NCBI GenBank assembly: GCA_040880525.1
Contig: JBBDIG010000021.1
Location: 62,001-126,000, forward strand
DNA: 64,000 nucleotides
Source: Bacteroidia bacterium
GTDB lineage: Bacteria > Bacteroidota > Bacteroidia > CAILMK01 > JBBDIG01
Direction: 5' to 3'
The number at the start of each line of letters is the position of its first letter. Positions within the stretch are counted from its first letter, which is position 1. The notes beneath the pieces are model-generated. The model saw only the letters and a program-made list of their open reading frames with translations. It was not told the origin of the DNA and did no database searches. A program made the translations under genes and the position numbers. Below, piece by piece: positions 1-64,000 of the stretch.

Positions 1-759
1 ACTATTTTACCTAATGGGAATGCTTCACTTGAAAGCTTCAACCTCGACTTTATGCGTAGTGCCCAAGGGGTGTTGGCCTATACCCATATATTTGGTACAG
101 TTAGAACGAGGTTGGAAGCCTACTATCAGCATTTGTACCGCGTACCGGTAAATAAGGAACCATCAAGTTATTCCTATTTGAATCAAGGTGCTGGCTATTC
201 AGATATTGTCCCTTATCAGCTAACCTCAGCAGGTTTAGGAAGAAATTATGGTATTGAATTAACTATGGAACGGTTCTTTAGCAATTCTTATTTTTTCCTG
301 ATCACCGCCTCATTGTTCGACTCCAAGTACAAGGGCAGTGATGGGGTTTGGTATAATACCGCGTTCAATGGTGTGTACGGCTCCAGTATTTTGGTGGGCA
401 AGGAATTCAAGTGGGAGAAAAATAATCAACATACAATAGGGGTGAGCGGTAAGTTAACCCTTGCCGGGGGCAGGCGGTACACACCTATTGATACTGTGGC
501 ATCAAGGTTAGAAGGACGGGCAGTTTATGTAGAAGGCGCGGAAAATTCCCTGCAATTGAAAGATTACTTCAGGACAGATCTGCGGATTATTTACAAAATG
601 AATACCCCCAAAATTACCCATGAACTCGGTATTGACCTGGTGAATATATTCAATACCAGAAATGTATTGCGGCAGGTGTATAATCCGTCTGAAGTGAAAG
701 TGGTGGAAGTTTATCAATTGGGCTTTTTACCGGTATTTTTTTACCAAATTAATTTCTGA
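1..759 (+). CDS. TonB-dependent receptor, C-terminal part (5' end outside window)
   Basis: The reading frame is open from base 1, so the gene starts outside the window; about 252 residues are visible. They show the alternating aromatic and polar strands of an outer-membrane beta-barrel: 'GIELTMERFF' followed by a 'YFFLITASLFDSKY' strand, a 'GVYGSSILVGKEF' strand and 'YFRTDLRIIYKM'. The chain ends 'FLPVFFYQINF', and a terminal aromatic residue is typical of proteins assembled by the BAM machinery. This matches the C-terminal end of SusC/CirA-like TonB-dependent receptors of Bacteroidota, which import bulky ligands across the outer membrane. The plug domain and TonB box are not visible, so the substrate cannot be guessed. 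It lies 26 bp upstream of the adenylate cyclase array on the same strand. Confidence 0.85.
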   Translation, partial: TILPNGNASLESFNLDFMRSAQGVLAYTHIFGTVRTRLEAYYQHLYRVPVNKEPSSYSYLNQGAGYSDIVPYQLTSAGLGRNYGIELTMERFFSNSYFFLITASLFDSKYKGSDGVWYNTAFNGVYGSSILVGKEFKWEKNNQHTIGVSGKLTLAGGRRYTPIDTVASRLEGRAVYVEGAENSLQLKDYFRTDLRIIYKMNTPKITHELGIDLVNIFNTRNVLRQVYNPSEVKVVEVYQLGFLPVFFYQINF

Positions 760-785
760 CATTCTGAAACCTTTTTGACGCCTTT

Positions 786-1058
786 ATGAAAAAACTGCTG
801 CCCCTACTTTTCCTGGCCCCTCCCAACATTCTAATTGCAGGGGCACCTGATTCCATTGCTACATTTATATTTCAAGAACAATTAAAAACGGAATACGGCC
901 TCATTCCATTAATGGAAGGTTTTATAGGCAAGCCTGATACAATTGCCATTCATGATTGCCAGGTTGAAATAGCAGCAAAGAATAAAGGTGGGATCAAAAT
1001 GTATTTTGTGAAAGGGGCCAGCACCTTGAAATTGTCACGAATTGGAGGCCCATTATGA
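786..1058 (+). pseudogene. Internally deleted adenylate cyclase remnant
   Basis: This 90-codon frame carries a signal-peptide-like start and then 'DSIATFIFQEQL', which matches the N-terminus of the downstream cyclases ('DSVATFVIEQDL'). It ends with 'IAAKNKGGIKMYFVKG', which matches their extreme C-terminus ('IAAKNKGKMQMYFVKR'). The roughly 550 intervening codons, meaning the sensor, seven-helix and catalytic regions, are missing. I read it as a cyclase paralogue reduced to its two ends by an in-frame deletion. It still ends in an ATGA overlap with the next gene, so it may keep a translational-coupling role, but it cannot make cAMP. Homology of both ends is seen directly by comparing neighbours; loss of function is inference. 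Confidence 0.8.
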
Positions 1059-2980
1059 AAAAACTGCTGGTCATATGGCTGTTGATAATCCCAGCCCTCC
1101 TCCAGGCGGATACAGTTTATACCTTTGTCTTTAAAGAAGGGATGCAAGCCAGGTACGACCTTAGTGACCTTGTGGACCGGATGGTTGATACTACGGGCCG
1201 TATTACCATTGAAGAGATCTTGACAAGCAGAGACCTTCAAGGGCGGTTTAAGCCTATTGACAATTTAGGAAAAGAAACATCACTTGACGCTGTTGTATGG
1301 AGCAGGGCGGTATTTCTGAACATCTCGAAAAGGCCAGTGGACTACCTCCTTTCACTGTCCAATGCTGACTCTTTGGCTGTTTTTAAAGTAAACCAGGGCA
1401 AAATCACTAAAGATGTTTTAGGTAAAAAAATACCTATTCAGCAAAAAACATTTAAAAGTCATCTTGACCATGTTAGGGTCGTTTTAAACCCTGGCGAATC
1501 GGATACCTTTTATATAAGGGCTTCAGGGGATCAGTTTTATGATATTTTGCCCGGTACTTCGGTGCAGTTGATTCAAGAGTCGAGATGGCGCCTGGTGCAG
1601 TACCTCTCCATTTTCACAAGTGGCATCCAGGTGCTGATGCTGGGCTTATGCTTGCTATTGTTTTTTATTTTCAAAGACCGTCAATACCTGCTTTTTATCT
1701 TGCCGCTGACTGGTTTCCTGATTTGGTTTTCTTACAGGACTGATATTCACATTATTTTTAATACATTTCCTGTGCTTACGAAATATCAACCTGTTTTAAC
1801 GGGCTGGTATATGCCATTAACAGTTGCCGTTTTTTTTCTAGGGTATGTAGGTATCCGCAAGAAACTGAAATGGGTGTATTATACCCTTTGGGTTTTAATC
1901 CTTGCTACAGTAGGGGTATCACTTTTAAGCCTCTTGGTGCTCCATTATTCAAATAACATGGTGAATAGCCTGGTCCTTATTTTTATGTTGGTGGGATATG
2001 GTAGTGGAACTTACCTCGCATTTAGGGGGGATAGAAAAGCCTTTGTGTGGTTATTGTTCACCGCCCCCCTATTTATTACCGGGCTTCTATACCTGATTGA
2101 TGACCTGTTTCTCTCGATCAATCTCGATGTGGTTTCCCTAATGCAGATAGGGGCATTGGCGTCAAGCCTTATCATTGGATATATGATGTACGACCGTGTA
2201 AACAAGACTATACGTGATAATATAAATATCTCCCGCACCAATGAGCGCCTGGTAAGGGAGCAGAATGTGATCCTTGAGCAAAAAGTTAGTGAAAGGACCC
2301 GTGAATTGGCCGCAGAAAAACAGAAATCAGATTCCATATTGCTAAACATATTGCCCGAAGAAGTGGCCGAAGAACTGAAGGAAACAGGCCGTTCACAGGC
2401 CAGGCTATTTGAAAAAGTCACTGTCCTCTTCACTGATTTTGTAGATTTCACCAAAGCCGGGGAACGGCTGACTGCCCAAGCATTGGTCAGTGAACTGCAC
2501 AATTGCTTCAAAGCATTTGATGAAATAATTCAAAAGCATGGACTTGAAAAGATAAAAACGGTTGGTGATGCTTACATTGCAGTAGCCGGTTTACCTGTGT
2601 CTGTAAAAGACCATGCGGAGCGGACGGCAAAAGCAGCATTGGATATCCGCGAATTCATGTCCGCACGGCACCACCAGCTCGGGGAAAAAACATTTAAGAT
2701 ACGCCTTGGCATCCACTCAGGTTCTGTGGTGGCCGGTATTGTGGGGGTGAAGAAATTTGCCTATGACATTTGGGGCGATACCGTAAACACGGCTGCCAGG
2801 ATGGAGCAGAACAGTAAGGCCGGACGGGTCAATATTTCACAGTCCACTTATGGGTTAATCAAAGATAGTTTTGAATGTACACCACGGGGAAAGGTGGCAG
2901 CAAAGAATAAGGGGATGATGGAGATGTACTTTTTAAATGCTGCAATAGACATAAAATCAGAAATCAGTTTCCCGCAATGA
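1055..2980 (+). CDS. Membrane-bound class III adenylate cyclase (array copy 1)
   Basis: Makes cAMP from ATP at the inner membrane. Order of parts: signal peptide (1-18), periplasmic sensor of about 150 residues with the jelly-roll look of 7TMR-DISMED2, a run of membrane helices (about 178-375, 7TMR-DISM_7TM type), a short coiled coil ending in the cyclase-linker phrase 'LNILPEEVAEELKETG', then the catalytic domain. Metal-binding aspartates are visible in 'TVLFTDFVDF' and 'VGDAY' (D505). 'YDIWGDTVNTAARM' (570-583) supplies the adenine-selective Asp571 and the transition-state Asn578 and Arg582. Lys in 'EKIKTVGDAY' together with Asp571 is the adenylate, not guanylate, pair. Start ATG overlaps the previous stop (ATGA). 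The ligand sensed is unknown. Confidence 0.9.
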   Translation: MKKLLVIWLLIIPALLQADTVYTFVFKEGMQARYDLSDLVDRMVDTTGRITIEEILTSRDLQGRFKPIDNLGKETSLDAVVWSRAVFLNISKRPVDYLLSLSNADSLAVFKVNQGKITKDVLGKKIPIQQKTFKSHLDHVRVVLNPGESDTFYIRASGDQFYDILPGTSVQLIQESRWRLVQYLSIFTSGIQVLMLGLCLLLFFIFKDRQYLLFILPLTGFLIWFSYRTDIHIIFNTFPVLTKYQPVLTGWYMPLTVAVFFLGYVGIRKKLKWVYYTLWVLILATVGVSLLSLLVLHYSNNMVNSLVLIFMLVGYGSGTYLAFRGDRKAFVWLLFTAPLFITGLLYLIDDLFLSINLDVVSLMQIGALASSLIIGYMMYDRVNKTIRDNINISRTNERLVREQNVILEQKVSERTRELAAEKQKSDSILLNILPEEVAEELKETGRSQARLFEKVTVLFTDFVDFTKAGERLTAQALVSELHNCFKAFDEIIQKHGLEKIKTVGDAYIAVAGLPVSVKDHAERTAKAALDIREFMSARHHQLGEKTFKIRLGIHSGSVVAGIVGVKKFAYDIWGDTVNTAARMEQNSKAGRVNISQSTYGLIKDSFECTPRGKVAAKNKGMMEMYFLNAAIDIKSEISFPQ

Positions 2981-4941
2981 AACAACTGTCGGCCATTGTT
3001 TTTTTGATGCTTTTTTTCAGCCAAGCCCAGGCTCAAGACTCGGTGGCCACATTTGTCATTGAACAGGACCTCAATTCGCGACATAGCCTGACAGACATCA
3101 CCGAGCGGCTTTATGATCCCGGAGGAAACCTAACGCTGGAGCAAATTTTGGCTGACAGTTCACTCCAATCCAGGTTCAGTAAGACAGTCGTTGTTGATTC
3201 TATGTATCAGAATGGCCGGTATAAGTTCTGGAGCCGTATCAGGATATCCAATCAGTCGGAAAAAACCTTGCAGTCTTACCTGAATTTTGGCTTCGCAGAT
3301 ACCTTGGACATTTATGAAATCAACAATGACAAAATAACGCATTGGCAAACGGGGAGGAGCCTTGATTACCATGACAAATACAACCATAACAATTCTATAT
3401 TGCTTACCCTGGCGCCCGGACAGTCTAAATTATTTTACTGCCGTCATTCAAGTGATTTATTTTATCCTTCTGGACTTATTTTGAGCGTTTATACAGAAAA
3501 TGTTCTCAGGTGGAATAAGCTGATGTACTTTTCTTTGTTCGTGGATGGCTTTCAGATAGTAATGCTAATCCTCGGCTTTATGCTTTTCTTTATTTTTAAA
3601 GACCGTCATTATCTGCTGTGTACCATACCTTTAGTCGGATTTCTGCTGTGGTTTAGCGATATAAATGGAGAGCTGCATTTATTGCTGAACTCACCTGGCC
3701 CCTTTATAAAATATTTTAATGCGATTTTCACAAGTTGGTTTATGCCGGTATGTATTGTTATTTTTTATAGCAGTTATGTTCGGTTAAAGAAGAAAATGCC
3801 CTGGGTATATTATACCTATTTGTTGCTCCCGGGGTTGATAGTGATCGCTGTTGTTGGACTAATTCAAAACAGGTGGTATCCGGATATTTCAAATTTCATT
3901 ATACTTCTGCTGACGGTAATCACTTTTTTCAGTGCTGTTTATATGTCTTTTAAAGGTGAAAAGCGGGCGCGGGTTTGGCTCCTGTTCACTTTCCCCCTGA
4001 TAATTGGAGGGGGAATTCACCTTATTCGTTTAATTACGAATCTGCAAATGGATATTAGTTCAGTCTTCCTAATGCAATCAGGGGCACTTATCTCAAGTAC
4101 CATCCTCGGATATTTAATGTACGGGCGGGTGAATGGGACAATCCGTGAAAATTTCAGGGTAGTAAAGGCTAATGAAAAACTGGTGAGGGAACAGAATGTC
4201 AACCTTGAGAAAAAGGTAGCGGAGCGAACCCTGCAACTGGAAGAACAGGCACGGCAATTGGACCTGGAAAAACAGAAATCAGATTCCATATTGCTAAACA
4301 TCCTACCCGAAGAAGTGGCCGAAGAACTTAAGGAAACAGGCCGTTCACAGGCCAGGCTATTTGAAAACGTCACGGTCCTCTTTACTGATTTTGTAGATTT
4401 TACCAAAGCCGGGGAGCGGCTGACGCCACAGGAACTGGTCAGTGAACTGCACAATTGCTTCAAAGCATTTGATGAAATAATTCAAAAGCAAGGACTTGAA
4501 AAGATAAAAACGGTGGGCGATGCCTACATTGCTGTTGCGGGGTTGCCTGTGCCGGTGAAAGGCCATGCGGCAAGAGTGGCAAAGGCAGCATTGGAAATAA
4601 GGGACTTTATGGTTGCACGCCAGAAGTTGCTGAAAGATAATACCTTCCAGGTACGCCTCGGCATCCACTCGGGGCCTGTGGTGGCCGGCATTGTGGGCGT
4701 AAAGAAATTTGCCTACGATATTTGGGGGGATACCGTGAACACTGCTGCACGGATGGAGCAGTGCAGTGAGGCCGGAGAGGTCAATATCTCAGAAACTACA
4801 TACGGATTTATCAAAGGCCAATTTGAATGCACATGCCGGGGTGTAATCGCTGCAAAGAATAAAGGTAAGATGCAGATGTATTTTGTGAAAAGGGAGAATC
4901 AGGCCAATGTCCTTAAAGCGATAACAAAGGAAGTGATATGA
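2977..4941 (+). CDS. Membrane-bound class III adenylate cyclase (array copy 2)
   Basis: Paralogue of the preceding gene with the same order: signal peptide, periplasmic DISM-like sensor, seven-helix block, longer coiled coil ('LEKKVAERTLQLEEQARQL') and C-terminal class III cyclase. Catalytic residues are intact: 'TVLFTDFVDF', 'VGDAY', and 'YDIWGDTVNTAARM' from about residue 580. It starts in an ATGA overlap with copy 1 and ends in another with copy 3. The sensor half has diverged strongly from its neighbours while the last 132 residues are identical to those of copy 3, because both lie in a 481-bp perfect DNA repeat. That pattern is what gene conversion or unequal crossing-over leaves. Different sensors feeding one identical output is the likely functional consequence, by inference. 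Confidence 0.9.
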   Translation: MKQLSAIVFLMLFFSQAQAQDSVATFVIEQDLNSRHSLTDITERLYDPGGNLTLEQILADSSLQSRFSKTVVVDSMYQNGRYKFWSRIRISNQSEKTLQSYLNFGFADTLDIYEINNDKITHWQTGRSLDYHDKYNHNNSILLTLAPGQSKLFYCRHSSDLFYPSGLILSVYTENVLRWNKLMYFSLFVDGFQIVMLILGFMLFFIFKDRHYLLCTIPLVGFLLWFSDINGELHLLLNSPGPFIKYFNAIFTSWFMPVCIVIFYSSYVRLKKKMPWVYYTYLLLPGLIVIAVVGLIQNRWYPDISNFIILLLTVITFFSAVYMSFKGEKRARVWLLFTFPLIIGGGIHLIRLITNLQMDISSVFLMQSGALISSTILGYLMYGRVNGTIRENFRVVKANEKLVREQNVNLEKKVAERTLQLEEQARQLDLEKQKSDSILLNILPEEVAEELKETGRSQARLFENVTVLFTDFVDFTKAGERLTPQELVSELHNCFKAFDEIIQKQGLEKIKTVGDAYIAVAGLPVPVKGHAARVAKAALEIRDFMVARQKLLKDNTFQVRLGIHSGPVVAGIVGVKKFAYDIWGDTVNTAARMEQCSEAGEVNISETTYGFIKGQFECTCRGVIAAKNKGKMQMYFVKRENQANVLKAITKEVI

Positions 4942-5024
4942 AAAAGATACTGTTCCCTCTTCTTTTTTCATTGGTTATAGCAAGTAGCGCTACATCTGCA
5001 GACTCTACTTTTACGCTGATCTTC
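4544..5024 (+). repeat. 481-bp perfect direct repeat, copy A
   Basis: Bases 4544-5024 are identical to 6487-6967 (offset 1943 bp) by line-by-line comparison. The repeat spans the last 132 codons of cyclase copy 2, the ATGA junction and the first about 29 codons of cyclase copy 3. It crosses a gene boundary, so it marks a whole-unit duplication or conversion tract and not selection on one protein. Confidence 0.95.
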
Positions 5025-6884
5025 AAAGATCCTCTTCCGGCCACTATAGATATTACCGAAGAGGCAGAAATCCTATTTGATAGTTCCGGGCGGGTAACGA
5101 TTGAACAACTGCTGAATGATGTTTCAATAAATAAACAGTTTGTTAAGCAGGGAAACCTGAATACTTTACCTGATGGGGTAAATTATTACTGGAGAAAATT
5201 CAAAGTTGTCAACCAGATGGCACAGCCGGTAATGTACTACGTACCTTTCAAAGGTGATTCAATTTGGGTTTATGAAATGGATTATGCGAAAACATATATC
5301 TATATAAGCGGCACTCTTGTTCACCCAAGCCAACGCCCTACTCATCATGCCCGCGTCTTGGTGCCCATTTTTTTAAGGCCTGGTGAGGTAAAAACGTATT
5401 ACATACGCGCCAAATCCCAAACCTATCCTCCTGCCAGGATCAGTGGGCTCAAATTGCAATCAGAAAAAGCTTTTCGGTACACTGAGTATTTCAGTTCCTT
5501 TCATGCCGGGGCCATACTGCTCCTTATCCTGGTGGGGCTTTTTCTCTGCTTCATTTTCAGGGACAAGGTGTATTTTGTTCTCATCTTGCCCGTGGTCGCC
5601 ATTCTTATTTGGTTTTCTGAAAATAGCGGCCTTCTGGACCAGTTGGTAGGGGCGGGGCCATTTTTTTCGATGTACTCCAACACTGCCTTTTCAGCATGGT
5701 TTCTCCCCTGTTCCTGTATCTTGTTTTTGATGGTTTATATCGATTTAAAGCAGAAAATGAAATGGGCCTATTATTTTGGCTGGATAGCTATAGGTGTCAT
5801 CATTTTTATGTTCATGAGACAGCTAGCTCTGCCTCACACATTTGGCGATGGCAACCGCGTATTGCTTCCAATAATCATTTTCCTGTTAGGCCTGGTTATT
5901 TATCGTGCTTTTAAAAAAGATAAGCAGGCACTGATCTGGGTTCTTTTTATGGCTCCATTTCTCCTCTCAGGTATTATTTTTATCGTTAATCAACAATTCT
6001 TCAAAATACCACTACCTCTTGGCACATATCAAATCCTTCAGATTTCTTCATTACTTTCTGCCCTGATCATCGGATATGCCCTGTATGACCGGGTAAATTC
6101 CACCATCAAAGAACGGGTACGTGCAGTGAAAGATAAGGAGCGGCTCGTAAAGGAGCAGAATATTGTCCTTGAGCAAAAAGTAGAGGAACGTACCCGTGAA
6201 CTGGAAGCAGAGAGACAAAAGTCTGAGGATATCCTACTGAATATCTTGCCGCAGGAAGTCGCTGAAGAACTCAAAGAAACAGGCGGCTCACAGGCAAAAC
6301 TATTCGAAAATGTCACCGTCCTTTTCACCGATTTTGTTGATTTCACCAAGGCGGGAGAACGGATGGCACCGAGGGAACTGGTGAACGAACTGCACAACTG
6401 CTTCAAAGCATTTGATGAGATCATCCAACAGCACGGCCTTGAGAAGATCAAAACTGTGGGGGATGCCTACATTGCTGTAGCGGGGCTGCCTGTGCCGGTG
6501 AAAGGCCATGCGGCAAGAGTGGCAAAGGCAGCATTGGAAATAAGGGACTTTATGGTTGCACGCCAGAAGTTGCTGAAAGATAATACCTTCCAGGTACGCC
6601 TCGGCATCCACTCGGGGCCTGTGGTGGCCGGCATTGTGGGCGTAAAGAAATTTGCCTACGATATTTGGGGGGATACCGTGAACACTGCTGCACGGATGGA
6701 GCAGTGCAGTGAGGCCGGAGAGGTCAATATCTCAGAAACTACATACGGATTTATCAAAGGCCAATTTGAATGCACATGCCGGGGTGTAATCGCTGCAAAG
6801 AATAAAGGTAAGATGCAGATGTATTTTGTGAAAAGGGAGAATCAGGCCAATGTCCTTAAAGCGATAACAAAGGAAGTGATATGA
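4938..6884 (+). CDS. Membrane-bound class III adenylate cyclase (array copy 3)
   Basis: Third intact paralogue, same architecture as its neighbours, 648 residues. The periplasmic part ('VPFKGDSIWVYEMD', 'LRPGEVKTYYIRAKS') fits the DISMED2 jelly roll, followed by hydrophobic helices from about residue 185 to 390. Linker 'LNILPQEVAEELKETGG' precedes 'TVLFTDFVDF'. The Asp/Asn/Arg set in 'YDIWGDTVNTAARM' begins at about residue 574. The catalytic C-terminus from 'PVPVKGHAARVAK' onward is identical to copy 2. The stop overlaps the ATG of a fourth, broken unit at 6881, so the coupling arrangement continues into dead DNA. Function as an adenylate cyclase is well supported; the signal is unknown. Confidence 0.9.
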   Translation: MKKILFPLLFSLVIASSATSADSTFTLIFKDPLPATIDITEEAEILFDSSGRVTIEQLLNDVSINKQFVKQGNLNTLPDGVNYYWRKFKVVNQMAQPVMYYVPFKGDSIWVYEMDYAKTYIYISGTLVHPSQRPTHHARVLVPIFLRPGEVKTYYIRAKSQTYPPARISGLKLQSEKAFRYTEYFSSFHAGAILLLILVGLFLCFIFRDKVYFVLILPVVAILIWFSENSGLLDQLVGAGPFFSMYSNTAFSAWFLPCSCILFLMVYIDLKQKMKWAYYFGWIAIGVIIFMFMRQLALPHTFGDGNRVLLPIIIFLLGLVIYRAFKKDKQALIWVLFMAPFLLSGIIFIVNQQFFKIPLPLGTYQILQISSLLSALIIGYALYDRVNSTIKERVRAVKDKERLVKEQNIVLEQKVEERTRELEAERQKSEDILLNILPQEVAEELKETGGSQAKLFENVTVLFTDFVDFTKAGERMAPRELVNELHNCFKAFDEIIQQHGLEKIKTVGDAYIAVAGLPVPVKGHAARVAKAALEIRDFMVARQKLLKDNTFQVRLGIHSGPVVAGIVGVKKFAYDIWGDTVNTAARMEQCSEAGEVNISETTYGFIKGQFECTCRGVIAAKNKGKMQMYFVKRENQANVLKAITKEVI

Positions 6885-6967
6885 AAAAGATACTGTTCCC
6901 TCTTCTTTTTTCATTGGTTATAGCAAGTAGCGCTACATCTGCAGACTCTACTTTTACGCTGATCTTC
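6487..6967 (+). repeat. 481-bp perfect direct repeat, copy B
   Basis: Second copy of the 481-bp repeat. It covers the 3' end of cyclase copy 3, the ATGA junction and the start of the broken fourth unit. Identity stops at 6968, where the fourth unit begins to collect substitutions. One mismatch (4543/6486) ends it on the left, with more scattered differences beyond. Confidence 0.95.
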
Positions 6968-7076
6968 CAAGATACTTTTCCGGCTACTATTTACATTACC
7001 GAAGAGGCAGAAATCCTATTTGATAGTTCGTTCCGGGCGGATAACGATTGAACAACTGCTGAATGATGTTTCAATG
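6881..7076 (+). pseudogene. Frameshifted N-terminal stub of a fourth adenylate cyclase
   Basis: The stub begins with the same signal peptide and 'DSTFTLIF' start as cyclase copy 3. Relative to copy 3 it contains a 4-bp tandem duplication ('gttc' near 7026-7033) that throws the frame, giving a stop at 7049-7051 after 56 codons. The original frame resumes after it as 'RITIEQLLNDVS' and then homology ends near 7076. No sensor, membrane or catalytic region follows. It is the decayed downstream end of the array. Confidence 0.9.
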
Positions 7077-7556
7077 ATCATACAGGTACTAAGGCAGCAG
7101 TTGCAGAACCAGGTTGAGGAGCTAAGGACAAATGAAAGGCAGCAGCGGCAGGAAGTTCAGCAGGAATTTTTGGATCATAAGGATGCCGCTGGCAAGGAGC
7201 GGGACCAACAACTGCCATCGCTGCAGGAAGGCCATGAAGCCAAACTGGACGAATTGGCAAAACAGGAAGAGTCCTACAGGGAAAGGTGGTCTGGTTTGCG
7301 TGAAAAGAGGATTGCGCTGAATGAAAAGCAGTTTTGGGGAGAGGAAATTAGGGAACTGAAGGATTCGATCGGTAAAATGCAAAATGAAGCAGAAAATGTT
7401 ACGCATCAAATTTCGTTTCCCGCTATCCCCAAAAACTTGACCTGGTCCGGTAGCTGCAATCCATTCCCAACCCCTACCTCCATTTTGGTGATCTTGACCT
7501 GGCCGGCATCGCCATCTTCGAAAATGAGTACCGAAAGTACATTTAAAATTAAATAA
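7020..7556 (+). CDS. Chimeric ORF: cyclase scrap fused to coiled-coil segment (probably not a real gene)
   Basis: This 178-codon frame starts inside the broken cyclase stub ('SGRITIEQLLNDVS') and then switches to unrelated sequence rich in Q, E, K and R ('LQNQVEELRTNERQQRQEV', 'ELKDSIGKMQNEAENV'). That sequence would form a long coiled coil, up to about residue 128. The last 45 residues overlap an antisense T9SS fragment and look random. I do not recognise the coiled-coil donor; SMC/SbcC-like or phage tail proteins are possible. The most economical reading is a fragment joined to the array by recombination and not a functional gene. Confidence 0.35.
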   Translation: MIVRSGRITIEQLLNDVSMIIQVLRQQLQNQVEELRTNERQQRQEVQQEFLDHKDAAGKERDQQLPSLQEGHEAKLDELAKQEESYRERWSGLREKRIALNEKQFWGEEIRELKDSIGKMQNEAENVTHQISFPAIPKNLTWSGSCNPFPTPTSILVILTWPASPSSKMSTESTFKIK

Positions 7557-7822
7557 TAAACTCCAGAAGAAAGGTTCCTTAAATCGAGAACCCGCTTCGT
7601 TGCTATATCTTCAAATTTTCCTACAATTACTATTCTTCCTCTACTATCAATTAGTAATAACTTCGTTGCCGGCTGGTCGAACGGGTAAGGTAGTTCCATA
7701 GTAACAATACCTTTTATAGGATTAGGATAAACAAGCAGATCGCGAACTTTGGTAGAATCCGGTCCTTCAAAAATTTCAAACGAATCAGTTTTAGATGAAT
7801 AGAGAAGGGTATCCGGAGGCAA
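7406..7822 (-). pseudogene. Fragment of a T9SS C-terminal sorting domain
   Basis: Antisense frame containing 'LLVYPNPIKGIVTMELPYPF', 'LLLIDSRGRIV' and 'LDLRNLSSGVYYLIL', the ordered hallmarks of a type A Por secretion sorting domain (YPNP, D..G, LssGvYyl). The normal last strand (a KxxxK/R end) is missing: after 'YYLILN' the frame runs into low-quality sequence that overlaps the coiled-coil ORF on the other strand. No credible cargo domain precedes it. I take it as the broken end of a secreted protein. Confidence 0.6.
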
Positions 7823-7828
7823 AGGTGA

Positions 7829-7954
7829 AATAATGGTTATTACCGTATCTACTTGTCAGAAGCAGAATTTACTGCATTGGAGGATGAACAGAATACCACG
7901 TCCGAAACGGAATTTGCAGATTCCGAGAATAAACAGAAATCACCACAGGCATAG
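7829..7954 (+). pseudogene. Possible acidic C-terminal remnant of an unknown protein
   Basis: After a stop at 7826-7828, 41 open codons read 'NNGYYRIYLSEAEFTALEDE' and then an acidic, polar tail to a TAG at 7952. Composition looks like a natural protein end, but there is no start codon in a suitable place and I do not recognise the family. Between 7955 and 8090 I see nothing else coding. Confidence 0.25.
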
Positions 7955-8092
7955 CTTCTTTTTCATTCAGAAAATTCAGAGATTCGGAATATCCTGATGC
8001 GGACAAATAAACAGATGTCGGGACCTGCTACTACTTGGTGGCGGTGCTATCACTGATCTCCAAAAGGCATGGCTTTTAAATTCGTAGAAGCT

Positions 8093-8126
8093 TTTGTTCC
8101 TTACTCTACTCAAAAATGTATATTTG
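8093..8126 (+). promoter_or_regulatory. Candidate Bacteroidota-type promoter for secDF
   Basis: A -33-like TTTG (8093-8096) is followed 22 bases later by TATATTTG (8119-8126), a full match to the TAnnTTTG -7 consensus known for Bacteroidota. It would start a leader of about 100 nt before the secDF ATG at 8231. Motif match only. Confidence 0.5.
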
Positions 8127-8191
8127 CCGTTCGTTTTTGAGGGCCATAGCGTGCCTATGTAACGTTTTCTATATCATTTGATTACAAATTT

Positions 8192-8216
8192 AAACGGGTT
8201 TCAAAGCCCGTTTTTT
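8192..8216 (+). terminator. Hairpin plus T-run between the candidate promoter and secDF
   Basis: ACGGG and CCCGT arms, extendable by a T-G and a T-A pair, close a small loop and are followed by six Ts. It looks like an intrinsic terminator on the plus strand, 14 bp before the secDF start. Either it ends transcription arriving from the decayed region, or it is a leader attenuator. Confidence 0.6.
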
Positions 8217-8230
8217 ATACCCAGAGGAAA

Positions 8231-11200
8231 ATGAAGAGTAAAGGAGCCATTAAGTTTTTTGCCATAGCGTTAACGCTGGTTTGCCTGTTTCAGTTGTCGT
8301 TTACCCTTGTCAGTTATATCGAGGACCAAAAGGCTGAGAACTACGCAAATGGTGATAAAGAGAAAGAACGTGCTTATCTTGATTCAATAGCATACCAGGA
8401 GGTTTATAACCTGGGAATCAGGCAGTATACCTACCTTGAGTGCAAGGAGCGCTCGCTGAACCTGGGACTTGACTTACGTGGCGGAATGCACGTTACGCTC
8501 GAGGTTTCACTCAGCAGTTTGGTAAACCGCCTCGCGAATAATCCTTCCGACTCCACTTTTGTGCAGGCGCTGCGAAATGCAGAGAGAGATCGTGGCGAAG
8601 CAGAGGACGGCTTTATTTCGCTGTTTTATGAGAAATTGACAGAGCTGGATCCTGATGTGAAGCTTTCAAATTATTTTGCGACCAGCGATAATCAGGATCA
8701 TGTAACGTTCCAGTCGTCCAATCAGAATGTGATGGAATTTCTCCAGGAGCAAGCGGAAAGCGGGCTGGATAACACCTATAATATTCTTCAGACACGGATT
8801 GACCGTTTTGGCGTAACCCAACCCAACATTCAGCTACAGGAGAATACCGGTCGGATTGTTATTGAACTTCCCGGTGCTGATAATCCTGAACGGGTGAGAA
8901 AACTCTTGCAGGGTACAGCGAATCTTGAGTTCTGGGAAACCTATAAAAACCAGGAGTTCTCTCAATACCTGGTGGCGGCCAATGATGCCTTAGCTGATGA
9001 ACTGGAAATAACAGGCGATACAACTCAGACCGAGGCCGGGGAACGGATGGATGATTATTTCGACCAGCAGGAGGAGCCCGATACCGGCCTGGAAGCCAGA
9101 GCCGATACCATTGCAGCGCCTGATGATACCGGGGATATTGCAGCAGTGGATACCGACAATCTTTTGTCTGCTCTGGGGAGGGAGGATACGGCTGGAGACG
9201 ATACTTCAGAGCAACTTTCTGAAGCGGAAATGAGACAGCAAAATCCGCTGTTTGCGCTTCTCTATCCAAACATTACCCAGAACGATGAGGGCGCATTTGC
9301 CAATGAGGGACCTGTAATAGGATATGCGAGAGGAGCTGATACCGTGAAGATCAACGAAATGTTGAATTCGGATGCGGCCCGGGAAGTGCTGCCTCCGGAT
9401 GTCGTTTTCTTTTGGGAAGTAAAAGCCCTTCCTGAATCGGACAACAGTTTCGTATTGATCGCAGGACGTGCCGCTCCGGGTACCGGAGGCGCGGTACTGG
9501 ATGGGAAGGTGATCACCGATGCAGGGGTGGATATTGATCAAGCCGGCTCCCGCCAGATCCGTATGGTGATGAATAGCGAAGGTGCTGCGGAATGGAAGCG
9601 CGTAACAGCAGCTAACATAGGTAACGAAGTGGCAATTGTTCTGGATAACAAGGCTTATTCTTACCCTACGGTACAAGGAGAAATACCAAACGGAATTTCC
9701 ACGATTACCGGTGGTTTCAGTGCCCAGGAATCAGAAGACCTCGCGAATATCCTGAAATCAGGAAAGTTGCCTATTTCAGTGAATATCATTGAAGAGGCGA
9801 TCGTAGGGCCATCATTAGGAGAAGCATCTATTAATCAGGGAATGCTTTCTCTTTTGGTTGGTTTGCTCCTGGTACTGATATTTATGGGATTCTATTATCA
9901 CAAAAGCGGCCTGGTAGCTAATTTTACTTTGGTAGCTAACCTCTTCTTTATTTTAGGCGTGCTATCCTCTCTTGGTGCAGCACTTACGCTGCCAGGCATG
10001 GCCGGTATTGTTCTCACCATCGGTATGTCAGTGGATGCAAACGTTTTGATCTTTGAAAGAATCAGGGAAGAACTAAGAGCCGGCAAAGGAATGCGGCTCG
10101 CGGTTGCTGACGGATATAAGAATGCCTACTCTTCAATCATAGATGGAAACCTAACCACGTTGCTGACGGGGATTATCCTGCTCACCTTTGGAACCGGTCC
10201 TATCTATGGATTTGCTACGGTATTGGTCATTGGTATCCTCACTTCTTTCTTTAGTGCCGTATTTATCTCCCGTCTTATTTTCGACTGGATGCTGGATAAA
10301 GAAACGGTGATGAAGTTTGGAACCAAAGCCACGCTGCACGTCATGGAAAATCCCAACCTCAATATCCTGGAGAAAAGTCGTGTTGCATATATGGTTTCCG
10401 GGGTTGTCATTCTGCTGGGTCTCATCAGCATGTTTACCCGTGGATTTGATTTTGGAGTAGACTTCAGCGGAGGTTATTCTTACATCGTTGAATTTGAAGA
10501 ACCACAACAAACGGAGGAAATACGCTCCATGCTGGAGCCACATTTTGGGGGTGCCCCTGAGGTCAAAACGTTTGGTTCCTCCCGGGACTTTAAGATCACC
10601 ACATCTTATCTTATAAATGAGGATGCCGAAGGCACAGCCGCGCGGGTGGAATCCAGCCTCCAATCCGGACTGGAACAATTAAATGGGGGCTATGAAGTGC
10701 TGCGAAGTGAAAAGGTAGGGCCGACTATAGCCAGCGATATTAAAACTTCAGCCTTCTGGTCGGTGCTGTTCTCGCTGCTCGTTATTTTTCTCTACATATT
10801 TTTCCGCTTCCGAAGGTGGCAATATGGGCTGGGTGCCGTTGTAGCGGTGACGCATGATGTGCTCCTTATCCTTGGGCTCTTCTCGCTGCTCCACAATATT
10901 GTTCCATTCTCTCTCGAAGTTGATCAGGCCTTTATTGCTGCTATTCTCACAGTGGTCGGTTATTCAATTAACGATACAGTAATAGTGTTTGACCGGATAA
11001 GGGAAAACCTGGGACTGCACAAGCGCACTCCGCTGACTGAAAATATGAACAATGCACTCAATGCTACCCTTAGCCGTACAATGATCACATCCGGCACCAC
11101 TTTCCTGGTGGTACTGGTGCTGTTCCTTTTTGGCGGTGAAATTATACGCGGGTTCAGTTTTGCCCTCCTGATAGGTATTTTGGTAGGCACTTATTCCTCA

Positions 11201-11281
11201 CTCTTTATTGCTACACCTGTGGCGGCAAAATTCCACAGGATACAGATGGAAGCTGAGAAACAAAATAAAATGGCGCAATGA
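8231..11281 (+). CDS. secDF: Protein translocase subunit SecDF (SecD-SecF fusion)
   Basis: Inner-membrane partner of SecYEG that uses the proton gradient to pull exported proteins across. At 1016 residues it is the single-chain form usual in Bacteroidota. The SecD half has an N-terminal helix, the D1 signature 'LGLDLRGGMHVTLEV' (about 78), 'DRFGVTQPNIQ', an acidic low-complexity periplasmic insert at about 255-310, and helices at about 530-690 containing 'GMSVDANVLIFERIREEL'. The SecF half begins with a helix near 715 and 'FDFGVDFSGGYSYIVEF' (about 740). It ends with helices carrying 'VGYSINDTVIVFDRIREN'. The stop overlaps the start of the cyclophilin gene by 4 bp, so the two are co-translated. 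The acidic insert is larger than in textbook SecD. Confidence 0.97.
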   Translation: MKSKGAIKFFAIALTLVCLFQLSFTLVSYIEDQKAENYANGDKEKERAYLDSIAYQEVYNLGIRQYTYLECKERSLNLGLDLRGGMHVTLEVSLSSLVNRLANNPSDSTFVQALRNAERDRGEAEDGFISLFYEKLTELDPDVKLSNYFATSDNQDHVTFQSSNQNVMEFLQEQAESGLDNTYNILQTRIDRFGVTQPNIQLQENTGRIVIELPGADNPERVRKLLQGTANLEFWETYKNQEFSQYLVAANDALADELEITGDTTQTEAGERMDDYFDQQEEPDTGLEARADTIAAPDDTGDIAAVDTDNLLSALGREDTAGDDTSEQLSEAEMRQQNPLFALLYPNITQNDEGAFANEGPVIGYARGADTVKINEMLNSDAAREVLPPDVVFFWEVKALPESDNSFVLIAGRAAPGTGGAVLDGKVITDAGVDIDQAGSRQIRMVMNSEGAAEWKRVTAANIGNEVAIVLDNKAYSYPTVQGEIPNGISTITGGFSAQESEDLANILKSGKLPISVNIIEEAIVGPSLGEASINQGMLSLLVGLLLVLIFMGFYYHKSGLVANFTLVANLFFILGVLSSLGAALTLPGMAGIVLTIGMSVDANVLIFERIREELRAGKGMRLAVADGYKNAYSSIIDGNLTTLLTGIILLTFGTGPIYGFATVLVIGILTSFFSAVFISRLIFDWMLDKETVMKFGTKATLHVMENPNLNILEKSRVAYMVSGVVILLGLISMFTRGFDFGVDFSGGYSYIVEFEEPQQTEEIRSMLEPHFGGAPEVKTFGSSRDFKITTSYLINEDAEGTAARVESSLQSGLEQLNGGYEVLRSEKVGPTIASDIKTSAFWSVLFSLLVIFLYIFFRFRRWQYGLGAVVAVTHDVLLILGLFSLLHNIVPFSLEVDQAFIAAILTVVGYSINDTVIVFDRIRENLGLHKRTPLTENMNNALNATLSRTMITSGTTFLVVLVLFLFGGEIIRGFSFALLIGILVGTYSSLFIATPVAAKFHRIQMEAEKQNKMAQ

Positions 11282-11997
11282 TGAGGTATTTTCATTTTAC
11301 CTTATTGCTTTTAATGGCCCTGGCCGCCTGCTCCTCAACAGGAGACCGGCAAGCGGAAAACAACGGGGATACCAGCACTTCAAATAAAGAATTGAATGCT
11401 GCCCAGGATTCAGAACCAGTAAATTCCACAGAAACAATGGCTCAACAGGAACCTAAGGATAGTATGGAAGTAGTGAAGATCAGTACCCGGCTGGGAGATA
11501 TTTACATGACGCTTTTTGATGAAACTCCAAAACACCGGGATAATTTTTTGAAGCTGGCCCGTGAAGGATTTTATAACGGCACCACCTTTCACAGAGTAAT
11601 TGACCGGTTTATGGTGCAGGGAGGTGATCCTAACAGCAAGGACGATAACCCGGCAAATGACGGGCAAGGCGGACCTGGTTATACGATCCCGGCTGAGATA
11701 CAGCCTGAATTCAGCCATAAGCATGGAATGGTGGCAGCAGCACGCCAGGCCGACCAGGTGAATCCCAGGCGGGAGAGCAGCGGATCGCAGTTTTATATTG
11801 TGGAAAATGCCCAGGGAACTCCCCACCTGGATGGGGCATACACAATTTTTGGAAAGGTGATAAAGGGCATGGAGGTAGTGGAGCTTATTGCAGAACAACC
11901 CGCAGGTCCCAACAACCGGCCCATCGAAGATATTCCCATGCAGGTGGAAATAAAAAAGTACTCAGCCAGTGAATATCAGGAAAAATTTGGCGACTGA
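11278..11997 (+). CDS. Cyclophilin-type peptidyl-prolyl isomerase, lipoprotein
   Basis: Catalyses cis-trans isomerisation at proline in envelope proteins. The N-terminus is a lipoprotein signal with lipobox 'ALAACS' (Cys18), so the enzyme should be anchored in a membrane facing the periplasm. After a low-complexity spacer rich in N, S and E, the cyclophilin fold follows: 'TRLGDIYMTLFDETPKHRDN', 'GTTFHRVIDRFMVQGGDP' (the active-site phenylalanine/arginine segment), 'SSGSQFYIV' and 'LDGAYTIFGKVIKGMEVV'. It starts in an ATGA overlap with secDF, which suits a role in folding freshly exported proteins. Length is typical of the family plus its spacer. Confidence 0.93.
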   Translation: MMRYFHFTLLLLMALAACSSTGDRQAENNGDTSTSNKELNAAQDSEPVNSTETMAQQEPKDSMEVVKISTRLGDIYMTLFDETPKHRDNFLKLAREGFYNGTTFHRVIDRFMVQGGDPNSKDDNPANDGQGGPGYTIPAEIQPEFSHKHGMVAAARQADQVNPRRESSGSQFYIVENAQGTPHLDGAYTIFGKVIKGMEVVELIAEQPAGPNNRPIEDIPMQVEIKKYSASEYQEKFGD

Positions 11998-12012
11998 TTT
12001 CCGCAAATTCCG

Positions 12013-12087
12013 GGGATATTAGCTCAGTTGGTTTAGAGCACTGCCTTGACAGGGCAGGGGTCACTGGTTCGAATCCAGTATATCCCA
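12013..12087 (+). tRNA. tRNA-Val (anticodon GAC)
   Basis: A cloverleaf can be drawn by eye. Acceptor arms GGGATAT (12013-12019) and ATATCCC (12080-12086) pair fully, with discriminator A at 12087. The D-arm lies in 'gctcagttggtttagagc'. The anticodon arm CTGCC-TTGACAG-GGCAG places GAC at the centre, and the T-arm is 'actggttcgaatccagt'. The CCA end is not encoded in full (A then CAT). It follows the cyclophilin gene by 15 bp. Confidence 0.97.
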
Positions 12088-12099
12088 CATTCTGAGAGA

Positions 12100-12137
12100 G
12101 CCCTTGCAGCTTATAATTTACTGCAGGGGCTTTTTTT
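12100..12137 (+). terminator. Intrinsic terminator after tRNA-Val
   Basis: Ten-base arms GCCCTTGCAG (12100-12109) and CTGCAGGGGC (12121-12130), with one G-T wobble, close an 11-nt loop and are followed by seven Ts. It would end the secDF-cyclophilin-tRNA transcript. Confidence 0.9.
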
Positions 12138-12360
12138 ATTTGGGAATTAAGCAATTGATTCAGATGTTTTTCAAAATTCAGCAGCTATAATTTATATAGT
12201 GTTAATATTCAAATTTTAGAATAGCAGAAATTGAATGTTAAAAATAAGTATCCTGTCAGGTTTTTCGCTGAATAAATAATATCAGGTAGCTGATTCAATT
12301 AAATCTTAGTTCTGCTTTGTGCCTTGGAGTCTTTGTGACAATATACTCAGGGTTAATTTA

Positions 12361-13923
12361 TTATTTTTTATTCCCTGGTTTTCGTTTTAAAATAAACACC
12401 GGTTTGCCCTGGCGATCATTGTTAAAATAGTGATCCTCTACCACTTCTCTGTTTTCGAATGGAGTGTCTGAGACGGAAAGCTGGATTATATCAAACTGAT
12501 CCAGATCCAGATTTTCATACCAGAATTGCTTTGCCGTGGCATCAGCGTGCATAATGGAAGTGTTGCGCAAAATAACAAAGTCAGCATTGAGACCTTCGTT
12601 GATATCCTCACCTGAAAGTGCCCCTATGATTCTAAGATCAGTATAAAACTTTAAAGGTAAATCGCCATAGGTTATTGCGACTTTATCTCCGGGCAATGCC
12701 TGATTTTCAAAGTAGGTGATGATTGCGGTAACCGGGCCGGTCAGTTGTTTTGTAGTGATCTCTCTGAAAAATTTATCCAGGGGCGCAGAAAAAATCAGCC
12801 AGGCTGCAAACGAGTACGGGATGAGGAGATGCATCTTCTCTGAAAGGGAAAATATCCAACCCAGGTAAAGCAAGGTAATGGGGAGCAGCGGAGCCAAATA
12901 CCGAAAATAAAAAGCATTTGAAAGCAGAGAAAAAATTGAAATATAAACTATGATTAGGATCCAGTATAGTGCAGCTTCTTTCGAAATAAAAAGTTTTTGC
13001 AATACATGTTGCCAGCTTTTATTTTCATGGTTCTTTTGATTCCGGTGAATTAACATCAAAAGGCCTGTTACGGCAATAAACGGCCATAAAGAAAAAATAC
13101 CATTGATGAACTCTACTGTGTATTCTTTTAATAAGGAAAGAACATTTGTAATGGAAATAATATTCGAAACTTCATTAAAATACGGATTGTCAAAAAACCA
13201 TATAAAAAACGGAACATTGAACAACGCCACTCCTGCCATGCATAAAACCGGTTTCCAGGCTTGCCGTCTCTGGAAGATGAGCGCATGGATACTAAGGGCG
13301 GCAACGAGTGCAGCAGCAGAGATATAATGTGTATGGATAAGAAATAATGTTGCGAAGCTGAGATGCAGCCACCAACGCTTTTCACCCTTCATCCAACTGG
13401 CATAGCCCAGTACCAGCCAGAGTGAAAAAGCCATGGCCGGTGCATAGTAACGCGCCTGCCGGCTCAGCAGCAGATAAGCGACAGAAAAGGCCAACATAAA
13501 TACGGAAATTGTGGCTGCATTGCGATTATTCCAAAGCTTGTGGGACAAAAGGTAAAGCAGCAATAAAGAAAGCAAAGAGCAAAGCGCGAAGGGCAACCGG
13601 GCCGTGTAGGTAGAAACCCCGAATACGGCAAACGAGCCGGCAGTAAAATAAAACTGCAACCATGGATGCAGCTTCCATTCTCCGTTGGCGCCCAGTTCCT
13701 TGCCCTGAAGCTGGCTATAGGAATGGGGGCCCGATTTGCCGTAAGGAATTCCCCGCTCCAGAATGGTCTGCCCCACCAACGCAGTTTCTGCTTCGTCCTG
13801 CCAGAGGATTTGGTTATCAAGATTATAAAAAAGATTGAAAGCGAGTAAAAACATCAAAATCAAGAAGGGCAGGTGCCGCTTAACGCTTTCTTTTAATCGA
13901 ATCATATTGAGGATTTTAGACAA
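12361..13923 (-). CDS. GT39/ArnT-like membrane glycosyltransferase
   Basis: A polytopic membrane protein of 520 residues with about ten hydrophobic helices, a GT-C fold pattern. The first loop holds 'LWQDEAETALVGQTILERG', where the acidic pair after the first helix is the hallmark of dolichyl/undecaprenyl-phosphate-sugar transferases (PMT, ArnT). 'HPWLQFYFTAGSFAVFG' and 'RLPFALCSLLSLL' match the next helices of that family. A soluble C-terminal part of about 120 residues follows. It would move a sugar from a lipid carrier to an acceptor on the periplasmic face; the sugar and acceptor are unknown. It stands alone, convergent with the tRNA transcript, with no nearby polysaccharide genes. Confidence 0.8.
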   Translation of the reverse strand: MSKILNMIRLKESVKRHLPFLILMFLLAFNLFYNLDNQILWQDEAETALVGQTILERGIPYGKSGPHSYSQLQGKELGANGEWKLHPWLQFYFTAGSFAVFGVSTYTARLPFALCSLLSLLLLYLLSHKLWNNRNAATISVFMLAFSVAYLLLSRQARYYAPAMAFSLWLVLGYASWMKGEKRWWLHLSFATLFLIHTHYISAAALVAALSIHALIFQRRQAWKPVLCMAGVALFNVPFFIWFFDNPYFNEVSNIISITNVLSLLKEYTVEFINGIFSLWPFIAVTGLLMLIHRNQKNHENKSWQHVLQKLFISKEAALYWILIIVYISIFSLLSNAFYFRYLAPLLPITLLYLGWIFSLSEKMHLLIPYSFAAWLIFSAPLDKFFREITTKQLTGPVTAIITYFENQALPGDKVAITYGDLPLKFYTDLRIIGALSGEDINEGLNADFVILRNTSIMHADATAKQFWYENLDLDQFDIIQLSVSDTPFENREVVEDHYFNNDRQGKPVFILKRKPGNKK

Positions 13924-14563
13924 CCAAATCTTTTGATTGAACCTGATGTTATAGGTTTAAAATAGATTCGCAAATTATTAAAATAATGGATCCTGAAGCT
14001 GTGCAGGAAGCTGATATGGAGAGGGGCATTAAGTTCCCTTTCCCAACCAAGCTGAGCTGAATCCCGGATTCTCTGCCGGCAGTGATAGTCGAAAAAGTAA
14101 TAGGAAATAGATTCACCTGTTCTGGTGTAAGATTTCAGTAAATATGATGGCAGATTTTTTTTAACAGTGCTAATTTCTTTAAACGGATGTCAGGAACAAT
14201 TGAGATTGATACCGGCCTCCAACAACCGTTAAGCAGAAGATGATCTGGTCATTTTGAATTTTGTTTCCTGATTTCCACCACCCACGCGAAGGCAAACCCT
14301 CTGAGCACCGTCCATGAGCACCTCATTAATAACCTGAATTTCGGCTCACCTGGAACGATATGCAACATTTCTGACATCTGCATTCAGCGGCTGGAGTTAA
14401 ATTGCCGTTGCTCAGGATAAAATACATCTTTGCTCTTTGTTTTTAAACTATTGCCCTAACGTGAAAAATACAACCGATAACAGTAAGTGTGAGTACCTTC
14501 AGGACGATTTGATCCTAACAGAGACGCGATTTATGCCAATCATAAAATACATCTTTTGACAGA
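13924..14563 (+). other. 640-bp intergenic region with a 15-bp direct repeat
   Basis: No convincing coding frame on either strand. It holds two copies of ATAAAATACATCTTT (14417-14431 and 14542-14556). The second lies 8 bp before the ATG of the PKD-like protein. The two copies may be promoter-proximal elements, but AT richness makes chance possible. Confidence 0.5.
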
Positions 14564-17101
14564 ATGATAACCGGATTACATAGCATCATTTGCCGGCTTG
14601 CCACGCTAATCTGTTTTGCGTTGTTCCTGTTCTCGGACCTGGATGTTTATGCTCAGGGCTGCGGTAGTTCCACACCGGTGTTGCTTGTGGATCTTCGTGG
14701 AAACCCTGACGGAGTTTGGGTCAGCGCACCAATAAGTCGTTCAGGGTATTGTTGCGGAGTAGGCGGCAACAACCGCTGCATCAAGTTCTTTGTGCAGTTA
14801 GATAGCATGGCCGGGGGAGTAATACTGGATATTGCAGGAGGCTCAGGCTCTACATATTATAGCTTGGGCTGCAGCACTTCCACTACTGTGGGCACCATGA
14901 ATTGCATAAGCCAGGGCGGGCTGCACGAGCTTACTGTTTGTAAACCCGGAGGTAATGCCCAGACATATATCATTACCTCTATATCAAGGCCGCATGCCGT
15001 TACACCTGTTTATCTTACGCCTACCTGCGTTGCGGAGCTCAATACTGAGGGGCTGGTGACAAGTTCCATAAACTGGGATGCAGTAGGGAACCCTGCCTTC
15101 AACAACAACCTTAGCTGTACAACGGGATGTAACACCTCTTACATGACCTATTCCCAAAACTTGCCGGATACTGTAATTTATGAAATTTGCGGTAATTCTA
15201 CATCCCCATGTCTTCCCGGCATTTATTGCGATACAATGGTTGTGGTGATGCTTGAAGCCAATGCCGGAAATGACACTACCATATGTGAATCATCCAACTA
15301 CGTCAATTTGAATGGTTCTATCCGCGGACCCTCCAACGGAAAATGGCTGAATGGAACCGGAAGATTTCATCCTAATGACAGTGCTTTGGATGCTACATAC
15401 ATTCCATCTAAGGCAGAGGTTACTGCGGGGTTTGTGGACCTGGTATTGAAAACCGACAGTCTGGGCGAAGAATGTGGCGCCCATTACGATACCGTACATA
15501 TCACAATAGTCCAGGCTCCGGAGCCAATCGTAACGGGCAGTGATCTAGTTTGTGAAAATGAGGATAGTGTGGTTTACTCTACACAGAATGTACCCGGTTA
15601 TTCTTATGAGTGGACTGTTTTGGGAGGCAACATCACCTCCGGCCAAAACACCTCTGAAATTGCAGTAGAATGGGGAGATGAAGGAGCCGGTTTCGTGTAT
15701 GTGACCGTAATTAACTCCGGGGGATGTTCGGCTGTTGCAAGTATTTCCCCTTTGGTCCACTACGATTTTAATTTTGCCGAATTGGGTGCAGCAACGAATG
15801 GCCCCGATGCAACTAATGTGAATCCTGATGCAGGTGGAACCGGAATAGGTGCGACTGTACTGGATAATTGCGGAGCAGGTACCGGCTTAGATATAACAGT
15901 AAACGGAAACATTTTTAACTATGGCAGGCTGGCCATGTTCTTCCGTTTTCAACGCGATGAATCGAATGCCGATTTCTTTGAAAGAGGAGCTTTCAAATTC
16001 AATATCGCTGGAAATCTAATGGTGGAGATGGAAGTAATTGACACCAATGGCAATACAACTTCCACAGGCCCGATAAATACAGGCTATAATGTGCCGGTTG
16101 ATGACGTTTTTCGTAATTATGCCATGCTTTACGACTCAGCCAGTGGCGAAGTAACGTTGTACGTAGATGACGCTGAGATGTGGACACATAATTTAGGCAG
16201 GAACAAATCGCTCAATTGGTCCTCGGCCGGGGACGGCATTATTGGGGGATTTATGGATGGTGATTGTAGCAAGAAAGCGTTTATTGACTTTGCCAATATC
16301 TCGTTGCCGGTTACCATAAAAAAGACCCCGGATCCCTCCACTATAGTCGGAGGCCCCAGCAACATTTGCGAGCGCAGCGGTAATTATTTTTATCATGTAC
16401 CTTATACTTCAGGACACACCTACAATTGGTCTGTTTCAGGAGGTTCAATCATTTCTGGCGCCAATACCGATTCTGCACTCGTATATTGGGCAGATGTTGA
16501 TACAGGCGTGATTACCATTACTGAAACATCGGTTTCTGGTTGCAGTGTCAGCTCCAACAAGAAGGTACCACTTATACGCAGGCCTGTTCCTGAAGTTAAT
16601 GGCCCTGATTCAGTTTGTAAAAACAGCCCGGGTATTTTTTACAATGCCACTTCCACGAGCAATAACTATAACTGGTCTGTAACCGGTGGAACCATTGTAC
16701 ATCAGAGCAGCAACAATATTACGGTGGATTGGGGAGCAGGTGATACCGGGATTATTACTTTAACTGAAATGAACAACCACTGTGACAGTACCATCAATTT
16801 TTTAGTAATTATAAATCCAGTACCTGATCCTGATATCATTGGAGATACGATAATTTGTATTAACAATTCAGGAAATGTCTACTCAACCCCTGTTACTGTC
16901 GGCAGCACTTATTCATGGAGTATATCAGGAGGTAATTTTATCTCCGGGAATACTGGCCCTAGCGTCAATGCAAATTGGACAGCAGTTGGGGCGAATACAA
17001 TCAGCCTAACGGAAACCGTCACGCAAACCGGGTGCAGCCACACTACCGTCCTCAATGTCACTGTCCATCCTGCTGTTTCCACATCTGATATTAAATACTA
17101 A
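14564..17101 (+). CDS. Large secreted PKD-like repeat protein, C-terminally truncated
   Basis: Signal peptide ('LICFALFLFSDLDVYAQ'), then a Cys-rich N-terminal region of about 180 residues. Next comes a Bacteroidota adhesin-type module starting 'AGNDTTICESSNYV', one PKD-like module ('YSYEWTVLGGNITSGQN'), a LamG/concanavalin-like stretch at about 402-580 ('RLAMFFRFQRDE', 'YAMLYDSASGEVTLYVDD'), and three further PKD-like modules, each with a 'Y.WSV.GG.I' core. Such proteins are normally carried to the surface by T9SS through a C-terminal sorting domain. Here the chain stops at 'VHPAVSTSDIKY' just after the last module with no sorting domain, and a dead pepE fragment begins 9 bp later. It is therefore probably a truncated adhesin that may no longer be anchored. 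Confidence 0.8.
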   Translation: MITGLHSIICRLATLICFALFLFSDLDVYAQGCGSSTPVLLVDLRGNPDGVWVSAPISRSGYCCGVGGNNRCIKFFVQLDSMAGGVILDIAGGSGSTYYSLGCSTSTTVGTMNCISQGGLHELTVCKPGGNAQTYIITSISRPHAVTPVYLTPTCVAELNTEGLVTSSINWDAVGNPAFNNNLSCTTGCNTSYMTYSQNLPDTVIYEICGNSTSPCLPGIYCDTMVVVMLEANAGNDTTICESSNYVNLNGSIRGPSNGKWLNGTGRFHPNDSALDATYIPSKAEVTAGFVDLVLKTDSLGEECGAHYDTVHITIVQAPEPIVTGSDLVCENEDSVVYSTQNVPGYSYEWTVLGGNITSGQNTSEIAVEWGDEGAGFVYVTVINSGGCSAVASISPLVHYDFNFAELGAATNGPDATNVNPDAGGTGIGATVLDNCGAGTGLDITVNGNIFNYGRLAMFFRFQRDESNADFFERGAFKFNIAGNLMVEMEVIDTNGNTTSTGPINTGYNVPVDDVFRNYAMLYDSASGEVTLYVDDAEMWTHNLGRNKSLNWSSAGDGIIGGFMDGDCSKKAFIDFANISLPVTIKKTPDPSTIVGGPSNICERSGNYFYHVPYTSGHTYNWSVSGGSIISGANTDSALVYWADVDTGVITITETSVSGCSVSSNKKVPLIRRPVPEVNGPDSVCKNSPGIFYNATSTSNNYNWSVTGGTIVHQSSNNITVDWGAGDTGIITLTEMNNHCDSTINFLVIINPVPDPDIIGDTIICINNSGNVYSTPVTVGSTYSWSISGGNFISGNTGPSVNANWTAVGANTISLTETVTQTGCSHTTVLNVTVHPAVSTSDIKY

Positions 17102-17109
17102 CCTCTTAA

Positions 17110-17346
17110 AGTACAACCATTCGCCTCCTTCTTCTCAGCAATTCCACCAATCCGGGGGAGGACTACCTGGGTTGGCCACAACATCACCTTTCAACATTTC
17201 TTGGCAATTCGGTCAGGAAGATCCTCTTCATTCCGTATGCCGGGGTCACATTAAATTGGGATGACTACACCAGCCGGGTAGCTGCCGCATTTGGTTCGGC
17301 AGGCGGTGATGCGGTAGAAGGCATCCATTCCTGCGATAGCAACTAA
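17110..17346 (+). pseudogene. pepE: N-terminal fragment of peptidase E (alpha-aspartyl dipeptidase)
   Basis: Translating this frame gives 'RLLLLSNSTNPGEDYLGWPQ', then 'KILFIPYAGVTLNWDDYTSR' and 'AVEGIHSCDSN' before a TAA at 17344. The order and wording match the first 75 or so residues of PepE (family S51), where the PYAGVT..WDEYT segment and the following IH are conserved. The natural start appears to have become ATT (17119-17121), and everything holding the catalytic Ser-His-Glu is missing. It is a non-functional relic abutting the truncated surface-protein gene. From 17347 to 17411 I see nothing. Confidence 0.85.
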
Positions 17347-17411
17347 GCCCATGACCTTGTATATAGCATTTCACGCAATACGCAATAATCTTTATTAGTC
17401 ATTGGTTTTCT

Positions 17412-18062
17412 TTAATATGCTTCCACTTTGAATTGTTCAAGATGTTGAAGACGATTATTCAGAGAAACAAGCTCTTCAATTAATTTGGCTCTTTGTTGTC
17501 CGAGCACTTCTGAGTTTTTAAGTTTCACTGCCGTTCCAGCCATGCAAACCATTATCATTCCTTTGCCATCGCCCAATTCTGAATAGTCAATATCGGTCGC
17601 TATCACAGCATTTCCGCCAGCATCTAAGGTTAGTTTTCTAAGTTGAGCAAAACACATATTTTCCCCGGCTTTTAATTTTTTGTTATGCCTTCCTGATTGG
17701 GCGCCAAATAAGTCAGTAAAGGAAGATGTAAATTCAGAAATAACACCGGTACCGGTGGTTGATTGTCCGGTTACCATATCCAAAATGTTGTAATCCCAGT
17801 TCAAAGGAGAGTGCGTTGAAATAACCGGAATAGCTGAAATCATATCCTGAAGTTTATTTGTGATTCTGCTTTTTTCGTCAATCAGCTTTGATTTGTATTT
17901 ATCATATAATTCTTTCCCGCACTTGTTGCAGTAGTTACCAGATTTTTGATCGTGGTACTCGTTAATAATTTTTGCCTTGTCAGCACTCAATAATTTAGTG
18001 TTTGACATAAGTCCGGTTTTTAACTCGGCTCTGCAGTTTGGACAGCTTGTTATTTCACTCAT
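17412..18062 (-). CDS. YbjQ-family protein with N-terminal zinc-ribbon-like Cys pairs
   Basis: 216 residues. The N-terminus carries two CxxC pairs, 'CPNC' and 'CNKC', about 38 residues apart, likely one zinc site. A helical linker leads to a YbjQ (UPF0145) domain: 'YNILDMVTGQSTTGTGVISE', 'FAQLRKLTLDAGGNAVIATD' and 'MIMVCMAGTAV'. A charged coiled-coil tail closes the protein. YbjQ domains form ring-shaped pentamers; the 'heavy-metal-binding' label of the family is not firmly tied to a function. No signal peptide, so cytosolic. It lies 14 bp downstream of the peroxidase gene on the same strand and may be co-transcribed, though a functional link is not evident. Confidence 0.8.
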   Translation of the reverse strand: MSEITSCPNCRAELKTGLMSNTKLLSADKAKIINEYHDQKSGNYCNKCGKELYDKYKSKLIDEKSRITNKLQDMISAIPVISTHSPLNWDYNILDMVTGQSTTGTGVISEFTSSFTDLFGAQSGRHNKKLKAGENMCFAQLRKLTLDAGGNAVIATDIDYSELGDGKGMIMVCMAGTAVKLKNSEVLGQQRAKLIEELVSLNNRLQHLEQFKVEAY

Positions 18063-18076
18063 TTGATTCTGTTTTT

Positions 18077-19159
18077 CTAATTTTTTGTCATAAACGGATT
18101 TCCAAATTCAGGGTTTATCAGAAATGTTGAATCGGTCAAGGTTTTGAGAAAAGCAATTACTTTTTCTTTTTCGTTCTCTGTCAACCGAACTCCTCCCTGA
18201 TGTGCCATTCCCATTTTTGAGTCTATATTGTAGCTATTATTTATACCCTCACTATAAAAATCCAGTACTTGCACTAATGTCTCGAAACGTCCATCGTGCA
18301 TGTACGGTGCGGTGACAACAACATTTCTCAGCGAAGGAATTCTGAATTGGCCTGCATCTTTTGTCTGTCCTGTTACTTCTGCCTTTCCTTTATCTTTATA
18401 ATCGTCCGGTTTAAAGGCAGCCTCAAGTCCGTTGTTGCTAAATTTTGTTGTCGTTCCCAGGGCATCTGCATCTGTGGTGTGGCAGTGTAGGCAATCGCCT
18501 TTGGTTTGATCATTTATGAGATCGAATCCTTCTAATTCCGCTGGCGTAAAGTATGCCTCACCTCTCAGCACCTGGTCGTATTTGGAATTGTTTGAAATCA
18601 GAGTACGTTCAAATTGCGCAATCGCTTTGGCTATTAATATACTGTCAATTTCTGCGTTGCCGAAAGTCGCCTGGAATTTTGGCAGGTAAAAATCGCTTTG
18701 CCTGATGCGCTGAACTGCCGTGCTCCAGTCCAAATTCATTTCATTATGTGCTCTCAAGGGATGAAATACCTGCTCCTCAATACTTGCCGCCTTACCATCC
18801 CAGAAGAGGGCAGGATACCAGGCAAGGTTGAATAGAGGCATAGTGTTACGCTTCATTAGATCTCCGTCAATTCCTTTACTGAATCGGTTGGGTGCATCAG
18901 AAAAGGCGACTTCTTGTCTATGGCAACTTGCACAGGAAAAGGTTTTGTCAGCACTAAGGATGGGGTCGTAAAATAAGAATCTGCCCAGCTCCGCCCCTTC
19001 CAATGTTGGAGGGTTATCGGTAACAGGCATTTTGGGGAAAAACCTCAATTCGGGTAATTCATAGGGAGTGGGTTTGTCCGCATTCTTAAAACTCAAAACC
19101 ATCATAGCCGTGAATGCACCAATGAAAACTAATATGCCGCCTGTTTTATGAAAACGCAT
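18077..19159 (-). CDS. Di-haem cytochrome c peroxidase (CcpA/MauG family)
   Basis: Periplasmic enzyme reducing hydrogen peroxide with electrons from small cytochromes. The single N-terminal helix is a signal or anchor ('ILVFIGAFTAMMVLSF'). Two haem c sites are visible: CASCH at 76-80 and CLHCH at 223-227. 'GRFLFYDPILSADKTFSCAS' and 'RNTMPLFNLAW' precede and follow the first haem, and 'FRIPSLRNVVVTAPYMHDGR' is the family motif supplying the methionine region. Length (360) fits bacterial CCPs. It is read toward the YbjQ gene and lies 6 bp downstream of a T9SS cargo gene, so the three probably form one minus-strand unit. A MauG-like oxidase is an alternative. Confidence 0.93.
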   Translation of the reverse strand: MRFHKTGGILVFIGAFTAMMVLSFKNADKPTPYELPELRFFPKMPVTDNPPTLEGAELGRFLFYDPILSADKTFSCASCHRQEVAFSDAPNRFSKGIDGDLMKRNTMPLFNLAWYPALFWDGKAASIEEQVFHPLRAHNEMNLDWSTAVQRIRQSDFYLPKFQATFGNAEIDSILIAKAIAQFERTLISNNSKYDQVLRGEAYFTPAELEGFDLINDQTKGDCLHCHTTDADALGTTTKFSNNGLEAAFKPDDYKDKGKAEVTGQTKDAGQFRIPSLRNVVVTAPYMHDGRFETLVQVLDFYSEGINNSYNIDSKMGMAHQGGVRLTENEKEKVIAFLKTLTDSTFLINPEFGNPFMTKN

Positions 19160-19165
19160 GAGTTG

Positions 19166-20083
19166 CTATCGTTCAAGTACTATTTTAAATGTATTGGAAT
19201 TTATGTTGGTAAAAACGTTGAGAAAATAAATACCATTGGGGTGATTGCCAATGTCAACGTAAAACTTGGTTGGGCTGGCGTTCCACTCCTGAACAATCCT
19301 CCCTTCAACATTCACCAGTTCAATTTTCTCAATGATGTTGAACTCGTTCATTTTCTTGGTGGCAATATTGAGTCTTCCTGTTGTCGGGTTAGGAGTAACG
19401 GTCATGTATTTTTCTTGTGCCACTTCATTAACAGTATGACGAATACTATTATGTACCACCATGTTGTCAATTAACCACCCCTCTTTATGGTTGTCAACCG
19501 AATCTGATTTTAGAGTAAACCGAAATATGAGTGAATCAAAGGTTGACATCCACGATTGGTCGAGGCAAAACCAAATATCTTTCCAGGTACTGTCTGTACC
19601 ACTGAAGGCATAGTCACCGGTAATGAGAGTGTCTTGGTTGGCCGGATCAAACCCGTAGAAGTTATAAACGTATGGGTTATTGAATACGTTTTGCCATGTA
19701 TTTCCAGTGTCTGTGGAGAATTCAATGATGCCTCCGTCATAACCGCGATCCATATCCAACTTCTGTTTCCATCGAATCGCCAAAATGCCCCAACTGAACC
19801 ATTGCGCAAGGCCAAATGAAAAACGTGAAGTGTTGTTAGGCGGATAATTGTTAATCGTGTCCGTCACTATCGCATTTGGCAATGTTGCCGCACGATCAAA
19901 ACTCAATTTTTGAGGCGGTCCGATTTGCCAAACGATTGATTCTGCCGTGTCAATTTGTATGAATAAAGAATTCCCTTCGGAAGTGTCTGCACCGTCAAAG
20001 TATTGGCTAAATGTTTGGCTGTGTCCTAAAAATGGGATTGCCAGTCCGAAAAGTCCAGCGATGATTTTTGTTTTCATGTTCAT
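19166..20083 (-). CDS. Secreted protein with T9SS C-terminal sorting domain
   Basis: I place the start at the ATG at 20083, because the frame extends further upstream but the signal peptide ('MNMKTKIIAGLFGLAIPFLG') begins there. The mature part has about 210 residues of unassigned beta-rich sequence ('SFGLAQWFSWGILAIRWKQK', 'IIEFSTDTGNTWQNVF', 'WLIDNMVVHNS') that resembles a laminin-G/MAM-like jelly roll. The end has a clear type A sorting domain: 'TVTPNPTTGRLNIATKK', 'IELVNVEGRIVQEW', 'GIYFLNVFTN', 'FKIVLER'. It should be exported across the outer membrane by T9SS. It sits just upstream of the peroxidase gene on the same strand. Function unknown. Confidence 0.85.
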   Translation of the reverse strand: MNMKTKIIAGLFGLAIPFLGHSQTFSQYFDGADTSEGNSLFIQIDTAESIVWQIGPPQKLSFDRAATLPNAIVTDTINNYPPNNTSRFSFGLAQWFSWGILAIRWKQKLDMDRGYDGGIIEFSTDTGNTWQNVFNNPYVYNFYGFDPANQDTLITGDYAFSGTDSTWKDIWFCLDQSWMSTFDSLIFRFTLKSDSVDNHKEGWLIDNMVVHNSIRHTVNEVAQEKYMTVTPNPTTGRLNIATKKMNEFNIIEKIELVNVEGRIVQEWNASPTKFYVDIGNHPNGIYFLNVFTNINSNTFKIVLER

Positions 20084-20204
20084 AATTTTTATGTTTGACA
20101 ATTTGATTGTAACCAACAGATTTTCTTTAGAATACGGTTCCATGTTCACCGCTGGTCAGGGCCTGGGTTTCAAAATGATTTGTATGAATGTTCGTTTAGA
20201 TTAT

Positions 20205-20834
20205 TTATTCCGTCTGTAATTTTCTAAAACTGCAAAAAACAAAGTTCTGAATGGTGTCAAATGGTGTCCTGTGGTCAACCGTAACACACCTAATTTTCTC
20301 GAACAAATTTTCCAGTCTTTCAGTCATTGTTCTTTCCGAATATTGTTTTATTTCGATTCCGCTGCACTTTTTTGGTCCTTGTTCGGAAAACGTCCCGATT
20401 ACCAAAATACCGGTCGTTGAAATGCCGCATTGTGCGGTTTCAAGGTAATTGGAGATTTCCTTTTGATCTGTCAGAAAATGGAATGCTGCCCGGTCGTGCC
20501 AAAAGTCGTATTGCACAGTGGGTTGAAATTTCGCAGCATCAGCCACAATCCATTTTACATTATTAGCCTGTTGGCCAAGTCGCTTTTTTGCTCTTTCAAT
20601 AGCTGCTTCCGAAATGTCGAGTACGGTAATGTCCTGATAACCCCTGGCAAGCAAATGGTCAACTAAAAAACTGTCGCCACCGCCAATATCAATGATTTTG
20701 GCAGTTGAAGGCACATTAAATTCTTCAATGAAATCAAGGGAAGTTTCCGGTGTCGGCTGATACCAGCTTACTTCATTTATTTGTTTTGTACGATATATGT
20801 CCTCCCAATGCTTTTTTCTGTCAAAGTACTCCAT
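20205..20834 (-). CDS. Class I SAM-dependent methyltransferase
   Basis: Cytosolic protein of 209 residues. It begins with 'FDRKKHWEDIYRTKQINEVS', typical of small-molecule methyltransferases of the UbiE/TPMT-like group. The SAM site follows: motif I 'KIIDIGGGDSFLVDHLL', the acidic end of strand 2 in 'ITVLDISEAAIERAKKRL', motif II 'VKWIVADAAKF' and 'YDFWHDRAAFHFL'. The substrate cannot be told. It is followed by the T9SS cargo gene in the same direction after a gap of about 120 bp, with no obvious link. Confidence 0.9.
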   Translation of the reverse strand: MEYFDRKKHWEDIYRTKQINEVSWYQPTPETSLDFIEEFNVPSTAKIIDIGGGDSFLVDHLLARGYQDITVLDISEAAIERAKKRLGQQANNVKWIVADAAKFQPTVQYDFWHDRAAFHFLTDQKEISNYLETAQCGISTTGILVIGTFSEQGPKKCSGIEIKQYSERTMTERLENLFEKIRCVTVDHRTPFDTIQNFVFCSFRKLQTE

Positions 20835-20864
20835 TTTATCCTGTCTGTTTAGGTTGCTGTAATA

Positions 20865-21061
20865 TCATCCTTCATTGCTCTCGCTCTCGCCAGTCAAAAA
20901 TAAGCAAAAGTTACCTCTAAGTTTACGGTAAATCACCTGATGATAAGCGGGCATGCATCCGCTTTTTTTCCTTTTTTCCAGCGGATAGCAAATACATTCT
21001 CTCTTTCTTTAAAGAGAGTTTTGAACAAATTCAGTTTTTCATTTTCTGCATATTGTTTCAT
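20865..21061 (-). pseudogene. Degenerate N-terminal fragment resembling the TOTE conflict-system primase
   Basis: Reading the minus strand from the ATG at 21061 gives 'NLFKTLFKERENVFAIRWKK', then 'GKK' and a stop at 20933 after 42 codons. If one base is restored in the A7 run at 20964-20970, the frame continues 'SGCMPAYHQVIYRKLRGNF' and on to a stop at 20865. The 'LF..LF..RE.V..IRW..G.KSGY.PA' pattern is how the archaeo-eukaryotic primase of TOTE conflict elements begins, from memory of the family. Homology ends after 'MPAY'. It is a frameshifted stub, with no helicase or nuclease part nearby. The 26-codon frame 21134-21211 (minus) just upstream is unrecognised. Confidence 0.5.
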
Positions 21062-21255
21062 CTTGGCGATTTGTCAATCAGACAATTTTATCTGAATTCT
21101 CCAACGTGCTGTTTTCCGATCCTGCTATTTTTATTACACCTTACACCGGCATCCGGCATCTCTTAATTTTTTAATGGTCCTTTCTTCGATGCTTTCGCTC
21201 TTACTTGCCATAATATATTGGCACTCAATTGTATGATAAATCAAAAATCAGCCTT

Positions 21256-21420
21256 TCATGGATGCTCCACATTATAGCTATTGGCGTATCGAAGCTTCTT
21301 ATTACCGAACAAGCCTTTATTCTCAAAAGCCGAATTATCTTGTTCAAGAATCGCAATTGGAGTATTGTTAATAATATGCTGAACTCTACCTGCCGGATTA
21401 TTGTCTACACAGATATTCAT
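21256..21420 (-). CDS. Possible 54-residue ORF of unknown function
   Basis: The minus-strand frame from an ATG at 21420 reads 'MNICVDNNPAGRVQHIINNT' and ends 'RYANSYNVEHP' before a TAA. Its amino-acid make-up looks natural, unlike the shadow frame that extends it across the DUF72 gene. The family is not recognised, and it sits in a 600-bp stretch with other gene scraps, so it may be another fragment. The rest of 20835-21435 shows nothing further. Confidence 0.3.
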   Translation of the reverse strand: MNICVDNNPAGRVQHIINNTPIAILEQDNSAFENKGLFGNKKLRYANSYNVEHP

Positions 21421-21435
21421 CAATAAAACAAAAAA

Positions 21436-22308
21436 ATGAAGTTTGGAAAGATAGCCGATCCATCCGAGATAGATTTCTCCTTGCCGGCTGAGCATTCTGA
21501 CACGATACGGATCCTGCAGAAACAAAAGAAAACAGCCAGGCCTCCTGTTTACATCGGCTGTGCTAAATGGAACCGGCAGGATCTGAAGGGTTTTTATCCG
21601 CGCGGTACCAAAGACGAGCTTGCCTATTACGCCACGCAGTTCAATTCCATAGAACTTAATGCTACCTTTTATCAGCAATACGATGCCGGGCAAATGGAGA
21701 AATGGAAGCAGAAAGTACCGCAGGGTTTCAGGTTTTATCCGAAGATCCCGCAGCGCATCAGCCACTTTGGGCGGCTCAGCAACGTGGAAGCTCTCACCGA
21801 AACAACCTGCGAGTGCTACCGTGCGTTTGGTGAAAATCTTGGCATTACCTTCCTGCAAATGCCGGATAACTTTGGGCCGAAGAATTTTGACAGGCTGGAG
21901 AGCTTTCTGCAAAACTGGCCGGGTGACATGCGGCTGGCGCTTGAACTGCGCAACAAACTGTGGTACAAGGACAGCGATATAACTGATCGCCTCTGCCATC
22001 TCATGGAGCAGCATGCCATTACCCATGTACTCACTGACACAGCAGGCAGGCGCGACTTGTTGCACATGCGATTTACCACTCCTTTTACCTTTATCCGCTA
22101 TGTGGGTGCAAACCACGAAAGCGACTATACCCGCATTGACGACTGGTTTAAGCGGCTGAAACAATGGATTGCCGGGGGTGTACAGGAAATCAACTTCTTC
22201 ATTCACCAAAACCTGGAGAAAGAATCACCACTGCTTTCCGCAAAGCTTGTGAAACGATTCAATGAAGAATTGGGGTATGACCTGCCATTGCCGGCTATTG
22301 CAAAGTGA
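21436..22308 (+). CDS. DUF72 (YecE-like) protein
   Basis: 290 residues matching the DUF72 TIM-barrel family: 'VYIGCAKWNRQDLKGFYPRG', 'YATQFNSIELNATFYQ', 'RFYPKIPQRISHFGRL', 'LGITFLQMPDNFGPKNFDRL', 'LALELRNKLWY' and 'FTFIRYVGANH'. The family is widespread; a xylose-isomerase-like fold is known but no reaction is established. The first about 37 residues are a variable extension, so a later start is possible, but the ATG at 21436 is the first in frame. It faces ftsZ convergently and has no clear operon partner. Confidence 0.9.
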   Translation: MKFGKIADPSEIDFSLPAEHSDTIRILQKQKKTARPPVYIGCAKWNRQDLKGFYPRGTKDELAYYATQFNSIELNATFYQQYDAGQMEKWKQKVPQGFRFYPKIPQRISHFGRLSNVEALTETTCECYRAFGENLGITFLQMPDNFGPKNFDRLESFLQNWPGDMRLALELRNKLWYKDSDITDRLCHLMEQHAITHVLTDTAGRRDLLHMRFTTPFTFIRYVGANHESDYTRIDDWFKRLKQWIAGGVQEINFFIHQNLEKESPLLSAKLVKRFNEELGYDLPLPAIAK

Positions 22309-22356
22309 GAGATAATTAATCTGGACCCAGAGCAGGCCTTTCCTTTTGCACTACGC

Positions 22357-22390
22357 AAAAAAACCCCCGGCAGCCGAAGCTACAGGGGGC
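22357..22390 (-). terminator. Intrinsic terminator of the dcw operon
   Basis: On the minus strand the arms CCCCCTGTAGC and GCTGCCGGGGG pair around a TTCG tetraloop, with small mismatches, and a run of seven Ts follows. It lies about 50 bp past the ftsZ stop, at the expected end of the cluster. Confidence 0.92.
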
Positions 22391-22437
22391 TTACAAACAG
22401 AAAAACTCAGGGACTTAAAAAATTCGGCAGTGAAATG

Positions 22438-23937
22438 CTAATCTACATTATCATGAAGAAAGCCATTGCTGGGACGTATTTCAGGCTTTTCCTCTTTTTC
22501 TTCGAGCGAGTAGCGCGAAATATTGCTGTCAGATGAATGGGGCACTTTGTCGAGCTGTACGTTCCTGCGCTTAAAGGCCGGTTCTGATTCAATCTGGTCC
22601 AGGTCAGTCTTCACGCTGAAACTCAATCGCTTCAACTTCTCTACGCGCAAATCCCGCTTTTTCCGCGCAAGCTCTCCTCTCAGTTTTACCTCCAGCGATT
22701 GCTGATCCTGTTTCTCATCATCATTCTCTTCTGCAACATTTTCTTCGTTCACTTTCATTTCCATTTCCTGCTCCAGGGCTTCCTGTTCGGCCTCTTCTGC
22801 TTCTATGTCGCTGACAAGACGAGGTTCTTCCTCTGCCTGCGCTTCTTCCCTGCGCTGCTCAAACAAAAACATCTGCTGCGTGGGCGATTTAACCGGCTCT
22901 TTCTCATCCAGCTTTCTCACCACTTTCTCCGGTTTCTCCTTCAGGCTTTTGTTGTGCTTGCCTTCAAATGCAGTGGCGATAATGGTCACAGAAATTTTTT
23001 CTGAAAGCGATTCATCATAACAATGGCCCCAGATCATATCCGCATCAAGACCAACTTCCTCCTGGATGTAATCCGTAATAATTGAGATCTCATCCATCAG
23101 GATCTCCTTTGTTCCGGAGGTAATATTGAGGAGAATGTACTTCGCTCCCTGGATGTCATTCTCGTCAAGGAGTGGCGACTTTATGGCCTGTTCCACTGCT
23201 TTCAACGCGCGGTCCTCACCCTCTGCTGTGCCGGAGCCCATAATGGCTGCACCGCTGTTGGCCATCGTGGTTCTGACGTCCTCAAAATCCACATTGATGT
23301 AGCCCGGCACCGTAATGATCTCCGCTATGCCTTTTGCTGCTGTAGAGAGAATTTCATCGGCATTCCCAAAAGCCTTTGAGAGCGGCAGGTTTCCATAAAT
23401 TTCCCGCAACTTCTCATTGCTGATGAGGAGGAGTGTATCCACATTGGCCTTTAACTGCTCAATGCCTTCTATGGCTTTTCGTCTGCGCTTTAATCCCTCA
23501 AAAGTAAAAGGCGTTGTAACGATGCCCACGGTGAGGATACCCATATCGCGCGCGGCTTTGGCAATAATCGGAGCCGCGCCAGTGCCGGTACCGCCTCCCA
23601 TTCCTGCCGTTATAAAAAGCATTTTTGTTTCCTTCATTAACAGGTTCTTGATGTCCTCAAGATTCTCCATTGCTGCGTTCTTTCCCACTTCAGGATCAGA
23701 GCCTGCTCCGCGGCCCTCGGTGAGGTTTGAACCCAGTTGAATTCTGTTGGGCACGGGGCTTAGCTCAAGAGATTGTGAATCAGTATTACAAATGGCGAAT
23801 TCTACACCCTTGATGCCTTGCTCGTACATGTGATTCACCGCATTGCTTCCCCCGCCCCCTACACCTATTACTTTAATAATAGAGCTTTGGATCTTAGGAA
23901 TGTCGAATTTTAAATCCTCGGTTTTCATTGTTCTCAA
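22438..23937 (-). CDS. ftsZ: Cell division GTPase FtsZ
   Basis: Tubulin homologue that polymerises at mid-cell to form the Z ring. The tubulin signature 'GGGTGTGAAPIIAKAARD' and the N-terminal 'IKVIGVGGGGSNAVNHMYEQ' are intact, as is 'DFEDVRTTMANSGAAIMGSG'. After the about 330-residue globular core comes a long Glu-rich linker with several 'EE' clusters, and the chain ends in the peptide 'NGFLHDNVD' usual for Bacteroidota FtsZ. Start may be Met1 or Met4. Last gene of the dcw cluster, 134 bp after ftsA and about 50 bp before the terminator. That gap is the widest in the cluster and could hold an extra promoter, though no clear motif was seen. Confidence 0.98.
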   Translation of the reverse strand: MRTMKTEDLKFDIPKIQSSIIKVIGVGGGGSNAVNHMYEQGIKGVEFAICNTDSQSLELSPVPNRIQLGSNLTEGRGAGSDPEVGKNAAMENLEDIKNLLMKETKMLFITAGMGGGTGTGAAPIIAKAARDMGILTVGIVTTPFTFEGLKRRRKAIEGIEQLKANVDTLLLISNEKLREIYGNLPLSKAFGNADEILSTAAKGIAEIITVPGYINVDFEDVRTTMANSGAAIMGSGTAEGEDRALKAVEQAIKSPLLDENDIQGAKYILLNITSGTKEILMDEISIITDYIQEEVGLDADMIWGHCYDESLSEKISVTIIATAFEGKHNKSLKEKPEKVVRKLDEKEPVKSPTQQMFLFEQRREEAQAEEEPRLVSDIEAEEAEQEALEQEMEMKVNEENVAEENDDEKQDQQSLEVKLRGELARKKRDLRVEKLKRLSFSVKTDLDQIESEPAFKRRNVQLDKVPHSSDSNISRYSLEEKEEKPEIRPSNGFLHDNVD

Positions 23938-24071
23938 TTTTAATTAAAAAATCTGTTTGTTCTGTTTTGGGATTTAATAAAAAAACACAATTTTAATTTA
24001 TCAAATCCTCAAGCTGGTTTTACAGATCCCAGGTTTAAAAAAATAATTAAACCTGAATCAATAAAACAAAA

Positions 24072-25373
24072 TCACTTAATATAATCGTCCATGCCGCTAT
24101 CATCCTCCAGCCATTTTTTTCCTTTAGAAAATATAGAAGCATACCAGGGATCGCGCGCTGGTTTGCCATTTTCCTTAGCCGGATCCTTCAGGTTTCCGGG
24201 CTGGGTCAGCGAGCTTTTCCTGCGTGCGTTCAATCCTCTGATCACGAGGCCAATTCCGGTAGCGTACATCGGGCTTTTCACTTCCTCGATCATCCCTTTT
24301 GAAAGATGCTCTGTAGGATAACCGATGCGCGTATCCATTCCGGTAATATATTCCACGAGCTGAGTAATGTGCTTCAACTGTGCTCCACCGCCTGTGAGCA
24401 CGATGCCACAGATCAGTTTCTTTTCGAAGCCACTGCTTTTGATCTCGTAATAAACATGCTCAAATATCTCCTCCACCCTCGCCTGGATGATATGCGCCAG
24501 GTTTCTTACGCTGATTTCCTTGGGTTCGCGCCCTTTCAGTCCCGGAATTGAAATGATCTCGTTCTCGCGTGTTTCATCAGCCAGCGCAGAACCGAACTTC
24601 ACTTTCAGCGTCTCTGCCTGGCGTTTCATCACCGTGCAGCCGTCTTTAATATCTTCAGTAATAATATTTCCGCCTAAAGGAATTACAGCCGTGTGCCGGA
24701 TAATTCCTTCCTGGAAAATAGCGATGTCAGTGGTTCCTCCTCCAATATCAACAAGCGCCACCCCCGCTTCTTTTTCTTCTTCGGCCAGCACCGCCTCTGC
24801 TGATGCGATGGGCTCCAGAATGAGTCCGGCTACTTCAAGTCCTGCTTTGGTTACGCAACGATGGATATTTTTGGCTGCCGTCACTTTGCCGGTGATAATG
24901 TGGAAGTTACCTTCCAGCCGTACCCCGGCCATGCCAATCGGATCTTTGATGCCATGCTCGCTGTCCACCGTATATTCCTGTGGAATGACATGAATGATCT
25001 CCTCTCCCGGCTGCATCACCAACTTGTGCATATCATTTATGAGCCGGTCAGTATCATCATAATTGATTTCATCCTCTGCCCGGTTGCGCACAATGATGCC
25101 CCGGTGCTGAAGGCTTTTGATGTGCTGCCCTGCAATTCCTACATGCACCACCTTGATCTCCACATCGCTCTTCATGCCTGACTGCTCCACGGCATTTTTT
25201 ATTGCATCCACGGTTTTGTCAATATTGGTAACCACGCCACGAGAGACGCCAGCCGATTCGCAACGGCCAAGCCCTAAAATATCAATTTTTCCGTATTCAT
25301 TTTTACGGCCCACTATTGCGCAGATCTTTGTCGTCCCGATGTCAAGTCCCACAATTATTTCTGAGTTTTCCAT
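24072..25373 (-). CDS. ftsA: Cell division protein FtsA
   Basis: Actin-like ATPase that links FtsZ filaments to the membrane. Visible motifs are phosphate-1 'IIVGLDIGTTKICAIVGR', the 1C-type region around 'IVTNIDKTVDAIKNAV', phosphate-2 'VALVDIGGGTTDIAIF', and adenosine motif 'CGIVLTGGGAQLKHI'. Length 433. The C-terminus ends 'WLEDDSGMDDYIK', so the amphipathic membrane helix of E. coli FtsA is not obvious, as often in this phylum. It starts 3 bp after ftsQ. Confidence 0.97.
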   Translation of the reverse strand: MENSEIIVGLDIGTTKICAIVGRKNEYGKIDILGLGRCESAGVSRGVVTNIDKTVDAIKNAVEQSGMKSDVEIKVVHVGIAGQHIKSLQHRGIIVRNRAEDEINYDDTDRLINDMHKLVMQPGEEIIHVIPQEYTVDSEHGIKDPIGMAGVRLEGNFHIITGKVTAAKNIHRCVTKAGLEVAGLILEPIASAEAVLAEEEKEAGVALVDIGGGTTDIAIFQEGIIRHTAVIPLGGNIITEDIKDGCTVMKRQAETLKVKFGSALADETRENEIISIPGLKGREPKEISVRNLAHIIQARVEEIFEHVYYEIKSSGFEKKLICGIVLTGGGAQLKHITQLVEYITGMDTRIGYPTEHLSKGMIEEVKSPMYATGIGLVIRGLNARRKSSLTQPGNLKDPAKENGKPARDPWYASIFSKGKKWLEDDSGMDDYIK

Positions 25374-25376
25374 GCT

Positions 25377-26162
25377 TTATCTGTTTGCTATTATTTGATC
25401 CTTGTATTTCACGTTTATCATCCGGTAGGTGTCCCATCCTTCCTTTGGCAGCGCCTCCCTGTAAAAAATGCTGAGCCGCCCGAATTTTTCATCCAAATCA
25501 TCGAAACTTCCGAAAAGCACCTCGTGCCTCCCCACCCTCGGAATGATCATTAATTCACGGTTGGCATCCACCTGCACATGGCCTGTGAGGGCATTGTAAA
25601 ACGCGTGATCTTCCAGGTACAGCGCCAGCCGATATAGATCCTGAACCAGTTCCGTGCGTACCGAGTCATCCTTTCCCAGCCCCTCTTCTATGTGGCCCGT
25701 AGCAAGGAGTACTCTTGCGCTGTATTTGGGATTTAGCGGCATTTTCATTCCATTCCTGTCAATGTAATATCCCTGGCCGCTCTTGCTCCAGATACGAAGC
25801 AAAGGTTGACGTTGCTCCACACGGGCCCGAAGTTCACCGTGAAGCGTAGTATAAACCTGGGCATCCCGCACAAAGGCATTCTCCTTCAGCTTTTCCTCCA
25901 GCCGCTCCAGCTCTATTTGCGATAGCTTCCGGCTAACCGGGGAATCAAAATTCTGGTCAGTAATGATAGAATGTATCATGTCCTCAGACACAAACCGTAA
26001 TTCCGGATTAGCGATCTCTACCTCTATTTTGTGGCAAGTGGATTCCTTGCCATGCCGCTCTGCAAAGGCAATAAAAACCACCATCAGCAAAAGCCCGCAC
26101 ACCGCCAGGATCAGGTTATTTTGCTTCTTCAGCATTTCTTTTATTTCATTCCATTTCTTCAT
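25377..26162 (-). CDS. ftsQ: Cell division protein FtsQ
   Basis: Bitopic divisome protein that recruits the septal synthase complex. A short cytosolic tail, one helix ('LILAVCGLLLMVVFIAFA', about 16-33), a POTRA-like segment ('FVSEDMIHSIITDQNF', 'VRDAQVYTTLHGELRARVEQ') and a beta-rich domain ending 'YRMINVKYKDQIIANR' are visible. Sequence similarity within this family is low; position between murC and ftsA settles the call. The start overlaps the murC stop by 4 bp. Confidence 0.92.
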   Translation of the reverse strand: MKKWNEIKEMLKKQNNLILAVCGLLLMVVFIAFAERHGKESTCHKIEVEIANPELRFVSEDMIHSIITDQNFDSPVSRKLSQIELERLEEKLKENAFVRDAQVYTTLHGELRARVEQRQPLLRIWSKSGQGYYIDRNGMKMPLNPKYSARVLLATGHIEEGLGKDDSVRTELVQDLYRLALYLEDHAFYNALTGHVQVDANRELMIIPRVGRHEVLFGSFDDLDEKFGRLSIFYREALPKEGWDTYRMINVKYKDQIIANR

Positions 26163-27547
26163 GATGCCAGGTGTTTTTCGTTGAGTCGCTGACGGAGGAG
26201 GTTTGCGATAGGGCCTGCCAGCCGGTCAATGTCTCCGGCTCCCAGCGTGGCAAGCACTTCCACCTTATGTGTTTGCAGGAAACCCAGCAAATGCTCCTTC
26301 TTCACCAGATGCTTATCGGCCAGCGTCATTCGGTTCAGTATCATCTCAGCATCCACACCGGGTATCGGCTCCTCGCGTGCCGGATACACAGGCAGCAACA
26401 CCACCTCATCCAGCAATGACAGGCTTTGCGCAAAGCTCTCTGCAAAGTCGCGGGTGCGGCTGTAGAGGTGCGGCTGGAAAATGCCGGTCACCTTTTTCTG
26501 CGGATATAGCTCCTGCAGGGCCAGGATGGTTTGTCGCAATTCCTCAGGATGGTGGGCATAATCATCCACATACACCATCTCAGGCGTACGTAAATGATAC
26601 TCAAACCTGCGATGCACCCCGGTAAAACTCTCCAGTCCTTTCTTCACCTGCTGCGGACTTTCTACCAAATTAGCGGTAGCGGCAAAAGCGGCCAGTGCAT
26701 TCAGTACATTGTGCCGGCCCGGTACCAGCATTTTTATAGTAAATGTTTGTTTTTGTTTTTCATTTAATTCAAAAACAAAATGGCCGTTTTCAATTCTTAT
26801 GTTTTCTGCGGTAATATCCGAGTCATCTTCAATTCCAAAACTCACTAGTTTTTCCGCTATTTCAGGTTTTTTAATATTCAATCCCTGACGTACCGCCAAC
26901 GTTCCTTTATTCCGAATCCGATTTGAAAATTCGATATATGCTGCGGTAAGTTGATCTGCATCTGCATATACGTCAAGATGATCGCTGTCCATACTGGTGA
27001 TCACTGCCACATCAGGATTCAGTTGCAGGAATGAGCGGTCAAATTCATCAGCTTCAGCCACGGCTATGGCTTCCTTCCCATTTTCGTAGCTATAAAAATT
27101 GGATTGAATATTTGTCGCAATTCCGCCAAGAAAAGCCAGCATTGGCATTTTTGCTTCGCGAAGAATGTTGACAATCATAGCCGCTGTTGTGGTCTTTCCA
27201 TGCGTTCCGGCTACGGCAATTGTGTATTTAAAGTTTACCACTTCAGCCAGTACCTGGCTTCTCTTTTTTATTTCAAAACCATTATTTTTAAAATAATTTA
27301 ATTCTGAATGGGAAGCAGGAACGGCTGGCGTGTAAACCACTAGAACATTATTTTTTTCCCGAAATTCCTGTGGTATCTGTTCCACATTATCTTCAAAATG
27401 CACAGGGATATTTTGCGCTTTTAGCATCTCAGTTATTTCAGAAGGAGTGCGGTCATAACCGGCCACAATATGCCCTTTCAGCTTAAAATAGCTGGCCAGC
27501 GCACTCATCCCGATTCCGCCAATTCCTATGAAATAAATTCTTTTCAT
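26159..27547 (-). CDS. murC: UDP-N-acetylmuramate--L-alanine ligase MurC
   Basis: Cytosolic ligase adding the first amino acid of the peptidoglycan stem. N-terminal Rossmann 'IYFIGIGGIGMSALASYFKL', ATP-binding 'VAGTHGKTTTAAMIV', central 'PDVAVITSMDSDHLDVY' and C-terminal 'YVDDYAHHPEELRQTI' are the MurC signatures. 462 residues, normal length. It overlaps ftsQ downstream and follows murG after 56 bp. Confidence 0.98.
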   Translation of the reverse strand: MKRIYFIGIGGIGMSALASYFKLKGHIVAGYDRTPSEITEMLKAQNIPVHFEDNVEQIPQEFREKNNVLVVYTPAVPASHSELNYFKNNGFEIKKRSQVLAEVVNFKYTIAVAGTHGKTTTAAMIVNILREAKMPMLAFLGGIATNIQSNFYSYENGKEAIAVAEADEFDRSFLQLNPDVAVITSMDSDHLDVYADADQLTAAYIEFSNRIRNKGTLAVRQGLNIKKPEIAEKLVSFGIEDDSDITAENIRIENGHFVFELNEKQKQTFTIKMLVPGRHNVLNALAAFAATANLVESPQQVKKGLESFTGVHRRFEYHLRTPEMVYVDDYAHHPEELRQTILALQELYPQKKVTGIFQPHLYSRTRDFAESFAQSLSLLDEVVLLPVYPAREEPIPGVDAEMILNRMTLADKHLVKKEHLLGFLQTHKVEVLATLGAGDIDRLAGPIANLLRQRLNEKHLAS

Positions 27548-27603
27548 TTAAATTTTAATTCCGCTTTAGTAATCATTTATCCTTATTTTCTTTTTTTAAA
27601 TTT

Positions 27604-28701
27604 TCAAATGCCTTTCGCGAGGCGCATTATTTCCTCAGCAATTCGCTTTGTTGCATCAGGCTTTCCGAGTTTGGCGATATTTTGTTTTAATTCTGATCTT
27701 TTGTTTTTATCATTTGCAAGGGCAATAATGGCGTCTGCTAATTTTTCTCTGGCCTCGGCATCCGTAATAAGAATTGCGGCATTTTTCATTTCCAGGCTTC
27801 GCGCATTTTTGGTCTGGTGGTCTTCGGCCACGTTGGGAGAAGGCACCAGGATGGTGGGCTTTCCAAGAAGCGAGAGTTCAGAGATACTAAGTGCGCCCGC
27901 CCTCGAAACCACAATGTCAGATTTTTGATATACCTCATCCATGTTATCAATAAATGGCATCATGGCTATGCTTCCATTGAGCATTCCTTTTGTGCGCTCC
28001 TGCATTTCCTTCCAGTAGTAATTGCCGGTTTGCCAGGTGAGCTTAAGTTTTGCGCTGCGCAACTTTTCAAGATTGCCGATGATGCTTTCGTTCAGCGTTC
28101 TTGAGCCCAGGCTTCCTCCCATCACCAATACATTTACTTCATCGTGAAAAGCGTCCGGCTTTCCTTTATTATCGGCAATGGATTGGCGCACCGGGTTTCC
28201 GGTCACCACAATTTTCCTCTGGTCAAAATACTTCTCCAGGCCCTCGAAACCAGCACAGATGGTGGCGGCTTTTTTCCCGAGCATTTTGTTGGTAATTCCG
28301 GGAAATGAATTCTGCTCCTGAATAAGCGTAGGGATCTTTTGCTGCTGAGCCGCGTAAAGCACCGGGCCACTGCTGTAACCTCCAACACCCACCACCACCA
28401 GCGGCCGGAAATCGCGGATCATCCTGCCGGCCTTTCGTACAGCTTTCAGGATCTTGAAAGGCAAAGCAAGATTTTTCAACATATTGCTGCGGTTGAAGCC
28501 CCTGATGTCCAGGCCCACAATTTCGAATCCCAACTCCGGTACGCGGGTCATTTCCATTTTTCCCAGGGCACCTGCAAAGAGCACCTCCGCCCCGAAGTGA
28601 TCGCGCAAATATTGCCCGATCGCCAGTGCAGGAAAGAGATGCCCTCCGGTGCCTCCACCGCCAATGATGATCCTTAAATCTTTATGTGGCTTAATGCTCA
28701 T
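27604..28701 (-). CDS. murG: Lipid II synthase MurG
   Basis: GT28 glycosyltransferase that adds GlcNAc from UDP-GlcNAc to lipid I on the inner face of the membrane. The N-terminal glycine loop 'IIGGGGTGGHLFPALAI', 'VGVGGYSSGPVLYAA', the second loop 'VLVMGGSLGSRTLNE' and the UDP-binding 'VVSRAGALSISELSLLGKPT' are all present. 365 residues. The start codon is embedded in the 3' end of ftsW with a 4-bp overlap. Confidence 0.97.
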   Translation of the reverse strand: MSIKPHKDLRIIIGGGGTGGHLFPALAIGQYLRDHFGAEVLFAGALGKMEMTRVPELGFEIVGLDIRGFNRSNMLKNLALPFKILKAVRKAGRMIRDFRPLVVVGVGGYSSGPVLYAAQQQKIPTLIQEQNSFPGITNKMLGKKAATICAGFEGLEKYFDQRKIVVTGNPVRQSIADNKGKPDAFHDEVNVLVMGGSLGSRTLNESIIGNLEKLRSAKLKLTWQTGNYYWKEMQERTKGMLNGSIAMMPFIDNMDEVYQKSDIVVSRAGALSISELSLLGKPTILVPSPNVAEDHQTKNARSLEMKNAAILITDAEAREKLADAIIALANDKNKRSELKQNIAKLGKPDATKRIAEEIMRLAKGI

Positions 28702-29855
28702 GCAATGGCCATTTTTTCGTTCTGTTCCAGTTCTTCATTAATCTCTATGTCGCGGCTCACGCTGAGAATGATGCCCAGCGACAAACTGGTAAACCAGAGG
28801 GAGGTTCCTCCCATGCTCACCAGCGGAAGTGTAAGTCCCGTTACCGGGAAGAGATGGACATTCACCGCCATATTCACCATCGCCTGGATCACCAGACTGA
28901 AGGCCAGGCCAACCCCCAGCAAGGCCCCAAAAGCGCGCGGACTTTTAATGACTAAAGCAATGCTTCGGTACAACAAAAGCAGGTATAGCAAAATGAGGAA
29001 GAATCCACCAAGAAGGCCATATTCCTCAATAATGATCGCGAAAATGAAATCCGAAAACGGGTTGGGGAGGAAATTTCGCTGTGTGCTGTTGCCGGGTCCT
29101 TTTCCGAATATTCCTCCTGTGGCCATCGCGATCTTAGCCTGCTGATTCTGATAACTTCCCAGGTCGTCATTCCAGAAGCTTTCCACGCGCGACTGCCACG
29201 TTTCAATACGGCCGGTGCTGCCGGTTGCCGTGGCAATGCCGATGTATATGCACAATACGATTATGCCCGCAGCAGGTGCCAGCAGCAGATGCCGGACATC
29301 CATGCGCCCAATAAACATCAGGATGAGGCAGGTAAGAAAAAGCAGCATTGCCGTGGAAAGATCAGCCGGGGCAATACAGGCGCAGACGAGCAGCACCGCA
29401 CCCATGATGGGCAGGTAGGCTTTGCTGAAGCTCTTGATCATATCCTGTTTCTTGCTGAGCATCCGCGCAATGAACATGATAAGCGCCAGCTTTCCGAGGT
29501 CAGAAGTCTGAAACGTGAGATTGATGCCGGGCAGGGTGAGCCATCTCTTGGCATCGTTTATTTCAGTTCCTAAAAAAAGCGTTAACAGGAGGAGCGGCAC
29601 TGAAGCCCAGAGCAATACTTGTGAAATCCGCGAGTAGTATTTATAATTGACGCGGTGAGCGAGATATACCACGCCCAGGCCAAATGCGAGCAGCATCAGG
29701 TGCTTAAAGAGGTAGTACTCCGTATTGCCGGCATGGTAGCGATAAGCCAGCGTACCTGTGGAGCTATATACCGCCAGCAGTGAAAATAGTGATAGGATGA
29801 GAATGATCATCCAGATCAGCATATCACCTTTCGTACGTGAAGTCAGCCACTGCAT
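28698..29855 (-). CDS. ftsW: Septal peptidoglycan polymerase FtsW
   Basis: SEDS-family membrane protein with about ten helices that polymerises lipid II at the septum together with FtsI. Family phrases are 'SLLAVYSSTGTLAYR', 'DAKRWLTLPGINLTFQTSD', 'PADLSTAMLLFLTCL' and 'YGLLGGFFLILLYL'. The late 'GLTLPLVSMGGTSLW' contains the conserved PxxSxGG. 385 residues. Located between murD and murG, which marks it as FtsW and not RodA. Confidence 0.96.
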   Translation of the reverse strand: MQWLTSRTKGDMLIWMIILILSLFSLLAVYSSTGTLAYRYHAGNTEYYLFKHLMLLAFGLGVVYLAHRVNYKYYSRISQVLLWASVPLLLLTLFLGTEINDAKRWLTLPGINLTFQTSDLGKLALIMFIARMLSKKQDMIKSFSKAYLPIMGAVLLVCACIAPADLSTAMLLFLTCLILMFIGRMDVRHLLLAPAAGIIVLCIYIGIATATGSTGRIETWQSRVESFWNDDLGSYQNQQAKIAMATGGIFGKGPGNSTQRNFLPNPFSDFIFAIIIEEYGLLGGFFLILLYLLLLYRSIALVIKSPRAFGALLGVGLAFSLVIQAMVNMAVNVHLFPVTGLTLPLVSMGGTSLWFTSLSLGIILSVSRDIEINEELEQNEKMAIA

Positions 29856-29917
29856 TTTATTTAAAATTCAATTTTCAAATTGTCAAAATATTTAAATGCC
29901 CAAAAAATTTCCGCTCA

Positions 29918-31267
29918 TCACAAATGCCTCACGGCCTCCTTGAATTGAGTTCCCCTGTCTTCGTAATTTCTGAAAAGATCGAAGCTGGCGCAGGCCGGAG
30001 AAAGGAGAACGGCATCACCCGATTTGGCCAACTCAAAAGCCTGGTGGACCGCTGTAGTCATATCCCGCGTTTCCACCATCAGCGGAATATCCTCACCAAA
30101 TGCCTCCCGGATCCGGGAGTTGTCAATTCCGAGGCACACAATGGCTTTCACCTTTTCTCTTACCAGAGTAGCAAGCTGGCCGTAGTCATTTCCTTTGTCT
30201 ATTCCTCCAACTATCCATACGACCGGCTGCTTCATGCTTTCCAGTGCATACCATACGGAGTTCACATTCGTACCCTTGCTGTCATTGATAAAATCAATAC
30301 CCCGCACCTTCGCCACTTGCTCAAGGCGATGCTCCAGGCCGCAGAACGATTTCAGGCTTTCTCTGATCGTTTCGCTGCGAACACCGGCAAGCTTGGCAGC
30401 AATCCCCGCAGCCATTGTATTGTAGCGGTTGTGCATTCCCTGTAAAAGAACTTCTTCAAATGAAGTCATGAAATTTTCCCTCTTATTTATATTAAAATGA
30501 ATGTGTTCGTTTTTAATAAAGGCTCCTTTCTGCAACGTTTCCTTATGGCTGAAAGGCAGGAGCGCTGCACTGGACTTGTGCTTTTCAACCTGTTTTCTTA
30601 TGGCCTCATCATCATAGTTGCAGATGAAATAGTCATCCTTTGATTGGTTCAATCCAATTCTGAATTTTGACTCGACATACTTTTGGAACATATTATCGTA
30701 GCGCTCAAGGTGGTCAGGCGTAATGTTCAGGAGCACCGCGATGTGGTTTCGGTAGCTTACCAGTCCATCCAGTTGAAAACTGCTGAGCTCAAGCACATAG
30801 AATTCGCGATCGCGCTCAGCCACGAGGCGCGCCAGGCTTTTGCCTATATTTCCGCCAAGGGCTACATCCAATCCTTCCTGTTGCAGGATGTAGTGCGTAA
30901 GAGCGGTGGTGGTAGATTTTCCGTTGGTTCCGGTAATCCCGATCATGGTTCCGCTGCTGTGACGGTAGCCAAATTCAATCTCAGAAATGACCGGAGTTCC
31001 CTGCTTTTTTAGTTGCTGAATGATCTCCGCCTTGTCAGGAATTCCCGGACTTTTTATTATCTCGTCAGCCTTTAATATCCGGGCGGCAGTATGGCCATTT
31101 TCTTCAAATTCAATATCTGAATCCAAAAGCTCCTTTTTGAAATTGTCCTGAATGGCCCCGGAATCCGAGACCAGCACGCCATAGCCAAGTTTCCGGGCAA
31201 GAATGGCCGCGCCTGTTCCACTTTCTCCGGCTCCCAAAATCACGATATTTTTCTTCGCTTCCACCAT
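29918..31267 (-). CDS. murD: UDP-MurNAc-L-Ala--D-Glu ligase MurD
   Basis: Adds D-glutamate to the stem peptide in the cytosol. 'VILGAGESGTGAAILARKLG' forms the N-terminal substrate domain, 'IGITGTNGKSTTTALTHYIL' the ATP site, 'LLNITPDHLERYDNMF' the central motif and 'FINDSKGTNVNSVWYALE' the C-terminal motif. 449 residues. It lies 2 bp downstream of mraY. A 62-bp gap separates it from ftsW. Confidence 0.98.
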   Translation of the reverse strand: MVEAKKNIVILGAGESGTGAAILARKLGYGVLVSDSGAIQDNFKKELLDSDIEFEENGHTAARILKADEIIKSPGIPDKAEIIQQLKKQGTPVISEIEFGYRHSSGTMIGITGTNGKSTTTALTHYILQQEGLDVALGGNIGKSLARLVAERDREFYVLELSSFQLDGLVSYRNHIAVLLNITPDHLERYDNMFQKYVESKFRIGLNQSKDDYFICNYDDEAIRKQVEKHKSSAALLPFSHKETLQKGAFIKNEHIHFNINKRENFMTSFEEVLLQGMHNRYNTMAAGIAAKLAGVRSETIRESLKSFCGLEHRLEQVAKVRGIDFINDSKGTNVNSVWYALESMKQPVVWIVGGIDKGNDYGQLATLVREKVKAIVCLGIDNSRIREAFGEDIPLMVETRDMTTAVHQAFELAKSGDAVLLSPACASFDLFRNYEDRGTQFKEAVRHL

Positions 31268-31269
31268 TG

Positions 31270-32541
31270 CTACCTTATCTTTAATGTGATGATGGTGAGA
31301 AGCCCCAGAAATACGCCTACGATCCAGAAGCGGGTCACGATCTTGCTTTCATGAAATCCTAATTTCTGATAATGATGATGAAGAGGTGCCATTTTGAAGA
31401 TTCGCCTGCCTTCACCATATTTTCTTTTGGTGTATTTGAAATACGCCACCTGCAGTATCACCGATACATTCTCAATAAGGAAAAGGCCGCAGAGCAGTGG
31501 GATGAGCAATTCCTTACGTACCAGCAAAGCCAAAACAGCGATAAGCCCGCCCAAGGCAAGACTTCCGGTATCGCCCATAAATACCTTCGCGGGAAAGGCA
31601 TTGAACCATAAAAATCCCACGCAGGCCCCCACCAATGCTCCGGAAAATATTACAAGCTCACCCAGATTTGGGATGTACATTATATTAAGATAATCCGCAA
31701 AAATGGTATTGCCGGAAACGTAGGCAAAGAGTGCAAGTACTGCGAATACGATAGCCGACAGTCCGGAAGCGAGGCCATCCAGGCCATCCGCCATATTCAC
31801 CCCATTGGAAACGGCCGTGATGATGAAGATGACGATGAGAATGTAGAGGATCCAGGTGTATTCGCGGTAGTCGCTCGAAATGGATTCCAGTATGATGGCG
31901 TAATCAAATTCATTTTCCTTAAAAAACGGAATCGTGGTTTTGGTGGAATGCAGATCAACATTGTACAATTGCCCAGTATCTTGTGCCGTAGTATTTTCCT
32001 GTACATTATATATATCGCCATATCCGGGATCAAGCTGCTCCAGTTTATGAGAGGACATGCTTTCGCGGATCACGATGTCCGGATGGAAATAGATCAGCGC
32101 TCCGACAATAATCCCAATGCTTACCTGGCCCATGATCTTGAACTTGCCTGCCAGGCCGCGTTTGTCTTTTTTGAATACTTTAATATAATCGTCAAGAAAT
32201 CCTATCGCACCCAGCCATACTGTGGCAATAAGCATAATGAGAATGTAGATATTGCCAAGTTTAGCAAAGAACAGCACCGGGAATAGGATGGCTGAGAGTA
32301 TGATGAGCCCGCCCATAGTCGGAGTTCCCTGCTTCTCAATCTGTCCTTCCAGTCCCAGGTTGCGAACTGATTCCTTTACTTGCTGCCGCTGCAACAGGGC
32401 AATAATCTGCTTTCCGAAGAGCATGGTGATGATGAGCGAAAGCATCACCGCCATTGCCGTCCTGAACGAAATGAACTGAAACAGTCCTGCACCGGGTATC
32501 CCGTACTCGGCATCGAGATATGTAAAAAGATAATACAACAT
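31270..32541 (-). CDS. mraY: Phospho-MurNAc-pentapeptide transferase MraY
   Basis: Integral membrane enzyme making lipid I by moving phospho-MurNAc-pentapeptide to undecaprenyl phosphate. The catalytic aspartates sit in '[18 protein letters not shown]' and '[16 protein letters not shown]', with '[14 protein letters not shown]' near the end. At 423 residues it is about 60 longer than E. coli MraY. The extra length is a hydrophilic stretch at roughly 155-220, which I believe is usual for this phylum. It shares one base with murE. Confidence 0.97.
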
Positions 32542-34004
32542 CAGCTCATCAGTTCTTTCAGGTTTTCATACAGCTCCATTTTATCATCAAAATCCTTTTT
32601 CACTCCGTTTATTTCCTGGTATTTCTCGTGTCCCTTTCCGGCCACTAATACTATATCTCCACGGCTTGCAATATGGCAGGCCGTACGAATGGCTTCCCTG
32701 CGATTGGTAATGACAAGGATCTTGGCCCGGTCTTCCGGCAGGAGGCCGGTTTTCATATCGTCAATAATTGCTTCCGGATCTTCATTCCGCGGATTGTCTG
32801 ACGTGAGGATCACTTTATCAGAATATTCTGCGGCCAGGCGCGCCATAACGGGTCGTTTGGCTTTGTCGCGGTTGCCGCCACAGCCTACCACGGTAAGCAC
32901 ATTCCCTTTCTCAATATTTATTTCACGGATGCTGCGCAGCACGTTTTCGAGCGCGTCAGGCGTATGGGCATAATCCACAATGCCGGTGATGCCGCTTTCG
33001 CTTCGCACAAAATCAAAGCGCCCTTCCACCTGTGCCAGTTTGCTCAGCCCGTGAAGGATCTCGGTTTCCGGCACTTCAAGTTCCGAGGCTACGGCAAATA
33101 CCGCCAGCAGATTGCTCGCATTGAACCGTCCGGTAATCTGAGTATAAAGATCCTGCTGCCCTATCCGTAAGTGCATTCCGGTAATATCGTTCTCCAGCAC
33201 CTTTGCCGAGTAATCAGCCATAGAGCGCAAGCCATAACTCCTGATCCGTGCGGAGGTATTTTGCACCATCACCTTTCCATTTTTATCATCCTCGTTAAAA
33301 AGTGCAAATGCCTGCTTCCCCAGCCGGTCAAAAAAAGTTTTTTTGGCTTTGATATAATCACTGAAAGTGAGATGGTAGTCCAGGTGGTCGTGGGTGATAT
33401 TGGTGAATACTCCGCCTGAGAATATCAACCCAGAGACACGATGCTGAACCACTGCATGGCTGCTCACTTCCATGAAGCAGTAGTCGCAACCTTCATCCAC
33501 CATTTGGCGCAAGAGTTTATTGAGTTCGACCGGATCAGGAGTAGTATGTGTGGCAGGGACAACCTGCTCTCTGATATGCACATTTACCGTTGACAGCAAC
33601 CCGGAGGGATAGCCCAGCCAGGTAAAGAGCTGGTATAGCAAGGTACATACGGTGGTTTTTCCATTCGTGCCCGTTACGCCCACCAGTTCGAGTTGCCGGG
33701 ATGGATGCTCATAAAATTCAGCAGCCGCCATGGCCAGAGCTTCCCGCGAATCTGTCACCTGGATAATAGTGGAACTATTTCCGGCTTCCTCCGGCCATTC
33801 CTCACATACCACTGCCACGGCACCGCTTTCCGTTGCCTTTGAAATAAACCGGTGGCCATCAGCCAATACACCCTTTACCGCAAAAAATAAGGAGCCGGAC
33901 TTCACTTCCCTGGAATCAAAAGTGAGATGCAGCACCTCTTGCTGCAAGTCCCCTTCAGAACGCACAATGAGATTACCGGGCAATATGTCTTTGAGCAGAG
34001 GCAA
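32541..34004 (-). CDS. murE: UDP-MurNAc-tripeptide ligase MurE (meso-DAP type)
   Basis: Adds the third stem amino acid. ATP site '[19 protein letters not shown]', the carbamylated-lysine region, and '[20 protein letters not shown]' are visible. The specificity motif is DNPR in '[16 protein letters not shown]', which marks meso-diaminopimelate as the substrate and not lysine. 487 residues. First of the run murE-mraY-murD-ftsW-murG-murC. murF, the next enzyme in the pathway, is not in this window. Confidence 0.98.
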
Positions 34005-34020
34005 TTTTTTTCTATGCTTT

Positions 34021-36123
34021 TTAATTAAGTGTTAAATCAATTTTTCTTCTTGAAATAATGGGAGTGCCGGGAATCACAGACTGGCTGACCACTTTTCCTG
34101 AGCCACTGAATCCTACATCAAGACCGTGGTTTTCCAGCAGGAACACCGCATCTGTGAGGGCAAGTCCTCTGACGTCAGGCACTTCATTCTCCTTTTGAAG
34201 CTGCCGCCTCCATTCCACTTTCTCCTGCTTCACCTCCGGCTTTACCCAACCATCCACTACGGTACGATCGCGATAAGGAACCTGCAGGTTTTCATATATC
34301 AGTTTGATATCCGGCTCATAGCCGTGGCGCATCATCGTTTGGACGCTTGGCTGCGCAATGGCTTCAGGATTGTTTTCCGTTTGGATCTCAATGTTATTGG
34401 AATATATCTTATCCGCGATTTCACGGAATACAGGACCTGCCACCCAGGCACCGTAGTAAACATCCTTGGGATCGCTGATCACCACGATGCAGGAATATTT
34501 CGGTTTATCAGCAGGGAAAAATCCGGCAAAGGAAGCCTGATACTTTAAGGTTCTCCGGTAGCTGCCTTCATTCAGAACCTGCGCAGTACCTGTTTTTCCG
34601 GCAATCTTATATTGGGACGTACGGATATTTACGGCAGTGCCACTATCCACCACCTCCGTCATCATGGACAGTAATTGCTGCAGCGTTTGATCGGAGCAGA
34701 TTTTTTCCTTGAGCGCTACAGGGTCGAATTTTTCCACGGTATTCCCCACCTGGGTCACTTCACTCACGAAGTAGGGTTTCATCATCCGGCCTTTGTTGGC
34801 TACGGCATTATATAGCGTCAGCATTTGCACAGGCGTCATTCTCACTTCATAGCCGATAGACATCCAGGGCAGCGTGGTTCCGCTCCAGCTCTTGTCACTG
34901 GGAGATTTGATGACCGGCTTCCCTTCCCCAGCGATCTGCAATTCAACAGGATCATTCAGTCCCACTTCATTGAGAAAGTCTATAAACTTGGCGGGGTTGC
35001 TTCCGTAGTTTTTGTTTATGGCTCTTGAAATTCCCACGTTAGAAGACTTTGAGAAAACCTCCTGGAGCGTCATTACCCCGGAGCCGCCTTCTTCAGAGGC
35101 ATCACGCATGGTTCTGTCATAAAATTTCACCTCGCCATTAAAGGTGTGGATGGTATCAGTAGGCTTCATATATCCATGCTCCAGCAGTGCCATGGCCGAA
35201 GCCAGTTTGAATGTCGAACCCGGCTCAGTGCTTTCTCCGATAGCATAGTTATACCGTTCCCCGTATTTTCCGTCTTTATCCACCGCCAGGTTCGCAATGG
35301 CCTTGATGGCGCCTGTTTCCACCTCCATTACTATGGCGCATCCGTGGTGGGCATCGTATCGCAGGAGTTGCTTCAGCAAGGCACTCTCCGTTACATCCTG
35401 AATATTAATATCAATAGTAGTGGTAATGTCCTGACCATTTTCCGGATCCATTTCATTTTCATCATTGATAGGAATCCAAATTCCGCCAGAGACTTTCTGC
35501 ATCAACCGCTTTCCGGCAGTTCCGGAGAGGTAATGATCATAAGCACCTTCCAATCCTACCGGACGTACATCCTTTACTTTGAATCCCAGGGTCCGTGCTG
35601 CCAGCACCTGAAAAGGCTTTTTCCTTTGGCTGTTTTGTTCCACGATAACACCGCCTCTGTAACGCCCCAGCCTGAACATTGGGAATTTGATTACCTTCTT
35701 CAACTCGATGTGATTGAGGTCGCGCTTCAGCAAGAAATAGCGGGCGCCTTTATTACGCTCATTTACGAGCAAATTCCTGTATTCACGGGCACTCCGGTCC
35801 TTAAAATAATTTGCGAGACACCAGGAAAGCGAATCTATGTTGTTATAAAAAACCTCGTCCGTCAGGGCATCGGCATTCAGGTCCAGCCGTAAATCATAGA
35901 TGGGCAGCGAGGTGGCCATAAGGCTTCCGTCAGCCGCATAAATATTTCCCCGGATGGGATCAATATTCACGAAAGCCGTAGTAAGCGATTGGGCCTGCTG
36001 CTTCCAATATTTCCCCTGCACCTGTTGTACCTTCACGATCTGCACAAGAATAGCCACAGACAGAAGCACCATCAGGAAAAAGGCGACATAGACCCTCAGC
36101 AGTATGTTCCTTTTAACGTTCAT
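34021..36123 (-). CDS. ftsI: Septal transpeptidase FtsI (PBP3) with PASTA domain
   Basis: Cross-links septal peptidoglycan. One N-terminal helix ('VYVAFFLMVLLSVAILVQI'), a PBP dimerisation domain ('DPIRGNIYAADGSLMATS'), then the transpeptidase with SxxK in 'EPGSTFKLASAM' (Ser303), SxN in 'SKSSNVGIS' and KTG in 'KIAGKTGTAQVL' (about Lys512). The last about 60 residues, 'VPDVRGLALTDAVFLLENHG' onward, are a single PASTA domain, which E. coli FtsI lacks. 700 residues. It shares one base with the ftsL-like gene. Confidence 0.97.
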   Translation of the reverse strand: MNVKRNILLRVYVAFFLMVLLSVAILVQIVKVQQVQGKYWKQQAQSLTTAFVNIDPIRGNIYAADGSLMATSLPIYDLRLDLNADALTDEVFYNNIDSLSWCLANYFKDRSAREYRNLLVNERNKGARYFLLKRDLNHIELKKVIKFPMFRLGRYRGGVIVEQNSQRKKPFQVLAARTLGFKVKDVRPVGLEGAYDHYLSGTAGKRLMQKVSGGIWIPINDENEMDPENGQDITTTIDINIQDVTESALLKQLLRYDAHHGCAIVMEVETGAIKAIANLAVDKDGKYGERYNYAIGESTEPGSTFKLASAMALLEHGYMKPTDTIHTFNGEVKFYDRTMRDASEEGGSGVMTLQEVFSKSSNVGISRAINKNYGSNPAKFIDFLNEVGLNDPVELQIAGEGKPVIKSPSDKSWSGTTLPWMSIGYEVRMTPVQMLTLYNAVANKGRMMKPYFVSEVTQVGNTVEKFDPVALKEKICSDQTLQQLLSMMTEVVDSGTAVNIRTSQYKIAGKTGTAQVLNEGSYRRTLKYQASFAGFFPADKPKYSCIVVISDPKDVYYGAWVAGPVFREIADKIYSNNIEIQTENNPEAIAQPSVQTMMRHGYEPDIKLIYENLQVPYRDRTVVDGWVKPEVKQEKVEWRRQLQKENEVPDVRGLALTDAVFLLENHGLDVGFSGSGKVVSQSVIPGTPIISRRKIDLTLN

Positions 36124-36494
36124 TATTCTTCAGTGTAAATCTTTTTAGGGGGTTCATCAAGTTCGTTAATGCCCTGGCTCTCCACCATTTTGGCCACTTC
36201 AGATTGCTTGCTCCGAAACATCAGGTCTGCCTTAATGGTGAGGTAGTCTGCCCGCAGTTCCTTCAATTCTTTATTCATTTTATTGATACTGATCAGGGTG
36301 CCTTCTGCGTAATGCGTATTGGCTATGTACAGGATGGCCCAGAAAGTAAGATACAGAATGAATGGAATCAGCCTGGGCATCTGATACTTGTCCACCTTAA
36401 AGGCAGGATCAAACACAAGCCTCAATGAACTTTTCTTTTCCTTTACGTCAGGTGGCTCCTTCTTTCTTGCTGTGTTTCCCATGGTTTTCTTCAA
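36123..36494 (-). CDS. ftsL: FtsL-like divisome protein
   Basis: 123 residues: a basic cytosolic tail, one membrane helix ('LIPFILYLTFWAILYIA', about 40-57), then a coiled coil ('ISINKMNKELKELRADYLTI') facing the periplasm. FtsL is poorly conserved in sequence. The call rests on this topology, the position between rsmH and ftsI, and the one-base overlap with ftsI. It would hold the FtsQ-FtsL-FtsW-FtsI complex together. Confidence 0.85.
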   Translation of the reverse strand: MKKTMGNTARKKEPPDVKEKKSSLRLVFDPAFKVDKYQMPRLIPFILYLTFWAILYIANTHYAEGTLISINKMNKELKELRADYLTIKADLMFRSKQSEVAKMVESQGINELDEPPKKIYTEE

Positions 36495-36555
36495 TTCAAA
36501 TTCAACTTTTCATATTATTTCAAATCCTTCTTAGTCGGGCGTTGATCCGCAGGTT

Positions 36556-37476
36556 TCATTTTAATTTTTCTGCTACCCGGAGTTTTGCACTTCTTGCCCT
36601 CGGATTGAGCACCACTTCCTCCACGGATGGAATAAGAGGCTTTGAATGCAACTGGCGCAAGGGTTTACGTACGTTTCCAAAAATGTCCTTATCCTCGTTT
36701 CCCCTGAATTTTCCCGTGCGAAAGAAGTTTTTCACCAGGCGATCTTCCAGTGAATGATAGGTAAGCACCACGAGTCTGCCACCCGGAGCCAATACTGCAG
36801 CAGCCTGCTCCAGGAAGCTCTTGAGGTTTTCCAGTTCCTGATTTACCTCAATGCGCAGCGCCTGGAATACCTGCGCCAGGTATTTCTTTTCAGGAACAGA
36901 GGCCGGGCAAACTGCCCCTGCAATATCCACCAGTTCACCGGTAGTGCCGATCTCCGCGATTTGCCTTCTGCGCACTACCTCCTCTGCAAGTGTGCGGGCG
37001 TTGGGTACTTCGCCCAACATGCCGAAGACCTGCTGGAGGTCTTTCTCTTTATAGGTATTAAGCAGTGTGGCTGCTGTCAATTCCAAATCGGCATCCATGC
37101 GCATATCCAGCGCTGCATCATACCGGAAAGAAAATCCGCGATCTGCCGTATCCACTTGGTGGGAGGAAATACCGAGGTCAGCCAATATTCCCTGCACAGG
37201 TATGGTACCCAGATACCGGAGGTAATTCTTCATGTAAGCATAGTCATGGTGTACCAGTATCAGCCGTTCCATCCGCGGAGCGTTGAGCAGTGCATCCTCA
37301 TCTTTATCAAAAGCGATGAGTTTTCCCTTTTCTCCAAGCCGTACCAGGATTTCAGCGGCATGGCCCCCTCCGCCAAAGGTGGCGTCTACATACGTGCCCT
37401 CCGGTTGGATGGCGAGTGCATCAATACACTCCTTCGCCATCACGGGTATGTGGTATTCAGCCATTGATTGCATCAT
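36556..37476 (-). CDS. rsmH: 16S rRNA (cytosine1402-N4)-methyltransferase RsmH
   Basis: Methylates C1402 in the ribosomal P site using SAM. Signature segments are 'HIPVMAKECIDAL', the SAM loop 'YVDATFGGGGHAAEIL', 'GILADLGISSHQVDTADRGF', 'LRIEVNQELENL' and 'VVLTYHSLEDRLVKNFF'. 306 residues from the first Met. 'MAEYHIPVM' at 37464 is a good alternative start. Either start lies within the 3' end of mraZ, so the two genes overlap. Confidence 0.97.
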   Translation of the reverse strand: MMQSMAEYHIPVMAKECIDALAIQPEGTYVDATFGGGGHAAEILVRLGEKGKLIAFDKDEDALLNAPRMERLILVHHDYAYMKNYLRYLGTIPVQGILADLGISSHQVDTADRGFSFRYDAALDMRMDADLELTAATLLNTYKEKDLQQVFGMLGEVPNARTLAEEVVRRRQIAEIGTTGELVDIAGAVCPASVPEKKYLAQVFQALRIEVNQELENLKSFLEQAAAVLAPGGRLVVLTYHSLEDRLVKNFFRTGKFRGNEDKDIFGNVRKPLRQLHSKPLIPSVEEVVLNPRARSAKLRVAEKLK

Positions 37477-37927
37477 CAGATCTTTTATTGCCCATTACTT
37501 CTTCAGCGAGATCAGCAAAGTCTTCAGGCTCGCTGCTCAACATATTGTCGTATATTTGCTTGCCCCATACCTCAATTTTGCCGGTATGCGCAAAAAGGAT
37601 CATATCCTTGTCTATACCAGCATATTGCAGGAGCGGCTTAGGTAGCAACAGCCGTCCGTTACTATCAAGTTGCAGCTCAGTAGCACCTCTGAAAAAGTAT
37701 CGGATGAACTCGCGATTCTTCTTATTATATGGATTGAGTTTATTGATTTCCGATGTGATACGTTCCCATTCGGTACGCGGGTACAGTACCAGGTTTTGCT
37801 CAAACCCACGATTAATGACAAATTTCTCATCCGCTTCCGGAGGCAATTGCTTTTTAAGGCCTGCCGGGAGCAGAATCCGCCCCTTGATGTCGGCCTTGCA
37901 AGCAAATTCTCCCAGGAAATAGGTCAT
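37457..37927 (-). CDS. mraZ: Transcriptional regulator MraZ
   Basis: DNA-binding repressor of its own operon. It has two AbrB-like halves: 'GEFACKADIKGRILLPAGLK' and 'GATELQLDSNGRLLLPKPLL', the two GR(I/L)LLP repeats being the family hallmark. 156 residues. First gene of the dcw cluster. Two TGGGA repeats lie 39-53 bp upstream of its start (37966-37980), matching known MraZ operators. Confidence 0.97.
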   Translation of the reverse strand: MTYFLGEFACKADIKGRILLPAGLKKQLPPEADEKFVINRGFEQNLVLYPRTEWERITSEINKLNPYNKKNREFIRYFFRGATELQLDSNGRLLLPKPLLQYAGIDKDMILFAHTGKIEVWGKQIYDNMLSSEPEDFADLAEEVMGNKRSDDAING

Positions 37928-37965
37928 AAATCAGTTTCAGTTTGACCGGTAAAATTATATGAAAA

Positions 37966-37980
37966 TCCCACTAATTCCCA
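37966..37980 (-). promoter_or_regulatory. MraZ box: two TGGGA repeats with 5-bp spacing
   Basis: On the minus strand the sequence is TGGGA-ATTAG-TGGGA, directly upstream of mraZ. MraZ is known to bind TGGGN direct repeats separated by 5 bp. Only two perfect repeats are seen, where three are common. No clear TAnnTTTG element was found next to it. Confidence 0.8.
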
Positions 37981-38095
37981 CTATTTGTTATGATTAAACG
38001 AAAAAAGTTTTACACAGGTATCAAAACTCTTTATATTCGCGAAAGAAAACAGGTGGGAAAAAGTGGAGATATTGATTTCTATATTAAATAGATGA

Positions 38096-38584
38096 ATGAT
38101 GAAAAATGTTCTTCTTTTTTTGATGGTGACGCTTACGCTATGCAACTGCCAACGAAAATCGGCTCCTCAGGAAGCCGATCTATCGCCACCTCGCCCCTTT
38201 ACATTATCTTCCACACAGGGAGGGCTTGACAGCGAATTTTTTGTCATCATCAATAATGAGCACGACTGGGAGCATTTGTGGCGGGAAATGCTGATTTCAG
38301 GAACCGGCTCTAATCCACCTCCCCTTAACTTTCAGGATAGCATTGTGGCGGTTGCTTTCCAGGGAATGAAGGGAACGGGAGGTTATAGCGTCTCTATAGT
38401 TGAGGTGGTAGAAAAGAGCAACATGGTAATCGTTTATGCAGAGTATGTTTCGCCTGGCGAGAATTGTATGGTAACGCAGGCTACCTCTATGCCTTTCGCC
38501 ATGATCCAACTTCCAAAACCTGAAGGAGACACGCCTGTACTCATGGAAAAAATTGAGAAGGTGGACAATTGTGGGGAAGAGTGA
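38096..38584 (+). CDS. Lipoprotein with PrcB_C-like domain
   Basis: 162 residues. Signal with lipobox 'TLTLCNCQ' suggests a lipid-anchored envelope protein. The mature part reads 'VIINNEHDWEHLWREML', 'NFQDSIVAVAFQGMKGTGGY', 'SVSIVEVVEKSNMVIVYAEY', 'PGENCMVTQATSMPFAMIQL', the order of the PrcB C-terminal domain named after a protease-complex partner in Treponema. Such domains are widespread and mostly uncharacterised. It diverges from the mraZ promoter and is followed by a GT2 gene 83 bp downstream. Two start codons (38096 and 38099) are adjacent. Confidence 0.75.
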   Translation: MMKNVLLFLMVTLTLCNCQRKSAPQEADLSPPRPFTLSSTQGGLDSEFFVIINNEHDWEHLWREMLISGTGSNPPPLNFQDSIVAVAFQGMKGTGGYSVSIVEVVEKSNMVIVYAEYVSPGENCMVTQATSMPFAMIQLPKPEGDTPVLMEKIEKVDNCGEE

Positions 38585-38667
38585 TGATCCCTATTCCTTC
38601 CGGTGGTTCCAGAAACGTGACATTCAAGTTCATCTCTACCCATTAAAACTTTTTACGCATTGCCTCC

Positions 38668-39612
38668 ATGAAGATCAGCGGATTTACTTTCGGAAAAAAC
38701 ACGGTGAAGCTTTACTATCCCATTCGTGAAGCGATTGAATCAATCCTTCCTATTGTGGACGAATTTGTAATAGCATTGGGAAAAGGCGATGAAGACGATA
38801 CCACGCTTTCGGAAATAGAGCGCATCAACTCGGATAAGATCAGGATCATCCATACGGAATGGGATACGAAGGCATACCCTGACGGAACGGAAAATGCCCA
38901 TCAGACTGACATCGCTATGAAAGCCTGCACGGGCGACTGGCTCTTTTATCTGCAGGCAGACGAGGTAGTGCATGAGAAATACCTGGACACAATCCGGAAC
39001 CGATGCCGTGAACTACTGGATAATCATGAGATAGAGGGTTTGATCTTTCGTTACAAGCATTTTTTTGGCGATTATTGGCATTTCAACGACAAACACGGCT
39101 GGTACCCTTACGAGATCCGGATAGTGCGTAACCTGCCGGATATTCATTCCTATCAGTCTGCACAGTCATTCAGGCGAATCCCTGATTTTGATGGCAAGAG
39201 CTACCGCAAAAAGGAAGGAAGCCATAAACTGCAAGTGGCGAAAGTGGATGCAGAAATATATCACTATGGCTGGGTGCGGCCGCCAGCCCTGATGCAGAAA
39301 AAGACCATTGCGCTCGAAACCATCCATAAAGGTGCTGATGCTACAATCAAACGCTACACGGAAGGGCCGGCCTATTTCGACTATGGACCTCTTCGCTCTC
39401 TGCTCACATTCAAAGACTCACATCCGAAGGTGATGCAAGAAATGATCAGCCGGTTCAACTGGAAAGAACAATTGAATTACAAGGACTTCTATGTGCCTGA
39501 CCGTAGGTTATTCAAGCATGAAAAGCCAAAATATAAACTTCTCAACATCCTGGAGAGAACTATCGGAAGGCAACTTTTTACGCATAAAAACTGGATTGAG
39601 AAGAAGATTTGA
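38668..39612 (+). CDS. Family 2-like glycosyltransferase
   Basis: 314 residues, cytosolic, no membrane helices. A GT-A fold is suggested by 'YYPIREAIESILPIVDEFVI', 'IRIIHTEWDTKAYPDGTENA' and the metal-binding DxD-like 'GDWLFYLQADEVVHEKYLD'. 'YGWVRPPALMQKKTIA' lies in the acceptor half. It resembles the group of short GT2 proteins that occur alone in Bacteroidota genomes. The sugar and acceptor are unknown, and no polysaccharide locus surrounds it. Confidence 0.82.
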   Translation: MKISGFTFGKNTVKLYYPIREAIESILPIVDEFVIALGKGDEDDTTLSEIERINSDKIRIIHTEWDTKAYPDGTENAHQTDIAMKACTGDWLFYLQADEVVHEKYLDTIRNRCRELLDNHEIEGLIFRYKHFFGDYWHFNDKHGWYPYEIRIVRNLPDIHSYQSAQSFRRIPDFDGKSYRKKEGSHKLQVAKVDAEIYHYGWVRPPALMQKKTIALETIHKGADATIKRYTEGPAYFDYGPLRSLLTFKDSHPKVMQEMISRFNWKEQLNYKDFYVPDRRLFKHEKPKYKLLNILERTIGRQLFTHKNWIEKKI

Positions 39613-40232
39613 CTGGTCTTCATCTGCGCGATTTTTATAGGAGGAGGCGGCAGCAGATGAAAGATAGTGATATGCCGTTATCGTCAAGCAATAAAACTAT
39701 TTTTTTCGAGAGTAAGATACTCACACGTTTATACCTGTAGCAGGCTACCAAAATAATATCACCTGACAAACCTAAATATATCTAATACAACATTTTAAAT
39801 CCTTTTATAGTAAAGAAAGTTACTTTATATGCTTACTGAATCCTACCAAATCAAAATATATTTTATCGTTTTTGCTGGTTAGATAAATATATTTATTGTA
39901 CCATTGCAGACCAATTCGATAGCTTTATTTACTAAGGATGCAGATTAAGCAGTTTATAAAGTATCGCAAGAAATGAAAATTGAAAAAAAAATGTCCAGAT
40001 TAATTTTCATACCTTCACATAAAATACATTTTTATTACATGAGAATTTTAGCCTGCCCGGAAGTAACACAAACGGATTCCTAAAAAATGTGATTTCAAAA
40101 AATTTTCAGGAAAACAAACTGGAAATATATCTAAACATATCTTTGTTTCATCAGGAAGCCATAATGCCCTCCTGGCATTGTGATCACCTGTGATTACGTA
40201 CTTTTTAAAAAAATCATTAAAAATCAATCATC
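39613..40232 (+). other. 620-bp AT-rich intergenic region
   Basis: No credible gene. It contains a 9-bp inverted repeat with a long loop just after the GT2 gene (39619-39627 with 39653-39661, no T-run). ATAAAATACATTTTT (40019-40033) differs by one base from the repeat found upstream of the PKD-like gene at 14564. Confidence 0.5.
40138..40145 (+). promoter_or_regulatory. Candidate -7 element for the large T9SS protein
   Basis: TATCTTTG matches the Bacteroidota TAnnTTTG consensus, 87 bp before the ATG. No clear TTTG -33 partner is seen, so this is weak. Confidence 0.35.
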
Positions 40233-43200
40233 ATGTCGAAATTTCTTACAATGCGAATAGCTTTGGTGTTAGCCTTAAGCTATTTCCCTCTTCAGGCGTT
40301 TGGGCAATGTCCCAATGATGTGATCAGGATGGCCCTGATCAATCCCTCCTCCGGTCCTAATATTGGCTTGGAGCCGCACGGTATATGGGCCGAATCAATG
40401 TTTTGCGGAACGAACTTTTCCTACTTCTATATTCTGCCAAATAGCTATCTGGATGTTTATGCAGATGGCACAGGCGCTGTACTTCACGGCTCAGCCAAAA
40501 TTATCAGAGGCGGAAATTGCCTGAGCAATCCCAATGACACCTTTTATTTTCATTCCTCCTTTATGAGCGCTGATCAATTGGGATTAAACATCTCCGGAAA
40601 GGATAATCTTCCGCCAAATACACTTAATCCGGACTGGATCAATGACTGGTTGTTTTTTGTGGCCAATGATGATGACTCCTATTTGCATAATGGCACTGAT
40701 ACCATCTGGGCACCCCACTTTTTTGGTGCGAATCCCAGTGTGAATAAATTTGGATTGCAAATCGGGTATGGTGCCAATGGCAAAAACCTGGCTTTTGGAA
40801 TGGCCTGGTGGTTAACCTATCACAACGGCACACGCACCGGCATGGCAGATTACGCTACCGAACTGGATACCGTTTGCGTTCCTCCTGCACCTAGTCTTGC
40901 ACTTTGTCCTGATCAGGAAATCGTGAAGGGGCTGGCTACACAGGATGTGGCACAGATCACCTCCACTGTTTCTGGCGGAGTGCCTCCGTACCAATATTCA
41001 TGGACCAATGCCCCAGACACAACCCCGGATATTGTAGTGTCTCCAAATTCAACTACAGTTTATACCCTGACTGTAACCGATGCCCTCAATCGCACTGATG
41101 TAGCTGCTCATACTGTAACTGTACATGATATTAGCGCAAGCAATGGAAAGGTGTATATGTGTAACAACAAGAAAAAGCCAAAAACCAAAAAAGTAAACCT
41201 CAGCTCCGTTTCGACCAAGCTAGGACAGGGATATACACTGGGCAGTTGCGGAACTTCAATTGACCTGGACGCAGGATCCTGCGGGGAAATCGTCCCTCCT
41301 ACAGACTATGGCCCATGTGATTGCGATGGCCGCATAAAGGAACTGACGCTTGTATACAGCGGACCTGATAATGTAACTATTAACGTTTACAGCCTCCAGG
41401 GGCAAACTCCCACATCAGGGTCAGTATTTACGGGTGTGATGAATGGAGATACTATTATCACCAAATCATCAGATGCCGGATTATCCCGGTTTGGACCCAA
41501 TACACGTTTTGAGATCGAAGGCTACTCCAGCCTTAATCAAGAAATCCATACTTCCTGCTCTCAGGAAATATTAGGCAAGCATTTCGGAGTATTCTATGTA
41601 CTCGGACATGTAGATTTTAATAATAATAAATGCGGGACAACCTTTACGCCTCCGCCATCTTCACCTCCAACCGATCCACCTTCCTCATGCGATTGCGAAG
41701 GAAGAATAAAAGAACTGACGGTAGTTTATTCAGGTCCGGGCAATGTAGACATCAATGTTTTCAGCCTACAGGGACAAACCCCTACTGCTGCTACTTCTTT
41801 TACCAACGTACAGACGGGTGATACTCTGGTAGCGAAAAGCAGTGATGCGAATCTGGGCAGATTCGGACCCAATACGCGATTTGAAGTGGCAGGAAATTCT
41901 TCATTGAATCAAACCATTCATACTTCCTGCTCACAGGAAATTTTAGGATTCACCTTCGGATCCTTCTATGTAGCGGCTCATACTGACTACAACGATAATC
42001 AATGCGGAGTTCCCGGCCCTGATCCAGACCCGGATACGGCAAGCTGTCCGCAAGGCGTTACACGTTTGGAATTAATCAATCCCTCGCAGGGTGCGAATAT
42101 TGGCCTTACTGCTCACGGCATTTGGGCTGCAGACCTGTTCTGTGATAATACGAATGTTACTTATTTCTACGTATTGCCGGAATCTTACCTTGACCTGAAC
42201 CAGGATGGCTCCGGAGCAGTAATGTACGGATCCGCACGCGTAATCGCTGGAGATAACTGCCTGCCAGTGGCTGAGCAGGACGCAGTGTGGCAATTCCATG
42301 CAGAATTCTATGATCCGGCCGATTCCGGGCTTACCATTTCAGGTAAGGATAATTATCCCGGTGGTATGCCGGATACATCTGTTATTAATGACTGGATATT
42401 TTTGGTCGCTGATAATAGCGCATCCTATTTATATAAAGGAACCGACACTATTTATATGCCTCACTTTTTCGGGGTAAATCCAAGTGTCCAAAAGTTTGGT
42501 ATGCAGATAGGAGAAAATGCCAATGGTAAAAATCTTAGCTATGGCATGGCCTGGTGGTTTACATACGTTAATGGTAGCCGGACAGGCGTTGGAGATTATT
42601 CTACAGAGCTGGACACTATTTGTGTGGGTGAGCCGATCCCTCCTGCCCCACCTGCCCCGCCAGCAGGCCCTTGCGACTGTGAAGGCAGGATGAAAGAAGT
42701 GCAGGTAGTTTACTCCGGCCCCAGTAACGTGACCATTTCTACGAAGAGCATGCAGGGCAACCGTAACGGCACAAATGCCACCGTATTCAATAATGTGCAG
42801 GATGGAGACACCTTAGTCGCTAAAAGCAGTGATGCAAGCCTGGACAGGTTCGGCCCTTTCCTCGACTTCTTTGTGTCTGGAAATTCTAATTTGGATCAGC
42901 GAATTCATACATCCTGCTCTCAGGATATTCTTGGCAATACTTACGGAGCATTTTACGTCCACGCGCATACTGACTATCAGAACAACCATTGCAATGCGAC
43001 CTTGAATCCAATGATGGTACAGGATGAGCAGGATCAGATAGAAACCGGCCTGGCCAATGAGACCGATGGCGGACATCAACCGGCATTTGGAGAGATGACG
43101 AAAGACCTGGAAACACAGGCTGAAAAGGCAGATGGAAAAACAACTCATACCGCCAGCGGTCTGGAAGTATATCCTAATCCTTTTAACAATCAGGTTCAGA

Positions 43201-43406
43201 TCTCATTTTATAATAAGAGCAATGAAGGGAACACGGTGCTGAAAGTAACAGACGCACTCGGAAAGGTGATCCTCCGGGAAGTCGTCTCCGGCAGCAACAA
43301 TGCCTGGATACAACGGACAGTTGAGATCAATGGAAAAGCGGGACTTTACATTCTGAGTATTGAGAATGCTGAAGGATTGCAGACCAAACGCCTGATCAAG
43401 TTCTAA
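40233..43406 (+). CDS. Large repeat-built T9SS-secreted surface protein
   Basis: 1057 residues. Signal peptide ending 'FPLQAFGQ'. Two kinds of module alternate. Module A, about 190 residues with 'ALINPSSGPNIGLEPHGIWA' and 'GANGKNLAFGMAWWLTYHNG', occurs at about 25-215 and 604-799. Module B, about 105 residues beginning 'CDCEGRIKELTVVYSGP' and containing 'IHTSCSQEILG', occurs at about 360-467, 485-590 and 812-921. One PKD domain lies at 220-300. Module B looks like a DUF7467-type Cys-rich domain, from memory. After an acidic linker comes a clear type A sorting domain ('LEVYPNPFNNQVQISFYN', 'LKVTDALGKVIL', 'KAGLYILSIENA', 'TKRLIKF'). Likely displayed on the cell surface; an adhesin or matrix role is a guess. 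Confidence 0.88.
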   Translation: MSKFLTMRIALVLALSYFPLQAFGQCPNDVIRMALINPSSGPNIGLEPHGIWAESMFCGTNFSYFYILPNSYLDVYADGTGAVLHGSAKIIRGGNCLSNPNDTFYFHSSFMSADQLGLNISGKDNLPPNTLNPDWINDWLFFVANDDDSYLHNGTDTIWAPHFFGANPSVNKFGLQIGYGANGKNLAFGMAWWLTYHNGTRTGMADYATELDTVCVPPAPSLALCPDQEIVKGLATQDVAQITSTVSGGVPPYQYSWTNAPDTTPDIVVSPNSTTVYTLTVTDALNRTDVAAHTVTVHDISASNGKVYMCNNKKKPKTKKVNLSSVSTKLGQGYTLGSCGTSIDLDAGSCGEIVPPTDYGPCDCDGRIKELTLVYSGPDNVTINVYSLQGQTPTSGSVFTGVMNGDTIITKSSDAGLSRFGPNTRFEIEGYSSLNQEIHTSCSQEILGKHFGVFYVLGHVDFNNNKCGTTFTPPPSSPPTDPPSSCDCEGRIKELTVVYSGPGNVDINVFSLQGQTPTAATSFTNVQTGDTLVAKSSDANLGRFGPNTRFEVAGNSSLNQTIHTSCSQEILGFTFGSFYVAAHTDYNDNQCGVPGPDPDPDTASCPQGVTRLELINPSQGANIGLTAHGIWAADLFCDNTNVTYFYVLPESYLDLNQDGSGAVMYGSARVIAGDNCLPVAEQDAVWQFHAEFYDPADSGLTISGKDNYPGGMPDTSVINDWIFLVADNSASYLYKGTDTIYMPHFFGVNPSVQKFGMQIGENANGKNLSYGMAWWFTYVNGSRTGVGDYSTELDTICVGEPIPPAPPAPPAGPCDCEGRMKEVQVVYSGPSNVTISTKSMQGNRNGTNATVFNNVQDGDTLVAKSSDASLDRFGPFLDFFVSGNSNLDQRIHTSCSQDILGNTYGAFYVHAHTDYQNNHCNATLNPMMVQDEQDQIETGLANETDGGHQPAFGEMTKDLETQAEKADGKTTHTASGLEVYPNPFNNQVQISFYNKSNEGNTVLKVTDALGKVILREVVSGSNNAWIQRTVEINGKAGLYILSIENAEGLQTKRLIKF

Positions 43407-43431
43407 TCGCCTGAACAGGTTATCTATACAG

Positions 43432-43466
43432 GAAAGGCCGTTCAGGCATTGACTGAACGGCCTTTC
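43432..43466 (+). terminator. Perfect 14-bp hairpin after the surface-protein gene
   Basis: GAAAGGCCGTTCAG (43432-43445) pairs perfectly with CTGAACGGCCTTTC (43453-43466) around a 7-nt loop, 26 bp past the stop. No strong T-run follows, only TAAT, so it may act as a terminator or as a 3' stabilising structure. Confidence 0.75.
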
Positions 43467-43792
43467 TAATTATACGGCCTGTAACCTATTATTGGCGCTC
43501 CGTTTTTACCTTTGCGCCTCAAATTTCCCGATTTAAAGGGGCGGCTCATTATTTTAACACCCAGTGAAGCCACGAGCGTACTCCTTCCAAATTCAAGCGC
43601 TTTGCAACCCCGTAATTAAATACCTGATGTCATTACTGTTTCGTTGTTTAAGAAAATTAATGCAGACCAGGGAATACCAAACTAAAACACTTAGTAAATC
43701 CGTTATAATTACCTAACACTTTTTACCTATTTTGCCGAACCAATTTTTCCGGCTTCTGTTTAATTAAATGTAACTAAAAAAAGCCATTTCTA
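43467..43792 (+). other. 326-bp intergenic region
   Basis: No coding frame seen. TACCTTTG at 43507-43514 matches the -7 consensus, but its only upstream TTG is too close (12 bp spacer). It is about 280 bp from the next start, so its use is uncertain. Confidence 0.4.
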
Positions 43793-43990
43793 ATGTTCTC
43801 AATGTTTAAACCCGCTGATAAAACGCCTTTCGAGGCTCAATACATACAGTTAAAAATGGCTGCCCGGCAGGCACAGCAATCAGGAGATCTGCGTAAGTAT
43901 GCTGACCTCGTGGCCGAAATCAATCGCACGCTCGTTCAAATGTTCCCAAGCCGCAAGAGCGAAACAGGAAAAAAGACTTTTCAGGCCTGA
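43793..43990 (+). CDS. Small DUF6435-like protein
   Basis: 65 residues, mainly helical and charged: 'MFSMFKPADKTPFEAQYIQL', then 'AARQAQQSGDLRKYADLVAE' and a basic end. The pattern 'MF.(L/M)FK ... A..AQ..GDL..YA.L..E' resembles the short DUF6435 proteins of many bacteria, whose role is unknown. No signal peptide. A second ATG at 43802 is possible. It stands alone between two non-coding gaps. Confidence 0.6.
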   Translation: MFSMFKPADKTPFEAQYIQLKMAARQAQQSGDLRKYADLVAEINRTLVQMFPSRKSETGKKTFQA

Positions 43991-44179
43991 CATTCTTTTG
44001 GGTCGACAAAACCGGGCGCATGAGTCTGCAAGTGGCCTGGCGACTTCTTGCTAAACGCTACCCTCATTTTTTCATAGCTCATTAGAACACTACGGACTAA
44101 AACCGGGTTTTTTTCGTGTCAATATGGCTAATTCGTTTTAATTTAGCCCACTGTTTTGAACAATAACATGTTATAAAAA

Positions 44180-44464
44180 ATGAGCACCCATAGCGCTGAA
44201 GACGATGTTGTTTTCCCCGTTTACAGAAAGTATCCTCACAATCGCACCTTCTTTAAGGTTCTTTCTGAGGCTGAATTTGAGGAGCTGAGTATCGTTGGCG
44301 GAACCTTTACCCTGCAGAACTTCAAGGCCCGGATATTTTCAGTGCGGGTTTTTCTTCACGATCTCATCTATGACATGCAAAGCCATTGGGAGTCAATAGA
44401 AGAGGGTGAATACGAGGATATGAAAATGTTTTGTCTTGAGTATATGGAGGAAATGAAAGTCTGA
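44180..44464 (+). CDS. Small acidic conserved-looking protein of unknown function
   Basis: 94 residues. I do not recognise a family. It starts 'MSTHSAEDDVVFPVYRKYPH' and contains 'FFKVLSEAEFEELSIVGGTF'. The rest is an acidic helical half ending 'CLEYMEEMKV'. No signal or membrane helix. The composition, the sensible start and the strong terminator 33 bp downstream argue that it is real. It precedes the DEXH helicase but is separated from it by that terminator. Confidence 0.65.
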   Translation: MSTHSAEDDVVFPVYRKYPHNRTFFKVLSEAEFEELSIVGGTFTLQNFKARIFSVRVFLHDLIYDMQSHWESIEEGEYEDMKMFCLEYMEEMKV

Positions 44465-44496
44465 GAAGTATTACCAACCAGAAAAACAGACAACAG

Positions 44497-44524
44497 AAGC
44501 GGAGCAGGAATCTCCGCTTTTTTT
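44497..44524 (+). terminator. Intrinsic terminator
   Basis: AAGCGGAG (44497-44504) pairs with CTCCGCTT (44512-44519) around a 7-nt loop and is followed by a T-run ending at 44524. It closes the small-gene transcript and lies 32 bp before the helicase start. Confidence 0.92.
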
Positions 44525-44555
44525 ATGCCTTTTCAGAAATAACTCCTGCAATTTC

Positions 44556-47006
44556 TTGAATGCTTATCAAATAATCAAAAGCTGGTTTAGCAGCAAAGGC
44601 TGGAAATCTTTTCCATTCCAGGAAGAAGTTTGGCAGGCATATCTGCGGGGTGAAAACGGCCTCCTCAATGCCCCTACCGGCAGCGGAAAAACTTACGCAC
44701 TTGGTGTCGCAGCAGTACTGGAATGGATGAGAAACTATCCTGATCATTACCAAAGCCAAACCAACAATGGGCTGCAACTCCTTTGGGTTACTCCGCTGAA
44801 GGCACTATCAAAAGACATCGAAAAGGCCCTCACAGAACTCGTAAATGAAACCGGAATATCCTGGAAGGTAGGAAAGCGGACGGGCGATACTTCATCAGGG
44901 GAGAGGGAGCGGCAGAAGCGGCAAATGCCGGAAATCCTGATCATCACCCCGGAAAGCCTGCACTTGCTCCTGGCTTCAAAAGGTTACCCTGCAATGTTCC
45001 GCAACCTGAGATTAGTAGTGGCGGATGAATGGCACGAATTGCTCGGAACAAAACGTGGCGTTCACACAGAACTCGCCCTTTCACGTTTGAAATCTGTGGC
45101 ATCCAACCTTCGCATCTGGGGCATATCGGCAACCATCGGAAACCTGCAGGAAGCAACCGAAGTGCTGCTAGGCGAGGACATGCATGCTAAACCTTTTCGT
45201 ATTGTGCGGGCCAACATTGAGAAGAGGGTGAAGATTGAAACGTTGCTGCCTGACGAAGTGGAGCGGTTTCCCTGGGCCGGCCACCTCGGAATTAAAATGC
45301 TGGACAAGGTGATCCCTATCATTCGCGACAGCAAAACCACCCTGATTTTTACCAATACAAGATCGCAATGCGAAATATGGTACCAGCGGCTACTGGAGGC
45401 TTACCCCGAACTGGCCGGAGTGCTGGCCATTCACCACGGCTCCATTAGTAGCGAAACGCGCACCTGGGTGGAAGAGGCGCTTCACCAAGGTATTTTAAAG
45501 GCGGTGGTCTGCACCTCCAGCCTCGATCTGGGTGTAGATTTCCACCCGGTTGACACAGTGGTGCAGGTGGGAAGCCCGAAGAGTGTAGGGCGCTTTTTGC
45601 AGCGTGCAGGGCGAAGCGGCCACCAGCCGGGCGCAGTAAGTGTGATTTATTTTGCCCCTACCAGTTCACTCGAATTAATAGAAGGCGCAGCCCTCCGCAC
45701 GGCTGCCGATACGCGGCATGTGGAAGACCGCATACCGGTGCTTAAACCCATGGATGTGCTTTGCCAATATCTGGTTACCCTCGCTGTTTCTGAAGGTTTT
45801 GAACCGGCAAAAATTTTAAGTGAGATCAGAAAAACTTTTTCCTACGGGATGCTGCGCGAAGATGAATGGCAATGGGCGCTACAGTTCATCACTTCCGGAG
45901 GCGCCACCTTGCAGCAATACGAGGAGTATTCTAAAGTAGAAGTGGAAAATGGACGCTATCTGGTAAACAGCCGGAAGACTGCCTTGCGGCACCGCCTCTC
46001 CATCGGCACCATCGTGAGCGAAGCCAGTATGAGAATAAAATTCCTCAGGGGCAGCAGCATCGGTAGTATAGAAGAATCATTTATTGCACGAATGAAACCG
46101 GGAGATGTATTCGTGTTTGCAGGCCGGGTGCTGGAACTGATCCATATCAAGGGAATGATCGCGTACGTAAAAAGAAGCAAGAAAAAAACAGGTATTATTC
46201 CGCGCTGGGATGGTGGTCGAATGCCGCTTTCATCCCAGCTTTCAGAAATGTACCGTGATAAACTGGATGAATATCTTGAAAAAAAGATCAATGCCGTTGA
46301 AGTTGAAAAAATGGTCCCGTTGCTGGATTTGCAATTCAAGCGTTCGGGAATTCCCCACAAGGATGAGTTCATGATCGAAGTGTTGGAAACAACGGAAGGA
46401 TACCACGCCTTTTTTTATCCTTTTGAAGGACGCCTTGTACACGAGGGGCTGGCCGCACTTTTCGCTTTTCGAATCAGTCAGATCATGCCCATCAGCTTCA
46501 GCATAGCGATGAATGATTACGGTTTTGAGCTATTGGCAGATAAACCCATTCCGCTGGAAGAAGCCATTAAGCAGGGGTTGTTTGATACCCATCGGTTGGT
46601 GGATGATATCCAGCAAAGCGTGAACTCAACTGAAATGGCGAGGCGTAAATTTCGTGAAATTGCCGCCATTGCCGGTCTGGTATTCTCAGGATATCCGGGC
46701 AGGAATAAAAGCAACAAGCATCTCCAGGCCTCTTCGGGATTGCTCTTCGATGTATTTAGCGAATATGATCGTAACAACCTCCTCATTCTTCAGGCTTATG
46801 AAGAGGTGCTTACTTTTCAACTGGAAGAAGGACGTATGCGAAAAGCGCTGGAACGCATCCGGCAGCAAAAGCTCCTCATCACCCACCCCTCACGGCCCAC
46901 ACCTTTCGCCTTCCCCATTTTGGTGGATCGTCTCCGTGAGAAAATTTCCTCGGAGAAGCTTGAGGATCGCATTAAGCGCATGCAGATCCTGTACGATGAA
47001 GCCTGA
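44556..47006 (+). CDS. Ligase-associated DEXH-box helicase (Lhr-like)
   Basis: 816-residue superfamily 2 helicase. Motif I 'NAPTGSGKTYALGVAA', motif Ia 'LLWVTPLKALSKDIEKAL', motif II 'LVVADEWHELLGTKRGVHTE' (DEWH in place of DEVH), motif III 'GISATIGN', motif IV 'TTLIFTNTRSQCEIWYQRLL', motif V 'VVCTSSLDLGVDFHPVDTVV' and motif VI 'QRAGRSGHQPG' are all visible, followed by an Lhr-type winged-helix core. It matches the DEXH protein of the bacterial ligase-associated DNA repair cluster. The start is TTG at 44556: no in-frame ATG precedes the conserved 'SFPFQEEVWQAYL'. PdeM follows after 23 bp, but ligase and exonuclease genes are absent here. Confidence 0.93.
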   Translation: MNAYQIIKSWFSSKGWKSFPFQEEVWQAYLRGENGLLNAPTGSGKTYALGVAAVLEWMRNYPDHYQSQTNNGLQLLWVTPLKALSKDIEKALTELVNETGISWKVGKRTGDTSSGERERQKRQMPEILIITPESLHLLLASKGYPAMFRNLRLVVADEWHELLGTKRGVHTELALSRLKSVASNLRIWGISATIGNLQEATEVLLGEDMHAKPFRIVRANIEKRVKIETLLPDEVERFPWAGHLGIKMLDKVIPIIRDSKTTLIFTNTRSQCEIWYQRLLEAYPELAGVLAIHHGSISSETRTWVEEALHQGILKAVVCTSSLDLGVDFHPVDTVVQVGSPKSVGRFLQRAGRSGHQPGAVSVIYFAPTSSLELIEGAALRTAADTRHVEDRIPVLKPMDVLCQYLVTLAVSEGFEPAKILSEIRKTFSYGMLREDEWQWALQFITSGGATLQQYEEYSKVEVENGRYLVNSRKTALRHRLSIGTIVSEASMRIKFLRGSSIGSIEESFIARMKPGDVFVFAGRVLELIHIKGMIAYVKRSKKKTGIIPRWDGGRMPLSSQLSEMYRDKLDEYLEKKINAVEVEKMVPLLDLQFKRSGIPHKDEFMIEVLETTEGYHAFFYPFEGRLVHEGLAALFAFRISQIMPISFSIAMNDYGFELLADKPIPLEEAIKQGLFDTHRLVDDIQQSVNSTEMARRKFREIAAIAGLVFSGYPGRNKSNKHLQASSGLLFDVFSEYDRNNLLILQAYEEVLTFQLEEGRMRKALERIRQQKLLITHPSRPTPFAFPILVDRLREKISSEKLEDRIKRMQILYDEA

Positions 47007-47024
47007 ACAGGGCTCGCCTTAATT

Positions 47025-47032
47025 TACCTTTG
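47025..47032 (+). promoter_or_regulatory. Candidate -7 element overlapping the first pdeM start
   Basis: TACCTTTG fits TAnnTTTG exactly and covers the first possible TTG start of pdeM (47030). If used, transcription would begin near 47037-47040 and translation would have to start at the second TTG (47054). No clear -33 partner is seen. Confidence 0.35.
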
Positions 47033-47743
47033 CATCCTATAAACAGCCCTTTTTTGCATTCCAAAATATTTAAGTTAAAAAACCAAACACTTCGCTTACT
47101 GCCGGAAAAAGCACTCTATTGGCAGGAGCAGAAGTTGCTGTTGCTGGCTGATGTACATCTGGGCAAAGCTGGCCACTTTCGCAAAGCCGGCATTCCTGTT
47201 TCGAGTGATATACACTGGGCCGACCTCTATCGGTTGACCTTGCTGATGAAACGATGGAAACCTGAGCGGGTTATTTTCCTTGGCGATCTTTTCCATAGTG
47301 ATAAGAACCAGGAGTGGGAAATTTTTCGTGAATGGTTACTTGAATGGCCACAAACAGAATTCATATTGGTGAAGGGCAACCATGAATTCCTACCGGATGC
47401 TGATTACTCTGCTGCCCATCTCCAGATCGTTTCTCAACTCGAAATGCAGCCGTTTTTATTTGTGCACCAACCGCCACCGGAAGCTGATGAGGCCGGACGA
47501 TATGCCCTATCAGGGCACATCCATCCTGGCGTGAAGCTGTGGGGTGCAGGTCGTCAGTCGCTACGGTTGCCCTGCTTTTACTTTCACCGGCACTACGCCA
47601 TCCTTCCCGCCTTCGGACATTTTACAGGACTCGCGCTGGTAAAGCCAATTGAAGCTCAGGCCATTTTTGCGATCGCAGATGAAGAGGTAATTGATTTGAG
47701 CCGGAAAGCGAGCGAAAAAGAAAGTTCTATACGAGATCTTTGA
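47030..47743 (+). CDS. pdeM: Ligase-associated metallophosphoesterase PdeM
   Basis: Calcineurin-like phosphoesterase/endonuclease of the ligase-associated DNA repair cluster. Metal-ligand motifs are seen in order: 'LLLADVHLGKAGHFRKAG' (DxH), 'VIFLGDLFHSDKNQEW' (GDLxH), 'FILVKGNHEFLP' (GNHE), and 'ALSGHIHPGVKLWG' (GHxH). 237 residues. No ATG exists upstream of the conserved start; TTG at 47030 or TTG at 47054 must be used. It lies 23 bp after the DEXH helicase, its usual partner, and converges on the isoaspartyl peptidase gene with 8 bp between stops. Confidence 0.92.
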   Translation: MHPINSPFLHSKIFKLKNQTLRLLPEKALYWQEQKLLLLADVHLGKAGHFRKAGIPVSSDIHWADLYRLTLLMKRWKPERVIFLGDLFHSDKNQEWEIFREWLLEWPQTEFILVKGNHEFLPDADYSAAHLQIVSQLEMQPFLFVHQPPPEADEAGRYALSGHIHPGVKLWGAGRQSLRLPCFYFHRHYAILPAFGHFTGLALVKPIEAQAIFAIADEEVIDLSRKASEKESSIRDL

Positions 47744-47751
47744 ACGATATT

Positions 47752-48783
47752 TTAATCCTCAAAAATTCTAACGACAGGTTTTTCTCCTTCTTTTAGATAA
47801 CCTCTGAACATGCCGGAGGTATTGAAAACCATAGCTACGTTTCCGCGTCTGTCCAGGCCGATGACGCCACCCTTGCCTCCCATTTCAGAGAGCTTCTTCA
47901 CAACCTGCTTAGCCGCAGATTCCAGGCTTTCCTGACGGTATTTCATTATTGCTGTAATGTCGTATGCCACTGCCAGGCGTATGAAATATTCGCCATGGCC
48001 TGTGCATGAAATCCCGGCTGTGCTGTTATCAGCATAAGTACCGGCCCCGATTACGGGCGAATCGCCAATCCGGCCAAAGCGCTTATTCGTCATACCACCT
48101 GTAGAAGTACCTGCCGCAATATTTCCATCTCTATCCAAAGCCACACATCCTACAGTTCCCATCTTCTCAAATTCCATCGGGATGAGTGATCCTTCATCCA
48201 ATTGCTGCTGACCCTCTCTGTCCTTTATTCTTTCCAGTTCCTCGTAGCGTTCTTCATTATAGAAATACTCCGGATCCACCAATTCAAGCCCATGTTGATC
48301 TGCGAATTTTTCGGCTCCTTCTCCAGCCATCATTACATGTGGGCTTTTTTCCATGACCGCTCTTGCAGCCTTTATTGGATTCTTAACGGTGGTAACGCCT
48401 GCCACCGCACCCGCCATCAGATCCTTTCCGTACATTATGGAAGCGTCCAACTCATTCTTGCCCTCGTTAGTCATAACAGCACCTTTGCCTGCATTAAAAA
48501 GAGGAGAATTTTCCAGCATCGTGATGACTGCTTCCACCGCATCCAGGCTCCCTCTTTTTTCAAGTGTTTCATAACCTACTATTAGCGCTTCTCTCAGTAC
48601 AGCCTCGTATTGTTTTCTCTTTTCAGGCGATATGTTATCCGGATTCATATTGCCTGCACCCCCGTGGATCACAATGGCAATAGGCTGACGTTTTGTTTCA
48701 GCCGAACGCTCCTGAGGTGCGGCCCCTTCTTTTTGAATTAGCATCAAAACGAAAATCAAAAGAAACTTTTTCATTTTTATCAA
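47752..48783 (-). CDS. Isoaspartyl peptidase/L-asparaginase (Ntn hydrolase), exported
   Basis: Cleaves beta-aspartyl dipeptides and asparagine. The plant-type (EcAIII) family is clear: 'IVIHGGAGNMNPDNISPEKR', 'LDAVEAVITMLENSPLFNAG', the autocleavage site before Thr in 'KMGTVGCVALDRDGNIAAGT', and 'SPVIGAGTYADN'. The chain is made as a precursor and cut at Gly-Thr to free the catalytic Thr. An N-terminal signal peptide ('KKFLLIFVLMLIQKEGAA') puts it in the periplasm; Met4 (48774) is an equally good start. It is divergent from the CMD-family gene with only 35 bp between starts. Confidence 0.94.
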   Translation of the reverse strand: MIKMKKFLLIFVLMLIQKEGAAPQERSAETKRQPIAIVIHGGAGNMNPDNISPEKRKQYEAVLREALIVGYETLEKRGSLDAVEAVITMLENSPLFNAGKGAVMTNEGKNELDASIMYGKDLMAGAVAGVTTVKNPIKAARAVMEKSPHVMMAGEGAEKFADQHGLELVDPEYFYNEERYEELERIKDREGQQQLDEGSLIPMEFEKMGTVGCVALDRDGNIAAGTSTGGMTNKRFGRIGDSPVIGAGTYADNSTAGISCTGHGEYFIRLAVAYDITAIMKYRQESLESAAKQVVKKLSEMGGKGGVIGLDRRGNVAMVFNTSGMFRGYLKEGEKPVVRIFED

Positions 48784-48818
48784 ATTAAGTATTAAAATTT
48801 TACCAAAATACCAGAAAA

Positions 48819-49181
48819 ATGTCAGGAGAAAAAGTAAAAGAATTTCAGGCTTACCGGGATCGCCAGAATGAGCGGCTGCTGGGGCAAAACAACCTGGTGA
48901 TAAACAGACTGTTCAACCTTGATAGCCGCGTGTATGAAGATGGCGCCCTGAATAAATCCACAAAAGAGCTAATGGGGCTGGTCGCTTCGCTTGTTCTTCG
49001 TTGCGATGATTGTGTGAACTATCATTTATTGCAGTGCCATGATCTGGAAATTTCAGACGATCAGCTCTTCGAGTCCTTTTCAATAGCGCTCATGGTGGGT
49101 GGCTCCATTACCATTCCACACCTAAGGCGTGCCACTGAATTTTGGGACAACCTGAAAATTCCGGAGGATGAGAAGGAATAG
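48819..49181 (+). CDS. Carboxymuconolactone decarboxylase/AhpD-like protein
   Basis: 120 residues, all helical. The redox pair sits in 'LVLRCDDCVNYHLLQC' (Cys62, Cys65, His69), the CxxC...H pattern of AhpD-like members, preceded by 'STKELMGLVASL' and followed by 'SIALMVGGSITIPHLRRATE'. It probably acts as a thiol-disulfide or peroxide-linked enzyme in the cytosol; the partner is unknown. polA follows after 56 bp. Confidence 0.88.
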   Translation: MSGEKVKEFQAYRDRQNERLLGQNNLVINRLFNLDSRVYEDGALNKSTKELMGLVASLVLRCDDCVNYHLLQCHDLEISDDQLFESFSIALMVGGSITIPHLRRATEFWDNLKIPEDEKE

Positions 49182-49237
49182 TTCTTTCCGTACCTTTTCC
49201 GGCTCAAATTAAGCTCAAAAATGAACCTATTTTCGTA

Positions 49238-52015
49238 ATGGCAAGAGATAAGAAACTATTCCTGTTGGATGCGATGGCGCTGATTTACCGTGCCCACTTC
49301 GCACTCATCCGTAATCCCATCCGCAACTCCAAAGGTGTAAATACTTCAGCAGTGTATGGCTTTACCAATACCCTTCTCGAAGTGCTGGAAAAAGAACGTC
49401 CAAGCCATATTGCCGTGGTCTTCGATCCACCTGTGCCCACATTTCGCCACGAAGAATTTGAAGCATATAAATCGCAAAGGCAGGAGATGCCAGAAGATAT
49501 TGGTGCAGCCATCCCAATCGTGAAAAAGCTGTTAAAGGCATTTCGTATTCCCTGCATGGAGAAGAATGGTTTTGAGGCAGATGACGTGATTGGCACACTC
49601 GCCAAGCAGGCTCCGGCCCACGGCTTTGAAGTATTTATGATGACTCCTGATAAAGATTACGGGCAACTTGTGGAGGAGCATATATATATGTACAAGCCCA
49701 GCTATATGCAGAATCCCAGAGAGATCCTTGACGAAAAAGCGATTCTCAAAAAATGGGGTATTGCCAGGGTAGATCAGGTAGTGGACATCCTCGGCCTTAT
49801 GGGAGATAGCAGCGACAACATACCGGGTGTGCCGGGCATAGGGCCCAAAACTGCCGCCAAACTGATTGCGGAGTTCGAGACTATCGAAAATCTGCTGGAT
49901 AACACAGATAAGCTGAAAGGCAAGGTGAAGGAGCAGATTGAAATGAACAAGGAACAAGCGCTGCTCTCCAAGCGCCTTGCAACTATTATCACCAATGTGC
50001 CGGTGGAATTTGATGAAAAAGATCTGGAACTGGAAAAACCGGATGAGGAGGCGCTCGCGGTATTGTTTGCCGAGCTTGAATTCCGAACGATCAGCAAGAG
50101 GGTGCTGGGCCAGGAATTCCGCATAAAAGACGTGAAGACTTCTGCTCAGCCTGATCTGTTTAACCAGGAGGGCGGACCGGTGAAGGAAGCCGGGCCGTTG
50201 CAAACCTTTAAGGACAAAGAGTGCAGCTATGAACTTGTGAATACTGACGTCAAAATGCAGGCGCTGGCAGCGATGCTGAAGAAAACTGAATCGTTTTGTT
50301 TTGATACGGAAACATCAGGTTTGGATCCACTCCAGAGTGAGATCGTAGGGTTTTCCTTTTCCATAAAACCAGGGCATGCGTATTATATCCCCACCCAGGC
50401 AGACGAGGACGAGACGAAAAGGATCCTCTCGTTTTTCAAAGATGTATTTGAAGACAGCGCAATCGGCAAAACCGGTCAGAACATCAAGTTTGATATTCTG
50501 GTGCTGAAGCAATACGGCATCCATGTGAGGGGAAAGCTTTTCGATACGGTGCTGGCTCATTACCTCCTGGAGCCCGACCTGCGCCACAATATGGATATGC
50601 TTTCGCAAACCTACCTGGGTTATTCTCCCATCTCTATTGAAACGCTGATTGGCAAACGCGGAAAGCAACAAAAAAGCATGCGCGATCTCATCCCCGAAGA
50701 TATTGTGGATTATGCCTGCGAAGATGCCGATGTAACGCTCCAGCTTCAGCGCGTTTTTGAACCGCTGCTCAGCGAAATGAAAGTGGATAAGCTGTTTTAT
50801 GAAGTAGAGAATCCGCTCATTTATGTATTGGCCGAGATGGAAAACAAAGGCGTCCGGGTGGATAAAGGAGCGCTAAACGAATATTCGAAAGAACTGAATA
50901 CTGACCTGGTCCGGTTGGAGAAGGAAATTTTCGAGCTGGCAGGAATGCAGTTCAATATCAGTTCGCCAAAGCAATTGGGTGAGGTGCTGTTTGACCATCT
51001 GAAGCTTGATCCAAAAGCAAAGCGAACTTCCAAAACCAAGCAGTACAGCACGAGTGAGGATGTGCTAGCCAGGCTTGCCGCCAACCATGAAGTGGCAGCA
51101 AAACTCCTCGATTTCCGTTCTATTCAAAAACTGAAGTCAACTTATGTAGATGCGTTGCCCCTTATGATAAATCCTAAAACCGGGCGGGTGCATACAAGTT
51201 ATAATCAGGCTGTAGCAGCTACCGGCAGGCTCAGTTCTACCAATCCAAACCTGCAAAATATTCCTATCCGTACGGAGAAAGGGCGCGAGATCCGGAAAGC
51301 ATTCATTCCTGCTGATGATGATCACACGATCCTATCGGCAGATTACTCCCAGATAGAATTGCGGCTTGTAGCAGAAATAAGTAATGATACCGGCATGCTT
51401 GAAGCCTTCAAAGAGGGTATTGATATTCATACAGCAACCTCGGCAAAAATTTTTGGGGTCTCTCTTGCCGAAGTAACTGGGGAAATGAGGCGTAAGGCTA
51501 AAATGGTCAATTTCGGGATCATCTACGGAATTTCGGCTTTTGGCCTGGCTCAGCGGTTAAATATAGCGCGGAGTGAAGCCTCAGAGATCATCCGGCAATA
51601 TTTTGCTCAGTATCCCAATATAAAAAAATACATGGACGACCGGATCACTATGGCGCGTAAACATGGCTATGTGGAAACGCTCATGGGTCGAAGACGCTAT
51701 CTGCGCGACATAAACAGCAGCAACCACACCGTACGCGGATATGCTGAACGAAACGCCATCAATGCGCCCATACAGGGAACGGCTGCGGATATGATCAAAG
51801 TTGCGATGGTGAATATTCACGAAGCTTTCCTGCGCGAAAATATCCGCAGCCACATGATCCTTCAGGTGCATGACGAACTGATCTTCGATGCGCTCAAAAC
51901 TGAAGTGGAGCAGGTGAAGAGAATTGTGGAGGATAAAATGCGGAATGCATTGAAGCTTGAAGTACCGATTGTTGTAGAAATCGGTGCCGGGGAAAATTGG
52001 CTGCTCGCACATTAA
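49238..52015 (+). CDS. polA: DNA polymerase I
   Basis: Repair and Okazaki-fragment polymerase, 925 residues, with all three domains. The 5'-3' exonuclease spans 1 to about 290 ('FLLDAMALIYRAHFAL', 'GFEADDVIGTLAKQ', 'MGDSSDNIPGVPGIGPKTA'). The 3'-5' proofreading domain keeps its DxE in 'SFCFDTETSGLDPLQSEIVG' and 'YACEDADVTLQL', so it looks active. The polymerase domain has motif A 'ILSADYSQIELRLVAE', motif B 'RRKAKMVNFGIIYGISAFGL' and motif C 'LQVHDELIFDA'. ATG at 49238 is the only start compatible with the conserved 'KKLFLLDAMALIYRAH'. Confidence 0.98.
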   Translation: MARDKKLFLLDAMALIYRAHFALIRNPIRNSKGVNTSAVYGFTNTLLEVLEKERPSHIAVVFDPPVPTFRHEEFEAYKSQRQEMPEDIGAAIPIVKKLLKAFRIPCMEKNGFEADDVIGTLAKQAPAHGFEVFMMTPDKDYGQLVEEHIYMYKPSYMQNPREILDEKAILKKWGIARVDQVVDILGLMGDSSDNIPGVPGIGPKTAAKLIAEFETIENLLDNTDKLKGKVKEQIEMNKEQALLSKRLATIITNVPVEFDEKDLELEKPDEEALAVLFAELEFRTISKRVLGQEFRIKDVKTSAQPDLFNQEGGPVKEAGPLQTFKDKECSYELVNTDVKMQALAAMLKKTESFCFDTETSGLDPLQSEIVGFSFSIKPGHAYYIPTQADEDETKRILSFFKDVFEDSAIGKTGQNIKFDILVLKQYGIHVRGKLFDTVLAHYLLEPDLRHNMDMLSQTYLGYSPISIETLIGKRGKQQKSMRDLIPEDIVDYACEDADVTLQLQRVFEPLLSEMKVDKLFYEVENPLIYVLAEMENKGVRVDKGALNEYSKELNTDLVRLEKEIFELAGMQFNISSPKQLGEVLFDHLKLDPKAKRTSKTKQYSTSEDVLARLAANHEVAAKLLDFRSIQKLKSTYVDALPLMINPKTGRVHTSYNQAVAATGRLSSTNPNLQNIPIRTEKGREIRKAFIPADDDHTILSADYSQIELRLVAEISNDTGMLEAFKEGIDIHTATSAKIFGVSLAEVTGEMRRKAKMVNFGIIYGISAFGLAQRLNIARSEASEIIRQYFAQYPNIKKYMDDRITMARKHGYVETLMGRRRYLRDINSSNHTVRGYAERNAINAPIQGTAADMIKVAMVNIHEAFLRENIRSHMILQVHDELIFDALKTEVEQVKRIVEDKMRNALKLEVPIVVEIGAGENWLLAH

Positions 52016-52080
52016 GAGAAGCACAATAGCCCAGGTGCTGTGGCAACGCTCCTTCCCTTCCAATAAGGTGGGTGCCATAA

Positions 52081-52110
52081 AAAAAGCGCCATAAAAATAA
52101 GGCGCCTTTT
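52081..52110 (+). terminator. Weak bidirectional hairpin between polA and a convergent gene
   Basis: GCGCC (52086-52090) and GGCGC (52101-52105) close a 10-nt AT loop, with an A-run before and a T-run after. It could serve both convergent genes. The stem is short. Confidence 0.5.
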
Positions 52111-52143
52111 CTACTTAAGTTATTACTTCCGTTCAGCAGTTAG

Positions 52144-52833
52144 TTATTCCTTTGTCAAAGTTTTCGTTACTACTTTCCCTTCTGCTGATCTGTAAGTAAG
52201 GATATACATTCCTTTAGGAAGATCAAAAAATGAGATGTTCAATGTTGATTGATTGTTGACCTGATAAGTTCCCACATTGTTTCCCAGAATATTAAAGATT
52301 TCAACTGTATGATCTCCTTTGACGGGGAAGTCAATGGTCAGCTTTTCCTTCACAGGATTAGGATAGAAGTTAAATTTAGCTTGCGGATTTTCATTTAGCC
52401 CAACCCGCCATCCGGTGGCGAAGTATGTAGCAAACTGCCCGTTTGCACTGTCTCCAACAGCAAAAAGAAATACTCTTACTTCAGACTCTCCGGAAACTGA
52501 ATTGGGAATGAAATGCACATCCATAATGGAAGTATCTCCGGCTCCAAGTACAAATTCTGCAGAACTGACGTGAGGCAGGTAGCACTGTATCTTATCACAA
52601 ATCTGGGATTCCCAGCCGTTCTCCAGGCCCTCATCGAATCTATACCACCGAAAAGTCTGCGTTTGGGAGGTGGTATTAACCATCTGGTTGTAGCCCACTA
52701 TTTCCGCCTCTCCTGAAGAAGCCGTAACAGATACAGAATCCTTAATGAACTTGAAGGTCTGGGCCTGTACGAGGCCAACACCTCCTATTAAAAACAATGC
52801 ACATAGTATCAAGGTGTAAAATCTTATTTTCAT
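52144..52833 (-). CDS. Secreted protein with T9SS sorting domain
   Basis: 229 residues. Signal peptide 'LILCALFLIGGVGLVQAQ'. The mature part of about 120 residues looks like one Ig-like beta sandwich ('VSVTASSGEAEIVGYNQMVN', 'WESQICDKIQCYLP', 'LGAGDTSIMDVHFIPN'), with two cysteines that may form a disulfide. The end is a full type A sorting domain: 'KFNFYPNPVKEKLTIDFP', 'VEIFNILGNNVGTYQV', 'LPKGMYILTYRSAEGKVVTK'. It should cross the outer membrane by T9SS. Divergent from the Omp28-like gene over a 166-bp gap. Function unknown. Confidence 0.85.
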   Translation of the reverse strand: MKIRFYTLILCALFLIGGVGLVQAQTFKFIKDSVSVTASSGEAEIVGYNQMVNTTSQTQTFRWYRFDEGLENGWESQICDKIQCYLPHVSSAEFVLGAGDTSIMDVHFIPNSVSGESEVRVFLFAVGDSANGQFATYFATGWRVGLNENPQAKFNFYPNPVKEKLTIDFPVKGDHTVEIFNILGNNVGTYQVNNQSTLNISFFDLPKGMYILTYRSAEGKVVTKTLTKE

Positions 52834-52999
52834 ATACAGTCTTATTTCGAGGTTTTAATCAAACGGTAAATCTAACAAGAATACATCTAACATCGTTCCT
52901 TTACCTCTGTTTTTATAATTAAGGACAAAATAAGTTCCTTTGTTCAAAATACTGAGCTGGTTTTTTATTAAATTGCGCCAAACTTAAAAAATAGGTCAA

Positions 53000-53929
53000 A
53001 TGAAAAAAATTTATCTTCTCTTATTGGTCATCGGAGTTGCTTTTGGCTCCTGTAAAAAGGATTCCAATGATGATCCAAAAAACAAGGATCCTGAAAAAGA
53101 TCCCATTGCAGGTTGTATGGATGAGATGGCTCAGAACTACAATGCAGAAGCCACCGAGGATGATGGCAATTGCGAGTATCTGGCTGCTACTACCAGTGAA
53201 AAGCGGAAAGTAGTGTTGGAAGATTTTACGGGCGTTAAGTGTCAATGGTGTCCAGATGGGCATAGAAGAGCTCTGGAGCTTCAGGCCAGCTATCCTGATG
53301 ATGTCATTCTCCTGGCGGTACATGCCAAAGCTTATGGAACCCCTTATGGTTCTGATCCTAATTTAGTTACAAGCTATGCTGATGCGCTTGTCCTTCAGTC
53401 CAGGGTAGCAGGGTATCCCGCAGGCACTGTAAACCGCTACCAGTTTAACGCATCTAAAGGGGCTGCTCCTTATTTTGCTCAGAACGATAATGGTCTTGCC
53501 TTGAGCAGAGGTGGGTGGAAGCCGGCAGGCCAGTATGTCCTTGATCTTTCTTCTCCGGTAAATGTGGCTGTAAAATCAGAATACGATGAAGCTTCAAAGA
53601 CTGCCACCATTACCACGGAGCTATATTACACCGAATCCGTTGGTTCTACCAATAAGCTCAATGTAGCCATCACCGAAAGCGGAATTATGACTAAACAAGC
53701 TGAAGCCGGTAAAGGAATCGTAGATTATCAGCAAGATAATGTATTACGCGAACTGGTTACGGGCCAATGGGGTGAGGATATTTCTGAGACCGAAGCCGGA
53801 ACACGCATCCAGAGAACCCATACTTACACTGTTCAAAGTGAACAAGTACTGGAAAATCTTGAAGTTGTGGTTTTTGTAGCTGAAGGCCAGGAAAATATTT
53901 ACACTGGTGCCCGCACATCACTGAAGTAA
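53000..53929 (+). CDS. Omp28-related lipoprotein with thioredoxin-like domain
   Basis: 309 residues. Lipobox 'GVAFGSCKK' (Cys18) gives a lipid-anchored envelope protein. A charged spacer leads to 'GCMDEMAQNYNAEATEDDGN', an Asp-rich motif repeated in many Bacteroidota surface proteins. Then comes an Omp28-type domain: 'VVLEDFTGVKCQWCPDGHRR' with CxxC at 81-84, 'VILLAVHAKAYGTPYG' and 'RVAGYPAGTVNR', whose cis-Pro loop is thioredoxin-like. The C-terminal half is beta-rich. The family is often annotated as an outer membrane protein without a known role; a thiol function is inferred from CxxC. Confidence 0.87.
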   Translation: MKKIYLLLLVIGVAFGSCKKDSNDDPKNKDPEKDPIAGCMDEMAQNYNAEATEDDGNCEYLAATTSEKRKVVLEDFTGVKCQWCPDGHRRALELQASYPDDVILLAVHAKAYGTPYGSDPNLVTSYADALVLQSRVAGYPAGTVNRYQFNASKGAAPYFAQNDNGLALSRGGWKPAGQYVLDLSSPVNVAVKSEYDEASKTATITTELYYTESVGSTNKLNVAITESGIMTKQAEAGKGIVDYQQDNVLRELVTGQWGEDISETEAGTRIQRTHTYTVQSEQVLENLEVVVFVAEGQENIYTGARTSLK

Positions 53930-53952
53930 AATAATTGCATTCATAAATGCTA

Positions 53953-53984
53953 AAAGGCAATTCCGGTTGGGATTGCCTTTTTTT
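53953..53984 (+). terminator. Intrinsic terminator after the Omp28-like gene
   Basis: AAAGGCAAT (53953-53961) pairs with ATTGCCTTT (53972-53980) around a 10-nt loop, and a T-run continues to 53984. It lies 24 bp past the stop. Confidence 0.92.
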
Positions 53985-54086
53985 ATGGGCGGTTGTTTAT
54001 AGCGCTACTATCCTGGCAGGTTTAGCTAAGCACTTTTTATGAATCCGTTTGAATACTGCTCCCTATAAAGGGTGACTGGCCTTATC

Positions 54087-54965
54087 TCAAACAAACGAAA
54101 CCTTCAGACTTAAATCCAGCGGCATAGCTGAGTGGGTGATGGCACCGGAAGAAATATAGTTCACTCCGGTCTGAGCATATTGAGCCAGATTTGTGTCATT
54201 GATTCCACCGGAAGCTTCGGTTTCGCATTTGCCGGAAATAAGGGTTAATGCCTCCTGTATCAAATCAGGTGAGAAGTTGTCCAGCATAATTCGTTGTACC
54301 GGTCCATGTTTCAGCACTTCCTGCACCTCTTCAAGGCTTCGTGTCTCCACTTCAATTGCCAGGTTTAATCCATGACGCTGCAGATAGCTTTTTGCCATTG
54401 CAATTGCATTTCCAATTCCTCCTGCGGCATCAATATGATTATCCTTGATCATGATCATATCATATAATCCGAAACGGTGATTTTCTCCTCCTCCAATCGC
54501 CACCGCCCACTTTTCGAGAAAGCGAATTCCAGGAGTGGTTTTGCGTGTATCAAGCAGTCGTGTTCCAGTTCCTTTCAGCCGCTGAACCATCTGGTGCGTT
54601 TTGGTAGCAATCCCGCTCATTCGTTGCATGCAGTTCAGCACTATTCGCTCTGATTTCAGAATGGATCGCAGGCTGCCTTTTACTGTAAATGCTACATCAC
54701 CATTTCTAACGGAAGCACCGTCATTCAGGAACGCTTCCAACTCCAGGGACTGATCAGCAAAATAAAAAATACGTCTCGCCATCTCCACACCGGCCAATAT
54801 TCCCTGATCCTTTACAAGCAGTTTGGCCTGGCCATGCTTATCAGCCGGAATGCAAGCCTCGGAAGTGTGATCTGCTTCTTGTATATCTTCCAGAAAAGCG
54901 TTTTGAATAAAGAGAATAAAATGCCGCTCTATTTCCTGAAAAAGTGCAGGATTGCTACCCACCAA
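54087..54965 (-). CDS. nadC: Quinolinate phosphoribosyltransferase NadC
   Basis: De novo NAD synthesis: turns quinolinate and PRPP into nicotinate mononucleotide. Family segments are 'EADHTSEACIPADKHGQAKL', 'GILAGVEMARRIF', 'VLNCMQRMSGIATKTHQMV', 'LLDTRKTTPGIRFLEKWAVA', 'GGGENHRFGLYDMIMIKDNH' and 'IEVETRSLEEVQEVL'. 292 residues, close to the usual length. The DUF4783 gene starts upstream on the same strand with 26 bp between them, a pairing I recall from other Bacteroidota. Confidence 0.97.
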   Translation of the reverse strand: MVGSNPALFQEIERHFILFIQNAFLEDIQEADHTSEACIPADKHGQAKLLVKDQGILAGVEMARRIFYFADQSLELEAFLNDGASVRNGDVAFTVKGSLRSILKSERIVLNCMQRMSGIATKTHQMVQRLKGTGTRLLDTRKTTPGIRFLEKWAVAIGGGENHRFGLYDMIMIKDNHIDAAGGIGNAIAMAKSYLQRHGLNLAIEVETRSLEEVQEVLKHGPVQRIMLDNFSPDLIQEALTLISGKCETEASGGINDTNLAQYAQTGVNYISSGAITHSAMPLDLSLKVSFV

Positions 54966-54991
54966 AACCTTGAATGTATTAATGATTGGAA

Positions 54992-55384
54992 TTACTCCTT
55001 CTCGAAACGGAGTTGCTGAATGAAGAGAGAACCGTTTATCTCCTTTATGAAAAAGTAAGTTCGGAAAGCACCATTGTTTGTTACAAGGTTTCCGATAGCA
55101 TATTTACAGCCTTTGGCAGAAGATCCGGTGTGTATAATTTTAAAGGAAGTCGGCTGATGATTGGAGAAAAAATCCTTGAGAATCATCTCAGCCTGTGTTT
55201 TACTGTATACATTCTCATCTGTGAGAATAGTGAGTTCCACACTGGAATTGAAAAGCCGGGAGACCTCCCTGGAGTTTCCGGTTCGTATAGCCGAGGTTAT
55301 GTCTTCCAGGATATCCGCTTGGGCGGTAGCCACAAATGGGAAGCTCGTGATGAGAATAAAAAGATAAATGTTGAATTGCTTCAT
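54992..55384 (-). CDS. DUF4783 exported protein
   Basis: 130 residues. Signal peptide 'YLFILITSFPFVATAQ'. The mature part 'ILEDITSAIRTGNSREVSRL', 'NVYSKTQAEMILKDFFSNHQ', 'KIIHTGSSAKGCKYAIGNL' and 'FRTYFFIKEINGSLFIQQLR' matches DUF4783, a small NTF2/SnoaL-like fold common in Bacteroidota. Periplasmic, function unknown. It precedes nadC on the same strand and is divergent from gpmI. Confidence 0.85.
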   Translation of the reverse strand: MKQFNIYLFILITSFPFVATAQADILEDITSAIRTGNSREVSRLFNSSVELTILTDENVYSKTQAEMILKDFFSNHQPTSFKIIHTGSSAKGCKYAIGNLVTNNGAFRTYFFIKEINGSLFIQQLRFEKE

Positions 55385-55515
55385 GCAGTCCTGGATTTGA
55401 TTTCTGAGTTTAACGAAAATTATGCCATGAGACCATAAAGATATTGTCCCGTATATTTTGAATATTGCCCCACTTGTGAAGTCACAGCCCCTAAAGATTA
55501 AGTTCCCCTGCTTTC

Positions 55516-55523
55516 TATCTTTG
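55516..55523 (+). promoter_or_regulatory. -7-like element 4 bp before the gpmI ATG
   Basis: TATCTTTG matches TAnnTTTG and ends 4 bp before the ATG at 55528. Because transcription starts a few bases past this element, the mRNA would begin at or within the start codon, which would make it leaderless. No clear -33 TTTG is seen. Confidence 0.4.
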
Positions 55524-55527
55524 CCCC

Positions 55528-57066
55528 ATGCAAAAACCGCAGAAAACCGCGCTCATCATTCTTGATGGTTGGGGACATGGACCGGACAATCCAAAAATCA
55601 ATGCAATTCGCAAAGCCCATACCCCCTTTGTTGACAGCCTGTATCTCAACTATCCCCATGCAGAGCTAAAGACCTATGGAGAAAGTGCCGGACTTCCTGC
55701 CGGGCAAATGGGTAATTCCGAGGTAGGACATCTCAATATTGGTGCAGGTCGCATAGTTCACCAGCAATTGGTACGCATTAATATGGCATTTCGCAAGGAT
55801 GAGGTTTATCATAACCCGGTGGTCACCAAAGCCTTTCAAGATGCTCTGCAACAAAAGAAAAAAGTTCACTTAATTGGATTGGTTTCCGCTGGAGGCGTCC
55901 ACAGCCATATAAACCATCTTATTGCCCTCTGTGAATTAGCGCACCGGGCAGGCCTGCGGGATGTCTTTATCCATGCATTTACCGATGGCCGCGATACGGG
56001 CACACATGAAGCCCTGGAGCATCTGCAGAAAATTCAGGAGGAATGCCGGAAGACCACCGGGCAAATCGCCTCCGTAACCGGGCGCTACTATGCAATGGAC
56101 AGAGACAAACGCTGGGAAAGGACCAAACTTGCCTATGATATGATGGTACATGGAAAGGGACAATCTTTTACTGATCCGATAGAAGCAATCAGGGAATCTT
56201 ATGATCAAGGCATTACGGATGAGTTCATCAAACCAGTGGTGATCGTGAAAGAGGATGGAAGCCCTGTTGCAACAATTTCCGATGGTGATGTTGTCATCAA
56301 CTTCAACTTCAGGACTGACAGGGGGCGGCAAATTAGCGAGGCGCTGACGCAGCGGGACTTTCCTGAGCACAATATGCAGAAGCTAAACCTGCATTATCTC
56401 ACCTTTACAGAATATGACGCTACCTTCAAAAATGTGGAGGTGATTTTTGAAAACAAAAATATTGAAAACACCCTGGGAGAAGTCCTGGAGAAAGCAGGAA
56501 AGACCCAAATGAGGATAGCTGAAACTGAAAAATATCCGCATGTCACCTTCTTCTTTTCGGGCGGCCGGGAGGATGAATTTGAAGGGGAATTCCGCAGAAT
56601 GATCCCCTCCACTAAAGTGGCCACCTATGATCTGCAACCGGAAATGAATGCTGAAGAAGTCACCCGCCAGGCCATTGAAAGCATTGAGCAGAAGGCTCCT
56701 GACTTTGTGTGTCTCAATTTTGCGAACCCTGATATGGTGGGACATACGGGCGTTTTTGATGCTGTGGTTAAAGCACTGGAAACGATTGACGATTGCCTCA
56801 AAAAGGTAGTGAGCGCCTGCATAAAAAATGACTATGCCGTAATCGTAACTGCAGACCACGGAAACGCGGATTTCCTGGTAAATGAGGATGGTACTTCAAA
56901 CACCGCCCACACAAAAAACCCGGTGCCTGTTTTTCTTATTAACTATAAAGGAGAAGCCCGCCTCAGGGATGGCATTCTTGCGGACCTGGCGCCCACCGTG
57001 CTGGAAATAATGCAGATCTCTCAGCCCAATGAAATGACCGGAAAGAGCCTGCTGACCAAAAATTAA
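55528..57066 (+). CDS. gpmI: 2,3-bisphosphoglycerate-independent phosphoglycerate mutase
   Basis: Glycolytic enzyme interconverting 3- and 2-phosphoglycerate, manganese-dependent. The first metal site is 'ALIILDGWGHGPDNPKINAI', the catalytic serine lies in 'GQMGNSEVGHLNIGAGR', 'VHSHINHLIALCELAHRAGL' and 'HAFTDGRDTG' bind substrate, and 'NFRTDRGRQISEAL' and 'VIVTADHGNAD' complete the alkaline-phosphatase-like core. 512 residues, the normal length. The start must be the ATG at 55528 because 'KTALIILDGWG' follows at once. A small lipoprotein gene begins 1 bp after the stop. Confidence 0.98.
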   Translation: MQKPQKTALIILDGWGHGPDNPKINAIRKAHTPFVDSLYLNYPHAELKTYGESAGLPAGQMGNSEVGHLNIGAGRIVHQQLVRINMAFRKDEVYHNPVVTKAFQDALQQKKKVHLIGLVSAGGVHSHINHLIALCELAHRAGLRDVFIHAFTDGRDTGTHEALEHLQKIQEECRKTTGQIASVTGRYYAMDRDKRWERTKLAYDMMVHGKGQSFTDPIEAIRESYDQGITDEFIKPVVIVKEDGSPVATISDGDVVINFNFRTDRGRQISEALTQRDFPEHNMQKLNLHYLTFTEYDATFKNVEVIFENKNIENTLGEVLEKAGKTQMRIAETEKYPHVTFFFSGGREDEFEGEFRRMIPSTKVATYDLQPEMNAEEVTRQAIESIEQKAPDFVCLNFANPDMVGHTGVFDAVVKALETIDDCLKKVVSACIKNDYAVIVTADHGNADFLVNEDGTSNTAHTKNPVPVFLINYKGEARLRDGILADLAPTVLEIMQISQPNEMTGKSLLTKN

Positions 57067-57067
57067 A

Positions 57068-57643
57068 ATGAACCGAGCGCTAATTCTAAACCTCATCATT
57101 GTATTAATTACCTCTTGCCGGAGCCCAGTGCAGCCACAGGAGCGGACATTACTGAATATTAATGCCCTCATTTCAAAAAGCTTTGACCATTACCGAAAAG
57201 AGCCGCCTGCCCAAATGATCAAAACATTGCGATACGAGGACAAACTGGATCAGAAACATTTTGACACCACTGAATTTGGAAAGATTGATACTTTGTTCAG
57301 GGAGGTGAACATTCACAAATCTGCATACCTGAACAGCTACTATATTACGGATCGTCCTCTTCAAAAATCTATAAACAGCAATCTTCATCATCTCTCCTAC
57401 CGGATAAAGGAGGACGAAACAGCTCCGGTAAAGCGGCTGGACTATTTTTATGAAGGCAAGGCGGGAGAAGAAAAACCGGTGGCACTCCTCATACTCAAAA
57501 AGGACTTTAATAAGCTTTATAAATCAACACAAATTATCCGCGCCACATTTGAAGAGGGGTGGTTAGAGCAATTGGAAATAGCGGGCACTGAGAACATTCT
57601 CTTTCGGGAACCCACAGCGTATGATCTCTTGTATCAATTCTAA
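57068..57643 (+). CDS. Putative lipoprotein of unknown function
   Basis: 191 residues. The N-terminus 'LNLIIVLITSCRSP' has a plausible lipobox with Cys17. The mature chain has no motif I recognise. It includes 'SFDHYRKEPPAQMIKTLRYE', a beta-rich middle 'HKSAYLNSYYITDR' and 'PVALLILKKDFNKLYKSTQI'. It begins 1 bp after gpmI and must be read from the same transcript, though a glycolytic link is not evident. A secreted M23 peptidase follows 39 bp later. Confidence 0.7.
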   Translation: MNRALILNLIIVLITSCRSPVQPQERTLLNINALISKSFDHYRKEPPAQMIKTLRYEDKLDQKHFDTTEFGKIDTLFREVNIHKSAYLNSYYITDRPLQKSINSNLHHLSYRIKEDETAPVKRLDYFYEGKAGEEKPVALLILKKDFNKLYKSTQIIRATFEEGWLEQLEIAGTENILFREPTAYDLLYQF

Positions 57644-57682
57644 TATTATCGGACGTCCCACGCTTACAACCATATTGGCACC

Positions 57683-58915
57683 ATGAGCAAAAATCTTAAA
57701 GCAGCCATATTGCTTAATTTCAGAATTGCCGGGTTTGCCATTCCTATCATTACAGCGCTGATTTCATCCTTCTCAGCCTCTGCGCAAAACCCCAGATTTG
57801 TTCTCCCGATTGAGGGAGCGTATATGAAGGACTATGTGATTGTAAATTATGTGGATTGGGACACGTTGGGCATAAAGGATTACCAATGCGGCAGCAAAAC
57901 TTATGACGGCCATCAGGGTACGGATTTCACTTTGCGAAGCTTTAAGCAAATGGACTCCGGAGTGTTTGTGGTGGCTGTGGATACGGGCGAAGTGTTCTTT
58001 GTAATAGATTCTCTCTTTGACCGGAACAAGGTTACCAATGCTGGTGGTTTGGGCAATTATATCGGGATTAGCCATAGCGGCAAATTGCAGACTTATTACG
58101 CGCACCTGAAAAGAGGATCTGCGTTGGTGGAGTTGGACGATTTTGTGTTACCGGGCCAGCGGATAGGCCAGGTAGCAAGCTCAGGAAATTCTACTGATCC
58201 TCACCTCCACTTCGAGTTATACTATGATTCTCTGGTGCTGATTGATCCTTTTGCCGGGCCGTGCGGCAATCCTGGCACCTATTGGTTCAATCCCCTTGCC
58301 TACGTTGACAGCTTTGGAATTATAGATTATGGTGTGCTCAATTTTCTGCCCACGCTTGATACCCTGAGAGAAAGACCGCCACAACCGCCAATAATTTCTT
58401 TGCATGATGATACCATTGCATTTTGGATTCACCAATATGGCATCCGCGCTGGCGATACGTCCCGGATAGAATGGTTCGACCCAAAAGGGAATTCATGGTT
58501 TGATTTCTCTACGCCCGCTGCGCAGGATTGGTGGTACTACTACTGGTGGTCATACATCACTCGTCCGCCCGATAGCCTCTCCGGTACTTGGCGCGTAGTG
58601 TATTCCCTAAATAATCAGGAGAAAGCATCCATGAACTTTGAGATAGAAGCGCCTGCTTCCATTGGCAAGAATGCGACACCTTCCGCCATTAACCTGGTCT
58701 TTTTAAAAAATCACCTGCACATCAGGTCGGATAAGAATATGAAAAGGATAAACATGAGCTTACACAATGTAAATGGACAAACCGTATTCAAAGATTCTTT
58801 CTATGCTGATGCTATGGAGATTTCTGTCCCTTTACCCCTTCTTTCCTCGGGCATTTACATTGTTGATATAGTGACGGATTCAGGCGCTTTGCAACAGAAA
58901 TTTCTGATAGATTGA
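57683..58915 (+). CDS. Secreted M23-family metallopeptidase with T9SS sorting domain
   Basis: 410 residues. Signal peptide 'IITALISSFSASAQ'. The lysostaphin-type zinc peptidase domain is at about 40-210, with metal ligands in 'KTYDGHQGTDF' (HxxxD) and 'HLHFELYYD' (HxH). 'GGLGNYIGISHSGKLQTYYA' and 'PGQRIGQVASSGNSTDPHLH' are family phrases. A beta-rich middle follows, rich in Trp ('WWYYYWWSYI'). The end 'INLVFLKNHLHIRSDKNMKR' through 'LLSSGIYIVDIV' and 'LQQKFLID' is a T9SS sorting domain, though its first strand lacks the usual YPNP. It likely cuts peptidoglycan or matrix peptides outside the cell. Confidence 0.87.
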   Translation: MSKNLKAAILLNFRIAGFAIPIITALISSFSASAQNPRFVLPIEGAYMKDYVIVNYVDWDTLGIKDYQCGSKTYDGHQGTDFTLRSFKQMDSGVFVVAVDTGEVFFVIDSLFDRNKVTNAGGLGNYIGISHSGKLQTYYAHLKRGSALVELDDFVLPGQRIGQVASSGNSTDPHLHFELYYDSLVLIDPFAGPCGNPGTYWFNPLAYVDSFGIIDYGVLNFLPTLDTLRERPPQPPIISLHDDTIAFWIHQYGIRAGDTSRIEWFDPKGNSWFDFSTPAAQDWWYYYWWSYITRPPDSLSGTWRVVYSLNNQEKASMNFEIEAPASIGKNATPSAINLVFLKNHLHIRSDKNMKRINMSLHNVNGQTVFKDSFYADAMEISVPLPLLSSGIYIVDIVTDSGALQQKFLID

Positions 58916-59199
58916 TCTGAAAATACTTAGGCGGGAGAATTTATAATCACAAAATCCCTGAAGTTTTGCCGCGATACTCCGGCTACTTCGGCATTATAGG
59001 TTTCTCTAAAAGTTTTGGGCAGGCGGATGTTCTGCCTGGGACTCCATTTTAGCGTTTGCTCAAGACTTCCATAGATCGTAGTCTCAACTCTTTTTCAGGA
59101 ATTAAATCCTCAAAAGTTATAACTATTCGGGATTATGATCCTCAAAAGTTAAAGTATGCCATCCGGCTTTGCCTGAAGAAAATTAGAAGAGGACTTAAA
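58916..59199 (+). other. Non-coding stretch before the lipoprotein array
   Basis: No convincing gene. It contains two nearby copies of ATCCTCAAAAGTTA (in 59100-59155), one of several short duplications around the tandem lipoprotein array. Confidence 0.45.
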
Positions 59200-59233
59200 A
59201 GCAAAAGCAAGAAACGGGGGAAGTTTCTTGCTT
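59200..59233 (-). terminator. Array terminator 1 (after the stub)
   Basis: AAGCAAGAAAC (59205-59215) pairs perfectly with GTTTCTTGCTT (59223-59233) around a 7-nt loop. On the minus strand a T-rich tail follows. Similar in sequence to the other two array terminators. Confidence 0.75.
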
Positions 59234-59242
59234 TGCTTCAAT

Positions 59243-59393
59243 TCAATATTCAATGGTTACTTCAGTAACTTCAGGATCACCCTTTACAGAAAAGGAAGCT
59301 CTATGCTCAATTTTCCGGAATTCTTGACCAACAGGATCATATTGAAATTCATTATAACCTCTTCCCCATCCAAATTTTCATTCAGAAAAATTA
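59243..59393 (-). pseudogene. C-terminal stub of a third tandem lipoprotein
   Basis: On the minus strand this frame reads 'GWGRGYNEFQYDPVGQEFRK' and ends 'KGDPEVTEVTIEY'. It aligns with the ends of the two intact neighbours ('HYGRGFKEFYYDDLYNQ' ... 'GDPIVNEVTIEY'). Everything before the last about 45 residues is gone, and the preceding array terminator abuts it, as expected after a deletion between repeated units. Confidence 0.85.
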
Positions 59394-59436
59394 AAAAGCA
59401 AAGCAAGAAACTCAATAAGCCTCTTGCTTTGCTTTT
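59386..59436 (-). terminator. Array terminator 2
   Basis: AAAAGCAAAGCAAG (59394-59407) pairs perfectly over 14 bp with CTTGCTTTGCTTTT (59423-59436) around a 15-nt loop, and the minus strand continues into Ts. It starts 2 bp after the stop of the 59439-60122 gene. Confidence 0.85.
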
Positions 59437-59438
59437 AT

Positions 59439-60122
59439 TCAATATTCAATGGTTACTTCATTGACGATAGGGTCACCTTCTACTTGAGCATTAACCTGCT
59501 TAGATCTTCTCAATTGGTTATATAAGTCATCATAATAGAATTCCTTAAAACCACGGCCATAATGCAATGTTTTTTGAGGGGGAGGGAACCGCATTTCTCC
59601 CCATAGGCCTTCAAATTCCGTAAGGATAGTGTCTACCTCTAGCACTATATCAAATCCTTTTTCTACGCCATACCCAAAAAATAAAGTATCCCCATTCAAC
59701 GGCTTTAGAGGCTTCAAATAAATCCTTAAGGTTCCCCAGAAAGGACCCCGAGTGTAAAACGTATCCTTCACATCCTGATTTACGGGTATCTCTCTTACTT
59801 TGAAATAACCAGGGCCATCTGACCAAAATTCAATGGTGGCCTCCCTGCCGTCAACTTTGGTCTGTTCGTAGGTGAAGGAAAAGTTTCCATGCAGGTCAGG
59901 CGTGAAAAAGCCTAGTGATTCACTCCTTTTCCCAAACGTGCGGCTCGCACCAGGGTCAAGCGCCACCACCTCCCACTGTAGTTTAGGCAAAGGCACAGGT
60001 TGGTCCGGGGCTTTCAGGATGGTGCCGCTGATGGTGTATTCTGGCGGCTCTACTTTTTTGCAACTGCTCATCAATAGCAGCGCGGCAAAAAGGGCGATCT
60101 TGACGGTTAGTAGCTTTTTCAT
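59439..60122 (-). CDS. Tandem lipoprotein paralogue B, unknown function
   Basis: 227 residues. Lipobox 'LLLMSSCKK' (Cys21). After 'EPPEYTISGTILKAPDQPVP', a segment with the look of an N-terminal Ig/carboxypeptidase-regulatory-like strand pair, comes a beta-rich body with 'FSDGPGYFKVREIPVNQ'-like wording, 'DTFYTRGPFWGTLRIYLKPL' and 'HYGRGFKEFYYDD'. It ends 'NEVTIEY'. The family is not recognised. It is a close paralogue of the next gene upstream: the first about 45 residues and the C-terminal tag are nearly the same while the middle has diverged. Lipid-anchored and periplasm- or surface-facing by its signal. Confidence 0.8.
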   Translation of the reverse strand: MKKLLTVKIALFAALLLMSSCKKVEPPEYTISGTILKAPDQPVPLPKLQWEVVALDPGASRTFGKRSESLGFFTPDLHGNFSFTYEQTKVDGREATIEFWSDGPGYFKVREIPVNQDVKDTFYTRGPFWGTLRIYLKPLKPLNGDTLFFGYGVEKGFDIVLEVDTILTEFEGLWGEMRFPPPQKTLHYGRGFKEFYYDDLYNQLRRSKQVNAQVEGDPIVNEVTIEY

Positions 60123-60129
60123 GCAGAAA

Positions 60130-60175
60130 AATTAGAAATGCAAAAGGAAGAAACGGGGAAGTTCCTTCCTTTTGC
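60130..60175 (-). terminator. Array terminator 3
   Basis: GCAAAAGGAAG (60140-60150) pairs with CTTCCTTTTGC (60165-60175), and on the minus strand a T-rich tail follows. It sits between the two intact lipoprotein genes, so each unit carries its own terminator. Confidence 0.75.
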
Positions 60176-60181
60176 TAAAAC

Positions 60182-60865
60182 TTAATATTCAATGGTTACT
60201 TCATTGACAATGGGGTCACGGTCACCATCTATATATGGTGAAATATGGTTAGACCATTTGACATTATGCTCAATAGGATCAAAATAAAACTCTGAGAATC
60301 CCCTACCATAATGGATGGCAGTGTAAGGAGTAGGAAAACGCATCTCTCTCCAAAAGCCATTGATCTCGCTGAAAATAGTGTCCATTTCCATATATAGTCT
60401 GCCGCTGACCAGTTCTGGAAAACCTATTAATAACGTATCATCAGCCAACGGCTTTAGAGGTTTCAAATAAATCCTTAATGTTCCCCACGATGGCCCGCGG
60501 GTGTAAAACGTATCATTCACCTCCTGATTCACAGGTATCTCTCTTACTTTAAAATAACCAGGGCCATCTGAATACATTTCGATGGAGGCAGTAGAACGGT
60601 CAATATCGGTCTGCTTATAGGTAAATGAGAAGTTGCCCTGTTGGTCAGGGGTAAAGAATCCCAGGCTTTCAATCTTCCCGGCCATCCCTTGTTCGGGGTC
60701 CAGCACCACCACCTCCCACTGTAGTTTAGGAACAGGTACAGGTTGGTCCGGGGCTTTCAGGATGGTGCCGCTGATGGTGTATTCTGGCGGCTCTACCTTT
60801 TTGCAACTGCTCAACATAAGCAGCGCGACAAAAAGAGTTATCGTAAAGGTCAGTAGCTTTTTCAT
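60182..60865 (-). CDS. Tandem lipoprotein paralogue A, unknown function
   Basis: 227 residues, the same length as its paralogue. Lipobox 'LMLSSCKK' (Cys21), then the shared 'EPPEYTISGTILKAPDQPVP' and 'PKLQWEVVVLDP'. The middle ('GFFTPDQQGNFSFTYKQTD', 'SDGPGYFKVREIPVNQEVND', 'WGTLRIYLKPLKPL') is similar, but 'ELVSGRLYMEMDTIFSEING' onward differs more. It ends 'DPIVNEVTIEY'. About 60 bp near the 5' end are identical to paralogue B, suggesting conversion. A T9SS sorting-domain stub lies directly upstream. No known family. Confidence 0.8.
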   Translation of the reverse strand: MKKLLTFTITLFVALLMLSSCKKVEPPEYTISGTILKAPDQPVPVPKLQWEVVVLDPEQGMAGKIESLGFFTPDQQGNFSFTYKQTDIDRSTASIEMYSDGPGYFKVREIPVNQEVNDTFYTRGPSWGTLRIYLKPLKPLADDTLLIGFPELVSGRLYMEMDTIFSEINGFWREMRFPTPYTAIHYGRGFSEFYFDPIEHNVKWSNHISPYIDGDRDPIVNEVTIEY

Positions 60866-60867
60866 AT

Positions 60868-61089
60868 TTACCTCCTGTTATAAATGATCTTTTGATAAAA
60901 TGATGCTTCATCCGTTTGCACACTCACGAGGTAGATGCCTCCCGGCACCCCGAGGTTGCTAAGGTCTACCTGGTATTCCTGCATATCGTTAATGTCGGCC
61001 TTCATTATTAAGCTGCCCGAAAGGTAAAATACTTTTGGCATATTTTTCCAAAAAGATGTAAAGCCCTTTTCACGAAGCAAGAACCACAA
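60868..61089 (-). pseudogene. Orphan C-terminal piece of a T9SS sorting domain
   Basis: 73 codons. The end 'LSNLGVPGGIYLVSVQTDEA' and 'YQKIIYNRR' is the second half of a sorting domain (GiYlv...KkiI...R). The first half and any cargo are absent; 'MWFLLREKGFTSFWKNM' before it does not fit. It is likely the broken 3' end of a secreted-protein gene whose body was lost next to the lipoprotein array. Confidence 0.7.
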
Positions 61090-61124
61090 CCTCGTGCAGA
61101 AAAATTCATCGCGCTATAAAATAG

Positions 61125-61165
61125 AAAAGGGGTACTGCCTCATAAGTATGCAGTACCCCTTTTTC
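61125..61165 (-). terminator. Strong bidirectional hairpin after the 61184-61882 gene
   Basis: AAAAGGGGTACTGC (61125-61138) pairs perfectly with GCAGTACCCCTTTT (61150-61163) around an 11-nt loop, with A/T runs on both sides. It lies about 20 bp past the stop of the upstream T9SS gene. Confidence 0.92.
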
Positions 61166-61183
61166 TCCCGGTTCAATATTCCT

Positions 61184-61882
61184 TTACTTTTTTACCTTCC
61201 GTATCTTTTGATAAGCATTTGAATTGTTCGTTTCCAATACCAGGTTGTACTTTCCTTCTTCAAGTGATGACAGTTCGGGAGAACTAAAGCGGTTCCTTCC
61301 TTCGTCCGCCAACTCGTGCCGAACGAAAACAAGCTGTCCGGCTTCATTATAAAGTCTGATCTCAATATTCTGTTCTTCCTCACTTTTATAACTGATGTTA
61401 AATTTATCCTTGAAGGGAACAGGATGCACCCGGATACTCCGTTTCTTTTTCTTACCCTTCTCCACCTTCAGGATTTGGCTGTATTGCGAAGCATCATTAT
61501 GCAACACCATTTTCAGCCGGTAATATTCTACGTCTGATTGTAGCCCGTACAAGTAGTACTTATATGATACCGGTTCATCGCTCGATCCTTTGGCGTGTAC
61601 CAGATCTACCGAATCGAAAACGATCCCATCCTCAGAGCGTTGAAGCTCAAAATAATTCGTGCTGTTTTCAAACTCCGTCAGCCAGTTCAGCAGCAGCCGG
61701 TCATTTTTCATGGTAATGCTGAAGTTCTGCAATTTCAGTGGTTCCGGTTTAGCTCCGCATTCGCCTAAATCTTTTTCCGGGGCAGTTTTTCCGGAAGGCA
61801 GCGTAGCAGATGCAGGAGCTGCATGAGCGAGAGAAGCCGCAAAAATCAAGACCATCGTAAAAATAGTGTTGGAAAATCTCAT
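61184..61882 (-). CDS. Secreted protein with FN3-like domain and T9SS sorting domain
   Basis: 232 residues. Signal peptide 'IFTMVLIFAASLAHAAP'. 'LQNFSITMKNDRLLLNWLTE' and 'STNYFELQRSEDGIVFDSVD' with 'VEYYRLKMVLHNDASQYSQI' form the fibronectin-III-like module that often precedes sorting domains in this phylum. The sorting domain follows: 'IRVHPVPFKDKFNISYKSEE', 'IRLYNEAGQLVFVRHEL', 'SLEEGKYNLVLET' and 'AYQKIRKVKK'. With no other module the protein is essentially linker plus sorting signal; its role is unknown. The 61883-62109 gap shows no clear promoter motif. Confidence 0.85.
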   Translation of the reverse strand: MRFSNTIFTMVLIFAASLAHAAPASATLPSGKTAPEKDLGECGAKPEPLKLQNFSITMKNDRLLLNWLTEFENSTNYFELQRSEDGIVFDSVDLVHAKGSSDEPVSYKYYLYGLQSDVEYYRLKMVLHNDASQYSQILKVEKGKKKKRSIRVHPVPFKDKFNISYKSEEEQNIEIRLYNEAGQLVFVRHELADEGRNRFSSPELSSLEEGKYNLVLETNNSNAYQKIRKVKK

Positions 61883-62106
61883 AATAGCTTTAAAAGTATT
61901 TTATTCTTAATTAAACGATTTAATCATGGCACAAACTTCCTGGTATTGCAATACATATTTAATCAAATCACCATTGGACACCAACACATGCAAGATTTTC
62001 ACGCAATACTATCATTTCCTCATAATATATCTTAAAATAGTATTTTGCCTGATGAAAAGATTTGATATCTGAATTAATTTTACACCCTGATCAAACTCCT
62101 GGATAA

Positions 62107-64000
<1,894 letters not shown>

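Follow-up and report, generated by a model that had tools for sequence, protein, structure and literature searches.

The tandem cyclase array

The window, which is the whole stretch of 64,000 nucleotides analysed here (G000:C21:62001-126000), comes from a source genome of 3.8 Mb assembled in 60 contigs. At positions 786-7075, on the plus strand, it carries three intact class III adenylate cyclases with 7TMR-DISM sensors (c2, c3 and c4), with a remnant unit on the 5′ side (c1) and another on the 3′ side (c5). The intact units are c2 (1055-2980, 641 aa; DISMED2 at 1175-1531, 7TM at 1601-2197, catalytic domain at 2402-2938), c3 (2977-4941, 654 aa; DISMED2 at 3103-3456, 7TM at 3526-4116, catalytic domain at 4351-4890) and c4 (4938-6884, 648 aa; DISMED2 at 5061-5423, 7TM at 5487-6092). 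Of these, c4 is a hybrid, in which its own sensor and the first part of its own catalytic domain are followed, from 6487 onward, by the catalytic end of c3.

The two outer units are broken in different ways. In c1 (786-1058, an ORF of 90 aa), the signal peptide and the start of the ectodomain are fused in frame to the AAKNKG tail, and the middle of the gene is deleted. The c1 ORF, an in-frame deletion product, has no internal stop codon. A secreted peptide of 90 aa could still be made from it, with the ATGA coupling to c2 kept. The 3′ remnant c5 (6881-7075) is the start of a c4-like gene; a tandem duplication of 4 bp (GTTC) near 7030 shifts its frame, and beyond 7075 it no longer resembles c4. 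ATGA overlaps are found at all four junctions (1055, 2977, 4938 and 6881). The locus had been described in an earlier note as a tandem duplication with decay, with three intact units, a first one without its middle, a last one frameshifted and truncated, and ATGA overlaps throughout; all of this agrees with the present analysis, and the broken units lie at both ends of the array. The AAKNKG end that the note ascribed to every unit is shared by four of them (c1-c4), but c5 never reaches one.

The array is preceded on the same strand by the 3′ end of a TonB-receptor-like gene (1-759; 797 aa, starting outside the window, CarboxypepD_reg by Pfam). This gene ends 26 nt before c1, so that its co-transcription with the array is likely. 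Scans for promoter and terminator consensus sequences gave sites no more frequent than in shuffled sequences. Further upstream, a weak and broken ISL3-like transposase and a short GmrSD_N protein were seen at L009:4184-6159, and the region upstream of the TonB-receptor-like gene seems to have been rearranged. On the 3′ side of c5, positions 7076-8230 contain debris, namely a coiled-coil-like ORF to which no family is assigned and, on the minus strand, a fragment of Por_Secre_tail. When 7000-8230 was compared with the rest of the genome, nothing matched except the start of c4.

Architecture of the receptors and their catalytic domains

By Pfam, c2, c3 and c4 each contain 7TMR-DISMED2 (PF07696), 7TMR-DISM_7TM (PF07695) and Guanylate_cyc domains, all above the cut-offs, which places them among the 7TMR-DISM receptors on both of the domains that mark this class. 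Pfam domains were found in neither c1 nor c5. TPR was not found by Pfam in c2-c4, in contrast to the genes of the L036 array described below. The c3 sensor as modelled by AlphaFold (mean pLDDT 88.8) consists of a signal helix, a beta ectodomain and seven long membrane helices, the last of which continues as a long coiled coil that carries the signalling-helix motif given below. The ectodomain matches the DISMED2 domain of RetS (2xbz/3jyb) both in sequence and in predicted fold; for DISMED2 domains, carbohydrate binding has been predicted or reported (PMC6107284, PMC8544897). Between sensor and output lies a signalling helix (S-helix) with the ERT-centred motif (PMC1592074), which reads KVxERTREL in c2 and c4 and KVAERTLQL in c3. 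Directly after this motif, c3 has an insertion of seven residues (4222-4270). It corresponds to exactly one extra heptad, and therefore the register of the coiled coil should be kept.

For the catalytic half, the nearest solved structures are adenylate cyclases, the best being AC5 at 1.5e-56. The six residues that class III adenylate cyclases require for activity and for the choice of ATP, namely the two metal-binding Asp, the Lys and Asp that specify adenine, and the transition-state Asn and Arg, are intact in c2, c3 and c4, and the same six positions are kept in all cyclase domains compared (92/92). The idea that several inputs converge on one output is supported at the sequence level by the intactness of all adenylate-specific residues in the three proteins.

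Sensor and catalytic halves diverge differently

The sensors (aa 21-385) share only 28-37% amino acid identity between c2, c3 and c4, whereas the catalytic domains share 79-95%. The identity rises from the outside of the cell to the inside: 25-31% in the ectodomain, 30-42% in the 7TM domain, 60-65% in the signalling helix and 79-95% in the catalytic domain. The divergence of the sensors had been claimed in the earlier note, and sensor halves aligning as closely as the catalytic halves, which would have spoken against it, were not found. That the catalytic ends are alike is also correct, but the wording that they are kept alike needs qualification: the likeness reflects recombination, as synonymous sites are homogenised and c4 carries the end of c3.

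This is seen when synonymous divergence is computed per domain. At four-fold degenerate sites, where an identity of 28% is expected by chance, the sensors are 18-33% identical, which is the chance level. For the catalytic region, the corresponding values are 74% (c2-c3), 50% (c3-c4) and 38% (c2-c4) in the first part and, in the second, 100% (53/53) for c3-c4 and 54% for c2 against either of them. Similarly, the dS between c2 and c3 is saturated in the sensors but 0.42 in the first catalytic part. Since these patches belong to the same proteins under the same selection, the difference in four-fold identity from patch to patch means that the catalytic regions have been homogenised in patches.

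The footprint of recombination

The clearest tract is an exact direct repeat of 481 bp on the plus strand. Its first copy (4544-5024) comprises the catalytic end of c3 and the start of c4, and its second copy (6487-6967), at an offset of 1943 bp, comprises the catalytic end of c4 and the start of c5. Beginning within the catalytic domain, the repeat runs across the junction to the next gene (c3/c4 in the first copy, c4/c5 in the second) and includes about 85 bp of that gene. Within it, the last third of c3 and of c4 is identical in DNA, in contrast to an identity of about 85% in the catalytic sequence next to it. On the 5′ side of the tract, 16 of 108 positions differ (4436-4543), and on the 3′ side, 8 of 100 positions differ and there is an insertion of 4 bp, so that the identity of the tract relative to its flanks is far beyond chance. 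Another tract is located in c2, where 2315-2562 (plus strand) is nearly identical to 4267-4514 of c3 (74% at four-fold sites against 28% by chance), and this is apparently an older conversion tract.

To judge from its edges and silent sites, the 481-bp tract was left by gene conversion or by an unequal crossover within the catalytic domain. If c3 and c4 had undergone unequal crossover in their catalytic domains, the product would be a gene with the sensor of c4 and the end of c3, followed by a second start of c4, exactly as seen. In addition, c5 has no changes relative to c4 in its first 84 bp but 8 in the next 100 (Fisher p 0.008), which hints that the tract was renewed by a later conversion. 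How many events took place, and in which direction, is our inference. Two signs of gene conversion were found here: silent sites are homogenised within sharp tract edges, and the sensor and catalytic trees disagree (AU p 0.012 and 6e-39, see below). The breakpoint in the hybrid cyclase c4 is located with a precision of a few bases.

Relatives and recurring arrays in Bacteroidota

An orthologous array was not found, the genus and the family each being represented by this genome only, nor was a full-length relative found among 12 genomes of the order. Among 396 genomes of the class, with few candidates scored per genome, sensor relatives outside the array reach at most 124 bits, compared with 653-704 inside it. 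A plasmid search with the c3 sensor gave no match. Both the sensor tree and the catalytic tree unite c2, c3 and c4 in one clade, with full support (100/99) in that of the sensors; branch lengths inside the array are close to 1 change per site for the sensor and 0.002-0.12 for the catalytic domain. Elsewhere in Bacteroidota, DISM cyclases are mostly singletons, and among the loci fetched, the exceptions are all in one genome, G545. The catalytic domains closest to those of the array belong to Bacteroidota TPR cyclases, which themselves lie in arrays. If the catalytic domains of DISM cyclases are taken as one clade, this is rejected (AU p 6e-39); for a narrower clade, made of the window cyclases and the G545 DISM cyclase, AU p = 0.012, which is the weakest of the incongruence tests.

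Tandem cyclase arrays, mostly with TPR sensors, have 4, 9 or up to 16 genes in a row, and pairs are present in many other genomes. For example, nine consecutive TPR cyclases are found in a Taibaiella MAG (L036:205-18821), in an array that starts near a contig end and in which two catalytic subtypes are interleaved. Between its genes 3 and 4, identity is 31% in the sensor, with saturated dS, but 96% in the catalytic domain (dS 0.71). Genes 1 and 5, by contrast, are 70% identical in the sensor (dS 0.61), and it is their catalytic dS that is saturated. These opposite patterns indicate that catalytic ends have been exchanged. In the genome G138, four tandem cyclases (L145:6338-14284) include one whose sensor is 57-61% like those of its neighbours but whose catalytic domain is only 65-68% like theirs, as if this domain had been replaced.

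The genome G545 is an extreme case. Its 3.7 Mb contain 68 class III cyclase matches, most of them arranged head to tail in arrays that reach 16 genes on one contig. Several of the contigs concerned (C50, C9, C44, C71, C64, C89 and C103; L199, L200 and L217-L224) begin or end inside a cyclase, and the arrays may be longer than seen. Within one of its TPR-cyclase arrays, a DISM 7TM cyclase has a catalytic domain of the G545 type (L199:1816-3810), and this gene appears to be a sensor swap across unrelated kinds of sensor. A second DISM member of an array was noticed on C9 of the same genome. Exact repeats concentrated in catalytic domains are seen in unrelated assemblies as well, though they are shorter. 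At equal sensor identity, pairs within arrays are more alike in the catalytic half than pairs between genomes, in a comparison whose pairs are not independent and whose loci were chosen for looking tandem.

A probable recombining array and alternative explanations

These observations are probably best explained by a recombining array of receptor adenylate cyclases, through which several inputs would reach one cAMP output. In this explanation, c2, c3 and c4 are tandem paralogous receptors, probably co-translated through the ATGA overlaps. Each protein consists of a jelly-roll sensor (DISMED2) on the secreted side, a membrane domain of seven helices, a coiled coil formed by the signalling helix and a class III cyclase. 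The signal would probably pass from a ligand to the ectodomain, the 7TM domain, the signalling helix and the cyclase dimer, which would then synthesize cAMP; beyond the architecture, every step of this chain is conjectural. Homologous recombination between neighbours in the catalytic half, by unequal crossover and/or gene conversion, would keep the outputs alike and would also add or remove units. As it would rarely extend into the sensor half, each sensor could drift or adapt alone. Several receptors, probably for different and perhaps carbohydrate ligands, would in this way share one cAMP pool, and the array looks like the wiring of several signals into one messenger.

Could the same pattern arise from old, separate duplicates that never recombined, with purifying selection holding the catalytic domains and the sensors free to diverge? 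Part of the contrast would indeed come from catalytic conservation alone: pairs from different genomes at 20-40% sensor identity have a median catalytic identity of 62-64%. For this reason, the claim of recombination is built on synonymous data and not on protein identity. The 481 bp without a single difference, silent sites included, lie beside sequence of about 85% identity in the same domain, the c2-c3 dS is as low as 0.42 in the first catalytic part while the sensors are saturated, and array pairs exceed between-genome pairs in catalytic identity at equal sensor identity, even if these pairs are not independent. Judging from the silent sites, purifying selection alone does not explain the contrast, and separate duplicates without recombination are very improbable. 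An artefact of assembly, in which the hybrid c4 and the start of c5 would come from a mis-joined repeat, is likewise very improbable. The exact 481-bp repeat is longer than short reads and the assembly is in 60 contigs, so the repeat could be mis-assembled, and the assembly could conceal further identical copies of the 1943-bp unit. However, a repeat of two copies with unique sequence before, between and after them leaves one consistent path, and shorter exact repeats in catalytic domains occur in unrelated assemblies. Moreover, the 8 substitutions and the 4-bp insertion that separate c5 from c4 just past the tract mean that c5 is a real, separate copy.

Other explanations concern what the array is for, or was for. 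It may be a once useful cluster in the course of being lost; c1 and c5 would then be the first units to go, and the repeat would be no more than a slip. In favour of this, two of the five units are broken, debris including a Por-tail fragment on the opposite strand makes up the 3′ flank, and mobile-element traces and broken genes lie upstream. Against this, c2-c4 still have long intact frames and all their catalytic residues despite the age of their sensors, whose silent sites are saturated, and the damage is limited to the two ends, as expected for an array gaining and losing units; simple decay is thus rather unlikely. It was also guessed in the earlier note that the ligands are linked to the TonB receptor; on this reading, the cyclases would report on the substrate of the adjacent protein. 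The likely co-transcription is in favour of this, as is the lack of a terminator between the receptor gene and c1 in the consensus scan. However, the link is one of adjacency only: no obvious TonB receptor was found beside nine other DISM-cyclase neighbourhoods, as judged by ORF lists rather than full annotation, and one receptor does not account for three different sensors. We regard a TonB-linked nutrient sensor as doubtful.

If the recombining array is the right explanation, the locus is a clear DNA record of how bacterial receptor inputs were multiplied without multiplying outputs, by unequal exchange inside the catalytic domain. As the pattern recurs in other lineages, mostly with TPR sensors, this may be a general and apparently little-studied route in the evolution of cAMP signalling. 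A more speculative proposal, which we hold to be possible but unlikely, is that tandem cyclase arrays of Bacteroidota are a system for diversifying receptors. Recombination limited to the catalytic half would provide new receptors with a ready-made output, and near-identical catalytic domains would form mixed dimers of neighbouring receptors, joining two signals in one active enzyme.

Comparison with known systems

DISM receptors, class III cyclases and concerted evolution are each already known singly. RetS, LadS, NicD and RgsP combine a DISMED2 ectodomain and a DISM 7TM domain with an intracellular signalling module as c2-c4 do, and the outputs of these cited receptors are kinase, GGDEF or EAL domains (PMC6107284, PMC8544897). 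In c2-c4, by contrast, the output is a class III adenylate cyclase, and the genes form a tandem array. The TPR-cyclase arrays of Bacteroidota (L036, L145, L200 and L217-L223) are similar in having head-to-tail genes of about 2 kb, diverged sensors, homogenised catalytic ends and some ATGA junctions, but their sensors are mostly TPR and not DISM 7TM.

The nearest functional analogy, and an analogy only, is given by the ESAG4/GRESAG4 receptor adenylate cyclases of Trypanosoma brucei, a large family in which the extracellular domains vary and the catalytic domains are 83-87% identical (PMC6027212). What is alike is the logic of sensor versus output; unlike c2-c4, these eukaryotic proteins have a single transmembrane helix and an unrelated ectodomain, and their copies are spread along the genome. 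In Mycobacterium tuberculosis, Rv1318c, Rv1319c and Rv1320c are HAMP-linked membrane cyclases, which resemble c2-c4 as consecutively numbered class III cyclases but are not known to have a DISM sensor. They share one M. smegmatis ortholog, and Rv1319c and Rv1320c form an operon (PMC3961136).

The earlier note knew of no description of arrays of this kind next to a TonB receptor. This has to be qualified, since fusions of DISM to various outputs are already known as a class, and Bacteroidota commonly have tandem cyclase arrays, mostly of the TPR type. The open-access literature searched gave no description of Bacteroidota cyclase arrays (DISM or TPR), nor of DISM cyclases in tandem whose catalytic halves have been exchanged in a readable way, although this does not prove that none exists.

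Other cyclases and candidate cAMP receivers in the source genome

The source genome has 15 Guanylate_cyc matches, including five DISM cyclases (c2-c4 and those at L014 and L011); among the others, several have TPR, one HAMP and one a SnoaL-type domain. A second tandem pair, with TPR sensors, is located on C14 (L010:3832-7707), and its sensors are 29% and its catalytic domains 65% identical. There are also five cNMP-binding matches, four of them above the cut-off, and these proteins are candidate receivers of cAMP. At G000:C19:88473-92638 (L012), the gene of a cNMP-binding regulator adjoins a cyclase fragment and an intact TPR cyclase.
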